Positions 1 to 64,000 of a stretch of 64,000 bases of DNA are shown piece by piece. The position numbers and the translations under genes were made by a program. The notes below the pieces were generated by a model. That model was given only the letters and a program-made list of their open reading frames with translations. It was not told where the DNA came from and ran no database searches. The DNA comes from Cinnamomum chago (taxonomy: Eukaryota; Streptophyta; Magnoliopsida; Laurales; Lauraceae), in NCBI GenBank assembly GCA_038049695.1, contig CP142455.1, forward strand, positions 33,207,501 through 33,271,500, given 5' to 3'. Within the stretch, counting starts at the first letter, position 1. Every line of letters begins with the position of its first letter.

Positions 1-3000
1 ATTTCTACGAGCACTAAATCCGAAAAGGAGAGAACCAAGATTTCTCAAATCTGAACTCAAATGTGACGAAAGTATTTTTTTTTTTTTAAAGATTCTTTTT
101 TTTTTTGAAGTTTTTTTTTTAAGATTTTTTTTCGAAGACATAGGTCGTCTCCAATTCGGTCTTATGAAACTTTAGTAGATAGATCAGCCCCCAGGTAAGG
201 GTAGGATTACTTAATGGACCCGTTTGAAGGACCCTTGCCTCGAACTGTCTAGCTGCCTCCACACTCTGGACAAGGCTTTTCTTAGATCTACTTTGGTCAA
301 AGAACACAATTGGTGCAACCTTAGTGGGTTTTGAACTCTTTTTTTTATATATTATTTTTTTTTTAGATTTCTAATGGACCCATCAAAGAGAGCGAATGGT
401 GTTCCAAGCCGAATAAAGGCTCAAGCATTTCTACGAGCACTAAACCCGAAAAGGAAGAAACCAAAGTTTCTCAAATCTGAATCCAAAAAAGAGAAATCAT
501 ATTTTTTTTTTTTTTGAAATGAGAAAGAGTGGAAATAAATTCAAAGGTAGAAATTTCCAAAGGGTGGTTCTATGTATCCGTGGGTTTACCAATGATCTCC
601 CAAAGGGGGGTCGGCGGGTTCCCATGTTATAAAAACAAAAAAAAACAAAAAAGAAATGTGATTTTTTTTGTGTCTTTACAAATAATACAAAATACAAAGA
701 AAAGTAAGAAAAGGTATCTGACTTCTTAGGAGATTGTGGGGACTCGTTCCGATCGACGATCGCAAGTCATGTATGGACTTCGGCATCGTCCTTCAAATGA
801 GAACGCTTGGTGCTTTGATTCTTTGGCTTGGCTTGGACCTCAGTTTTTTAGAGGATAAGGACCAAAGAGAGGTTCTATATCCAATGAAAATCCGAGTAAA
901 CGGGCTGAAGAGCCACGTTTAGGCCATGTTGGATAAAAGGAAAGAAGTGGCCTTGGGGGGGACTTCGATCACCTTGTGGTGTTTCAACAGCAGAGTAGCA
1001 GGATTTCTTCAGAGTTTTTCTTCCTTGCTTGTGAGTATGGATCTCTTTCTACCCGTGTGTATGTGTCCGTCTCTCTCTATTCGTGTGTATATGTCCGTCT
1101 CTCTTTATCCGTGTGTATATGCCCGTCTCTGGATTTCTTGAAATTACCCCCTTTTCATAGGCTCTTGGTAGCCATGGGGTGATTTATGGGATTGATGACC
1201 CATGATGGGAAGAGTTACAAGTTTTAATTCTTGATTTTGTAACTCCATTTTCTTGGCCTGTGATTGGCCGATGGAGAATGATAGGCTTTTAATCACCCTT
1301 AATCTCCATGATGAGGGGAGTTTTATGGTTTTAATGCCATGATTACTTGAATTTGTAACTCTCATTAGCTTAATTTTGATTGGGCCGTCCAAAATAACGG
1401 GTTAATGACCGCATTAAGTTGTCATAAAACGGGTCAATTAACGACATTAAGTGGTCGCCAGGGCATTTGAAGAGTCGCGGGCCGTGCCGCGTCTTTTGGA
1501 ATTCTTCTTGTGATGATCGCCAATGGATCCGCATGTTGTTTGATGTCAGATGGCAATGCAACTTCAGACATTGATTGATATCAGCGGGCCGGAGATATCT
1601 GTCTTGTCAATTTCCCAATCGGTCGGACAGAAAGTGCACTTTCTTGGTCAGCCGGTTGGCGATTTTGGAGCGATCAATAATGATTTCATGCTCTTGACGG
1701 CGGATCCGAGATATTGATGCAGGTCAATCAATTTCGAGCATAAAAAATTAGATTTTTAGAAAACCATAGGGGTTGGAACTCCCGAAACGCGAAAAGGGCG
1801 GAAAACGGGTCACTCGGCGACAAATACAGCGACCCGGATTTCCATGGTCGCCGCCGGGGACCATAGGGATTGTCCCCTTTTCAGTCGCCGTTTCTCAGCC
1901 GTTTTTTTGTCCTTTTCGATGCGTTTTCTCCTATATTTTTCTTGACATTTCTCATCACTTATTGGCTTGATTCTCCTGAAGAAAACCTGACGAGAAGCCG
2001 TACAAATCGGAGCACAAAATTTCCTTTTTTTTTTGGAAAAGTCGAAGACTTTATAGCCGATTTTCCGTCAAGAATCGAAACTAGGTCAAACAATGTCGGA
2101 ATGACCTGAAATTTAAGGTGAAACCTCCTGAGCAGTAGATAGGACCAACCATGGACTTTTGCTTGAGTTTTGAAGCTGTTTGGGGTCCTGTCGACAGTAG
2201 GTTTTATTTTGCCGCGGGGAAGATGTCGCGCTTTGATGTACGGTCAACTAATGTCCGATCGACTTGAAATTTGACAGGGCGCCTATTGGAGTCATTTTAA
2301 GATGATCCGTTGGCTCCGATTTGGATGTCATGGTCCCGAGGTGCTCTACCGCCGGTAGCCTTGATTTTGTTTCTGAGCGTCGAAGTCGGATCAAACGTTG
2401 TCAGAATGACCTGAAATTTGACGTGTAGCCCTTTGGAAGCATGTTGAAGCTACCTATGTGCTCTGTTTGATGAGTGACGGCCTCGGTGATTCTCGCTGTC
2501 GAGAGGCTAGATTTTACTACTCGAGGGTTGATGGAGGGTCAAATGTTGTCGGTTTGACTTGAAATTTGACATGGAGCCCTTTGGAGGTATTTTGAGACCA
2601 TCTGTAGGCTCCGATCGAAGTTTTGATGTCTTTGATGCCGTCGCCTCCAGGAGCACCTATCTAGCTGTCGGAGGAGTGAAGTTGGGTCAAATGATGTTGG
2701 AATGACCTGAAACTTCATGTGAACCCTTCTTTTGGCTGTCTTGAAGGATCTTGCAGTTTTTGTTTGATTCTAACAAGATCTGATGCTTGAAGAAGCATTG
2801 CCTGTTTTGTACTAGGACACAGCTTCGTGTGGCTTCTTGATGTTGAAGAGGCAAAGTGACATTTTTGGTGTGAACAATACAATAGTGAGGGGCCAGACTT
2901 TCTTGCGTGAGCAAGATTCATCAGTCAAACGAGAAAATACCTTTTCATCATCAAATCAATGTCAAAATCATCAAACTTCTTCCAAGACATCATAAGTAGT

Positions 3001-3100
3001 TCTCAACAAGCTTTACAATCACAGTCGCCTAGCCTCAATACTTCAATCAAACTTTGAAACAAATGAAACATCAAAAGGGATCCTAAGTCCATCATCTAAG
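1..3100. other. Unassigned repeat-rich DNA
   Basis: No convincing gene. A segment of about 60 bp at 1-62 recurs at about 426-487 with few differences, so a roughly 425-bp unit is duplicated. A 30-bp unit based on tgtgtatatgtccgtctctc is repeated about three times at 1,055-1,135. A degenerate tandem array fills 2,050-2,770 and is listed separately. The reading frames present are short and show no protein motif I recognise. It may be the internal part of an LTR element whose 3' LTR is at 3,100-4,816, but that is inference. Confidence 0.4.
2050..2770. repeat. Degenerate tandem repeat, about 148-bp unit
   Basis: The phrase gacctgaaatttgac or a close variant recurs at 2,103, 2,261, 2,408, 2,556 and 2,704, spacings 158, 147, 148 and 148. 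Each unit also carries variants of agccctttggag and ggctccgat at fixed offsets. The units are well diverged, so the array is old. No coding sense is visible. Confidence 0.7.
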
Positions 3101-4816
3101 TTCATCATGTGATCCCAAACCTATTAAAGCAAACGAAACTAAAGAACATGGACATATCATGCGGACGGTACCAAACGGTACAATAAGCGATAGACAATCC
3201 AATCCTAAGTACAATGTTAATCTCGAAGCATCGTACATCCTTACTCAGTCAACGAAAAAGATTAGGGTTCACGATACCCGGACTAACAATCTTTGTGCAT
3301 AGATTTGAAAGAAGGGTGTCTCATTATCCCGTACCGTTCGAGATTGAGTTAGGTTGGATCCTGATACAACCGGATTAACTGTGAAGGACATCGGCTCAAA
3401 ACATCCTCACATATAGTCAAATGAGTCCAAAAGGGTAACCAAAGTTCCATCTAAGTCCCTCTAAAATTAGGTGAAAATAACCCTTTCAAGAATGGATTTA
3501 TGGCTATCCCCGTCGACCTGGCCCTTTGCCCGGTCGACTCCATGTACAAGCAGCCCAGTCGACCTGAGAAAATTAGGTCGACACCTTCCCTGTGTACCCG
3601 GTCGACATGGCCCAGGCCCGGTCATCTGCATACACAGGAAGCCCAGTCGACCCACCCCCTAGTTTGGGTCTACTCGTTCATGCCCGGTTGACCTGGTCCA
3701 AGCCCGGTCGACTGACAGTTAAAAACAATAAATTGGGGAATAGTGTTTTGGTCAAGTTCCAGAGAACCTGACTGTGTGTAGCCAGTCGACCGCATACACT
3801 ATGGAAACAGAACCCAGGTTCTATTTCTGCTGTGAAATGGGTCCAATCCCTTCCTCTTCCTTGAACCTAATTAGTAGTCCAACCAAGTATAAAAACAGTA
3901 TAACCTCATCCCACAAATGTAGCTAATCAAGTCATTAATATCCAAATCCATTTCATTAAGCTAACAAGCCTAATTATCATGTTTTCAAATCCCTAAATCA
4001 TCAAATGAGCATTTAACATCGAAATCATGGGTTTTCCATACAAATCATGGAAGACAAACATATCAAGCACAAATGTATGTATCTACTTGCCTTGATGAAG
4101 AGCTTTGACAAAAGTCAAGAAGAAATTTGGGGAAAACCCTCTTTTAAGCTCAAGGTTATGCAAATGGCTCTCAATCCCAAAACCTCTCTACAAAATGGAT
4201 GGAAATGGGTTGGGTGAGCTTCTCTATTCCATTTCTAAGCCAAAGAGAATGAGATTAGTTAGGTCTACAAGCTTTGAGATCTTACCTTTAAATGGGTTGT
4301 GGGTGAAAAACCTAGAAAAGTGAATGGGTGGAGTCTTGGAAGATGGGAGGCTTGGTCGTCGACGCCGAAGCTCCAGTGACTATCGATAGTGAGGAGGCAG
4401 TTAAGGGGGCTGAGTCTGGAGGTTGCACAATGAAATGAGAGAAGAGATAGAATGAGAGATGGATGAGGGCCTATATTAAGTTAGACTATGGGTTAAAAAC
4501 AGTTTAGTCCTTGGCTTCACTAATGATGATCTTCGGATTTCTTCGATGGGTCGAATCAAAACACGACTGAGGACTAATGTTCGTGAAATATCAAGACCTA
4601 CCCGATGCACCCAAACTCACAAAAACTCATAATCTCATAAAACCCCCTGAAAACTTCCCAAATTGCAAAGCACACCCTACTATACCCTAACGAACTCGGA
4701 CTCGCATGAGACTTCGTACGCGTGATCCACATGTCAAACTCAACTCGCTAAGACTCTAAGAACACTTACTAACTAGTCATACACTTAATTATAATTAATA
4801 GAAGATTAATGGACGG
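3100..4816 (+). mobile_element. Probable LTR, plus orientation, ends in ATGCTACA
   Basis: The segment has an LTR-like layout. A cluster of GTCGAC palindromes (about 3,513-3,793) is followed by a TATA box gtataaaaac at 3,887-3,896 and about 900 bp later by a CA-ended terminus, gggatgctaca, near 4,816. The left end is not fixed and I found no TSD, so this could be a solo LTR or the 3' LTR of an element beginning before the window. The palindrome-then-TATA order matches the LTRs at 5,215, 7,982 and 14,182, but the flanking sequence differs. Confidence 0.4.
3513..3793 (+). promoter_or_regulatory. GTCGAC palindrome cluster upstream of a TATA box
   Basis: At least seven GTCGAC hexamers, most within ccggtcgac or ccagtcgac, lie in 280 bp. 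The TATA box gtataaaaac follows about 100 bp downstream at 3,887. The cluster is read as a U3 enhancer-like region because of this position; no function has been shown. Confidence 0.45.
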
Positions 4817-4839
4817 GATGCTACAAGGTGAGGGAGAAG

Positions 4840-5209
4840 TGACCGCCAAGCTAAAGGGGAAGAGCTGGCCACTGGGCCGTAGGGAAATGAAGTATGGCCG
4901 GCTGCAGTGTGCAGGTGGCCGCTGGGAAGTGATGTGCAGGTTGGTTGTGTGTAGGTGCGGGTTGCTGGAAGGAGAGAAGGCAGCCATGGACTGGTCGTTG
5001 GGTTGTAGGGAAAATGAAGTATGGCCTGCTGCTTTGTGCAGGTGCCCGCTGGGAAGTGAAGTGCAGGTTGGCTGTGTGCAGGTGCAGGTCGCTGGAAGGA
5101 GAGAAGGCAGCCATGGACTAGCCACTGGCAGGTGGGCTAAGACAAAGAGGAAGAATAAGAGGAGGAAGGGTAAGTGCAGGTCGTGCAGGTGGTCGGCTGT
5201 GCAAGGGGA
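4840..5209. repeat. GC-rich minisatellite, left part
   Basis: Units built on ggccggctgc...tgtgcaggt repeat with a period near 128 bp; the motif aaatgaagtatggcc occurs near 4,886 and 5,023, and gaaggagagaaggcagccatggac occurs twice. The array resumes at 7,124 after the solo LTR at 5,215-7,123, so that LTR inserted into it. Open frames across it (for example 4,809-5,249) follow from the repeat and show no protein family. Confidence 0.6.
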
Positions 5210-5649
5210 GATGGTGAAAGTCTGTGATCCGAACCCTAGAGGGGGGTGAATAGGGTAAGCTTCAAAATAGTGACCAATTACGACCAATTTTAACTTCTTT
5301 AAATTAAATTAGTCACTAGTAATGATTATCAAACTAAATGCGGAAGCTAACAAAAATAATCACCACAAAGCAAGCACCACCACACTAAGATTTATAGTGG
5401 TTCGGCCTCAATACTTACATATACTACTGGCTTGTGATCCAACACCCCACCGGATTTCCACTTTCTATGCTTTTCAATAGGCTAAGCAATAACCTCTTAC
5501 ACTGTGCTTTTCTTAGGCTAAGCAATAACCTCTACAACCAAAAGGTTGGTTTATCTCTCTAAGTAGTGTCTAGAATACACTTGATGGAGATACAATTTAT
5601 AGCTCAATACAATGCCTCTTAATTAGGCGGATATGAAAATGAAAATCTA

Positions 5650-5652
<3 letters not shown>

Positions 5653-5697
<45 letters not shown>
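5653..5697. repeat. (CA)n microsatellite
   Basis: About 22 uninterrupted CA dinucleotides inside solo LTR copy A; copies B and C lack a tract of this length at the same place. Confidence 0.95.
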
Positions 5698-5699
<2 letters not shown>

Positions 5700-6575
5700 T
5701 GAATGCAAAGATGAATGCACAATGTATATGTATGATGACCTCAATCAATTTGAAAATAAAAGCTCATAAATGTATGCCAAAGGCTTTTGAAAGCTTTAGC
5801 TCATAAAAACATTTATGATTGAGGAAAGAGTGATAATCACATGTTAATAATAACTTGTAAAGGATATACCTATGTATTCCAAACAAGTTTTGAAATTCTA
5901 AGAACAAAACATGTGATGCATAAGGATTTCAATCAAATTAATAATGTAGCTCAATATATGTATGCTAAAAGCATTTGAAAGTGTAAAACACAAAAATAGA
6001 TTTGATTGAAGTTAGGGGACAAATCATATGTAATTATAAATTCAACTTGAAAATGATATACCTATCAATGCTAAGCAAGTTGTGAAACTTTAAAACAAAA
6101 GTACATATAATTTGTGAAGATGTTGAATCCAAAACATAAGATAGATTTGAAAGTGGTTTTCTTATAATGAAAAACAACAACCAAAGATTCAACTAAGTAT
6201 AGAAATTATGTTACATATAATTTCAAAGATGTTTTCATTAACATGATTTACTTAGATATACCAATGTGAGTACTACTTGGCTTGAATCAAGGTGATGCAT
6301 CCAAAATAATAAATCAATTCAATATATATATATATGTTAAGGACACAACATATCATAATTTATCATGCTAGAAGAGATTTACCAATAATTAAAGCAAAGC
6401 ATGAAAACATATGATTAAGAAAAGTAAAGCTTACTTAGTGATTTAACTCAATGGAACCAAGCTTTAGCTTTCCAAATGACCCTAATCATCCTTTAGCTCA
6501 TTCCCTTTTGATTGGCCTCATAACATCTCAAGGAGGGCCTCTTAGTTCCTCAAAATTTTCAAAGGAATGAACTTG

Positions 6576-6583
6576 TATTTATA
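6576..6583 (-). promoter_or_regulatory. LTR TATA box, copy A
   Basis: Minus-strand TATAAATA, with the GTCGAC and AACGGT...ACCGTT palindromes immediately upstream (higher coordinates). The equivalent boxes in copies B and C are at 9,038-9,045 and 15,833-15,840. Confidence 0.6.
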
Positions 6584-7123
6584 CTTAAAAAATGAGTTTC
6601 TGCGAGTCCCCGGTCGACCTATACCTTTCCCTGGTCGACCTAGGCTTAACGGTAAAAAATCTGACCGTTTGAAAAAGAGCTCAACGGCTCTATTCCCGGT
6701 CGTCCTGCAATGGGCTCGGTCGACTGAGCACACTGTAGGTCGACCCGGGCCCAGGAACCAAAATTCCCAAAAATACATATTTCAAAGCAATTTCTTGTGG
6801 GAACTTTTTGGCCATTAAATGAAGCTTGGAATCATGATTTAAATCAAACTAAGAGGATTAAAAACATGAAACATAAAAAGGCCTAAGAAGATTTGAAAGA
6901 TTTAAAACATAGGCTAGCTTGATTTATAAAACTTCTTTTCAAAATTAATTGCATCCAAGTTTAAAATCAAAACATGCATAAATCAATATTTCTACAAGTC
7001 TAGAAACCAATGCATGCGTAAATCAAGGTTTCAAGATTTTCTAAATCAATGCATGTGTGAAAATTCGAATGATGCTAAAATGATAATGCATCCATCAAAT
7101 TGCAATACACAAAATCCCAAACA

Positions 7124-7500
7124 GATGGAGTGGCCGCTGAGTAGGGGAAGTAGTGGAGTGGTCGGCTGCTATTGTAGGTGAAGTGGCCAGCGAGTAGGGG
7201 AGAAGTGTGGCTGCTGCTTTGTGCAGGTGGACTGACCGGTAGCAAGGAGGGGAAGTGTAATAACTGATTTGAAGGGGAAGAACCGGCTGTTATAGATGAA
7301 CTGGCCGATGATGGGGAGAAGAGAAGTGACCACTGTCTCTAAGCTGGGGGATTGGCCGGTGGCAAGGGAAGGTGTGGCCGGCTACTGTGTTAAGCAGCAG
7401 TGGCTGCTGGGAAGAGGTGTAGCAGGTAGTAGATGGGGGAGCTATAGTAAGTGGCTGATGGGGAAGGTGCAGCAGGTGGTCGGCGACTGGCAGATACGCG
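7124..7500. repeat. GC-rich minisatellite, right part
   Basis: Continuation of the array at 4,840-5,209 with units such as gtggccggctactgtgt and ggccgatgatggggag. A short related patch (aaggccggctgctgtgtgtagg) appears again at 10,600-10,740, so the same minisatellite has a third location. Confidence 0.5.
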
Positions 7501-7976
7501 GGGCTAGCTTTACCATAAGGCAAGAAAAGCCCTTTCTTTAGCCCCCCTAAAAATAAGGCCCCAAATATCACAATCTTATTAAAAGCATCTTTTCAAATCC
7601 AAAAGAAACTCCCCGAAAATAAGGCCCCATAATGATAAGGGCGAGTTGGACTTATCATAGCATAAACGAATGCAAGAGAATCTCTGTGGCTTCCACATAT
7701 TTCTCCTAGTTTTTCTTTCATTTCCTTCTTTCTTATGTAGTTACACGGCCCCTCCCCACATACGCCCTTTTTTTCTTCTCTCTCTCACTAATGTAATTTA
7801 CTTTCATCCTTTTATGGCGTTCAATTTTAAGAAGACTTTTAGAAGTCTATGCATAGGACCCACTGATGCTATAATTTATTAACTTTAGGTCATTTAATTA
7901 ACTTCGAAAGCTTAGGTTACACCTATCAACTGATGGAACCATGATGAATGGCATATTAATTTCATCAATCTAACCA
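7501..7976. other. Unassigned spacer between solo LTRs
   Basis: AT-rich sequence with two copies of ataaggcccc at about 7,553 and 7,619 and a pyrimidine-rich stretch at 7,690-7,800. No gene, RNA or TE terminus could be supported. Confidence 0.4.
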
Positions 7977-7981
7977 TTTAG

Positions 7982-9719
7982 TGAAAGTCCTTGGGATCCT
8001 AACCCTAGAGGGGGGGGTGACTAGGGTGAGCTACAATTATGACCAATTTAAACAAATTTTAATTCTTAACATAAACTAGTCACATGTGATGATATTAACC
8101 AAACAAGATGCGGAAGCTAATAAAAGAATCACCACAAGCATACACCACAACACCAAGGTTTATAGTGGTTCGGCCTCAATGCCTACGTCCACTACCGGCT
8201 TGTGATCCAATCACCCCACCGGATTTCCACTATTTATGCTTTTTACTGGGCTAAGCAATAACCCTTACAATGTTGTTTTTTTAGGCTAAACAACAACCTC
8301 TCAATGTGCTTTTCTAGGCTAAGCAATAACCTTTACAAAATGCTTTTCTTAGGCTAAGCAATAACCTTTACAAAATGCTTTTCTTAGGCTAAGCAATAAC
8401 CTTACAAGAGATGATTTCTCTAAAAAAGTGTCTTTACAAAAGATCACTCTAAGAGATACAATTTTAAGCTCAATGAAGTTGCCTCTTAAATAGGCTAATA
8501 TGAAAGTTTAATTCAAATTACAAACATACACTAAAACAAGTTAAAGTGTGTGCACAAGTGTATGAATGCTTTTCTTCAATCAATTTCTACAATGAAGCTC
8601 TTAAATGAATGCATGATGCATTTTAAAATCAAAGCTTATAAAATGATGATTGAAGATAAAACTAATCACATAAAAGATTCAAACAACTTTGAAGAATTGA
8701 AACAAACAAGTTGTATGAATGTTAAAGTCTAAGAACACATGTGATTAGGAAAAGAGAGTTTGCAAACCAAACTAATTTACCAAAGAAGATATGAGTTTGC
8801 TAAACATCTCTTTACAAACTAGAAATCATGCATAAAAGAAAATACAAAGATTTAAACATGCATAGACTCTAATTTTAATGGAAATCAAAATACAAGTAAA
8901 GTGTACCTTTTTTAAAACTCAAGTATTTGATTTCCAAATAGCCCTCTAGCCTTTCCAACTTCTTCCCCTTTCTTTGGCTCCAATATGGTCTCAAAAGTTC
9001 ATGTATCAAGCCTTGAAAAAGGTTGGAAATGAATGGACTTTATAGCCAAAAAGTGCCCAACGGCTAGTCCTCGGTCGACCTGCAAAGAGGCCTCGGTCTA
9101 CCGGGAAAGTACAACGGTCATAATTCTGACCGTTGGGCTCAGGGGGCCCTTTTTGGCCTGCAGTGTTCCCGGTCGACCGGGACCTCTGCGCCGGTCGACC
9201 GGCGACACTGCCAGGCCACTCCTCTTTTGCAAAAATTCCAACTTTTGCACATATGAAGGTATTTCTTTGGGAGGATTTTTGGGCCACTAAATCAAGCTTG
9301 GTAACATGTTTTAGATCAATCTAAGATGTTTAAAAACATGAAACACAAAGAGCCTAAAATGATTTGAAACTTTAAAACCAAAGGCTAGCTTGATTTCTAA
9401 AAACTCTTTTCAAATGAAAATGCATACAAAGATGATTCTGAAAGTGATGAATGTATGCAAAACACAAACCTAAATTCTCAATATGATTTCTCAAAAGTAA
9501 TGCACAAAGAATTAGGTTTTCAAAAGAGTTTGGATTCTAAAACCAATGCATCCAAGTTTAAAACCAAAACATGCATAAAACAAAACTTTTACAAAACTTA
9601 AAAGCAATGCATGTATAAAACCAGATTTCAAGATATTCTAAAACAATGCATGAGTGTAAATTCAAATTATATGAATATGTTAATGCATCCATCAAATTGC
9701 AAATACAAAATCTCTAACA
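7982..9719 (-). mobile_element. Solo LTR, family 1 copy B
   Basis: Perfect 5-bp TSD tttag at 7,977-7,981 and 9,720-9,724. Plus-strand ends are TGAAAGTCC and CTCTAACA, i.e. TGTTAG...TTCA on the minus strand. A minus-strand TATA box (CTATAAAG) is at 9,038-9,045. Four GGTCGACC-type sites lie at 9,070-9,205, around an AACGGTCA...TGACCGTT hairpin. At 1,738 bp it is the shortest complete copy. It also carries several gcttttcttaggctaagcaataacc repeats at 8,230-8,405. Confidence 0.88.
8230..8405. repeat. Short tandem repeat inside LTR copy B
   Basis: A unit of about 37 bp, whose core is aggctaagcaataacc, is repeated about five times. Fewer copies occur in the same place in LTR copies A (about 5,465-5,540) and C (about 14,440-14,570), so repeat number varies between copies. 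In LTR orientation the array lies downstream of the TATA box. Confidence 0.7.
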
Positions 9720-9724
9720 TTTAG

Positions 9725-11000
9725 ATCATCGGGTCTTTCAAAGTGACCTCTTTTGAAAAAGATCTAGTCCATTTAAAATTAATGGCTTGTATTTTATTAG
9801 CTTTCAACAAAATTCAATCAAATAGGATGTGGGCCCACCATCATATTGAGCACCACGAAAAACTTACAATTTCCACAATATCATGGTGGGCCTTACTATT
9901 TTGTCCAATGTTTTTTTCTAAGCCGTCTAATGGGATTTAGAGATTACTACTAGTGATAGGTCCTTACTTTGAAACTCTTCCATCATGGCCTCTTCCCAAA
10001 ACAACTTTATCCAAATTTTTTAGCAAAAATAAAAGGAAGAGATAATGTGCAATTAAAATGAAATTGAGATCTTAGAATTGAATCAACGTGCAAATTTCTT
10101 TGATTATTAAAAGGCACGATGTGTCAAACTTTCTTTGGATATTAAAAGAGTGGGAAAAAATGCCCCTGTTTAAATGGGGAGGTTTTGAGATTCTCTTAGA
10201 ATATAATATAATATTAATTTTCACATCCCACTAAAACCATTTTTTCACATTCTAAAAAAGAAGCATTAAAATAACTAGTCTTTTCTCTTCACAATTTCAA
10301 ATCCCAACAAATCATACTGAATATAAATAGAAACTATTGACTTCTCATTATATATTTAATCCCCAATCTATTCAATACTATCAATATTAATATTTTAATT
10401 ATGGTGTTCCACATCTTTAATCAAGAAAATTAAAAAAAACATTAATATTTTAACTATTTTTCTCCAATAAAGCCTAAAGCGAGAAAAAATTGTAATAATA
10501 TTAAAAGATAAAAAAGGCCTCATTTAGAATTATCGCTTTAGGCCTCAAATTGTCTTGAGCCGGCCCTTGCAGTTGGGCTGGGAAAGAGCTGAGGGCAAAT
10601 GAAAAGGCCGGCTGCTGTGTGTAGGCTGGCCGTTGAGCATGTGGGTTTGCAGGGTTCCTGGGACACGAGGAAGTTGATAATCTCAGCTAGGGGCACATGG
10701 CGATCACAGCTGGGACAAGTGGAGGTTGGGCTCACAGTTTGTCTGATGAAGGGTGACTAGTCGTTAGGCAGTCTTGTATGGATGGTCATATACATATGGC
10801 TGGGTCCCACAGGGACAACTCAGATGGCCCACTAAGATAAGGGAAAGCTGGGTACAATTTAACAAATGACGAAAATCGGATTAGCAGCTGATTAATAAGA
10901 ATCCATTCAACACAAATGGTAAAATTTCATAATCTTTAACATAAACACAGTTGAAACATTTTGACTAAAATCCACCATTTATTATTACTCTTAGGCAAGA
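9725..11000. other. Unassigned AT-rich spacer
   Basis: No supported gene. At 10,515-10,569 the sequence ends in ttgagccggcccttg, resembling the end of a hAT-type element, but I found no matching opposite end or TSD. 10,600-10,740 holds a patch of the ggccggctgc minisatellite. Confidence 0.4.
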
Positions 11001-11009
11001 TCTTTAGAA

Positions 11010-11053
11010 GAGAAATTCCATATGCACCCACCTATTCTCCTGAATACGCCCAC
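11010..11053 (+). repeat. MULE left terminal inverted repeat
   Basis: Matches the inverted right end (20,127-20,170) across most of its length, with shared blocks GAAATTC, GCACCCAC and CTGAATAC/ATGAATAC. Similarity fades after about 44 bp, so these are short TIRs for a MULE. Confidence 0.85.
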
Positions 11054-11302
11054 TTGCTGACCTCACCACACCCATTCTAATTTTGGCTTGATTTTGCTGA
11101 ACACACCCACCATAATCCCCAGACTGCCCATCCAAGCTCACCGTTCGTTCCCTGTTCCATTTCCTGAACACATTCCCTCGTTTGCATTTTTCAAATTTGT
11201 GGCCATTCGGAGTCGTCCCACTTCACAGCTCTCACACCCTCGTGGACAGTTGGTGAGCTGTTCTTCGTCTTCTTCGTCTTCTTCATCAGGACAGTGAAAC
11301 AG

Positions 11303-11749
11303 GTGAGAGCCCTTCTTCTTCTTCATAGGTTTATCATTTTCACAAATTTGTTTAGGTTGTAATTTATGCATTAGAGAGTATAGTTGTGAGACCTTTGCAA
11401 CAAATAGGGAAGAATCTGGTGTGAAAAGAAATAGTTTCGAACTCCAGTTTTCCATTTTTGAAAACATCTGTTCGCGATCTGCTCGGCAGTCCAAAGACGT
11501 GCAGGGATTTTCTGCATGGCAATTGTAAACCGTGCAGAATATATATGCACGGCCTATATAAGCTGTGCACATATAATTTGCACGGTTTCATATTACCGTG
11601 CAAACAGAGGTTGCACGATTACATTGAGCTGTGCAAACAGAACTGGCACGGTTCCATTTAGCCGTGCAGAATAATGTTGCACTGTCTATTTAAACCGAGC
11701 AGTACAAAAAAATATGATATCCTCTTTTATTGGTTTTCTTTCTTAACAG
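11303..11749 (+). other. Predicted 5' leader intron of the PMD gene
   Basis: Donor ag|gtgaga at 11,303 and acceptor ttcttaacag at 11,749, 11 bases before the ATG at 11,760. The exon before it is CTT-rich (tcttcgtcttcttcg), a common plant leader composition. Splice sites are inferred from consensus only. Confidence 0.65.
11479..11702. repeat. 33-bp palindrome array 1 (7 units), in the PMD-gene leader intron
   Basis: Seven 26-nt imperfect palindromes start at 11,479, 11,512, 11,545, 11,578, 11,611, 11,644 and 11,677, each followed by a 7-nt spacer, so the period is exactly 33 bp. Consensus arms are TTGCACGG and CCGTGCAA with a variable AT-rich centre. The first unit begins CTGCTCGG and the last ends CCGAGCAG, so the array's outer ends are also inverted copies. 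It lies inside the intron 11,303-11,749. Confidence 0.9.
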
Positions 11750-11759
11750 ATTGGAAGAA

Positions 11760-14080
11760 ATGCCGAGAAGACCAGCTCGCCGTATTGGTGGAAGCTCACA
11801 GATGACAGGGGGACGGGCTAGTTCTTCTAGCGAGCCATCGAGAGTTCGGACGAAGATCGGTGTCTCAAGATCGCGTTCCCGAGGTTTGCATGCTAGTTCT
11901 TCGACCGCCGGCCGTCAACGGCCAATGGCGTCTGAACGAAGACAAAAACTGCAACAGGATCCACTCCCGGAGCAGGTTGAGGAGCATGTTGACAGTTCTT
12001 CAGAGGATGATTCCTCAGAGTAGGAGGCACAGTCGTCCAGTCCCCGTGCATCGGTACCAGGAGAAGAGCATGGTGACAGTTCTTCAGAGGATGATTCCTC
12101 TGAGGAGGAGGCACAGCTGTCCAGTCTCCCTGCAGTAGCACCAGGGGAGGATGATTCCCATTTCGAGGAGGGACAACCATCCAGTCCTCCTGCTGCGGCG
12201 GCAAGGGAGGGTCCTATCCCCGGCGGTCCGGCCGACCTATCTGTCCTTATGAGTTTTAGGACACACGTAGCCTTGTTCATATGGGACGGGGAGGTACAAT
12301 TGCCTTTTTTAATGTTTTAATTAATAGTTTTTCAAATAAGTTGTGTTGAAGTCTATAATAACAGATATTAATGAAGATTTATACTTGTAATGTGCAGGAA
12401 CGTGAGGCACTCAAGTGTATCAATCATTGGCGAGGGCTGAAGGATTGGTACATACCTTTGCCCGGGGATGGGGCCGATATCCATGTTCCTCGGTTTTATG
12501 CTATTATAGAAGAGTCTGGATTGGCAGATTTGAAGCGTTTTTCTTACCGATATATCTCCAGCCCTCTGGTATCCAGCTTTGTAGAGAGGTGGCAGCCCGA
12601 GACAAATACATTCCACATGCCATTTGGTGAGATGACGATCACCTTAGATGATGTGGGTACTCTCCTCGGCATCCCAGTAACGGGACTGCCTGTCCACGCA
12701 TCGACTAGTATGGGATTTACTGATCAAGTAGATTTACTTGAGCGTGGACTGGGCGTGGATAGGGCATCTGCGTCAGCTGAGTTGGGGTAGTGAGGATGGC
12801 CTGGATCAAACGGGTGTGCGACGAGGTGAGTCATGCGTCGTCTGTTGAGCAGGTAGAGTGTGCAGCTAGAGGCTATCTTCTGTATTTGTTAGGCTGCACA
12901 CTCTTCTCCGATAAGTCAGCCACTCGAGTCCCCATTGCCTACCTACATTTACTGATGGACTTGCCACGGGTCCGTCGTTATGCATGGGGGGCTGCCGCAC
13001 TTGCATATCTTTATCGCCAATTGGGGACCGCCACGACGGCAGATGTGCGACAGATTGCTGGATATCTGACACTGCTCACGGTAATACATATACATATACA
13101 TGTTCCATCGTAATTGATCCTTTAAATTGTATAATTAATAATTGGTATCTTTTGCAGTCTTGGGTGTACGAGCACTTCCCATTTACCCGTCCTCCTGCGC
13201 AGTAGGGATATACCGCTAGTATGCCTCAAGCGAGCCGCTGGAATGCTGGACAAGATTCTGGGATTGCGAGGGAGAACATAAAACTGTTGCGTGAGAGGCT
13301 GGATGACCTACATCCGAGTCAGGTGAGCACCCAAATGGGGTCCTTGGTATAATGTTGCACTTTTTTTCAATGAACAAATTTTTATTATAATAATGAGTTC
13401 TTTCATTTACTTGCCACAGGTCCAGTGGGATCCATATACTGGTGTCAGGGCTCATCATCCATTCCATCAAATATCTTTCTTCTGTGGTTGCTTGAGAGCG
13501 CTAGATGTCATTGAACCCTACCATCCACATAGGGTTCTCCGACAGTTTGGATATGTACAGACCATCCCACCCGCACCGCTCGCCCCCATTCGTGCGTCTC
13601 GGGGATCTACTGCTGGACAATACAGGGTCTCTTACAGATTTCTAGACCAGTACTGGGTTACTTCGGAGGATCGTGTATTGTCCTTAGCGCACCGCGGCCA
13701 TCGAGCGCAACATGCATGGGAGTGATCACCCGACTACCTCGAGTGGTTTTCTAGGATTTCACACCCTCGAATACAGAACCCCCAACGTCATTCCCACTAT
13801 CACCCTAATGAGGGTGTAGCTGACCCGACTCCAAGAGTGGTGAGTGTTTGTACTTTATCGAAACATTATGCATCCATTTGTTATACTTATCTTAGGTATT
13901 GACACAGTTAATTGTTTCATTTGTTATACTTTCTTACAGATCACTCGGGCGAGGGACCATCTCCGCGCTACGATTGCACGAACGGAACAGCCTGCAGATT
14001 TCTATTACCGGGCACTCCAAACCACCCTCGAGATCCTGGATGGCTTGCCGGTGACGTACCGACGACGTACAGATCCATGA
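11760..14080 (+). pseudogene. Plant mobile domain (PMD, MAIN-like) gene of the MULE, decayed
   Basis: Predicted coding exons: 11,760-12,293, 12,398-13,080, 13,158-13,322, 13,420-13,839 and 13,940-14,080, all with GT-AG boundaries. The N-terminus is basic and Ser/Arg-rich (MPRRPARR), then come acidic Ser/Glu/Asp repeats of 28 residues (DNA period 84). The plant mobile domain follows, recognised from FRTHVALFIWDGE, FHMPFGEMTITLDDVGTLLGIP and, near the C-terminus, RVLRQFGYVQTIPP. PMD proteins (MAIN, MAIL1) act in plant gene and transposon silencing, and PMD genes are known to be carried by MULEs and other transposons; what this one did is unknown. Breaks: TAG at 12,021, a frameshift in GGGG near 12,785, TAG near 13,203 and TGA near 13,726. 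It therefore cannot make a full protein. It converges on the transposase gene. Confidence 0.85.
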
Positions 14081-15067
14081 TGGCATGAGGGTATTTTTTT
14101 TTTTTGTCTTATTCTTTTGTTAAGTCTGTATGGATGGGAAATTAAAGCATACACTTTAGAGGATGTATGGATGGGTTTATCTGTAAGTCCATGGGGATCC
14201 GAACCCTAGAGGGGGGGTGAATAGGGTGAGCTCCAATTATGACCAATTTTAATTAAATCTAACTTCTTTAAAACAAACTAGTCACATGTGATGATTAATC
14301 ATACAAGATGCGGAAGCTAACAAAAGAATCACCACAAAGCAATCACCATCACACAAGTATTTATAGTGGTTCGGCCTCAATGCCTACATCCACTACCGGC
14401 TTGTGAACCAACACCCCACCGGATTTCCACTATTTATGCTTTTCAATAGGCTAAGCAATAACCTTTACAATATGCTTTCCAAGGCTAAGCAATAACCTTA
14501 CATTGATGTTTTTCAAGGCTTAACATCAACCTATACATTATGCTTTTATAGGCTAAGCAATAACCTCTTCAACCATAGGTTGGTTATCTCACTAAATTAG
14601 TGTCTAACATACACTTGATGGAGATTCTATTTAGCTCATTACAATGCCTCTTAATTAGGCGGATATGGAAGTGAAAATCTAATATACACTCACACTATGA
14701 ATGCAAAGATGAAAGTACATGAAGTGTGTGTGTGTGGTCCTCAATCATTTTGAAAATGAAAGCTCATAAATGTAAGCCTAAGGCTTTTGAAAGTTTTAGC
14801 TCAAAAACATTTATGATTGAGGAAATGTTAATCACATGTTAAAAGTAACAACTTGTTAATGAGATCAAAGATTTACAAGTTGTATGAAATGAATTAGCTC
14901 TAAACATGTGATGCATAGGGATGTCAATCAAATCAACATGAAGCTCAAAACATAAAAATAGATTTGATTGAAAAGAGGGGACAAATCATATGTAATTATA
15001 AATACAACTTGAATAAGATATACCTATCAAAGTAAGGCAAGTTGTGAAACTTTAAAACAATAATATA

Positions 15068-15650
15068 CATATGATTTGTAAAGATGTTGAATCCAAAACA
15101 TAAGATACATTTGAAAGAGATTTTCTTATGATGGAAAAACAACAACCAAAGATTCAACAAAGTATATGAATCATGTTACATATTTCATTAACATGATCTA
15201 CTTAGATTTACCAAAGATAAAGTACTACTTTGATTGAATCAATGGTGATGCATCCAAAACAATAGATCAATTCAAAATATAGAACATGCTAAGGATACAA
15301 CACATCATAGTTTATCATGTTACTAAAGATTTACCTAAGATAAAACAAAACATGAAAACATATGATTTGTAAAGAAGTTGAGTCCAAAACATAAGATAGT
15401 TTTGAAAGTGATTTTCTTATGATGGAAAACAACAACCAAAGATTCAACCAAGTATAGGAATCATGTTACATATAATTTCAAATGTTCTTTCATTAACATG
15501 ATCTACTTAGATTTACCAAGATTAAGTACTACTTAGATTGAATCATATGGTGTTGTATCCAAAACAATAAATCAACTCAAAACATAAAACATGTTAAGGA
15601 CACAACACAAACATAGTTTAACATGCTAGAAATGATTTACCAAAAATAAA
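15068..15650. repeat. 291-bp tandem duplication in LTR copy C
   Basis: Two adjacent copies, starting at 15,068 and 15,359, share long near-identical blocks such as acaacaaccaaagattcaac. Copy A carries a single version, so the duplication arose after copies A and C separated. Confidence 0.8.
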
Positions 15651-15867
15651 ACAAAGCATGAAAACATATGATTAAGGACAGTAAAGCCTACTTGGAGATT
15701 TAACTTCATTAATCCAAGCTTTAGCTTTCCTAATGCTCCCCTTCATCCCTTGGTTCTTTTCCCTTGAATATGCCTCAAAACCTCTCAAGGAGGGGCTAAA
15801 AATTCCCAACTTTTGGCAAAGGAAAGAACTCATATTTATAGCAAAAAGTGCCCAACGGCTAGTCCTC

Positions 15868-15995
15868 GGTCGACCTGCACACAGGCCTCGGTCGACCAGG
15901 AAGGCACAACGGTCAAATTTCTGACCGTTGGAGCACTTTTGGCCCTGACGGCCTGCAGTGATCCTGGTCGACCGGGACCTCTGCGCCGGTCGACC
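15868..15995 (-). promoter_or_regulatory. Paired GGTCGACC palindromes upstream of the LTR TATA box
   Basis: Perfect GGTCGACC octamers at 15,868, 15,890, 15,966 and 15,988 form two pairs, each 22 bp start to start, about two helical turns. Between the pairs is an inverted repeat, AACGGTCA...TGACCGTT. The TATA box is 28 bp downstream on the minus strand (15,833-15,840). Copy B has the same layout at 9,070-9,205 and copy A a more eroded one. Read as U3 promoter elements by position. Confidence 0.6.
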
Positions 15996-16557
15996 GGCGA
16001 CACTGCAGGGATCCCAAATTCCACTTTTGCAATTTCAAACTTATTCTTTGTGGAACTTAATGGGCCATACAATCAAGCTTAAAAACATGTTTTAAACCAT
16101 TCTAAGGGTTTTAAAACATGAACCATAAAAAGCCTAAAACATTTTGAAAGATTTAAAACTCATAGGCTAGCTTGATTTTCTAAAAACTCTTTTCAAATCA
16201 AATGCATCCAAGATTTAAAAACAAATCATGCATAAATCAAAACTTTTACAACTCTTAAAAGAAATGCATGAATAAAACAAGATTTCAAGTTTATTTGAAA
16301 CAATGCAAGTGTGTGAATCAAATGATGCTTGAATGATTATGCATCCATCAAATTGCAATCAACAAAATGCCTAACATTATCCATTTTGGGGGTTTAAGGA
16401 ATTTTTTGGATATGTATGGATGGATCACCTGATTTTTTGGATGTATCCATTTTTTTAATGGATGTTTTGAGGATACACTTTTTTATGTTTGAACTTGTAT
16501 GGGCCTTATATGGATATGTATGTTATGTGTTTCTGTCCGAATATTTGCTAAAATACA

Positions 16558-16715
16558 CTGCACGACCACCATGTTCCGAGCATATAGAGTGTGCACGGCA
16601 CTTTATTAATGTGCAAATAGTTTATGCACGGCAAATTTATGCCGTACATTATCCATTTCAGCGGAACATATTCGCCGTGCAGAACAAATTTGCCCAGCCA
16701 TGTTTAACCGAGCAG
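16558..16715. repeat. 33-bp palindrome array 2 (5 units), between the MULE genes
   Basis: Units of 26 nt start at 16,558, 16,591, 16,624, 16,657 and 16,690 with 7-nt spacers. They are more diverged than in arrays 1 and 3 but keep GCACGG/CCGTGC arms. The last unit ends taaccgagcag, nearly the same as the last unit of array 1 (taaaccgagcag). It lies about 145 bp downstream of the transposase stop codon. Confidence 0.85.
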
Positions 16716-17029
16716 TTGTTAATGAAGTAATACCTTCTTTGGAATATTATTAATGAATTAATACACAACATAAACACATAAAGACCTGATCGAATTCATT
16801 GGCCATCCAATACAAAATAGGTAATATGTTTGTTTACATCAAATGAAGAGTACACATAATCAATCGCTGTCAAGATTGACCGACTCCTGCGTTGCGACAC
16901 TGTTTCCAATCAATTCTCTGAATTGCTCGATGCTCTTTGCATATGGGATCTGCCATCCGTCTGCTTTAGGATGGTGGTGTCTATGCCAATTTGTAGCAAT
17001 GGGAGGGATGGGTGATTCGGGTTTCATGA

Positions 17030-17430
17030 AGACCTGAACAAAATGGTTTCCATTGACGAAACCAACCGCGAGCACTTTGTGAGAACTTGATGGAATCGGG
17101 GATGATCTCAAAGGCAGGAAAGTAAGGCACTGCTGCAGTGAAAGAAGGACCAATACAACGTTATAATATGAAGATATTAAGTGACCCATGTCCGGCATTG
17201 TCATCCATCGATCAAATGAAGGATTGCTTTCAAAGTAACACAATGCGTAATACAGCTCCCCAACCCTGTCCTCTCCTCCATAGACCAGTGCATAATAATT
17301 TTGATACCTCTGCAATTCATTGCTCAAATCCATTCTAACCTGCATCCATTTATCCTCGCCCGGTCCTAGGAGACCAGCTATCGCTCTGAATCCACAGTTA
17401 CCATCAGCTGCAACATCCTTAATAGTGTGG
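17030..17430 (-). other. OTU-like cysteine protease domain of the transposase
   Basis: Asp and Cys lie in AADGNCGFRAIAG (near 17,380-17,420) and the predicted catalytic His in GNHFVQV (near 17,035-17,060), about 120 residues apart, as expected for OTU proteases. All the signature residues are kept although the PMD gene of the same element is badly decayed. Confidence 0.8.
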
Positions 17431-19453
17431 ATATAGGGGCCCAAAGACTGAGGAAGCAAATGCAGAAACGTACATGACCGAGTGCGACGGACAGTTATTT
17501 TCTCCTTATTCTTCGTTGCAACTGTGTTGCTTAATCTACCTGGAACGCTATCTTTTATCGACAGTGTGTATTCAAAATTAGATGGTTCCCGACGCGTAGA
17601 TCTATCCAACTTCTTTCTTTTCGATGATGACCGACCGCGGGTATTCAATTTTACGTCTGGTTCGATAAGAGAAGTAGATGAAGGACAACCGAGTTCTCTA
17701 AGTTTTCTTAAATTTTGTATTTTACCCTTCTGATCACTACTTTGAAATCTCTTAGTGATCAACTCGAACTCTGGAGTTGTGGTCAACTCAAGGGCTTCGT
17801 TCACCATAGTGGCTTCTAAATTAAGCTTCCGCCAATAGTGGTGGACACTACTCAGTGGTATATGAGAACCTTCCCTTATGTACTCGGCAATTTCATGTGC
17901 ACATGGCAAACCATGAGTCCGTCGGATTACGCACCCACATGATGTAGAATCTGGACCAATATCACTAGCCCTTAACGACTCATTTAACACTATATCCAAA
18001 GCATTCCTTGATAGAAATCCTCTCAATTCACGAAACAGTGCCGGTTTGAACTTATGTTGCACGGTGTTCAAACTCTTTTCAAAAGAAGCCTTTATTTCTG
18101 TAAAAAGCAACTCTAGCAAGGCATGTATAACCTGCCAGGACGAATCAAAGCTACAGCTCGATGTGCCTAGGTGTCTCTTTAATTTTGCATGTGCACTCTC
18201 AGCTCTGTTAGTAGTGACGTTCCCAAAGTGCATATGCCGATCCGTCCATGCAGCCACAAATTGCTCCTTATGCTTATTCAACCATGAGGTCTTCACATAA
18301 TCAACAGCATGTGGATACCCGCAGTAATTCCATTCCAAAGCACTTAGCATTTGCGTGTAGTCGCTTTCAGTTGGAGAGACTACCAACGTGTTCCAACAAG
18401 AGATAAATGCAACCCATCTTTCGTTGGTCTCAAAACACTTCTTACAATTTGCCAAGATGTTCCTAGAAATATGCCACCTGCATAATAGTTTGCTGCATTC
18501 GGAAAAATAACATTTATTGCATTCATCAGCGCTAACTCTTTGTCTGTGACAATCACACGGGTCGTGATGCATCCATCCATTAATTCCTTAAGCCTCTCCA
18601 AAGCCCATCTATAATTGGCCTCCCTCTCTGATTCAAGGTACACAAAAGCAACGGAGAACGTCAATTGAGTAGATGTGACACCAACAATCTCAAGCAAGGG
18701 AAGTCGATATCTATTAGTCTTGTATGTGGAATCCATTATCAAAACTTCTGGAAATGCACGTAATAACTGAATAGATGATGGATGTGCCCAGAATAGGTTC
18801 ATGATAACATCTGTAGCATCGTTGCTAGTGTGATACTCAATGTAGTTGTTCTCCTCCAAATGCCTCATGAGTTGCTGTATTTGTGATCGACCGGCCATCT
18901 CTGTCACCCTAAACTTCTGGCGAGCATTGTAGATACTCTTAATTGTAGTGGTGTTGTGCACATCCCTTTCCTGCAATGTTCGAAGGATGTTCCTCGGTTT
19001 CACCAAACTATTAGACATATCAATCAAAACGTTGATTTCTTCCACAGAAAGCCTCCCAGCAAACGAGTGCCCCTCTAGATGCTGTGCGTTTGGATGATTG
19101 TGCACCCCACAAACCACTGTTAACATCCAATCGTCATCAGTTGCCAACTTTCGACCCTTCAAAGTAAAAGGGCAACTACACTTCTTCGTTCCCGTTGCCT
19201 TCTTAGGATTTCTCTTCTCGAATACCTTCGATGGACTCCTGTAACTACCACTTCTCTCACAAGAAAAAACGACTCTCGGCTTCCGTCCATCTCCACCAGC
19301 ATCTGAAGTCTTGATTACAATTACCAAGCCATGTTTCTTTCCAACATCCCTTGTCCATTGGATTAGGCCCTCTCGACTTCTGAATATCATGTCAGTGGTG
19401 AAGACATTTGTAAAATCCAAAAGGCACTCACTGGCACCGGTCGATTCAACCTC

Positions 19454-19746
19454 CTGCAAATCACAAATTTTTAGATTAGCACTGCACACTCATTTATTAA
19501 TTTTGCACGGTTTATATAGGCGGTGCAAAATTATTCTACACGGTTTATATAGGCGGTGCAAAATTATATTGCACGGTATATATAGGCAGTTCAGAATAAT
19601 TTTGCACGGTATATTTATGCCGTGCAGAATAATTTTGCACGGTATATATACGCCGTGTAAAATAATTTTGCACGGTATATAGAATGTCGTGCAGGACGCG
19701 AGAAAACAAAAAAAAAACGAACGAAATGAAGTCAAAATGTATATAC
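19454..19746 (-). other. Predicted first intron of the transposase gene
   Basis: Minus-strand donor GAG|GTATATAC at 19,746 and acceptor TTTGCAG at 19,454. It joins an 11-codon first exon to exon 2 in phase 0. Most of the intron (19,503-19,694) is the third 33-bp palindrome array. Confidence 0.75.
19503..19694. repeat. 33-bp palindrome array 3 (6 units), in the transposase intron
   Basis: Units start at 19,503, 19,536, 19,569, 19,602, 19,635 and 19,668, 26 nt each (the last is 27), with spacers aattatt, aattata and aataatt. This is the most regular of the three arrays: arms TTGCACGG and CCGTGCAG around TATATATA-like centres. Confidence 0.92.
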
Positions 19747-19970
19747 CTCATTTTCGTAGATCGTCAACTGCTTGTCCATATTGCAAATGCCTACTTTAAA
19801 TACACAATGTGGTGTATGGATAATTGTACTTTCAAGTTCGTTCAATAAATGGAGGAGACTTGATGATATATTAAAAAGAGTTAGAAGAAATGATGATGAA
19901 GGAGATGAAAATCAATGAGGAAGAAGGAGTGCAGAGGTGCAGTGAGAAGGGAATGGATAAAGGGATAGGA

Positions 19971-19975
19971 AGAGG

Positions 19976-20006
<31 letters not shown>

Positions 20007-20017
20007 GAAGAAGAAGA
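19971..20017. repeat. (AAG)n microsatellite in the transposase leader
   Basis: About 15 AAG/GAAG triplets on the plus strand, so CTT-rich in the sense of the transposase gene. It mirrors the CTT-rich leader at 11,260-11,335 of the PMD gene. Confidence 0.9.
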
Positions 20018-20126
20018 GACTGGAGACTGCTGCTGGTGAACCAAAGGAGGAAGACAGATGTTGATGGTAAGGGCAATTTCGTCCTTTCACCCGAGGGCAT
20101 TTTAGTAATTAAAAATTATTTAAGTT

Positions 20127-20170
20127 GTGGGTGTATTCATCACTTCCAGTGGGTGCGAATAGAATTTCCC
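20127..20170 (-). repeat. MULE right terminal inverted repeat
   Basis: Inverted partner of 11,010-11,053. The outermost base after the TSD is G in both ends (GAGAAATTC versus GGGAAATTC). Confidence 0.85.
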
Positions 20171-20196
20171 TCTTTAGAAACCTAATGTATTGCAAC

Positions 20197-20960
20197 TGAT
20201 CGTGCCCAAGTATAGGGTCGTCACGATTGTAGTAATAACCGGTGAAACCGGGTCGATCCACATGGAGCCAAAGATCGCAATGTACCAGTCCTATTGGAAA
20301 ACTAGTGCTAGCCTATCAAAAATATATAAAAATAAAAAATCTTACTTTAATTAAAAATTAATTACAAACCTGAATAAAATTAATTACAATCCGAATTAAA
20401 GAAAAATCCTAAACTAGAGACCTAGTCTAATAGATCTATGCTAAAAATTGCATTCACCATAAAAATAATCAGAAAACCAACTTGAGAGATTACAAATTCA
20501 TAAATAATTAACTTGAAATTAAAGATTGAATGAGAGCCTTGCAATCTAAGGGTCAGGGTTCAGTTGTTTTTTAAATACTGAAAATATGGGCGATTTCATT
20601 AAAGTCCCAAAATCTGAAAAATCAGATTTATTAATGTTCGAGACATTTCAAAAAGACTCTAGTCTCCTTCGATTATTTTAAGTATTTAGCAGCCTTTAAA
20701 CATGCAATATATCATTAAAAAATAAGGCATCAAAAAGATATAAATAAAGAAAATAGATTAATAAATTAAAAAACAGATTTTGAATTAAAATTGGTCACCC
20801 ATAATCAATCAATAAAAATAAATCAACTTACACCCTTTCTTCTTAGATTACAATTAGAAAATCTACCCCTCCACCCTTTTCTTCTTCACCAAAACTCAAC
20901 TTTTCTTTGGCCTTGTATAATAGGTGAGTAAGGGGGAGAGAAAGGAAGAGAGAGAGGTGA

Positions 20961-21037
<77 letters not shown>

Positions 21038-21987
21038 GACGTGAGGGAGAGTGTAGATGAGAGAGATATATTAGAAAGAAGAGAATAAAGAGAGAAAAAA
21101 ATAGGGGAGGAAGAGAGATTCACGTCCACCATCCATAATCCCTAGAGAATGAATAAAGAGCCTCCTATATGCGTCAGATAGATATGGAGTTAACGTGCAT
21201 GCACTCCTTGCCATCATTTAAAGATTTGAAAATTCTCAAATCTCTTAAAAATTGTTTGACTGAGATGCAAGCTGTGGCATTGGGTAACCTTGATAATAGG
21301 ATCTTGGACTCCTTGTGGGGTCTTTTTGAAACTTGAAACTCTTTAGTGCACCCACCTTACATATTTAGGACTTTTCATAGCTTGTAAATATCCACACTTG
21401 GGCCCACATCTTGGCTTTGAAAATATCTTTAGAATTCTGAAACTTTATTCAGTTGCAAACTTGGATGGATGTAGGGCTGTGCAACACCTTGGATTGGCAT
21501 GACTTGGACGTCCCGTGTTGTCATGGGTTTTGTTCTTTATTTTCTCTTCATTCTTTATTTCTTTCCTCCTTTTTCTTTGAATTTGAATTTGAATTTTGCA
21601 AGGGATCTTCTCGCCACTTGGAATGACATTCTGAACTTTGTTCTTCTCAATTGGGTCCCACCATGGCTGCCCCTACCTTAGGATTTTCACCCAACGTGGG
21701 TGGGTCCCATGGTGGGTCTACTACAATTTTTTCTCTTCTTGCGGGCCCTAATTTCTGAATTTCTACAAAACAATTAAAACTAAGTCAGAAATAATAATTT
21801 TTTTATCAAAAGGAATGATGTTATGCATGGGGCCCAAAAATGCAGAATTTGATAATTTCACCAAGACATGCATTTTTATGAGATTTCACTTAAATTCAAC
21901 CAAAAGAGTCTAATTGCTTTTGTTTTAATTAAGTCCACAAATTTATATGAATTAATTATTTAAATATGTGATATTGTGGACTTATCA
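20197..21987 (-). mobile_element. Solo LTR, family 2
   Basis: Plus-strand ends TGATCGTGCC and GACTTATCA, i.e. TGATAAGTCC...GGGCACGATCA on the minus strand. The flanks gcaac (20,192-20,196) and gtaac (21,988-21,992) match at 4 of 5 bases, taken as an aged TSD. The minus-strand 3' end runs TGGATCGACCCGG, then TTATTACTAC, TGACGAC and GGGCACGATCA. The solo LTR at 23,088-30,401 has the same order of blocks and the same TGAT...ATCA termini. Orientation is inferred from that match. Confidence 0.7.
20960..21034. repeat. (GT)n(GA)n compound microsatellite
   Basis: About 11 GT followed by about 27 GA dinucleotides inside the family 2 solo LTR. Confidence 0.95.
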
Positions 21988-22300
21988 GTAACATTGGCTA
22001 ATCAACAGGCCTCTAACTAAAACAATATAATTAACATGAACAAAATCAACATAATTAAGATTGACCTTTAATCAAAGAAAAACCCAAACATATTGTTCTA
22101 ATTAATTTAAGTACTTGCCTCAAACCAAGAACAAATGCAACCTCAAAAACACAGTCGGTCCAAGCTAGAAAATCAAGGGTTCTCTCACCAAAGCTTCCTA
22201 AAACAAAAACCCTTTAACTGTCAAAAACCCAAACCCAAAAAATAGTACAACCATGGTGAAAAGAATGGGGTTCCAAACCAAGAGAAAAGAGGCTTACCTC
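21988..22300. other. Unassigned spacer
   Basis: AT-rich sequence between the family 2 solo LTR and the truncated Copia LTR. No gene or terminus identified. Confidence 0.4.
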
Positions 22301-22423
22301 TTGAAACACCTAGTCTATAGAACTAACATAGACACGTTTACAAACTTCTTCAAGCAAAGACTTATTCAAAGATAGTTAAATGACATATCAGCATAACATT
22401 TGAATTAATTTAATATTTTAACA
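22300..22423 (-). repeat. Copia-1 3' LTR, truncated
   Basis: Begins TGTTAAAATATTAAATT on the minus strand at 22,423 and matches the 5' LTR start at 36,234 until near 22,300, where similarity stops. About three quarters of the LTR is missing. Confidence 0.75.
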
Positions 22424-23082
22424 CTCTACCTTAATTCAAATGCCTTCAACACCGAGCATTCTTCGTAGTTTGAAAATCTTTTCTCTAGAGAGAGCCTATG
22501 TGAGAATATCAGCATCTTGTTCCTCCGTGCTGCAGTACTCCAGCTTTATCTCTTTCTTGGCCACAAGCTCGCGAGTAAAATGGTGTCGGACTTCTATATG
22601 CTTTGTTCTTCCATGGAAGACTAGATTTTTTGTCAATTCAATTGTTGACTTGTTGCCACAAAATAAAATTGTAGCTTCTTGTTGCTTTTGCTTCAAGTCA
22701 CTTAGAATCCTCCTAACCCACATGGTTTGACAAGCTGCACTTGTTGCCGCTATATATTCAGCTTCTGTTGCAGAAAGTGCAGTAGTTTGTTGTTTTTTTT
22801 AAGCCCATGATATCAATGTAGACCCAAGACTAAGCCCATAGCCTGTAGTATGTACTTTTCTTGTCATCTGAACAACCAACCCAATCACTATCAGTATAAG
22901 AGACAAGTTTAGAAGTATATGATTTTTTATACCTGAGTCTGAGATCCAATGTTCCATGAATATATCATAAAACTCTCTTGGTTGCACCCATGTGAACTTT
23001 ACTTGGATTGTTCACAAACCTTGAAATCAATCCCATTGAAAACGTTATATTTGGCCTTGAATGTGTGAGATAAATCAAGCCA
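22424..23082 (-). pseudogene. Copia-1 RNase H remnant
   Basis: Translates in broken frames to Copia RNase H motifs: GGLIYLTHSRPN near 23,060, LSATEAEYIAA near 22,750, then LFCGNKSTIELTKN and GRTKHIEVRHHFTREL (22,500-22,640). RNase H degrades the RNA strand during reverse transcription. Stops and frameshifts are present. The preceding RT lies at 30,407-31,262, displaced by a 7.3-kb insertion. Confidence 0.82.
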
Positions 23083-23869
23083 CCAACTGATGAGTGTTAA
23101 ATATTGCGCATTTTACGCTTCATTAGTCCGAATTTTATTGGCATCTCATATGCACGCACATCATTTGCTTTATATGAAGATTTTATCATTCTATCACATT
23201 AATGGATTATCGGATAATCATACATAAATCCAATTATTTATAGAGCATTTTTATGTAATTTCTCTTGTGTAGGTGAACCCCATGACTGCCTCAACCTTTT
23301 GGCTATTGTCCCAAGGCATCAAGAAGATATTTCAATAAAGAAGTTACATGAAGAAATCTTAGGAAGAGTTGAAGAATTCCAAAATAAGAGGAGAAGAGTT
23401 TAACGATAAAAGAAGTAATTTTTTAACATAAATGACTGGTTGGTGTAATGGTTGGAGCTTGGGTAGGTATGAAATGGGTATGGGTTCGAATGATATGTAC
23501 TTTTGGAAGGAAAGTTTATGCAACCAATCAAATTGAAGCAATCCATGTGAAAGCAAATGAGCAATCAAATGTTTTCGAATTGCAACCAATCAAATGGAAG
23601 AAATCCTTGTGAAAGGAAATGAGCCAATCAAATGTTTTCAATGTTTCTATAAATTGAAATATTTTTGTGGAGAGGAAAAAAAAATCTTTTGGCAAGTTAG
23701 TTTTTTAGCAATTTTATTTTACCTTCTCTATACTTTTATGGATTTGAGACCTAATGAAATTTCATGGGGGCGTCCCCTACTTAGCGACGCGCTGTATGGT
23801 CTGAGTACAGTGATAAGTGAGCAAGGGCCGCTGCATCTGCGCCCAAGTGCAGTGCTAAATAGGCAAAGG

Positions 23870-25040
23870 TCCTCACACTTTGGACGAGTATGGGGGGTAA
23901 GGAAGCTAGTCCAAAATAGAAGGCTGAGATTAGGTACTTGGAACATTGGGAGCCTAACTGGGAAATTTATGGAAGTGGTGGATACAATGGAAAGGAGATG
24001 AATCGAAATTGCTTGCTTGCATGAGATAAGCTGGGTGGGACAGAAAGCTAAAGAGATTGAGAGGATTGGGTATAAGTTATGGTATACGGGACTTAATAGA
24101 TCGAGGAATGGGGTCGACGTAGTGGTAAGCAAGGACTTAAAGGAAGATATAGTTAGTGTAAAGCGCTATGGAGATAGGATTATTGCAATTAAGTTAGTGT
24201 TAGGAGAAGAGATAGTGAAAGTAATTAGTGCTTAGTGGGCTTAGGAGATGGACATAAGAGGAAGTTTTGGGAAGACTTGGAAGGAGTGCTACTAGAGATA
24301 CCACAAGGCGAGATGGTCTTCATAGGAGGAGATTTGAACGGTCATGTAGGACGCGATGTAGATGGATCTATAGGAGTACACGGGGGACATGGATACAGTA
24401 ATAGAAATGAAGAAGGGAAGTATATTTTGGAGTTTTCAGTGGCTTATGATCTCATGGTAACTAACACCTTTTTTTAGGAAAAGAGAGGAGCATTTGGTGT
24501 GACTTATATGAGTGGCTCCTCAAGGACACATATTGACTTCTTCTTAACTAGGAAAAGAGACCGCTTAACTTATAAAGATTGCAAGGTTATACCGGGGGAG
24601 AGCCTGACCTCCCAACATATGTTGTTGATCATAGATATGCAGCTACAAAGGTGGACTAGAAAAAAGAAGTTGTATAGATGCTCAATGACTAAATGGTGGA
24701 ACTTAAAAGGTGATAATTAAGCAACTAGCATTAAGGGAAAGAGTACTAGAGGAAGACGTTTGGGCGGTAAATGAGAGTGCAAATAATATGTGGGATAAGG
24801 TAACGGAGTGTATTAGGAGGGTAGGGAAAGAACTCTTAGGAGAATCCAAAGGGGGTGCGCCGGCACAGAAAGAGGCATGGTGGTGGAGCGAGGCCGTCCA
24901 AGACAAGATAAAAGTTAAAAGAGAGTGCTTTAAAACTTGGCAAAAGGATTGAAATGAAGCGAACTTGGAGAGGTATAAAGAAGCAAAAAGATAAACTACA
25001 AAGGCAGTTAGTGAGGCCAAGGCAAAGGCATTTGAGGAGC
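23870..25040 (+). pseudogene. RTE LINE endonuclease region
   Basis: Broken frames encode an endonuclease/exonuclease/phosphatase fold: LGTWNIGSLTGK (near 23,935), ACLHEISWVGQKAKE (near 24,010), YGDRIIAIKLV (near 24,170), FIGGDLNGHVGRD (near 24,320) and SGSSRTHIDFFLT (near 24,510). This enzyme nicks the target DNA to prime reverse transcription. Stops at 24,001, 24,233 and 24,476 split it. The coding sequence stops at FEEL, where the CACTA element begins (25,042). Confidence 0.82.
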
Positions 25041-25059
25041 TCACTACTAGAAAAAATGG

Positions 25060-25360
25060 TTTTTATATCGGCTAAAAACCGATATAAAAGACCTATTATA
25101 TCGGTTTTTCAGTAAACTTCAAACCGATATAAGTACCCCCGATATAATAAATAACTATAACCGATATAATATGTGTATTATTTCATATCGGTTTTTGGAC
25201 AACTGATGTCTTTTAAACCTGAAATTATAACACATATTACTGTAAAACCGATATAAAAAAAGTGAAACCGATATAAAAAATATTTATAATATCGGTTTTT
25301 TGGGATTGTATTATATCGTTTGTTCTGTAACCGATTTAATATTATATATGTATTTTTTTT
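25060..25360. repeat. CACTA left subterminal repeats
   Basis: Clustered AACCGATATAA and TTATATCGGTTT motifs, about ten in 300 bp, many as inverted pairs (for example tatcggctaaaaaccgata at the very end). Confidence 0.85.
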
Positions 25361-25590
25361 TATAAATAGTCATTCTAGAAAGGGTCAGGTGACCTTACGG
25401 TCACCTGGCGGCTAGCCGCCCTTTGCAAGGGGGCTAGCCGCCAGACCCACGGTCAGCTTTCCAGTAAGCATTTTTTTTTCAGGATGATTTTCTGTGCTTC
25501 CTGCTGCTAACCGCCAGTGCACCTGCGGCTAGCCCCCAACTTTTCCTGCGGCTAGCCGTGAGCCATCCTGATTTGAATGGCAGAATTTAT

Positions 25591-26505
25591 CTCCAGTAGA
25601 AAATTCATAACTTCCTCTTCTGAACTCGAAACAACATGATTCTTGATCCAAATGAAAGATTTATCAGAGGGCTACAACTTTCATGTTTTAAGATTTAACC
25701 CAGATTTAATGGAAAGTAGTGTAAAATCACCTTGAAGCTGACTGGTCACAGAAAAATAGCAACCTGAGTGAAGCAGAGTTGTCTCCAGTAGAAAATTCAT
25801 AACTTCCTCTTCTGAACTCGAAACAACATGATTCTTGATCCAAATGAAAGATTTATCAGAGGGCTACAACTTTCATGTTTTAAGATTTAACCCAGATTTA
25901 ATGGAAAGTAGTGTAAAATCACCTTGAAGCTGACTGGTCACAGAAAAACAGCAACCTGAGTGAAGCAGAGTTGTCTCCAGTAGAAAATTCATAACTTCCT
26001 CTTCTGAACTCGAAACAACATGATTCTTGATCGAAATGAAAGATTTATCAGAGGGCTACAACTTTCATGTTTTAAGATTTAACCCAGATTTAATGGAAAG
26101 TAGTGTAAAATCACCTTGAATCTGACTGGTCACAGAAAAACAGCAACCTGAGTGAAGCAGAGTTGTCTCCAGTAGAAAATTCATAACTTCCTCTTCTGAA
26201 CTCGAAACAACATGATTCTTGATCCAAATGAAATATTTATCAGAGGGCTACAACTTTCATGTTTTGAGATTTAACCCAGATTGAATGAAAAGTAGTGTAA
26301 AATCACCTTGAAGCTGACTGGTCACAGAAAAACAGCAACCTGAGTGAAGCAGAGTTGTCTCCAGTAGAAAATTCATAACTTCCTCTTCTGAGCTCGAAAC
26401 AACATGATTCTTGATCCAAATGAAAGATTTATCAGAGGGCTACAACTTTCATGTTTTGAGATTTAACCCAGATTGAATGGAAGGTAGTGTAAAATCACCT
26501 TCAAC
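25591..26505. repeat. 192-bp tandem array, about 4.7 copies
   Basis: ctccagtagaaaattcataa starts at 25,591, 25,783, 25,975, 26,167 and 26,359, exactly 192 bp apart every time. Units are nearly identical, so expansion is recent. No open frame is conserved through the unit. Confidence 0.95.
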
Positions 26506-27124
26506 TTCTGGAGGCTAGCCTTCAACTTGGAGGCGGCTAGCCGAAACAGCAGGGAAAAAACAGCATTGTGAAGAAACGCAGCAGGGAAAAAAAACAACAG
26601 AAACACAGCAGGGAAAGAAAAACAGCAGGGAAAAAAAATACAGAACATCAGCAAGAAAAATAGTAGCAGAGATCGTGAGAAAACAGAACAAAAAAAAACA
26701 GAGAGAGAGAGAGAGAACAGAAAACAGTAGCAGCAGAAGAAAAGGGAAAGAAAGAAACGAAACAAAAAGAAAGGAAAGAACGTGATGTACCTGGCACCTG
26801 CACAGCGCCGGAAGAGCAGCTTCTTCCTCTTCGTCGTCGTCGTCTTCTTCTTCTCCGGAGAACGAGAGTGAGCGAGAGAGACAGGGAGAGCAGAGAGAGA
26901 GTAGAGAAAGCGAGAGTGAGAGAAGAGCAGAGAGAGCGAGAGTGAGAGGAAAGGGGTTTTTGGAGGGAGAGAAGCGCTGGGAAGAGAGGCGAGAGTGAGG
27001 AGAGAAGAGAGCGAGAGTGAGAGGAAAGAAGAAATGATGGAGAAAGAAAGAGAAGGGAGGGAAGGAAAAAAAAAAGAGGGAAAGAAGGACTGAGCCCGCA
27101 CGGGGGATTAAGGGATTTGAGGTA

Positions 27125-27640
27125 TATAATATCGGTTTCATAATAACCGATATAAAATATTATATATAACTGGCAGTTAGCCGCAGGTGCACTGACGGTT
27201 AGCCGCATGTGCACTTGCGGTTAGCCGCATGTGCACAGGCGGTTAGCCGCAGGACGTCCTGAAAAGGGAGGGAAGAAGGAAAAATAAAAAGGAGGGAAAA
27301 AACCGATATAAAATATGTATATATAATATCGGTTCCATAATCACCGATATAAAATATGTGTATACAACCGATATAAAATATATGTATACAACCGATATAA
27401 AATATTTGTTTATAATATCGGTTTTATAATAACCGATATAAAATATTGAAATTAATATCACATATTTTCCTAACCGATATTATATATAGAGATTATTATG
27501 CCGGTTCCAGTGTAACCGATATAAAAAAAAATTGACCGATATAAAAAAATATTAACCGATATAAAATACCTTGACTGAAGATATTATATCGGTTATATGA
27601 AAAACCGATATAGGGCAGTTTTTGCAATCGATATAAAAGC
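27125..27640. repeat. CACTA right subterminal repeats with GTTAGCCGC array
   Basis: More than ten AACCGATATAA motifs, and at 27,170-27,255 four copies of ggttagccgca or variants at about 26-bp spacing, related to the GGCGGCTAGCCGCC palindrome at 25,407. Confidence 0.8.
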
Positions 27641-27657
27641 CCTTTTTTCTAGTAGTG

Positions 27658-29391
27658 GCTATATAGGCGATTCGACACTAAGGAAGACGAAAGAGAGATA
27701 TTCAAGCTTGCCAAAGTCAGAGATAGGCGAACCAAGGACTTACACCAAGTTAAATGCATTAAGGATGAGGATGAAAAGGTATTAGTGAAGGAAGAGGAGA
27801 TAAAGGAGCGTTAGAAGAGCTACTTCTACAAGTTATTTAATGAGAGCAGTAGTAGTGACATACAATTGGGGCAGCTTACCATTTCTAGGGAAAAATCGAA
27901 TCATATGTTCTATAGGAGAATCAGTAGGGAAGAAGTTAAAGAAGTATTGAAAATGATGAAGAATGGAAAAGCGGTTGGGCTAGATGGTATCCCTATTGAG
28001 GTTTGGAGGTGCTTGGGGGAGGATGGCATAAGTTGGTTGACAAAGCCTTTTAATGTAGTGCTAAAGAGCAAGAAGATGCCTGATGCATGGAGAAAAAGTA
28101 TTCTTATACTCATATACAAGAACAAAGGAGATATTCAAAACTGTGCGAACTACCGTGGGATTAAATTGATGAGCCATACGATGAAATTATGGGAGAGAGT
28201 TATCGAGAAAAGACTAAGAAGAAGAACAAACGTTTCAGAGAATCAATTTGGTTTCATGCCTGAGAGATCAACCATGGAAGCTATCTTTCTCCTGAGAAGG
28301 TTAATGGAACAGTATAGAGAAGGTCAGAGAGATTTACATATGGTGTTCATTGACTTGGAGAATGCCTACGACCGGGTTCCTAGGGAGATTCTAAGGAGAG
28401 TACTGGAAAAGAAAAAAGTGTGTGTCGCATATATTGAGGCGATAAAGGATATGTTTGATAGAGCCGTGACATCTATAAGAATGACTGGCGGAGAGACTAA
28501 AGAGTTTCCTATCACGATTGGTCTACACCAAGGCTCAGCTTTAAGCCCGTACTTGTTTACCTTAGTTATGGATTAGATTACAAGACATATTCAGGATGAG
28601 GTGTCGTGGTGTATGCTATTTGCAAATGACATTGTTTTAGTGGATGAGACGAGAGAAGGAGTGAATGCTAAGCTAGAATTGTGGCAGAGAATGTTAGAGA
28701 CAAAAGGGTTTAGGCTAAGTCGATGCAGGACGGAATATATGGAATGCAAGTTTAGTCAAAGTAGGACACCTAGTAACATAGAAGTAAGTTTGGGCACACA
28801 AAAGATTGTAGAGAAAGAAAACTTTAGGTACCTTGGATCTATGGTGCAATAGAATGGAGAGCTTGATAATGATGTAAGTCACAGGATTCAGGCCGGGTGG
28901 ACCAAATGGAAGAGTGCTTCGAGGGTCTTGTATGATCGGAAAGTCCCCCTCAAGGTTAAAGGAAAGTATTATAAGATGGCGGTACGTCCAACGCTGTTAT
29001 ATGGATCAAAGTGTTGGGCAGTAAAGCGTAATCATGTTAAAAAGATGAAAGTTGCAAAGATGAGAATGCTAAGATGGATGTGCGGAATCACAAGGAGAGA
29101 TAGGATTAGGAATGAGGAGATTAGGGCAAAGTAGGAATAGCACCGATTGAAGATAAAATAAGAGAAAATCGATTGAGATGGTTCGGCCATGTTAGAAGGC
29201 GCCTAACGGATGCACCTGTTAAATGGTGTGAAAGCATGGCGATTGCCAGGAGTAGGAGAGGGAGAGGGAGACCAAAGAGAAGTTGGAAAGAAACTATTAA
29301 ACATGACCTTACCTACATGGATCTAACGGAAGGCATGGCCCTAAACAGATTTGATTGGCGTCGTCAAATCCATATAGCCGACCCCACCTAG
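27658..29391 (+). pseudogene. RTE LINE reverse transcriptase
   Basis: Frames at 27,866-28,576, 28,601-28,852, 28,928-29,134 and 29,173-29,391 give a nearly continuous RTE reverse transcriptase: NGKAVGLDGIPIEVW, MVFIDLENAYDRVPREIL, GLHQGSALSPYLFTL, then MLFANDIVLVDETREG. The usual catalytic FADD is FAND here (AAT for GAT near 28,624), which should abolish activity. Downstream come YGSKCWAVK and MRWFGHVRRR, typical of the RTE C-terminus. Stops separate the frames. It starts at the far side of the CACTA insertion. Confidence 0.9.
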
Positions 29392-30406
29392 TGGGAAAAG
29401 GCTTGGTTTGGTTTATACTTTTAGATTGTAATTAGGAGCTTATTTGTAACTAGTCTAGAGAGAGAGTGTATAATTGAATATCATTAATGAAGATTTGAAG
29501 TTCTTTCTTGATGTTTAGTGGCTAAAGCTCTTGGATTAGGCTCTCCTTTTGAAGCTAAGTAATGTGATTAGTTCAATTACATGCATGTTTTAGTTTAAAT
29601 TCCCTACTTGTGCCTTGATTGATTAGTAGATTTTAGATCTAATTCTATTAATCTCTCTCATTTCTCATGCTCTATCTCTACACTTGATGCTTGGATAATC
29701 TCAATTGATGCTTTATAGTTTGATTAAATTCTCTCACATAGCATACTCTAGAGCCCATATCTTTGATCTTTTGTAGCTTGATTTTGATGAATTATTGTTA
29801 GGGTAGTTAGATGATGATCTAAGATCTTGGCATTTGATTTTCTTTACTTTAATCTTCATTATTATATCATCAAATCCAATTAGGCAAGAGATTGCTAATT
29901 GGATTGTAGATTTGGGAGTTGAATAAGAACATGCATTGATTCGATTAATTACATACTTAATGGGTTTTGGATTGCCTAATCTCTTAGTTTTATTATTGTT
30001 AATTTAAATCTTTATTTGATTTGTTATTTTCACTTCAAGATTGTTATATCTACATTTCACATAACTTGTTTTAAAATGCTACACATTTCACATCATATAT
30101 TCACCTTAAATCTTCCATTTCCACCACCATTCATCCAATAGTTTAGTGTAGCTTGTTAGATTAACTTAGATCTTATTAAATTCATATTGTTAATATTTAC
30201 ATTGCATAGTTTATTAGTTTTATTTTTTTTTTCACTTCATTTGTCTATATTAGCTATATCTTAGTTCAATTCTACTTAAATTATATTCATTGCTTCTTCC
30301 ATCCTTTCTCCGTGGGATCAATAATCCGGATTCTTTCGTCCTTTACTACTTGACGACACCGAAGTCTTGCGGTTAAATATTGCACATCTAAGTGTCGATC
30401 ACCAAC

Positions 30407-31262
30407 CATGCTTCAAAATTCTTTTGCATCTGCGTATTCAATTCCAACCTCTACCATAAGCTTCTCATCTGTATTCATAGGTTTTAGATGGATTGCAATT
30501 TGACATATGAAACATTTTCAACAAGTCTCTTGCATATTTTCTTTGGTTTAAAAAAATACCATTTGAGTCTTGAATAACTTCCATCCCCAAAAAATAATGT
30601 AACGGGCCCAAATCTTTCATTTCAAATTTAGATGTCATATTTTTCTTGAATTCTTCAATCAATTTTGAAGAGTTACTAGTAAATATCATATCATCAACAT
30701 ATAAACATACTATGAGAATTTCATCCACACCTTGCACTTTCAGATAAAGGGTTGGCTCACTTTCACTTTTTTGAAAGTTGCAGCCCATAAGATAGTTGTC
30801 AATTTTGTTGTAACAAGCTCATGGAGCTTGTTTGAGCCCATACAAAGCCTTTTCTAATTTGTACACCTTTTTTTTTAGACCCTTTAATTTCAAACCCTGG
30901 GAGTTGTTCAACTACACTTCCTCTTGCAACTCACCATTTAAAAATGCTGATTTGACATCAAATTGAAAAACTTTTCATCCTTTTTGAGCAGCCACAACTA
31001 GAATAATTCTAATAGTATCAATTCTTGCAACAGGAGAAAATGATTCAAAGAACTTTACACCTGGAACTTGTGCATACCCTTTTGCCACCAAATGAGCCTT
31101 GTGTTTTTGCAAAGACCCATCAACATTAAACCTAGATTTGAAAATCCATTTGAGCCCAATGGGCTCATTACCTGGTGGTAAGTCTACCAATCTCCATGTT
31201 TTGTTGTTTTCAATGGCATTCATTTCAACTTTCATTGCATCATGCCAATTTTTCTCATTCAC
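30407..31262 (-). pseudogene. Copia-1 reverse transcriptase
   Basis: Starts with NEKNWHDAMKVEMNAIENN, then LPPGNEPIGLKWIFKSRFN, and carries the active-site LYVDDMIF (near 30,690) and DLGPLHYFLGMEV. Copies the RNA genome into DNA. Frameshifts and stops occur between 30,790 and 30,970. The C-terminal end is cut at 30,406 by the solo LTR insertion. Confidence 0.88.
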
Positions 31263-31305
31263 TGCATCTTCAAAGCAAGTGGGTTCAGTAGCAAAGCAAA
31301 CAAAA

Positions 31306-32235
31306 TCACATGACTGATAAATATCGACAAGCTAGACTTCTTACCTTTCTAGGAGATGATTCCGACGATGTGAATCCAGTCGGACTTAATGGAGCATCAG
31401 GTGGTGAATCAAAGGATGATGTTTCTTCTTCTTCAATAATTAGAGGGTATTGATCAACATCACTATCCCACTTCCATGCATAATTTTCATTAAAAATTAC
31501 ATCACGACTAATAAATAAAGCCTTGTTAATTTTGAGAAGCATAAAGTCTATAGCGTTTAGTTTCTTCACTATAGCCCACAAAAACGCATTTAATGCTTTT
31601 GTCATATAACTTGTGCCTTTTTTCATAGGGAATATGAGAATAAGCTATAGAACCAAAGACCTTTAAATGGCTTAAATTTGGCTTTCTCCCAAACCATGCT
31701 TTATATGGTGTCTTTTCATTGACTGCCTTTGTAGGAGAGCGATTAAGCAAATAAACTACTGTAGATACAGCTTCTGCCCAAAAGCTTTTTGGGAGCCCTT
31801 GTGTCTTTTAACATGCATCTTGTGGTTTCAGCAGTGCTTTGATTTTTCCGCTCCACGACTCCATTCTGTTGTGGAGTGAAACTTGTAGTGAGTTCTCTTC
31901 GTATTCCTGCATCTCTACAGATCATAAGGAAATCTTTTGATGCAAATTCACCCCCTTGGTCAGTTCTTAATGTCTTAATTGTTTTTCAACATATGCTCGA
32001 AATTGTAGAAAGCATGAAAGAGCTTCAAGTTTTTTCTAAAGAAAATACACCCAAATCATCCTTGTGAATTCATCAACAAATAATAAAAAGTACTTGCTAT
32101 CACCAAGTGAATTTGTGCGCATAGGGCCAATATATCAACATGTGCCATCATTAGGGGTTGATTAGCCCTCCAAGATTTACGCACTTGAAAGGGTTTCGAT
32201 GATGTTTTCCAAAAATACATGCTTCACACATTTTG
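31306..32235 (-). pseudogene. Copia-1 integrase
   Basis: Broken frames with TPQQNGVVERKNQS (31,860), [20 protein letters not shown] (31,690) and [17 protein letters not shown], the conserved C-terminal part of Copia integrase. Inserts the cDNA into the host. The zinc-binding N-terminal part is at 32,236-32,592. Confidence 0.82.
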
Positions 32236-32760
32236 TCACCATGATGCACGACAAGTTAGCCAACAACCATGTCTTTTTTTATACAATGAATGCAAACCAT
32301 GAAAATTTAGATGCCCATATCTCTTATGCCAAAGCCATGAACTATCACACTCCATAGATTTGAATGCATTGAGGGTAAGATCGAAAATTCTAAGAGGAAA
32401 CATTTTATTTTGAGTCATATTCACTGACATGATCAACTCCATGCTCTTCTTTTTAAATATCATGCATTTATCCTCATCAAAAATCGCATAATACCCTTTC
32501 TTCATTAACTGCCCCAAGCTAAGTAAGTTTTGAGCCAAACTTGGTACATATATAACATCGCATATGAGCTTTATACATGACTTGGTGTTCACAGAGACAA
32601 TTCATTTGCCTTGCACTTGGACTTGACTATTGTTTCCCATCAAGAATTGAGACCTTACTGACTCATCCATGTTAACAAACAATGTTTTATCACTTGTCAC
32701 GTGGTTACTGCACCCACTATCCAAAAACCAAATATCTCCAACAATTTCAATATTTGCAGA
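32236..32760 (-). pseudogene. Copia-1 protease and GAG-pre-integrase region
   Basis: Protease motif WFLDSGCSNHVT near 32,700-32,735, with the catalytic Asp in DSG. GAG-pre-integrase motifs are VPSLAQNLLSLGQLMKKGY and WLWHKRYGHLNFHGL. Frames are split near 32,600. Confidence 0.85.
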
Positions 32761-35614
32761 TAAACATGAGAGAAATAAATTTTCCTCATCATTGGTCTTT
32801 TCTTCATGAAAATTTTCTTGATTTTTTTTTCTATGCCAACAATCCTTTTCTTCATGTCCAAATTTATTACAATTTGAACATTGAGGCACATTTGAGGACT
32901 TGTTTTTTGTACCAACATTCCTTTTCAATATGACCTCTTTTTTTGCAATTGTAACATTGAGGAGGGTCATGATTACCTTTGTTGTGGTTTCTCTCATTTC
33001 CATCATGCATGTTTCTTCCTCGGCCTCTTCCACGAAAACTGTCTTCCACGTCCACATCCATGTCCTTGGCTAGTTTGCCTGTGGTTAGAGTGAGCCACCA
33101 CTTGACCCCTTTCTCAAATCAAGTGTTGTTTGGAAAACCTCCTCAATTGGCTTTTCTGCATTTCTATTCAACCTCTCTTCATGTGTTTGCAGCGAACCCA
33201 TTAGTTGATTCAAAGACAATGTAGTTAAATCCTTGGATTCTTCGATAGCAGCAACAACACGGTCAAATTCGGGATTGAGACTTCTTAAATCTTTTTTTTT
33301 TTTAAATCACTTAGGTCCTCACCAAGAGACCTAATTTGGTTCACATTGGTTGTAACTCTTGTGAAAAATCCCTGAATGGACTCAGAATTTTTCATCAACA
33401 AGGTCTCAAACTCACGTCAAAGAGTTCGCAATCTCAAGTTAACAACTTGACTTGATCCTTTATATTCATCTCGAAGCAATTCCCATGCTTCTTTAGATGT
33501 TGTGGCTCCCATTATCCTAGGAAAGATAGTCTCATCCAAAGCTTGTTGGACGTGAAACAGGCCTTTTCATCCTTTTTCCTATTTTCTTTCATCTCATTTT
33601 TTCTTGTGTGTCATATTCAGGTAACCCATTCTCAACTAAATCCCATAAATCATATGAAATAAACAAGGTTTTCATTTTAATACTCCAAAAGTGATAATTA
33701 TCACCTTTAAAACTGGGGACCAATGGTTGAGAAACACCCAGGGGTGGAACCACAGTAGGGCCTGGGGGGGGCCAGGGAAATGTCTTGAAGATCACCACAA
33801 CATGGCCCCCCCCCCCAAGATTTTGTCCATCTGTCCATCCTGCCCTTTCCCTATTCTCATTTCCCCAAGACCCCAGCCCCTTTTACAAAACCTTTCCAGC
33901 CCTAATCCCTATCCCTTTTCCAAAACCCCTTTCCCACCATCCCTATTCGGTCCAAACCATCTCTGCCTTTTCCAAAACCTCTCCAGCCCCACCATCCCCT
34001 ATTCAGTCCAACCATTATCTGGCTTTTCCAAAACCTCTCCAACGGTCCAAGTGTCCAACCATTCTCTGTCGTGACTCGTGAGTCAAATGCCCATCCATTG
34101 AAGTTGTTGCTGTTGATATATCCGTCGCCGGTCGCACGGATTGTTGCGTGGAACAGTGAACACACTGGCTAGGCGACTAAGACTCAGGGCCTTGGAGCAG
34201 GTAATTTATAAAAGTTCTAAACCTATCATGTTTTAGTAAGTGTGATTGTGTGAAACTGTGAATGAATTCAAGAATAAATGGGTGGTAACTTGCTTCTTAA
34301 ATTTTTTTTTTTTGTTTTTTTTTTTTTTGAGGGATTGGTGCTCAGGCTGAAGGAGTAGAGGTCTGGATTAAGATTTGGGGATTTTGATATTCAAGTAATG
34401 GATTTGAACTGTGGAGATGGGTTTTTGATGAGCTGCAGTTTGATGATGCAAATGCATCTTGAATCTTTACCATTGATTATGGAGAGAAGAAAAATGGATT
34501 TTTCCGTTTCTTCTTCTTTACCTGTTTAAGCTATATAAGATTGCATAAATGGAGAAGGGAGGTGAGAAGAGGAAATGAATATAGAGTCTGGGTGTACCCC
34601 ACTACTGATCTTTGATCTGATCTGTTGGATTGGGGGGTTAGTCTTTTGAAATGGACTTTGGACCGTTGGTTTTTGGAGAGAGAGGAAGAAGAGAAACTAA
34701 AGCGTTTGTGACTGTTCACTGTGGAAGGAAAGATGGCATTGAATGTAGAGAATAGGAAATGGGTGCTGCCGCTGTTGCATTACAGAGAGTTCCATTTGGG
34801 TTTCATTATGCTCTAAAATGTTGTCTCTTCCTACACTCTTGTATTTTAACTTAACTGTTTCCAGTTAGTCTAGTTTCTTGTCTCTGCTGTCTGCAAACCA
34901 TTGAGATAGCCGTGGTATAATCTTTTCCATATTAATCTGCATAGACAGTATTTCTGATTCTGAATGCATATACCTTTCACAAAAAGTAGTTTTAATCTCC
35001 TAAAATTAGTATAAAAGATCTCCAAAAGCCTCCCATAGCTTGTTCCAACAGGAAAATATGCATCAAACAAAAATGTTTTTCAAGGCCTTTTCTATAGGAA
35101 TAAGCTAGAAAGGGTACTTTGGAAGGCATTTCAATGTAGGTCAGGTATTTAGAAACTAGGTAGTTTTTTTCTTGTTTGTGTGTACAACAGGAGGTTTTCT
35201 GTAAACATGCTTATGAAATTACCTCACATCCAATCTTATGGATGGTGAGTGCAAGTGCTTCAGATACCCCCTGTTGATGGACCTTGCTTTCTACAACTCC
35301 AGAATTAAAAGAACGTCGAGTTCCATTTTGATAGATGATTGAGTTAAAATGTACTCAGAAACAATTATTATACGACTTTTCTTTGCTTATATTTTGTTAA
35401 GGCTGAATATATACTGGTTTTAATTTTCATGTAAAATTAGTCTTGAATCGTAATATATTTTTCATGCTTGAACTTACAACTATGTCGAAAGAAAACTTAA
35501 AAATATGTTAGTTATAATAATTGGTAAAATAAAAATTTATTCAAGTTTTGGCCCCCCCGCATATGAAATCCTGGTTCCGCCCCTGGAAACACCTACAACA
35601 TTTTTGTTGGCCAT
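32761..35614 (-). pseudogene. Copia-1 gag with two CCHC zinc knuckles, split by a hAT insertion
   Basis: The start codon is at 35,614 (MANKNVVGVS); after about nine codons a hAT element intervenes and gag resumes at 33,730 with PLVPSFKGDNYHFWSIKMK. The C-terminal part has two knuckles, QCYNCKKRGHIEKECW and QCSNCNKFGHEEKDCW, an uncommon pair since many Copia gags have one. Gag coats the RNA genome. Stops are scattered between 33,100 and 33,600. Confidence 0.85.
33739..35585. mobile_element. Non-autonomous hAT element in Copia-1 gag
   Basis: TIRs CAGGGGTGGAACCA and TGGTTCCGCCCCTG differ by one base, flanked by a perfect 8-bp TSD gaaacacc (33,731-33,738; 35,586-35,593). Both are hallmarks of hAT. 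1,847 bp with no transposase. Inside are a C-rich tract and repeated ctttccaaaacccc blocks at 33,840-34,040. Confidence 0.93.
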
Positions 35615-35738
35615 TCATTACTCTCTCTTTTTGTTGTTTGCTGCACCTCGAGAATTGTTGTGCAGATAGTTTTGCAGCTGATCCAATGAAGCCTAATTCG
35701 TAGTCGTTGAGCTTTTATCAGGCTCTGATACAAGAAAA

Positions 35739-36234
35739 TGTTGGATGTTGGCAAAGTAAATGTGGGCTGATGACAGAATAGCTTTACGGCATTTGCAAAC
35801 TTAATACATGACTGTTGCGCACACACAAAAAGCAAACTAAAAGTGGAAGAGTCATGCATAGTACGAATAGGAATGGTTGTCTTTTTCATTCATTGTCTCA
35901 TCTCACTTACATAGACCGCTTAAATAGATAAAGGTGACTAACAATAAAGGGATAGGTGTCCCATGAACACCTAGGATCTGTAGAACTAACACAATCACTG
36001 AAAGGGCAGGTGTCTCTCACTTACATAGACCGCTTAAATAGATAAAGGTGACTAACAATAAAGGGATAGGTGTCCCATGAACACCTAGGATCTGTAGAAC
36101 GAACACAATCACTGAAAGGGCAGGTGTCCCATAAACACCTAGTCTATAGAACTAACACAGACGTTTACAAACTTATTCAAAGATAATTAAATGACATATC
36201 AGTATAACATTTGAATTAATTTAATATTCTAACA
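35739..36234 (-). repeat. Copia-1 5' LTR
   Basis: Minus-strand ends TGTTAGAATATTAAATT and CATCCAACA, 496 bp. It contains a 114-bp tandem duplication (tctcacttacatagaccgct at 35,901 and 36,015). The primer binding site follows at about 35,722-35,732. Confidence 0.82.
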
Positions 36235-36573
36235 CTGAGACCGGTCAGGCATGAAAACCAATGGTTAGAAAACATTGTAATTAGATCCATATTATAGGTC
36301 CTTAATGCTGTTAAATTTCACTCATATTCATTCCATGATGCCCCTTTCACATCCCTATAATCCATTAATTGTGGCCTGAATTCTTCTCATGCAATAATAA
36401 TATTTGAAGTACTATAATCTTTTCATTTATTTTAACTATAAATTGTAAATAGCTACAAATATATGGGACTGCTGCCAAACTTTCGTATGTTTAACAAACA
36501 AAGCAGCAGCACCACCAACAATTGCCCTTAACACATTATAATAAGACAAAACAAAGCATATCCTTTCCCAAAA
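36235..36573. other. 3' flank of the UGT gene
   Basis: Shares interrupted similarity with 61,782-62,221 beside the UGT pseudogene (for example ttcattccatgatgcccc and aaatagctacaa), so the duplication that made the two UGT copies included the 3' flank. A polyadenylation site is expected here but not pinned down. Confidence 0.65.
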
Positions 36574-38091
36574 CTACCAAATATTCCCTTGTACAAATTC
36601 TGATCTCTTCCATTCCATTTTTTGTCTGGTTTGCTCCATGATATCTTCAATAAGAAGTGTCATGTTGTTGTAAGAAGATCCACCCTCTTCCATGGTCTTT
36701 CTAGCACTCTCGGCAAGTTCTCTTGCTCTCATCCTCCTCTCTTCTGCTTCATTGTCACTGCCCATCAATCTCTCTACAGCCTTCTTTACTTCTTCCATCT
36801 TCACCAACACACTTTTCTCTTCCTCAAACCACGTCAGAGCAGCCTCCACACCGATGCTGACGCCTATCTTCAAAACATTCACAATTAACTTCTCATTGAG
36901 GAATTGCTCACCAAATTGCGGCCATGTTATCAATGGAAGGCCTGAACATATCCCCTCCAAAGTCGAGTTCCAACCGCAATGTGTCAAGAACCCTCCCACT
37001 GATGGATGTGATAGGATCAGCATCTGCGGTGCCCACCCTCTAATTATAAGACCCCTCTCTTTCACCCTCTCCTCGAATCCTGCTGATAGCCATTTCTCTA
37101 CTTCTGCGATTCTCTCGCATTTTCGAATCACTAAAACAAATGGTTGGTTTGAAGCTTCAAGGCCTAGTGCAATCTCTCTCAGTTGAGCAGGTGTTAAGCG
37201 GCTTATGCTTCCAAAACAAGAGTAAAGAACCGACTTGGACTTCTTGGAATCTAGCCAATTCAAACATGTCTTCGCATCGATCACGGCGTTGTTCCCTCTC
37301 TGGGCCTTATCTGATCTCTCCTTGTTGCAAAGCGAAACGGGCCCGATCGTCCAAACCTTGATTCCCGAAGCCTTCTTGTAGTAATCGACGTATTCAAGCT
37401 CCAATTCATTGAAGCTGTTGATTACCACGCCATAGGACTTCAAATCGACTTCTGCGAATCTATCAAACATTTCTGTCACCTCTGAATTGCCCTTGTTGAT
37501 CACATCATCTTGGAGATGGGCTTTGAATATCTCAATTTTGTTGGGCAGGCCCGGCAAGACAAACAACTCGAATTCAGAACCGACACCTTCATGGGGCTTG
37601 TAACGCCTCAGGTTGAGTCTGCACAGAAGGGAGAAGCTGCACATCCCATGGAATGCGATTCGTGGTATGTTAAGCTTGCAGGCGATATCGTAAGTCCATG
37701 GGAGGCAAAAGTCTGAGATCATGCAGCTTGGTACAGGTTGATGATCCTCCTTGAGAAACCGTTCGATCTGTTCTTCTAGCAATTGCAATGAAGGAATGAA
37801 TAACCCTCCTTGATTCATAGAATCAATTTCGTCGACGTTTTCTACTCCTTGAGGTAGGCCTGCTTCTTGCCAGGGGAAGTCAAGCTGGATCAGGCGAATT
37901 GGTAGGCCCGATTCTGCGGCCGGATCGATTACAGGCTTGAATCGGGCAGCATTAAGGGATGTTGTGAGGATGGTGGAGATTACGCCGCGCTTGGCGAACA
38001 GGCGAGCCATGTCCATCATGGGGATCATATGGCCCGGAGCCAAGAAAGGAATGAATATGAAGTGAGGATGCTGGACTTCTTGTGAGGCCAT
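36574..38091 (-). CDS. UDP-glycosyltransferase, UGT73-like
   Basis: A single-exon gene of 505 residues when started at the ATG at 38,091 (MASQEVQHPH); the frame extends upstream to 38,148, but that start adds 19 residues before the conserved N-terminus. It transfers a sugar from a UDP-sugar to small plant metabolites in the cytosol. The catalytic His is H21 in FLAPGHMIPM, and the family sequence AGLPQGVENVDE is typical of group D (UGT73). The C-terminal PSPG box of 44 residues runs from WAPQMLILSH to ITWPQFGEQ, with HCGWNS in the middle, Trp at box position 22 and Gln at the end, which favours UDP-glucose. No stops, and length is normal (480-510). The acceptor cannot be read from sequence. 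A broken paralogue lies at 62,222-63,166. Confidence 0.95.
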   Translation of the reverse strand: MASQEVQHPHFIFIPFLAPGHMIPMMDMARLFAKRGVISTILTTSLNAARFKPVIDPAAESGLPIRLIQLDFPWQEAGLPQGVENVDEIDSMNQGGLFIPSLQLLEEQIERFLKEDHQPVPSCMISDFCLPWTYDIACKLNIPRIAFHGMCSFSLLCRLNLRRYKPHEGVGSEFELFVLPGLPNKIEIFKAHLQDDVINKGNSEVTEMFDRFAEVDLKSYGVVINSFNELELEYVDYYKKASGIKVWTIGPVSLCNKERSDKAQRGNNAVIDAKTCLNWLDSKKSKSVLYSCFGSISRLTPAQLREIALGLEASNQPFVLVIRKCERIAEVEKWLSAGFEERVKERGLIIRGWAPQMLILSHPSVGGFLTHCGWNSTLEGICSGLPLITWPQFGEQFLNEKLIVNVLKIGVSIGVEAALTWFEEEKSVLVKMEEVKKAVERLMGSDNEAEERRMRARELAESARKTMEEGGSSYNNMTLLIEDIMEQTRQKMEWKRSEFVQGNIW

Positions 38092-38159
38092 GGAGATGTA
38101 GATAGGGACACCCACGAGTGTGTTTGAGGAACTGCTTTTGCAATGCATATACGTAGAGG

Positions 38160-39478
38160 AAGCTTATTTTAAAACTACCAACTAGAATTCGGCCAAAGAT
38201 CCTTATTTGAGACCTTTTCTGTTAGCAGATATCTGCATGTCATGGTATCAGATCATAATTAAGTAGTCCCCCGGCCCATTATTATGTAGTTATCGAAAAC
38301 TATAATTAACCTAAACCGGGCAAAAATAAAAAATAAAAACACTGATGTGGGGTCTACCACAATGCATGCCTGGGTGAGGGAGCTGGAAGGGCCCAGTGAT
38401 GGATTAGGGTTGGCCCCACATGGGTCACGACAAGATGATAGCAACCACCTGATTAAGGGTCCTAGTTCTTCTTCTATTCTACCCCTTTTCTAATATATTT
38501 TTGCGTGGAACGGAGTTCCTTAAAATCCTAAGAAATGTATTCACGAAAGTGGCTAAAATTGGAGTGTTGTCTTATCCAAGTGGTAAGAAACATCAATTTT
38601 CAACCTTGGCCTCCTCTCTCTCCTTGCATATACGAGTTTCCCTCTCCTCTATGTGTGAGTTTGTCTAACTCGCATGTAGGAGTTCCCTCCCTCGTGTTTG
38701 CCCGTTCCAGTTCCTGTCCTTGAATTTGTGAGACCCTGGGGATCCAGCCCTCTTTAGCTGAGATAAACAAAAAAAGAGTATAAAATTGAGGAAACAAAAT
38801 TGAAGATCCATAAACAGCCATTATATCCTTTTCCTATGTTAGAACCTATTTTACCATGAATTTCTAGGAATTTGACTTCATGCAAGTAAAAAGGTCTTCA
38901 AGCGAAAAAATAAAATAAAAAGGTCCTAAAAGGTCTATTAAGACAATTATGAAATAGGCGGTTTTTGCTAGCGAATCTTAGCATATGAAATTATTTGAAC
39001 AGTCCGTCCCTGAGTAAAGCCATTTGCGCTCGTTTGGATGCAAGCACTCCCGGCACTGAAATACAGCATATAAGAATACAAGATGATGATGGGTGATCGG
39101 ATATTCTTGCAGCTAGCACATAAGAATACAGTTTCTTGTAGCTTGTCTGCATCCTACAAGACCGAATGGCTGGGATTGCTGCCATACTTCTTCTCTTGAA
39201 TGACGCATGCTCATGCATAAGCTGAAATGGGAGATTTTCTCAGCTTCGGACGAGACAAGTGAATCGGATTGGGTTGGACATGAACAAAAAGCCACTAGCA
39301 TGAAGACACATTGACAATTCCTTAAGTAGACACATTTTCACTGTAGATTATGCAATTCACTCAATTGGGAAAGCTACATATCTAATATCAATGTCAAAAA
39401 TTGTTCCTGTTTTGCTTTTGATGCGTAAAAAATCAATCTCTCTAATAGAGTGCCATTAGGAATGGGTCCAGTTGGTTT
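38160..39478. other. Upstream region of the UGT gene, nothing else recognised
   Basis: Presumably holds the UGT promoter. A TTTTAAAATAAG stretch about 75 bp upstream of the start codon (near 38,165-38,176) could serve as a weak TATA-like site. Beyond that I see no gene, RNA or TE terminus. Confidence 0.35.
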
Positions 39479-40900
39479 TGTTAGATTGTCTGGTCTCAAT
39501 CCAGTTGATGATGTAAATAAATTATTTTATCTCTGAATTAATTTATATAATTATACTTTATTCATGTAATTAATATTATTTATTTCATGAGATGAATGAT
39601 ATTTTATTTTATTCCTTGTTTGCACATGACCAATACAATATGACATAATGGTTCATGAGATGAACCAGAGCCCACAAGTATATTAGATGTGATCCATATG
39701 TGCGGATGAGATCCACATATAGGAGACATAGATCACTACTTGAATTGATTCACAATCAGTGATGAGATTGGGCATGTCATCTGACAAGGTTGTATCATTA
39801 TTATCACTATGAGATAGTGTGATTTATCTTAATCATCAAAGTGTAAGACTCTGGATCATTATGCCGGTATATTGTATCTACTAAAGGACCATGAGTCGCA
39901 CCTTGTTCAAATATGTCTTTGACTTAAGGACCGCTCCCATAATTCCCTAACCCTAACAATAGGCTCATAATCCTTAGAGATTCATGAACTCAAGTTCTTG
40001 CTATACATTTACTTTGAGGATGCCAATTGTAGGTCAACACCCTGGTGTCTTGGGTGCGTGGTAGTGGGGATCGATGTGGGAACATATAATTATCAAGATG
40101 GAATCTATCCTCTTATAGATATATCCTCTTGTGCCAATTAATGGATTTATCAGTGCGCACCCATCGCAATTAAGAGTTAATTGGATGGTATTGATGATCA
40201 CTGTGATTAATTGGGTAACAAGGATAATAAGATATGGATCTAATATGGTTGGACAGATTTAATCCAATCAAATATAATTGATGGAGGGGCCTACTTGTAG
40301 TAATAGGGAAGATTATGGTCTTCTTGTAATTTATTCGTAAGACTGGAGTTCAGTTGCATTTATTTAGTGGAGTTATTTGTAATTAACTGTGGTTCCGGAT
40401 TGTACATGAGATGTGGGGTCCAAATATCCCAGTTTGAGCCAGCTTCTAAGGAATCCCTAGTGGTCCCCACGCTAGCCCTAAAAAGTGATTGTTTCTAATC
40501 TTATAAAAACTCATAAAGGAAGGAGGAGAAGGATACATGCTTATAATAGAAGTGAGACTTCTAATTATAATTGAAGAGGAGGTGGTCACATGCTATAAAA
40601 GAGAAAGAGAGGGCTGGACGTCCACAACCATTACACACGCCCAAGCCCCTCTCTCCTCTTCCTCTTCTCTCCTCTGATTCCCTTCTAGAGTCATAGCGTG
40701 GAAGATCAAGAGGTGTTTAGAGATCTTTCTTGCTCCTACGAAAGAGATTCTCAACAAGCTGGTCGAGCGATCAACTTCTCGATTAGAGCACAACCAGGCT
40801 CCCAAGGTTACATCTACATCATCTCTTTTGTAGATTTTTGTGGTTGGTTGTTGCTGTTGTTTTCTATCTTCTAGATAATGTTTATTCTGATCTTGATACA
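39479..40900 (+). mobile_element. Possible LTR
   Basis: Begins TGTTAGATTGTC like a plant LTR and has a TATA box ctataaaaga at 40,593-40,602 followed by a pyrimidine-rich leader (cctctctcctcttcctcttctctcc). The right end and any TSD were not found, so solo LTR or fragment is open. Confidence 0.35.
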
Positions 40901-41070
40901 CGAGAAAGAGGTTTTGGATCCTGGATTGGGTTTTTGGCCTTATGGATACTTGATCATTGCTTCAAGTGGGTCAAAAGTTTTGAAAACCTATGCACGAGGC
41001 CCACCTACTTTCAACACGTTCAGATAAGTTGGGATTGGATTGAGAACAGAGCAAAATGTATAGGCTCAAA

Positions 41071-41739
41071 TGTTAAGCCATTTTCCCAAGAGGACTCACT
41101 ATAGCGAGGATCCAGCTCACTATAGCGAGCATGGCGGTGATAGCCCAGTAGGATTTGGACTTTAAGTAAAAGTTTGACACGGATTGAGATTCTTTGTGGA
41201 TTATTATTAGAATTCTTTTGGACGAACTTGGGGCTATAAATTGGGTGTTTCTCTCAACCCAAAGGTACTCACCACCTCTCTCATTATTCTAAGTAAAAGA
41301 TATCTAAGAGAGATGACTATTCTCTAAATCCATTGAGAGATAGTTCTAAAAGGCTGCTCTAAAAGGTTTGAAGCTTCTACTTCTTTGTAGAAGATTGTGC
41401 ATCTTGGTCTCAAGGTGTTGAAGGAGGATCAAGCACATGGAGCGGTGTGCAGCAAGCAGTCATGGTAGTGAGGAGGGTTACAAGAACAACTACAGTCCTT
41501 AGGTCGACGTACTGACTAGGATAAAGGAGCTGTGAGTATATCTTATAACCGTTCAATCGTGATTGGTTCTTCAAATCACGGTTTTTCTCCTAGAAAGGAT
41601 TTCCACATTAACTTTGTGTCTGCCTTCTTGTGGTGATTGCCTGGTTGATATATTTGCTAGGTCTATCTTATTTGGTTGATTACTTCCGTTGTGCATTGGT
41701 TATTAGACTAGCTTGCTCATCCCATTCTAATAACTTTCA
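41071..41739 (+). repeat. Gag-only Copia 5' LTR
   Basis: 669 bp. Near its start are two copies of ctcactatagcgag, 24 bp apart (about 41,095 and 41,119), a near-palindrome with a CG core. The TATA box ctataaat is at 41,234-41,241. Confidence 0.85.
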
Positions 41740-41796
41740 ATTGGTATCAGTGCGGGTTACACTATTCTATTGTGTAGATTCTATTTTTTTGTTATA

Positions 41797-43440
41797 ATGG
41801 ATATCTACCGTGAAGGCACTTCAACCAATAAGCCTTCTCTGTTGGATGGTACCAATTATGCTTATTAGAAAGTCAGGATGGTTGCCTTCTTGAAAGGTTT
41901 AGATCTTAAAGTTTGGAAATTTTGCTATGAATGGCTATTCCTTTCCCACTATCACTAGTGATGGTGTAACTAGTCCCAAACCTGAAAAAATGTGGACTAA
42001 CGAAGAAGAGTTGACTGCCAACCTTAGAGCCTTAAATGCTACTTATAATGGAGTTACTATGTCTGAGTTTTGAAGAGTTTCTACATACACTACCGCAAAA
42101 GAAACTTTGGATATTCTGCAGACTGTGTATGAATGGACTGAGGCTGTTAAACAGTTGAAACTTCAGAAATTATATGCAGCCTTCGAAACCATTAATATGG
42201 AAGAAGATGAATCTTTCAATGAATTCAATGCTAGGTTGAATGCAATTATCAATGATATCCTTACTTTGGGAGAACAAATTCCTGAAAACAGAATTGTTAA
42301 GAAGATTTTGATGTCTCTTCCAGAAAGGCTTGATGGAAAGGTTGTGGCCATAGAGGTAAATAAAATCTCAATACTTTTAAAGCAAACCTTAGGTCTAATA
42401 GGAAGACACAGTCTAAAGGTATTTCTTTGAAAGTGTCCAAGGTATCATACAAGAAAGCTGTAAGTGATGCGAATTCAGATTCCGAGGAAATTGATCCCCA
42501 AGTTGTTGTACAGTTCATGAAGCAGTTCAAGCCTTTTATGAAGGGGAAGAAAAACAATATGACAATCCCTAAGATTTCTGGTAGGAAGAAATCTTTCAAA
42601 GGGGTTCAATGTTACGAGTGTCAAGGATATAAATACATTGCTAGTGACCGCGGAAATAGAAAATCTAAGAAGAAGGCTTTGAATATGACTTAGGAAGAAG
42701 AAACTTCTTATGAGAATGATGAAAATTCTGAGTCTGAGATGCCTGACACTGGCAAAGGGAAGTTCAATGCTTTTATGGCTTCTAAATGTTCTGCTAGCTT
42801 CCCATGTTTCTTCCAAAGTTAAGACCAATCAAGATACTAAGTCAGAGGAAAAACTAGATTGGAAAGTTGAATATGAGACACTTCTCAAGAAAACCATGAA
42901 GATGGTTAAAGTGAATGAAGAAGTTGCTATTAACTAGAAAGCGTCTAAAGAGCATAATTCCTCCTTGAAAGTTGAACTTGCAGAAGCAATTGCTAAAGTA
43001 CAAAAATTGGAGGATGAAAATAACAGGTTGGTTGACAAATTGATTGCAGAATCACAAAAGTGTGACTTACTTGATTCTAATTTGAAGATCTTGAAAGCAA
43101 AGAATTATAATTTGAATGGAAGACTCAAGGTGGTCCTATCTGAGTTAAATACTGCTAAACCTTCATTAAACAAGATGAACACCGAATCGAAAAAACATGA
43201 TGACATCCTGTGCAATCAAAAGACACACACTGACAAGCATGGCATTGGCTACACTGACGGAGCATCCACTTCGAATGCCAAAGGTATAAAATATTTTGTT
43301 AAAAATTCAGTTAATACTAATCATATTGTTAGTGTTGCAAAGAAATATCCAAAGAAGCATAATGTGTCACGGCCTGAATGAATTCTCACTCGCCATCATT
43401 TTGTAATTAAAGGACACATTCGACCCCATTACAGTAAGCT
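41797..43440 (+). pseudogene. Decayed SIRE-type gag
   Basis: Starts MDIYREGTSTNKPSLLDGTN, the counterpart of MDIIREGTSTNRPPLLDGSN in the element at 52,262. The Trp expected next is a TAG. It continues with LQTVYEWTEAVKQ, FNEFNARLNAIINDI and a damaged zinc knuckle (CYECQGYKYIASD, where the His is lost). Then comes a coiled-coil segment (KVQKLEDENNRLVDKLIAES), GIGYTDGASTSN and the relic HHFVIKGHIRPHYSKL. Several stops. Coding ends before any protease. Confidence 0.85.
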
Positions 43441-43956
43441 GTGAAGTTTATTGAATCAAAAGCAATGGAAAAAAACAGAGGGAGAGTCACCAATAAAAAC
43501 AAAGTTGTATGGGTCAAGAAAGAAGTCGACCTTCGATCTGTTTTGATACATACTTTGCTGAAATGTTTAAATTTGCAAGTATGTGTGCCTAAGCCTCATC
43601 ACCCCTGATCTACAAGATCAAGCCTCCACCCTAGAGCTGATACGAAGATTCTATTGAAGGGGAGTCACAATTGAGGGGGGGCTACTGATCCAGATTGACA
43701 GAAACTGAATAATGATATTTGTTTGTCAATTATGGACAAATAGAGGGGGGGGTGGTTTGGACAGACGAATGGAGCTAGGGGGAGCTATACAAGCTAAGAA
43801 AATTCAAGATCTAGAAGTTCAAATAAAGGCAATATAAGATCTAAAGTGTTCAAAAAAAATTTGTTTTAAATTCAATTTATTTTGGGTTTTCTTTCGGGTA
43901 GATCATATGGCATTAATCTAGGGAGTCTTGTCTAAGAATTCCCAAAAGGGAGAGAT

Positions 43957-44604
43957 TGTTGAGCCATTTTCCTAAGAGGACCTCGCTAAAACGAGTATGG
44001 CGGTGATAGCCCAGTTGAATCCGGACTTTAAGTAAAAGTTTGAGACGAATTGAAATTCTTAGTAGATTATTATTAGAAGTCTCTTGGACGAACTTGAGGC
44101 TATAAATTGGGTGTTTCTCTCAACCCAAAGGTACTCACCACCCCTTTCATTATTCTAAGTAAGATATATCTAAGAGAGATGATTATTCTCTAAAGCCATT
44201 AAGAGATTGTTCTGAAAGGCTGCTCTAGAAGATTTGAAGCTTCTACTTCTTGGTAGAAGATTGTTCATCTTGGTCTCAAGGCCTTGAAGGAGGATCAAGC
44301 ATGGGAGCGGAGCACAAAGAGTAGTCATAGCAACGAGGAGTTATGCAAGAACAACTACAGTCCTTAGGTCGACGTATTAACTGGGATAAAGAAGTTGTGA
44401 GTATATCTTATAACCATTCAATAGTGATTGGTTCTTCTGATCGTGGTTTTTCTCCCGAAAAGGGTTTTCACATTAAGTTTGTGTCTTCCTTCTTGTGGTG
44501 ATTGCTTGATAGATATATTTGCTAGGTCTATCTTATTTGATTGATTACTTCCGCCATGTATTGGTTATTAGACTAGCTTATTTATCCTATTCTAGTAACT
44601 TTCA
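43957..44604 (+). repeat. Gag-only Copia 3' LTR
   Basis: 648 bp, clearly diverged from the 5' LTR (for example one ctcgctaaaacgag where the 5' LTR has two ctcactatagcgag), so this insertion is older than the SIRE-like element. Confidence 0.85.
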
Positions 44605-45559
44605 TCAACTAGGGGCTGCAAAACTTGACCTGGCCACTTCACCCAATCCGAATGCAACTGGCATTACCGGACTTGCAATTTATAAGAATAGTCATGGCTC
44701 AAGAAAACCTTGCCACATTTACACTAACCTGAAAATTAAAAGGTTAAGTTGACCCTTAACCAACATGCTGGGTTCAAATTGACCTAGCAAAATTTACCAG
44801 TACTAAGCATTCATTGGCAAGCAACCAATAATATTTATATGGGCAAACAATCAACTACGTTTGCATTATATATGATAATATATAAAATCTGTCCTCCTAC
44901 ATATTATAATTGAAGCAAAGATTGAGAGAGGTTTTTTTTTTTTTTTTTTTTCAAGATCTGAATCAGAAACCATTAGGCCTGAATGGACTGCATAGTTGTA
45001 TAAAGATCAATTATGCAATTGAGGAGATAAATATTATTTTACTCAACTGCACATTATACAATAAAATTCATTAAAGTATCTAACAATTCTCCAATTCCTT
45101 ATGTTTAATAATCTGCACACAGCAGCCCTTTTTTTTTTCCTTCTGCTACATTGGGGACTCGAATTCCTATGGTGAACAAGCTGTCATCTAAAATGGGTCC
45201 CAGCCCCTTGATTGGGTACCAGAAATAAGTAAGCAATTAATAAGAGAAAAATTAAAATAAGGCTAAAAAGAGAAATGTGATCGATAAAGATACTCTAAGA
45301 CCCTTACCATCTGGTCTTCTAAACGCACATCGAAGAAAAACTAAAACCACATCTTAATTTTCTAATAATCGTAGTAAGGGATTAAGGGTTAGGGCCCTTT
45401 TCTTTGCTTTGGTCGTATCAGAAAAGGATAGCAGAAACAAAATTTTAATTTATTCAAGAGATTTAAAGGGACTTAATTTAACACCCTTGAATAAATAGTC
45501 ACTTCTAGTCTTCCAAGTGACCCACAAAATGGGGTCCAAGCTTTAGAAAGATTATTGTT
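44605..45559. other. Unassigned AT-rich spacer
   Basis: No gene recognised; poly-T tracts at 44,933-44,951 and 45,129-45,138. Confidence 0.4.
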
Positions 45560-46140
45560 AGTCAGGCGTGTCGGTTGATCAGATTCAAAAGAATTCTTCC
45601 ACCATTCATGGATGAGAGTTTTTTTAGCCAAAAGACCAAAGTACGATTTAAACTAAATTGCCCTTGCATGATCACAGTGGAAAAGGGCATGTTCAACCAA
45701 CTCTTCCGAACAATTACAAATCGACCAAGAAGCATTATAAGTTTGAATTTGGAGCTGAAGAAGGATATTAGGGTAACAATTTTTCTAAGACATTTCCACT
45801 TTAAAAACAGACTTCTCTAGGGAATAGAGAGTCTCCAAAAGCCTTTCCATTCATCAACCCATTACCATTTTCCAATGTTGTGTGGCTTTAAAACGCATCA
45901 TGTCGGAGTTAAAGTATGATTTGACTTATAAGCCCAACGTCAAGATTTGGATTCGTGCATGATCACAGTGGAAAAGTGTATGTTCAACCGACTCTTCGAA
46001 ACAATTACAAATCGGGCAAAAAGCATTACAAGTTTTAATGTGGAGCTAAAGATTGTTGTTACCGGAACAACTTTTCTAAGACATATCCACCTTAAAGCAG
46101 AATTCTTTGGGGAATAGGGAGTCTTGCTCTAAAATTCATC
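45560..46140 (-). pseudogene. L1-type LINE zinc-binding fragment, tandemly duplicated
   Basis: On the minus strand 45,640-45,720 encodes CNCSEELVEHALFHCDHARA, matching the zinc-binding domain at the C-terminus of plant L1 reverse transcriptase proteins (C-x-C...H...C). The same segment repeats about 291 bp on (catgatcacagtgg at 45,667 and 45,958). Between copies is a piece (ctttaaaacgcatcatg) shared with the 5S-bearing segment that follows, so the two elements have recombined. Confidence 0.7.
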
Positions 46141-46430
46141 ATATCGAGTTAAGGCGCGGTTTGACTTCACAGTGATAACCCATCACAATGTTACCCATCC
46201 TAGTGTTGTTCCATCCCGTGCATGCTTAACTTCGAAGTTGTTATGTGGGTTTAGGGCCACACTACTTTAAAACGTGTCACATCAAGTTAAGATGGGGTAT
46301 TGGCTTATAAACACAGGGTCAAGATTTGGACATTTCCAATGTGGGACTTGAGCAAAGCCTCATGGTGCTAACTGAAGCACTCTACTCTTACCCCTGCGGA
46401 TTCCTCGTTTTTGTCTCATACGACTGCTTA
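46120..46430 (-). mobile_element. Cassandra-like LTR fragment with a 5S-rRNA-derived segment
   Basis: 46,179-46,249 on the minus strand resembles 5S rRNA internal promoter sequence: CGAAGTTAAGCATGC (box A-like) followed at the right distance by CTAGGATGGGTAACA (box C-like). The adjacent CCCACATTGGAA, TTATAAGCC and TTTTAAAG blocks resemble Cassandra TRIM LTRs, which carry a 5S-derived region. It is diverged and unlikely to be a functional 5S gene. Confidence 0.6.
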
Positions 46431-47789
46431 ACCTGATTTTTCCTTAAGACAGTGGCGAAGTTAGGATTTTCTTCTATGAGGGGCAAGCAATAGTCGATTA
46501 ATAGCGGCGAGTAATTTTTTTTCTAAAGGCAACCAATAATGATTTTAGTTTTAATATTATTTTTACTTATTATTAAAAAATTAATTTATAATTTTTACTG
46601 AGTTTTTTTTTTTTTTTTTTTTACAAATATCTAAAGAAAAAAATCCTAATTTTGAAAATATCTTATTTTTTTAAAGACATAACTTTTCAAACTTTGAGGA
46701 CATTTAAAATGTATAAATAATAGAGCGCAACATAATGATCCTAGCCATTCAAAATAATAATTACTCCTTGTTTCATGACTAAGAGTTATAACTTGTATCT
46801 CACTGTATTCAAAGTAGGGCCTATATAGGACTGATCACATATCACATATAAACCAAACTACCCATTATTTAATGAAAATATCTTGATTGGTTACTTGTCA
46901 GCATTTAATGGGCCGTAATTCCTATGGTAGATATAGATGGCTGAAAATCAATTGATTGATTGCTTCATTTGATGGGTCTCAATGCCTATGGCAGGCATGG
47001 ATGAGAGAGCACACCATCGACAGCCCCATTAATAATATTTTAGAAAGTTGAACCATTAATAAAATATTAATCCATGCTGCTTAAAATAAATGACTTCTTC
47101 TTAATTAGATTTTCCCCAAGTTTTACTTAGATTGATGTTGATCCCACCATAAGACTGAACACATACGTATTCTTAAATGTAACTACGGTGGGACCAACTC
47201 CTATTTGAATCCAATGGATAGCCAAAATGCCCAAATCCAAGTAGGTATAAAGAAAAGAGTAAATTAGCGAGAAATCCCTGAGTATTGGGTTATAAAGTCT
47301 CTAGTACACCGTACTATCATTTAAGGCCTAGAATCTCTTGCGCATGGGATTAATACAGGCGGAGGTCCCTTACCATGCCACATCATATATTTTTGTGACT
47401 AATTTACCCATTCAATTGTTTAGGCATAAATTTTAAATTTTAAATTTTCAAATCTTCCATTATCCCTCAATTTTAGGGTAAGGTTCTCTCTCATTTCTCT
47501 CATTGGCAGAGAGAAAGACAATACACTGTCGTCTCTTGGTTACTGCTATAGAACCAGAATAGATGAGGTCTGGGGCTCTACTACGGTGCACGGTCTTCAA
47601 TGAGGAAGACACTAATCTGAGCTTGCGGAGAAGACGGTCGAAAGTTGCGGAAAAAATCAGAGTGGAGGCAGAGGCAGTGAAGATCTGAGAAAATTTCTAG
47701 TTTTGCACCGTTGCCGGAGAAAGAGGGTTGTCTTTGCCTGGAGACCATCGCTTATCTGAGTTACTGTGAAATTTGTCTGAGTTGTTTTT

Positions 47790-48045
47790 TTTTTTTAAAT
47801 TTATCTGAGTTTTTACGAAATTTATTTGAGTTTGAAGTAAATTTATATGAGTTTTGAAACAAACTTAGATAAATTTATATGACTTTGTCCGACCTAGATA
47901 TGATTTTATCTGAGGGTTTTTTTTTTAATTTATCTGATTTTTTGCGAAATTTATTTGAGTTTGAAATAAATTTATCTGAGTTTTGAAACAAACTAAGATA
48001 AATTTATATGACTTTGTCCGACCTAGACATGATTTTATCTGAGTT
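47790..48045. repeat. Tandem duplication, about 135-bp unit
   Basis: Two adjacent copies sharing aaatttatttgagtttgaa and tatatgactttgtccgacct, with atttatctgag repeated within each. Confidence 0.8.
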
Positions 48046-48610
48046 TGATATGTAGTTATCTATGTTTCCTATGATATACAGATTGCTAGGATTTGAAAAT
48101 GATCACTATTTGCAAATGTTGTAATATTCAACATACTTCTTGTTTGGAATGAGAGAAAATGAATTAAAGGAAGAAGAAGATGACTCGGACAAAGAAGAAG
48201 ATGAATCACATGATAAAGAAGAAAAAAAAGAAAAAGAAAAAGAAGAAGAAGTGTAATATGATGACATCTACTTTGTTGAATCACTTTCCCCTTTCTCCGA
48301 AATTCGTAATATTTGTCGAGACGTTTTGTCTTCACGAAATTTACGGGCTGGTTTTCAGCCTTTTTTAATAACGTGGAGAGGATGTCTAGGAGCCGCATTT
48401 TAAACTTTTTAACTGTTAAGAACTTGAAAAAGGGACATTTGCCTTTACGGAAAAAGAATGTGGACCTTTTGCAATAAAATATAATGTTGAGGGGCCTGCG
48501 GCAAAACGCCCCTAAGAAAAGGGAGATAAGAACTGATTTGCTCAAGTTTGATTGCAATTATCCTTAAATCTCTCCTTAAAATCTAGGAAATGACTGGTTT
48601 TCATTTTTAA

Positions 48611-48881
48611 AACAAGCAAAAGGCAAAAGTAACCTAAATAGGCCAGCGGCCGAAACGAGGAGAGGACCCGGCAATCATACCACCGCGGTCGAAAAAGCGT
48701 GTTCTCTTCGCCCTTCAGATAACACACACCGTAGGCCATCCTCGGCCTCCTTCATTTTCGATGAAAAACAAATCGACATCTCGATCTCCGAAAGCATTTT
48801 CCTTCCCCCACCACATCTCCCTCCCTTCGTCGAGCCTTTCCTTTAGTGGTTGGGGGAACAAGCAAAAGGCAAAAGTAACCT
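48611..48881. repeat. 25-bp direct repeats around a GC-richer island
   Basis: A perfect 25-bp repeat beginning aacaagcaaaaggcaaaag occurs at 48,611-48,635 and 48,857-48,881. The 221 bp between is richer in G+C than its surroundings. On the minus strand it reads into a frame starting MAYGVCYLKGEENTLF at 48,739, which matches no family I know. Confidence 0.7.
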
Positions 48882-49173
48882 CAAATACTTTCTGAATTCT
48901 CCCCTTTTATGAAAGAAAAAGAAGACAATGAGGGGCAAAATTGTAAGAAACCAAAATAACCATAAAATTTTTATATGTTATCACAAATGTATTCCAAGCA
49001 TCAAGGAGTTGAGGAGACCCTTCCTCCCTCTGCCACTCCCTCAAGGGATTATCCAGGTGGGGATTGGGATCTCACACCACCTTCATTGATTGGTCTATAT
49101 AATTTGTTCCATTTAATGGTATGTTTTTTTTTTTTTATACTCTTAACCACTCAACTAGAACTTTCAAAATAAC

Positions 49174-49378
49174 CACTACACCAAAAATCGGAAATTGGAA
49201 CGGAAAAGCGTTCCTAATCCTTCCGTTCCTAATCCGTTAAAGTGTTCCAATTTCCGTTCCAATTTGGTACCAACCGTTCCTAATCCAAATTGGAACGGAA
49301 ATTGGAACACTTTAACGGATTAGGAACGGAAGGATTAGGAACGCTTTTCCGTTCCAATTTCCGATTTTTGGTGTAGTG
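49174..49378. mobile_element. Foldback CACTA-type MITE with perfect 94-bp arms
   Basis: Ends CACTACACCAAAAATCGG and its exact inverse, 3-bp TSD aac (49,171-49,173; 49,379-49,381). Arms 49,174-49,267 and 49,285-49,378 are inverted repeats with no mismatch; the loop is 17 bp. The interior is built from ggaacg/cgttcc words. It could fold into a long hairpin RNA if transcribed. Confidence 0.92.
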
Positions 49379-49750
49379 AACCTATCAATAGTCTTGTGGT
49401 TTTGTTACGAAGTTATTACAGCACAAAAATATTATGCACTGGAACTATGAATGTAATTGATTTAATCAGCGTGCTTCTTCATGCTTGAGCCAGGAGGGGG
49501 ATTTGGTTAGAAATAATTTTATTTTTCATTTTATTAATTACATATTCAAATCGTTTATTTAAGAGCATAGGATTCCCGAGGTATTTTTCATTGTTTTCAA
49601 TTTATGCCTAAATGAGATGTTATAGATTTACATCTGGTTTATATATATAGGGTAATATCAAGTGAGGGGTTCCCTCACCATAGGGTGAGGGACACTCTCC
49701 TTTTTGGAAAGTTTCAAGTACAAAAGTGAATATTCTCAAAAAGTACAAAA

Positions 49751-49812
<62 letters not shown>

Positions 49813-50060
49813 GGAGAGGATGCCTCTCCTCAGCTCAAGTTGTAGGGAAAAATACACTCAGGCATGTGAACTGGCACGTGTGTGCGATAAAAGGACCAAA
49901 TTTTTAAAGCCTGCCCATTTCGTTTGGAGGCCCGCCCATTTATCAAAACTTATTACGGGAGACCTAACATCATTCTCCTTGCCTCATACCTTTAAGAGGC
50001 TATTTTTACGGAGGTGGGAGCCATTAAGGAGGAGTTGATACATCCTTTAATAATTCAAAT
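49379..50060. other. Spacer with (TA)n and (GA)n microsatellites
   Basis: A (TA)n tract at 49,758-49,793 followed by (GA)n to about 49,815. A short hairpin, ccctcaccatagggtgaggg, lies at 49,673-49,692. Nothing else supported. Confidence 0.5.
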
Positions 50061-51060
50061 GAGTTTCATATGAAATGCAAAAGCCTCTACAGTGCTTTAA
50101 TAATGTCTCATTCGATTCAATCATAAGCCTTTACCAAATCAAGCTTTATTCCTATAAGCTTATTATTCTTCTTTTTCTTGAAGTGATGGAGCACTTTGTG
50201 AGCAGTATTATAATTATAAGAAATCACTCTTCCTTTGATAAAAGCACTTTGGTAGGGTTTTACAATGGAGTTGAGGTCCCTTTTCAATTTATCAGCAACC
50301 ACTTTGGAGATAATTTTATACACCACACTGCATAAGCTTATCTGTGTAAGATCATTAACATACAAGAAATTACTTTTGTTTGGGATAAGAATCATAAAGG
50401 TGTTATTAATTCCTTTTAGTGATGTAAAAAGTCTTGAATCAAATTAATGATATTGATCCCAACCGAACGTGTTCTACATGTGTTGGTAAAACGTAGCTGG
50501 ATAACCATCCAGGCCCGGCAATTTAAGGGTCCCAAAACCACTTCTTTAATTTCTTCCACTAAAGGGGTTGATATTAGATTCATATTCTCCCTGAAGAGAT
50601 TTTAGAATAAAGAATTTATTTGATCAAGTTAAGATCTCTCTAGCTAATTGGTGAGAGAACTTTTGTCAAATGACTACATATTTTATTGCCAGTTTCCTTC
50701 CTACTAATCTTCCTTCAAAATGTTTTGTTTTCTCTATCTTATTTAACCCACTTCTATTAATTGTACTTAGAGTGAAAAAAATTAGTATTTCTATCTCCTT
50801 CCTTTACCATAATTTGGTTGACTTTTGTCGCCATATATAGTTCCTCCTGCTTAGATATTATTCCAGCCTCTTGTTTAAACCAATCTCCATGTCTGTACTC
50901 TCTTCATTGGGCTTCAGTTTTCTTAGTTCTTCAATCTCCAATTTTGTCTTATTTATTACCTTTTCTAGCTATAGTTTTCGGCATGCTATAGGCCTCAATT
51001 CAGGCAATGTTGATGAAGAATTTAATGTAAGGACTCATGTTGTAGATTGGATCAATAGGC
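50061..51060 (-). pseudogene. L1-type LINE reverse transcriptase fragment
   Basis: 50,117-50,395 on the minus strand reads ILIPNKSNFLYVNDLTQISL, VVYKIISKVVADKLKRDL, VKPYQSAFIKGR, IGIKLDLVKAYD, the first RT blocks of plant L1. Upstream (50,400-50,560) broken frames give KLPGLDGYPATFYQ, the preceding block. Later RT motifs including the catalytic FADD are missing at the low-coordinate end. Confidence 0.85.
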
Positions 51061-52256
51061 TAATATGGGTTTAGGTAATAGTTCAGCCATGTTCTCTTTT
51101 CTAAAGATAATAAAAGTTTGAGTCACTCTCTCACAAATTTGCAGTAATGTCATCACAATAAGGTTTCTAATTATTTTAAAAATATATAAAAAGAGAAATA
51201 ACTTTCTTTTAAGGTAAGTTAAGTTAGAAATGAATGATGTAACCTAGCTTTCAATAAATAAATAAAACTTTGAATGGTTAGATCTCCCTCTTAATGTTAT
51301 TCAACAAGGTTAACCAATTCCCCCCGTTATTCTCAAGTTATAGCGAAAACGAGGCCGTCATGCTTGATGAACGTAGGATGAACATAGAAGGAATATTGGG
51401 CTTTTATGTTCAAGATTAGAACAATATATGTTCAAGCTTGGACTCGAGTACTCCTATAACTCTTTTGAATAGAGAGCTGCTAATGCCACAGCAAAAGCTG
51501 GAGATTCCAGATCCCTTTCTTTTCAAGATTAAAATACCCTTGTAGGAAATCCCCAAACTACCCATCTCTCTCCTTCCCTCTCTCTCCTTCTCCCTACTCA
51601 CCACCGACCTCCACCCGTGCCCAATCCCTTTCCCTCTCTCCCTCTCCTTCTCCCTTTCTCTCTCCCTCTCCCTCTCCTTCTCTTTGTCTCTCTCCCTCTC
51701 CCTGCTCTTCGCCCACCTCCGCTCGTGCCCGATCCTCTCCCTCTCCTTCTCTCCATCTCCTTCTCCTTCTACCTGTCTTTCTCCATCTCCCTATTCGCTG
51801 CCCACATATGCTTGCGCCCGACCGTCTCAGCGGGGAGTGAGAAAGAAAGGGAGAGGGAGAGAGAGCGAAGGGTAATTTGAGGATAATGGGGTGTGCAGAG
51901 AGAAATTTTGAAAAGAGAATAGCTGTGAAAAAAAAAAGATACGGAATGAAAAGCTGGGTGTATGAAATTAGCAGCCATCTTTGAATATTGCAAGATGCAA
52001 TCAAGATTTATATAAATAATAAAAACAGCATGATATTTCCGATAAGTTGTTGTACCAAACTAGTAGTCGGTACATAAACTACTATATTTCCATTTTAAAC
52101 CAGAGCTCTGCTTTATACCAGAGCTCCAAGTGAACTAAACAAGAATCATACATAAAAACGTAGTAGTTTCATTGATGAGACTACACAATACAAGATAGTT
52201 GAAGAACACTTTAATTGCCTCAGTGGCTTCCAAACAAAGCTTAAATCATCGAATTA
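51061..52256. other. Spacer with a pyrimidine-rich microsatellite
   Basis: 51,560-51,800 is a long CT-rich stretch (ctctccctctccttct units) that opens long frames on both strands without domain content. The rest is AT-rich and unassigned. Confidence 0.5.
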
Positions 52257-52261
52257 CAAGG

Positions 52262-53249
52262 TGAAAATTCTTAAGCTTGCCTTAACACAGGCAGAGATCC
52301 CAACACAAACGATCTCAAACGTATATCAATTGAAAGTGATTAAACTAATAATTAACCCTAATCCATATTAAGCAATCAAACCACAAGAGAGAGAAGGACA
52401 CAGGATTTATACGTGGAAAACCCTACTCGGAAAAAAACCACGGGCCTTATCGTTTAGGCCAACAGACAACCAAGCACTATGTAATGAAAGTTACAAGAAA
52501 ACTCACAACCCTTTTCTAGTTGCTGACTCAACCTAAGGACTGTTTTGATCTTGCCGACTGCTCGCCGTGCACCTTCACCGCGCTTGAATGAAAGAGTCTT
52601 CAGGAAAAGCAATGGAATCAAATCAAGACTTGAATCATCAACATAGCAACAGTAATGGCAGCCTTGGGGCAGAACAATGGATCTCTCAAACTCTCACACT
52701 CATGGATTTCTTCTAACTCAGAGTTGTGTGGAGAGGAGAGATGAAAAGCCTATTTATAGGAGATATTTCGTGCATCCAAGGCTTCTTCAAACAGGTAACT
52801 TCCTTCAATGAAATTAGCAAGAGAAGTTCGTCCAAAATTAGAATTCTCAGGTTCGTTTGAGCGGTCATAGGGTTCGCTCGAGCGAACTGCTCTCTGGACA
52901 CAGACGTTCAGCGCATTACATGATGGGTCGAGCAAATGGGAAATGCGGTCGAGTGACCAACTCTCTGTGAGAGGTTCGCTCGAGCGATCATCTTGCGAAC
53001 TTCTTACTGTCATTCCAGAACCTTGATCGGTTGAGCGCACGGATTGATGGTTCGAGCGAACAAACCTCTGTTTAGTCCGCTCGAGCGAATGGATGGTCGC
53101 TCGAGCGACCATTTCAAATCAGTAGAATCCGGACTCTTTGGAAAACTTCATATTTGAAACTCTTGCAGTCCTTTCCTAGACTCAATACATGATTAAAGAA
53201 ACCCAGTTTTGTCCTACCACCTATGAATTAGCCAACTCAAAACTTTACA
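52262..53249 (-). repeat. SIRE-like 3' LTR
   Basis: Minus-strand ends TGTAAAGTTTTGAG and AAGAATTTTCA. TATA box (CCTATAAATA) at 52,751-52,760. Palindromes cgctcgagcg begin at 52,875, 52,978, 53,078 and 53,098, with degenerate copies between, all upstream of the TATA box. Confidence 0.93.
52853..53112 (-). promoter_or_regulatory. CGCTCGAGCG palindrome cluster in the LTR U3
   Basis: Four near-perfect CGCTCGAGCGA sites and about six partial ones (ggtcgagcaaa, cggtcgagtgacc, ggttgagcgc, ggttcgagcgaac) lie in 260 bp, about 100 to 350 bp upstream of the TATA box. The 5' LTR has the same cluster at 61,385-61,645. Read as promoter elements by position. Confidence 0.55.
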
Positions 53250-53709
53250 ATCTCCCCCTTTGGCAATTCATGGACAAAACCCCTATTACATGAAAAATCT
53301 ACCCATCAACCCAACTTAAAGAGAGACTATAAAGTCTATAACGTATGAAGTATAGAAGTACCTGCAGAATCTTTCACAAGAAGATCAAATGAATGATATC
53401 ATAGAAAATGAAAATAACACTCCCCCTTTTTGTTCAAAAATTAGCAATGAGAACCAAGAAGAAAAGAAACCTTAAGCAGCATAAGGGAGAGTAAAAATTA
53501 AAATTAAACTAGATAACGACAAACAGTAAATCAAAGTAGCATATGATACCAAAACGATAGTCCAAAAGTAACTAATCCAGGAAGCAGAATGAAAAACATC
53601 AACAAGTAAGTAACAAAAGATAAAAGTATCAGCAGTAGTGAAATTCATTGTGGGCCTTGTCCCATCCTTGCTAGAAGTTCCGCAAGGGCTGCATTAACCT
53701 GAGTGAAAC

Positions 53710-54675
53710 CTAAATCAACCCTAGTAGAGAGATCCTGAACTTGATGTGCAAGTTGATCAAAACGTTCATGCAACCCTGGGTGCTCCCCTGTCCTTGTGCT
53801 TCACCAACATCTTCTCCTTGATTTCCTTCATCAGCGCCGTGTGCAGGAGGAATATGAGCAGAGGGTTGGGCAATGGTTCGTGAATTGATGGGATTCTTGA
53901 CTTTCACGAACAGTTCATTTTGACGGACATGTATCTCCTTGAATGCAAGGAACTCTGTAATGAAAACTCCAAATGGTAACAGCGAATTCCTTTTGGTTGT
54001 TAGGGTACGGACAAGAACATGTAAAATCACCAAAGGAATATTCACTCGCTTGCCAGTGCCGATACAGTAGAGCAGATACCCATTCTTTTGTGCAACATCC
54101 GAGATATGACCACGCGGCTCCAGATTGTGGCACACAAAACGGTTGAGAAACCAATATTCAGCAGTTAGATTGCCATGGAGAATGATACCTCCTGGCCAGC
54201 GAGTAGGATCTCCACAGAGCGTAGTAGCAATCAAATCATAATCAATGGGTGCGGGAAGCTCATCAGGAATGGGGTAGTCAGCCTCTTCCTCTTCTGGTAT
54301 GTTTATAAAGTCCGCAATATCAGCCACTGAGATGGTTACCCATTTTCCTCTTACATAGGACCGAACTGAGCCATTTTTGAGAACTTCCAAATTACAATAA
54401 AATCCTGGAACCAAATCCACATGAATCTTCTTCGAATCAAACTTCATTAGCGGGTACCAATCCCGATTGGCCAAGCTCCTGCAAACTGTCTTGTTATGCA
54501 ACTCCTCAGCCACTTCCCGTTCTGATTCAATGTTTCTCGTGGCAAACTGTTCATAGTACTGAGTTGATTTCCCTAAGGTGGGGAAACGAGTATGATCAAA
54601 GGAAGATGAAGAGGAAGCCTCAGCATGAGGTCTCTTTTTCAGAGCCATAACTGTCAGTGAAATCAAATGATCCAA
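53710..54675 (-). CDS. Third ORF of the SIRE-like element (putative plant transposon protein-like)
   Basis: 321 residues from 54,675, or 312 from the second Met (MALKKRPHAEASSSSS, 54,648), whose basic KKRPH could be a nuclear signal. It lies after RNase H and before the 3' LTR, the env-like position of SIRE elements, on the same strand. The middle (YVRGKWVTISVADIADFINI; later HISDVAQKNGYLLYCIGTGK) resembles the domain annotated in plants as putative plant transposon protein (Transposase_32-type). I see no signal peptide or membrane segment, so it does not look like an envelope protein. The C-terminus is Gly/Glu/Gln-rich, and its last 20 residues may be out of frame. Function unknown. Confidence 0.72.
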   Translation of the reverse strand: MDHLISLTVMALKKRPHAEASSSSSFDHTRFPTLGKSTQYYEQFATRNIESEREVAEELHNKTVCRSLANRDWYPLMKFDSKKIHVDLVPGFYCNLEVLKNGSVRSYVRGKWVTISVADIADFINIPEEEEADYPIPDELPAPIDYDLIATTLCGDPTRWPGGIILHGNLTAEYWFLNRFVCHNLEPRGHISDVAQKNGYLLYCIGTGKRVNIPLVILHVLVRTLTTKRNSLLPFGVFITEFLAFKEIHVRQNELFVKVKNPINSRTIAQPSAHIPPAHGADEGNQGEDVGEAQGQGSTQGCMNVLINLHIKFRISLLGLI

Positions 54676-55388
54676 TTAGCAAACAATCCCTACAAAAAGA
54701 GTAATATGGGTATCTCCACCCAACAACAACAAGGCACACAAACAACTTCTCAATTTTCACAAGCACCTCCACTTTAACTAACTCCCGTAATGTTCAAAGA
54801 GGTTCCAGCATCCACAAAATTTCCTCCAAAAACACTACATGATCTTTTTAGAAAATCTTCATTCCCAGTCAACCCTCCACAAATCTCCTCCAGACAAAGC
54901 TACAACAGATCCACAGAGAAGAGAAAACTCAGCCACATTTATCCAGGCACACAGCCATGAAACTCCCATACATCAACTTACATTCCCAAAGGCATCACAT
55001 GATTCAATGACAAGAAGAAAAACAGAGCATAAACTAATGACTTGCAATGACAACCCAAAAACTTGAGAAACCAGTCCAGTGTGAGAAGGTAATGCATGCA
55101 AATGATGAATAACAATGAGGAAAAGAAAGATGTATGAAGCATTGGGCAAATGAGGGTGAAAAACCTAAGAAAAAAAAACTTATATATGCACAAAAAAAAT
55201 GAAATGATCATAAAGGAAGAGTTAAAAAAAATGTTGAGGAAAAGAAAGTAAAACACCTTAGACAAAGGAGTTAGGTCACGAGGATGAGTAAGGCGGAAAA
55301 AAATGAGAGCAAGCGCTAGGGGTTGCAAGAACCGAAACAGAAGAAATAGGGGAAAAGAAGAAGATCGTGCGCGCTATTAATGCGTGGG

Positions 55389-55434
55389 TTCGCTCGAGCG
55401 ACCCCCCCCCCCCCCCCTTTTTTTTTTTTTTTTT
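55389..55434. repeat. CGCTCGAGCG site followed by poly-C/poly-T
   Basis: One ttcgctcgagcgac site (55,389-55,402), the same palindrome as in the LTR U3, followed by about 16 C and 17 T. It lies between RNase H and the third ORF, upstream of the third ORF on its own strand. Confidence 0.8.
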
Positions 55435-55711
55435 GAACGGGGACAGGGTAAACCATCATGAGCGACTTTCACTATAACGAACATGGTAGCCTTCTCCAAA
55501 TGAAAATTACCAGACAAGTGGAAGCTTTCACACATATTCGTAGATAGCCCTCTTCCGCCGGTTTAACCGTATTACAACATCTCTCAAAGAATAAAAAAGA
55601 AATAGTTGTGAGAGAATAAATTCATGCAGTAATAAAAATTGCATGTGATAGTGTGAGTGTGCACATAGACGAGTAAAAAAAATTATGAAGTGTAGGGAAT
55701 TAGTGAAATCC

Positions 55712-56400
55712 CTAACGATTTACGCAAAGATTCAAACGGGTCGCATCCAAAGGTTTGGTAAAGATATCCGCAAGTTGGGCGTCGGTTGGAATATGATGAA
55801 GTGAGATTGTACCTTCCTCTACCAGATCACGAATAAAATGATGTCTAATATCTATATGCTTGGTGCGTGAGTGTTGGACTGGATTCTTGGAAATGTCGAT
55901 TGCGCTTTGATTGTCACAGAAAACAGTCATAGTTTCTTGCTCAATTCCATAATCTTGTAGCATTTGTTTCATCCATAGAAGTTGTGTGCAACAACTGCCA
56001 ACAGCGATGTATTCAGCCTCAGCAGTCGACAGAGAGGTCGATGTCTGCTTTTTACTATGCCAAGCCATGAGATTATTTCCAACAAAGAAGCATCCACTTG
56101 AAGTACTTTTTCGATCATCAACGCATCCAGCCCAATCAGCATCCGAGAATCCAGCCACAGTCGTGTTGGTATCTTTTGACATCCAAATTCCAAATTCAGT
56201 AGTGCCACAGATATATTTCAAAATACGTTTCAAAGCTTGAACATGTGACAGCTTTGGTTTGGATTGAAATCGTGCACAAACTCCAACACTATAAGCAATA
56301 TCTGGACGACTCACTGTGAGATAAAGAATACTGCCTATCATGCTTCTATAGGCTTTCTCATCAGAGTCCTATCGACTTACATCAAGACTGATTTTGGCGG
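55712..56400 (-). pseudogene. SIRE-like RNase H
   Basis: Open from 56,341: GSILYLTVSRPDIAYSVGV, FSDADWAGCVDDRKSTSS, LSTAEAEYIAVGSCC, FCDNQSAIDISKN, SRTKHIDIRHHFIRDL, ADIFTKPLD. All the usual catalytic acidic residues are visible. A stop just upstream (near 56,369) cuts it from the RT. Confidence 0.9.
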
Positions 56401-57110
56401 TTGTACTCATTGGTGTCCTTGCATGCTTCGAAGATTGCATTCCAAATTTCTTTAGTAACTCTCTGGCATATTTTGGTTGAGAAATAAAAATACCAGACGG
56501 AGTTTGTTTGATTTGGAGTCCCAAAAAAAAAAGACAGTTCACCAACCATGCTCATTTCGAATTCACTCACCATTTTTCCAGTAAATTTTTCAGCCAGCAA
56601 TTCAGAGGTAGATCCAAAGATGATGTCATCTACATAGACTTGAGCAATGACAATGTTGCCCTTGTCTTGTTTGATGAACAATGTTTTATCAACGCTTCCT
56701 CTATTAAATCCATGCTCAATGAGAAACATTGTTAGTCTCTCATACCATGCTCTCGGTGCTTGTTTCAAACCAGACAGTGCCTTTTTTAATTTATAAACAT
56801 GATCAGGAGAATGAGGATCTTCAAATCCTTTCGGCTGTTCAACATACACTACCTCATTCAAAAACACATTAAGGAAAGCACTCTTCACATCCATTTAAAA
56901 CAGTTTTATATTCAAGAAGCAAGCAATAGCAAGTAACAATCTCACAGATTCAAGTCTAGCAACCGGTACAAAAGTTTCATCAAAGTCTATACCTTCAACT
57001 TGGGTATAACCCTGAGCTACTAGACGAGCTTTGTTCCTAATAACCTGACCAGATTCATTGGTTTTGTTTTTGAAGATCCATTTTGTACCGATAACATTTA
57101 AGTTAGTAGG
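56401..57110 (-). pseudogene. SIRE-like reverse transcriptase
   Basis: From 56,894: [34 protein letters not shown] and the active site [10 protein letters not shown] (near 56,635). A frameshift in a run of A at 56,521-56,530 breaks the frame after ELSFFFG. The N-terminal part (56,900-57,110) has a TAA at 56,895 and short broken frames. Confidence 0.9.
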
Positions 57111-57125
57111 TCTAGGAACAAGCTC

Positions 57126-58119
57126 TCAAACACAGTTTCTTTCAAATTGAGCCAATTCTTCATGCATAGCATTAATCCAAGAATCATCATCAAGAGCAGC
57201 TTTGACATTTTTCGGTTCAAAAGAAGAAACATAACACACATGACTTACCTCATCGCGTACCTGTTTCCGTGTTTTCATAGGCGCTGAGACCTCACCTATA
57301 ACAGTATCAAGAGGGTGATCCTTGATGACCTGACCCCTTTGCGATCGCGGGTGAACAAGTAGAGGAGATGCACTCTTCTCTTCAAAATGCTTAATGATGT
57401 TTGGAACACTGCTTTCAGAAGCGTTTTGGCTTGGACTTTTCTGTTCGGCAGATTCAGATGCACCGTGTTTCTTATCGGAATCGGATTCATAATGGCTTTC
57501 AATCAAGTTTTCAATCTGTGCAGGGGATGGGGAAAAAGTTAGTCCCTCATCATCATCAGATAAATGATCAAAAGTTCCTGCATCATCAACAACAACATTA
57601 ATGGACTCCATGATAGTAGAATTATTCAGATGAAAAACCCGATAAGCTTTACTCGTTGACGAGTAACCGAGGAAGATTCCTTCGTCACTCCTGGAGTCAA
57701 ATTTTGTCAAGTGTTCTCTATCACGGAGGATATAACACTTGCTGCCAAAAGTTCAAAAATATTTTATGTTTGGCTTTACTCCAGTCCATAATTCATATGG
57801 GGTTGTCTTAGTTCCTGGGCGGAGATAAACACGATTGATCACATAAACTGCCGTATTGACAGCCTCAGCCCAAAATCTTTGAGGGGTGTTTTTGCTGTGT
57901 AACATCACTCGTGCCATTTCTTGGACCACTCTATTTTTTCTTTCCACAACCCCATTCTGCTGAGGTGTTTTGGGTGCAGAAAACTCATGTTTAATTCCAT
58001 GTGTTGAGCAAAAGGTAGAGAAATCCGAATTTTGAAATTCGGTGCCATGATCTTATCTTATTATGGAAACTCCTCCAAATTCTTGACCTTTATTTGCAAT
58101 AAGAAGAGACCACAAGTCA
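57126..58119 (-). pseudogene. SIRE-like integrase C-terminal half and linker
   Basis: MERKNRVVQEMARVMLHSKN, RFWAEAVNTAVYVINR and TPYELWTGVKPN (57,753-57,947) then FDSRSDEGIFLGYSSTSKAY (57,700). An acidic linker follows to the RT (VSHVCYVSSFEPKNVKAALD near 57,220). Stops at about 58,055 and 57,750 split it. Confidence 0.88.
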
Positions 58120-59583
58120 TTAAACACAATAAACGTTTCTGATTTTTTCACGTAAGAAACGTACCCAAGTTAATCGAGAGAAATCATCAACTGTCAAAAA
58201 TATATATTTTTTACCACCAATGCTTTCAACCTTTGTGGGTCCCATCAGATCCATGTGAAGTAACTCTAATGGCCTCTTAGTGGTAAGAGAATCAATCTTT
58301 TTGTGTGGAGCTTTGATTTGTTTACCAAGTTGGCAGGGACCACACACATTACTTGGGGCCTTTTTGAGTTTAGAGAGGCCATGAACCAACTCAAGTGTTG
58401 ACAATTTTTTAAGATCTTTGTAATTCACATGGCCTAGTCTCTGGTGCCATAGTTCGATGTCACTTATGATTGCGGAATTGCAAGTCATATCTTTGTTTGA
58501 AGAGACTACATAACAGTTTCCCGAATTTCTCATATCATGAATCACGGTTTTCTCTTTTTTATCCACAATTGTGCAATTTTTTGCAGAAAAACGCACTTCA
58601 TGATAGTTGTCACATAGTTGACTTATGCTCAAGAGATTTATTTTCAAACCATCAACCAGATATACATCCTTCAATTGTGACATACCTGGTATGGAGACCG
58701 TACCTTTTCCAACAACTTTAGCCTTACCTCCATCTCCGAATCGAACAGAACCACCATTATAATCTTCAAGAGAGGTAAACAAGGCTTCGTTTCCTATCAT
58801 GTGTCTCGAACATCCACTATCTAAATACCACACATCTGAGTCGGTAGCACTCAGTGCTGTAAGAACCACATTACAGCGCAGATCAGATTTGCGGACCCAG
58901 ACTAGTTTGGTCTGAATCTGTGAAGAAGAAATTTTTGACCTTCTACGCTGATTTCTATGGAAATTTCGCAATTTGTTGTAATGTGATCTTATGTGTCCAG
59001 TAATCCCGCAAAAGTGACATACAAGAATAAACTTTGATCTAGACACATAATTTGACTTGTTATTTTTTGAGTATGCGGTATTAGAATAGACGGAAGGTAA
59101 AGACATCATGGTCTGTCCTTGAACAAAAACAGTCTTACCTTTGTCTTTAGATGTGGAGGCGCCATGAACGTATCCAAGACCAGTTTTCGACATTGGAGGT
59201 AATTGGCTTTCCAGGATTTGATTCAGCTTTACGGATCCAATGTTCATCCTGTTGATTGAAGCTTTAGCCGATTCTAATTCAACCAGCACCATTCTTAACT
59301 TTCCAGCAACATTATCTCTTTCAGATTTGCAGACATTCAACTTTTTCCGCAGATTCTCCATCTCAGATTCAGCTTTTAGTTTTTGCTGTTGGAGTTGAGC
59401 ATTTTCTTCACCTGCAAGAATCAATTTGTTAGACAAAATTGCCCGTTGTTCATCCAATTGTATTACCTTTGACTGGGAGTCTGTCAAGGTTGTCTGCAGA
59501 GAATAGATCTTTTCTTCCATGGCTTTGATTTTTAAAGCCCTCTGTTCACTGATTTTCGACATTCGGAGGGATTCTTGCCTCAA
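58120..59583 (-). pseudogene. SIRE-like gag C-terminus, protease and integrase N-terminal half
   Basis: A 487-residue open stretch. Residues 1-125 are a coiled coil (heptads such as KIKAMEEKIYSLQTTLTDSQ). A second zinc knuckle follows, CHFCGITGHIRSHYNK. The protease motif is VWYLDSGCSRHM, then the GAG-pre-integrase (LWHQRLGHVNYKDLKKLS, CGPCQLGKQIKAPHK) and the integrase start (LLHMDLMGP, FLTVDDFSRLTWV). The frame is lost after VRFLREK. Confidence 0.9.
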
Positions 59584-59599
59584 CTTATGATAGTTTTTG

Positions 59600-60743
59600 T
59601 CGCCCTCCAGATCCTCATCAGAAAGATCATTAAGTTCTAAATCATCTTCAGATTTAGATTCCTACGCAGATGAAACATTAGACAAAGCAACAAAAGCAAC
59701 ATACTTTCATGACTCACTCGAAGGTGATTCAGGTTCAGATTCATCTGAATCTGAATCTTCATCCCAGGCAACATTCAGGGCTTTGCTTTTATTCTTCTCC
59801 CTGCGATTGGCACACTTAGCAGTTGTGTGTCCATATCCTTGACACTCAAAGCATTTAATTTGCTTATTTGTACCCTTTGATCTGTTCTGTTCTGTTTTGG
59901 GTACAAATTTGCCTTTAAAAGGTGCTTTCGGGTTTGATGTTTCTTTCTTGTTGAAGGTCTTCCTATTCTTCCAGATTTTCTTCGATTTTCGTGCAAGGTA
60001 TGCTTCAACTTTTCATCATCAGTATCACTGCCTTTATCACTTAATCCAAGATCCTCAACTGACTTAGAGGACATTAGTGCAATGTCCTTCTCCTTTTTCT
60101 GCAGGCAGTGATTTGCCTCAAATGTCTTTAAATTTCCAACCAGTTCTTCAATAGATATAGAGTTCAGATCCTGGTGCTCCTTAATGGCAACAACTTTTGG
60201 ACGAAACCTTTCAGGGAGAGACCTCAAAATCTTTTTAACAACCTTAGATGGAGGAACCGGCTCTCCCAAGGTATGGCATGAATTGACAATTTTACACAAT
60301 TTCGTGTTAAAATCATCAAAAGATTCAGATTCTTTCATGCGAATCGTTTCAAAAGCCGTTGTCAGATTCTGGAGTTTTGTTTGCCTAACAATTTTTGTTC
60401 CTTCATGAACAGTTTAAAGCAAATCCCATGCAGCCTTTGCAGTGGTGCAAGCAGAAATCCTATGAAACTCAGTTTGAGTGACACCATTGTAAATAGCATG
60501 AATGGCCTTATTATTGCAGTTTGATTTGGCCTTTTCATCAGCAGATCATTGTGCTTTGAGTTTTGGTCTTGTTTGTCCTTCAACAACCATTGTGGGTTCA
60601 ATATATCCATCAATCACAATATCCCAGACCTGGTCATCGATCGCCTTAAAGAAGGCTATCATTATTTCTTTCCAATAAGAATAATTTGATCCATCTAGAA
60701 GGGGGGGCCTGTTGGTAGAAGTTCCTTCTCTAATGATATCCAT
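59600..60743 (-). pseudogene. SIRE-like gag
   Basis: Starts MDIIREGTSTNRPPLLDGSN at 60,743, directly after the LTR and primer site. Conserved gag pieces are FDDFNTKLCKIVNSCHTLGE, KKILRSLPERFRPKVVAI and SIEELVGNLKTFE. The first zinc knuckle (CFECQGYGHTTAKC) is readable near 59,815-59,855. Stops occur at about 60,547 and 60,412, and a frameshift near 60,000. Confidence 0.9.
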
Positions 60744-60799
60744 GAGAGATTAGTAACTTGATCACACGGTAAATTAGTGTAACCCGCTCTGATACCAAT

Positions 60800-61781
60800 T
60801 GAAAATTCTTAAGCTTGCCTTAACACAGGCAGAGGTCCCAACACAAACGATCTTAAACGTATATCAATTGAAAGTGATTAAACTAATAATTAACCCTAAT
60901 CCATATTAAGCAATCAAACCACAAGAGAGAGAAGGACACAGGATTTATACGTGGAAAACCCTACTCGGGAAAAACCACGGGCCTTATCGTCTAGGCCAAC
61001 AGACAACCAAGCACTATGTAATGAAAGTTACAAGAAAACTCACAACCCTTTCCCAGTTGCTGACTCAACCTAAAGACTGTTTTGATCTTGCCGACTGCTC
61101 ACCGTGCACCTTCACCGCGCTTGAATGAAAGAGTCTTCAAGAAAAGCAATGGAATCAAACCAAGACTTGAATCATCAGCATAGCAACAGTAATGGTAGCC
61201 TTGGGGCAGAACAATGGATCTCTCAAACTCTCACACTCATGGATTTCTTCTAACTCAGAGTTGTGTGGAGAGGAGAGATGAAAAGCCTATTTATAGAATA
61301 TATTTCGTGCATCCAAGGCTTCTTCAAACAGGTAACTTCCTTCAATGAAATTAGCAAGAGAAGTTCGTCCAAAATTAGAATTCCCAGGTTCGCTCGATCA
61401 GTCATAGGGTTCACTCGAACGAACTGCTCTCTGGAAACAGACGTTCAGCGCATTGCATGATGGGTCTAGCAAATGGGAAATGCGGTCGAGTGACCAACTC
61501 TCTGTGAGAGGTTCGCTCGAGCGATCATCTTGCGAACTTCTTACTATCATTCCAGAACCTTGATCGGTCGAGCGCACGGATTGATGGGTCGAGCGAACAA
61601 ACCTTTGTTTAGTCCGCTCGAGCGAATGGATGGTTGCTTGAGCGACCATTTCAAATCAGCAGAATCCGAACTCTTTGGAAAACTTCCTATTTGAAAGCAG
61701 TCCTTTCCTAGACTCAATACATGATTAAAGAAACCCAGTTTTGTCCTACCACCTATGAATTAGCCAACTCAAAACTTTACA
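60800..61781 (-). repeat. SIRE-like 5' LTR
   Basis: 982 bp, TGTAAAG...TTTTCA on the minus strand, TATA box at 61,287-61,296, CTCGAG-type palindromes at 61,385-61,645. It differs from the 3' LTR by a small number of substitutions and a short indel near 61,696. Confidence 0.93.
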
Positions 61782-61786
61782 CAAGG

Positions 61787-62221
61787 GGAATATAACACAT
61801 GGTGTGAGGCCTATTTGCCTTGGAAATGGCCAGAAATTTTATTGCTAATATCCATATTATGGGCCCTCCCAAGTATAATTTTTTGTAGCCTTCAAAATTC
61901 AAATTGGAGCAAAAATTTCACTCGGATTCATTCCATGATGCCCCCTTTCCACGTCCCCATAAATCAATTAATTGTGCTCTGCATTCTTCACATGTAGTAA
62001 CAATGTTTAAACAAATATAACATTTTCATTTATTCTATTCATAACACTGCCAAATAGCTACAAGTACATGGGGCTACTGTGAAATTTTTGTATGTTATGC
62101 AACACACACAAACCCAACACTACACCCACAGGTGCCCTTACACACGTACTAAGTGGAGAAGCCATAACAAATTAACCCTTTCCCAACACCACCCCATATT
62201 CCCTTGTACAAATTCTGATCT
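61787..62221. other. 3' flank of the UGT pseudogene
   Basis: Interrupted similarity to 36,235-36,573 beside the intact UGT gene. The SIRE-like element inserted in this flank. Confidence 0.65.
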
Positions 62222-63166
62222 CTTTCATTCCATTTTTTGTCTGGTTTGCTCCACGATATCTTCAATAAGAAGTGTCATGCTGTTGTAAGAAGATTCGCCC
62301 TCTTCCATGGTCTTTCTTGCACTCTCCCCAAGTTTTTTTGCTCTCATCCTCCTCTCTTCTGCTTCATTGTCACTACCCATTAATCTTTCTACAGCCTTCT
62401 TCACTTCTTCCAACATTCACCAGCACATTTTTTTCTTCTTCAAACCACTTCACAGCAGCCTCGACCCCGATGTTGACGCCTATCCTCAAAACATTCACAA
62501 TTAACTTCTCATTGAGGAATTGCTCACCGAATTGTTGCCATGTTATTAATGGAACACCTGTAGATATCCCCTCCAAAGTAGAATTCCAACCGCAATGTGT
62601 CAAGAACCCTCCCACCGCTTGTTGCGATAGGATCAGTGTCTGCGGTGCCCACCCTCGAATTATAAGACCCCTATCTTTCAACCTCTCCTCAAATCCTTCT
62701 GACAGCCATTTCTCTATTTCTGCGATTCTCTCGCATTTTCGTATCACTAAAACAAACGGTTGGTTTGAAGCTTCAAGGCCTAGTGCAATCTCTTTCAGTT
62801 GAGTAGGTGTGAAGCAGCTTAAACTTCTAGAACAAGCATAAGTAACCGAGTTGGGCTTCTTTGAATCTAGCCAATTCAAGCATTTATTATCATCTATAGC
62901 CGCCTTATTCCCTCTCCGGGCCTTATCTAGTATCTCTTTGTTGCAAAGTGAAACGGGCCCGATCGTCCATGCCTTCTTTCCCATAGCCTTCTTGTAGTAA
63001 TCTACGTATTCGAGCTACAATTCTTTGAAGCTGTTGATAACTACACCAAAAGACTTTGAATCGACTTCTCTGAATCTGTCAAACATTGCAGTCATCTAAA
63101 TTGCTCTTGTTGATTATGTCGTCTTGGAGTTGGGCTTTAGATATCTCAACTTTATGGGGCAGGACT
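62222..63166 (-). pseudogene. Truncated UGT73-like pseudogene
   Basis: C-terminal half of a paralogue of the gene at 36,574. The PSPG box is present (WAPQTLILSQ...HCGWNS...WQQFGEQ), with His10 of the box changed to Gln. A frameshift lies near 62,412 before EEVKKAVERLMGSDNE, a TAG replaces Glu in the LEYVDYY region near 63,017, and another frameshift is near 63,095. Everything upstream of about residue 220 is lost at 63,167, where an LTR begins. The catalytic His is therefore missing. Confidence 0.93.
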
Positions 63167-63717
63167 TGTCACGCCCCGAGAAGTGAAACTGGGGTTATGC
63201 GTGAGATTAGGGCCAATTAAACTTTTTCAACAATAATAATAATAACACTTGACCCCAATCATGTCCCAAATGAATCGAAGATCGATGTGAGGTATAAATG
63301 TTTCCTCGAATATATAAATCAATAGCGGAAGCTTCATACAAACAAGTGGTATCTCAAGATGTATAGTTAAGAGCAATACGGAAATATATTATCTAAGTTC
63401 AAGTTTGAAACAGTTAAACAAAAGTTTTAATTACAATGAAAGACCATGATAAAACTTGGGCCTAACCAAAATAAGAACCAAAAGATGCATCTATCCAAAA
63501 TAAGCATGAGGTACTCGAGTACGGGGTGGGTACAACTATACAACGTCGTCCGTACTATAGTCTAGGAGGTCATCAGACTGAGCCGCTTGAATCTCCTTCG
63601 TCGTCTCCTCCTCGAAGTAGAAGGGCTCGGTACCTATGCACCAAGAGTAGTACCATCAAACACGACGGTCGGCAGGCAGATATAAATATAAAACATCAAT
63701 AGATATGCAGAACGAAT
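63167..63717 (+). mobile_element. LTR fragment beginning TGTCACGCCCCGAG
   Basis: Starts TGTCACGCCCCGAG, a start familiar from plant Gypsy LTRs, exactly where UGT similarity stops. It is cut at 63,718 by another LTR. The rest is outside the window. Confidence 0.55.
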
Positions 63718-64000
63718 TGTTAGGAATTTTGTATATTGCAATTTGATGGATGCATTATCATTCTAGCATCATTTGATTTACACACATATGCATTGATTTA
63801 AGAAATCTTGAAATCTTGTTTTAAACATGCATTGTTTTTAAGAGTTGTAAAAGTATTGATTTATGCATGTTTTGTTTTTAATCTTGGATGCGTTTATTTT
63901 TCAAAAGAGTTTTTAGAAATCAAGCAAGCCTTTGGTTTTAAAGTTTTGAATCATTTTAGGCTTTTTGTGTTTCATGTTTTTAAACATCTTAGGTTGATTT
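63718..64000 (+). mobile_element. Family 1 LTR copy D, left part
   Basis: Starts TGTTAGGAATTTTGTATATT and follows the minus-strand sequence of copies A, B and C (for example tgatggatgcattatcattc and caagcaagcctttggtttta). Opposite orientation to those copies. Runs off the window, so solo or full length cannot be told. Confidence 0.85.

Follow-up and report, generated by a model that had tools for sequence, protein, structure and literature searches.

Palindromic arrays with a 33-bp period in a Mutator-like element as candidate sites for the element's own PMD protein

What recognizes the palindromes that recur every 33 bp inside a plant Mutator-like element (MULE), and what would such recognition achieve? 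The window (the whole 64,000-nt stretch of Cinnamomum chago DNA analyzed here) contains three arrays of these palindromes, for which a first-pass annotation had proposed either a role as a source of hairpin RNAs or binding by a protein, namely the transposase, PMD or some host factor. Our analysis indicates that the arrays are probably clustered sites for the element's own PMD, which would bind them, presumably as a dimer, and thereby counteract silencing of its own family.

The element and its three arrays

A complete MULE was delimited by its inverted ends and flanking duplications, with the 9-bp target-site duplication TCTTTAGAA on both sides. Its features are as follows.

11001..11009, no strand: left copy of the target-site duplication
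11010..20170, no strand: complete Mutator-like element, ends GAGAAATTCCATATGCACCCAC / GGGAAATTCTATTCGCACCCAC
11303..11749, plus strand: 5'-UTR intron of the PMD gene (GT...AG, from splice signals and the gene model), containing array 1
11479..11702, no strand: array 1, seven dyads TTGCACGG-N10-CCGTGCAA with a 33-bp period
11760..14080, plus strand: PMD gene, five coding exons (11760-12293, 12398-13080, 13158-13322, 13420-13839, 13940-14080)
14200..16390 (approximate ends), no strand: nested younger insertion between PMD and array 2, recognized from direct repeats
16558..16715, no strand: array 2, five dyads between the two convergent 3' ends, 145 bp past the transposase stop
16860..19453, minus strand: transposase exon 2, with an AFT/FAR1-type DNA-binding region, MULE catalytic domain and putative OTU-like C-terminal region
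19454..19746, minus strand: transposase intron 1 (GT...AG, phase 0), containing array 3
19503..19694, no strand: array 3, six dyads, recently amplified, last unit one base longer
19747..19779, minus strand: transposase exon 1 (MDKQLTIYENE)
20171..20179, no strand: right copy of the target-site duplication

The MULE transposase domain was identified (PF10551; E value, 2.5e-20), and the related element L038 carries the duplication TTCATTTAA on both sides. The DNA-binding region of the transposase matched AFT (E value, 3.9e-7) and FAR1 (5e-5, under the FAR1 cut-off). No Pfam family was detected on the C-terminal part at E values up to 0.001; we take this part to be OTU-like from its motif, and some relatives carry OTU in their database names. 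The read-through of the PMD gene matched the Pfam PMD family with an E value of 2.1e-70, and 84-bp tandem repeats were found by TRF inside its first coding exon. Because both genes are broken, with three in-frame stops and one frameshift in the PMD gene and one frameshift in transposase exon 2, the window copy is unable to act by itself; PMD exons free of stops are present elsewhere in the genome. Sequence related to the nested insertion is present at about 8000-9730, and near 27302-27660 the window contains a CACTA-like end that carries inverted repeats of its own.

The three arrays of 7, 5, and 6 units were confirmed; in all of them the arms TTGCACGG/CCGTGCAA enclose a centre of 10 nt, and spacers of 7 nt separate the units. 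The 26-nt palindrome described earlier holds in general, but the last unit of array 3 measures 27 nt. Arm pairing was maximal in this register, with 59/91, 34/65, and 49/78 half-pairs in arrays 1, 2, and 3, respectively. When half-sites were located with a matrix, the forward-to-reverse start distance within arrays was 18 in 15 cases and 19 in one, the reverse-to-forward distance was 15 in 13 cases, and no other distance tested (10-27, 8-29) occurred within arrays. The longest run at 33 bp comprised seven dyads, compared to at most one in 200 dinucleotide shuffles of the element. As proposed previously, two arrays lie in the first introns of the convergent genes and the third between the genes, the intron positions being based on splice signals and reading frame, not RNA. 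The idea that all sites face one side of the DNA is not exactly correct: 33 bp corresponds to 3.14 turns at 10.5 bp per turn, and the units would therefore drift by approximately 50 degrees each, with no strictly common face.

The centres of array 3 were 77% alike and those of arrays 1 and 2 were 37% alike; judged from these sequences, array 3 arose by tandem amplification recently, and arrays 1 and 2 are old. Arms and spacing are conserved, and in the related copies the arms were approximately two- to three-fold better conserved than centre, spacer, and flank (10 of 31 copies excluded, five with short matching stretches only and five without a usable match). In the strict form of this comparison, which comprised three non-redundant copies, the arrays were almost gap-free inside, and half of the flank comparisons were gapped.

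Arrays and half-site dialects among related elements

Related MULEs lacking the arrays would have spoken against the original reading; arrays were present in 30/30 of the best loci, which represent the best 30 among 199 matches, not a random sample. In these loci, as in the window, the short tandem motif lies in noncoding parts. Copy numbers are lower bounds, as 75 of 4060 first-look candidates were scored. Other plants with PMD-MULEs include Camellia, Diospyros, and Rosa. In the branch of L038, L051, and L053, one locus (L054) has no array and another (L052) has a weak array only. The generic array finder also returned 12 arrays in 30 block-shuffled controls, and three-unit calls (L051 at 6497 and both in L052) were therefore discounted.

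The occurrence of the same arrays as satellite DNA outside MULEs was examined for seven isolated-looking dyads in the listed part of C1. A PMD or transposase match was found near three of them (L047, L049, and L050), and tblastn detected neither within reach of the other four (L044, L045, L046, and L048). By eye, L048 resembles the first intron of the transposase gene. The array reading frame, used as a protein query against other genomes, gave no match at E values up to 10, and the two-unit array pattern occurred 0 times in viral contigs.

Two main half-site dialects, TTGCACGG or TTGTTCGG, were found within one invariant geometry in the same genome. The target motif thus differs between related families (TGCACGG vs TG(T/C)TCGG), and the switch tracks one PMD clade; the geometry is identical between clades whose PMD proteins share about 54% identity. 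The units for this comparison were hand-picked from five elements (the window, L038, L040, L042, and L043), with 5/6 of the array 3 units. The dialects are impure: in the TGCACGG families, A>T at position 5 of the half-site ranks third among the deviations (59/419), and isolated CACGG units occur in L038, L051, and L053.

The transposase diverges together with PMD between the dialect clades, its DNA-binding region showing 47-52% identity in L038, L051, L053, and L055, and co-segregation alone therefore cannot identify the reader. In the second clade, GCAC is retained at the element ends, in L038 and L057 at both and in L056 at one of the two, whereas the arrays now read mostly TG(T/C)TCGG; no single specificity can therefore read both in this clade.

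Candidate readers of the arrays

The fold predicted for PMD matches that of VANC21 as solved in complex with target DNA (9lnj). VANC21 is an anti-silencing protein of Arabidopsis VANDAL MULEs that binds DNA sequence-specifically, and because of this match PMD is favored among the binders originally proposed. The link was found through folds, not sequence. The PMD profile searched against solved-structure sequences did not retrieve 9lnj at E values up to 10, and PMD itself had no relevant match there. DUF1985 scored 15.8 bits against a curated cut-off of 35.1, and it matched 22 of 46 relatives at E values up to 1 (best E value, 1.1e-4). The sequence-level likeness of PMD to VANC is weak, and a common fold is no proof of common function.

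In the proposed mechanism, two protein molecules, as a dimer or a pair, would most likely read each dyad of 8-bp half-sites. With PMD bound in both introns and between the genes, silent chromatin would be removed from these regions or blocked there, and both transposase and PMD would stay expressed. Different half-site dialects in an invariant geometry lead us to propose that each PMD acts on its own family.

It is unlikely that the arrays are instead internal sites of the AFT/FAR1-type transposase, serving storage, titration, or autoregulation. The transposase possesses a DNA-binding region that likewise diverges between the dialect clades, the left element end carries TGCACCCAC, which has TGCAC in common with TTGCACGG, and Aft1 prefers TGCACCC; but the VANC21 match is that of PMD, not of the transposase, and ends and arrays differ in the second clade. 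A comparably small chance is given to PMD binding the arrays as an ordinary, enhancer-like transcription regulator, or recruiting MAIN/MAIL1-type host machinery, with methylation not removed. According to two studies, host MAIN and MAIL1 are needed for expression of genes with a 'DOWN' motif in the promoter; their authors propose that it may be recognized directly or through a transcription factor (PMC7156037, PMC9899485). However, this motif as given for MORC1 (PMC9899485), CATGCAGTTT, has just TGCA in common with the array, and the VANC21 fold together with the spread across three noncoding regions fits a chromatin role better.

The hairpin or small RNA source suggested by the first-pass annotation is improbable. 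RNA folding was far above dinucleotide shuffles (z -8.4, -7.3, and -10.0 for the three arrays), two arrays are intronic, and siRNAs can arise from tandem repeats (PMC10398659). Three units showed a paired double change at the outermost arm position (eight were one-sided and two double without pairing), and the array 3 centre and spacer paired slightly above shuffled sequence (P 0.017 and 0.011, from units that are not independent). In spite of the strong folding, no excess of compensatory change was found at the core arm positions (2-8): of the window's 32 altered cells none was compensatory, and permutation over the arm as a whole gave P 0.74, where 7/31 one-sided changes come from the shifted last unit of array 3. 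Among 231 unique units from 35 loci, 28 double deviations (17 pair-keeping) were observed vs 27.1 expected. The first-pass annotation had named missing covariation between the arms as a refuting outcome. Independent half-sites read by a protein predict no covariation between arms, and its absence therefore counts against RNA, not against the arrays. Moreover, centres and spacers drift freely, and a hairpin needs neither a fixed 10-nt centre nor a 33-bp period. A neutral minisatellite carried by the MULE would account for the tandem structure and the recent amplification of array 3, but is the most improbable reading of all in view of the better conserved arms, the few gaps inside arrays of the non-redundant copies, and a geometry common to diverged PMD clades.

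Known systems and significance

In CACTA (En/Spm) elements, TNPA binds subterminal repeats, in which a short site occurs in both inverted and direct orientation. A short site repeated in a transposon and an element protein as its binder, here putatively PMD, are features in common, but the CACTA repeats adjoin the ends, whereas in the present MULE, with ends GAGAAATTCC..., the arrays lie internally, within introns or between the two genes.

The closer parallel is VANDAL/VANC, for which tandem VANC motif arrays in introns and upstream regions have been published (PMC5735166). The earlier statement that no such arrays were known therefore has to be qualified; the 33-bp palindromic geometry itself was absent from the titles and abstracts of the papers listed in the literature searches (4, and 12 of 155). 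Both systems comprise a MULE, an accessory protein with the VANC21 fold (predicted for PMD), a short tandem motif in introns and other noncoding parts that varies among related families, and a variable protein region with peptide tandem repeats (PMC5735166, PMC10398659). In contrast to VANC, the accessory protein here is PMD, unrecognizable as VANC by sequence, and its putative target consists of 8-bp half-sites paired into palindromic dyads that recur strictly every 33 bp; the VANC21 motif is a single 9-mer, and its paper mentions a palindrome nowhere (0 occurrences; PMC5735166). The present element also belongs to a magnoliid-like plant and has a FAR1-type transposase with a presumed OTU-like end, and its anti-silencing is what we infer.

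Host MAIN/MAIL1 share the Pfam domain of PMD and likewise have a short DNA motif proposed as a direct or indirect target, but they are required for host silencing and gene expression, their motif lies in promoters, and no DNA binding is shown for them in the accessible parts of the two studies (PMC7156037, PMC9899485). Of three papers retrieved on PMD with VANC or DUF1985, two cover both PMD and VANC: a meeting report has them in separate talks, and a review mentions VANC21 alongside TE-encoded PMDs among strategies that counter silencing, with no link drawn between the proteins in the accessible parts.

Sequence-specific anti-silencing by a transposon is already known from the Arabidopsis VANDAL elements. 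The present results suggest a second, large anti-silencing branch with PMD in the role of VANC, recently active as judged by near-identical copies, and with a cleaner DNA code that is palindromic, has fixed spacing, and exists in two dialects in one genome. The unsolved PMD domain thereby gains DNA binding as a candidate activity, which would bear on the action of MAIN/MAIL1, whose contact with chromatin is left open in the available parts of PMC7156037 and PMC9899485. More tentatively, all PMD proteins may be VANC-fold, sequence-specific DNA readers; angiosperm PMD-MULEs would then practice dialect self-recognition with fixed 8-10-8-7 bp docking, family-specific half-sites, and PMD co-evolution predating the magnoliid-eudicot split. 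In that case the domesticated MAIN/MAIL1 would descend from anti-silencing factors and now serve silencing and gene control by reading such sites.

Element structure and array geometry

The palindromic arrays lie within a complete Mutator-like element. Its features, with one further repeat of the window, are listed below (window coordinates; array placement was determined from splice signals and reading frames).

11010–20170, complete Mutator-like element with the 9-bp duplication TCTTTAGAA on each flank
+ strand, gene encoding a plant mobile domain (PMD) protein, Pfam PMD across read-through (E value, 2.1e-70)
− strand, transposase gene with MULE and AFT/FAR1-type domains
11479–11702, array 1, seven dyads, 5′-UTR intron of PMD
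11982–12145, first PMD coding exon, tandem repeats of 84 bp encoding acidic 28-residue repeats
16558–16715, array 2, five dyads, just past the transposase stop
19503–19694, array 3, six dyads, intron 1 of the transposase
25590–26501, tandem repeat with a 192-bp unit, 4.8 copies (98% alike)

The genes are convergent, and the placement agrees with the first-pass annotation, which had put two arrays in introns of convergent genes and the third between them. Both copies are broken, PMD by three in-frame stops and one frameshift and the transposase by one frameshift. The C-terminal region of the transposase is OTU-like by its motif; some of its relatives are named “OTU domain-containing” in the database. 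The 28-residue repeats of PMD resemble peptide repeats that have been described from the variable parts of VANC proteins, the anti-silencing DNA-binding proteins of Arabidopsis VANDAL MULEs. A younger insertion of approximately 2.2 kb, at 14200–16390, is nested in the MULE and separates PMD from array 2. A related insertion lies at 8000–9730 (71–96% alike in ungapped blocks), and both contain GGTCGACC palindromes. Outside the element, a CACTA-like transposon end at 27302–27660 (reverse complement CACTACTAGAAAAAAGGGC near 27655) is accompanied by inverted subterminal repeats of its own, ACCGATATAAAA/TTTATATCGGT.

All three arrays follow the same layout: two 8-bp arms enclose a 10-bp centre, and a 7-bp spacer separates one dyad from the next, for a period of 33 bp. 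The longest 33-bp run in the element was seven dyads vs. at most one across 200 shuffles. Seventeen of the 18 array units scored 16.0–29.3, and the best non-array dyad in the window scored 13.6; the remaining unit, which ends array 3 and is shifted, scored −6.8 in that fixed register. Between units of arrays 1 and 2, arms were 64–76% alike and centres and spacers 30–37%, the latter near the base-composition expectation (0.31–0.32). The centres of array 3 were as alike as its arms (0.77 and 0.72), a mark of recent amplification.

Arrays in related elements of the genome

The 1.06-Gb C. chago genome (14 contigs) was searched for related arrays. A strict 25-bp pattern gave seven matches and no control matches, and all seven lay within PMD 5′ introns as judged by eye. 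The PMD query gave at least 199 matches. In the best 30 loci among these matches, at least two dyads were found upstream of PMD in 27 and downstream in 27, on both sides in 24, and on at least one side in all 30. These related MULEs carry the arrays, whose lack would have spoken against the original proposal. Block-shuffled controls, one version for each of the 30 loci, contained no dyads. When centre lengths of 5–16 nt were scanned in these loci, 10 nt yielded 223 dyads, 9 and 15 nt four each, and all others none; adjacent dyads were spaced 33 bp in 127 of 168 cases. Genome-wide, TGCACGG-N10-CCGTGCA had 637 matches vs. one for the reversed pattern, and the same half-sites with an 11-nt centre had 21 vs. 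0. Among these 21, 11 were identical in centre to the window’s one-base-longer last unit, six were within two bases of it, and four were unrelated.

The possibility of satellite DNA outside MULEs was checked on seven dyads chosen as isolated-looking; tblastn placed three at loci with PMD or transposase and four at loci without. At the latter four (L044, L045, L046, and L048), neither gene was detectable within 2 kb of the dyads, and some of these loci may be non-autonomous derivatives; L046 lies near an ACACCCAC stretch.

Arm pairing and conservation

The arrays had also been proposed as a source of hairpin RNAs, with arm covariation as the check. At core arm positions 2–8 in the window, 31 changes were one-sided, seven of which came from the shifted unit at the end of array 3; none was compensatory, and one was a double change without complementarity, and permuting right arms within arrays over all eight positions gave P 0.74. 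Two observations point the other way. The outermost position had three compensatory double changes, eight one-sided changes, and two double changes without pairing, and centre and spacer pairing in array 3 slightly exceeded shuffled values (P 0.017 and 0.011), with the units being recent, non-independent copies. Across 231 unique units from 35 loci, 28 double deviations were observed at core positions (17 pair-keeping) vs. 27.1 under independence. The dyads thus do not appear to be a selected hairpin, and the covariation predicted for one did not emerge at core positions. Small RNAs may still be made from the arrays as a side effect, because array RNA is predicted to fold strongly (z −7.3 to −10.0).

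Array 1 was alignable in 21 of 31 copies. Divergence was lowest in arms (0.057), followed by centres (0.102), spacers (0.108), and flanking intron (0.127). In a small set of three non-redundant copies, the values were 0.109, 0.338, 0.339, and 0.286, respectively; gaps affected 0–2% of array vs. 50% of flanking comparisons, and the arm difference was reached by none of 5000 column permutations. Between the families of the window, L040/L042, and L043, arms were 77–81% alike, and centres (24–38%) and spacers (33–40%) were near chance. CpG transitions made up about a third of arm deviations (150/419).

A second half-site dialect

Locus L038, whose PMD is 56% identical to the query, retains the full set of three arrays and their 33-bp period, in the same places relative to PMD and transposase as in the window. 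Its arms are mostly TTG(T/C)TCGG and CCGA(A/G)CAA, a different dialect (family-specific half-site sequence), 62–64% alike to those of the other families; its third array is eroded (29/42 arm pairs). Among six loci sampled from this branch (L038 and L051–L055), four had motif-coherent arrays (three in L038, three in L055, two in L051, and one in L053), L052 had a weak array, and none was seen in L054. Single CACGG units were present among the branch loci. TG(T/C)TCGG-N10-CCGA(A/G)CA had 1612 genome matches vs. five in the control. Two loci picked from the matches, L056 and L057, are near copies of each other (95% alike); both are MULEs with PMD, transposase, and three arrays in the same layout, mostly TTGTTCGG with one- or two-base deviations. 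TGCTCGG is also a common variant within TGCACGG arrays (A>T, 59/419 deviations), and the two dialects overlap.

When PMD sequences of 16 elements were placed in a tree with three other proteins, second-dialect elements formed one clade (support 0.995), which also included one Cinnamomum and one Camellia database protein; the Camellia protein grouped beside L056/L057 (0.913). TGCACGG elements fell outside, and their own grouping was weakly supported (0.457). GCAC was found in 12 of 15 located element ends and in at least one end of each of eight elements of both dialects, with one-end loss in L039, L043, and L056, and is a candidate transposase site. CACCCA-like motifs also occur at the window element’s ends (11010–11110 and 20070–20170). 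Since the ends keep GCAC in both dialects, ends and arrays would not be read by one specificity in the second clade. Dialect alone does not name the array reader, because PMD and transposase both diverged between the clades. The second-dialect family has burst recently: at least 30 copies of this PMD MULE have 97–100% PMD identity across the whole query (e.g., G000 C5:4110956–4111888), and 22 of those 30 lack stops in the matched stretch.
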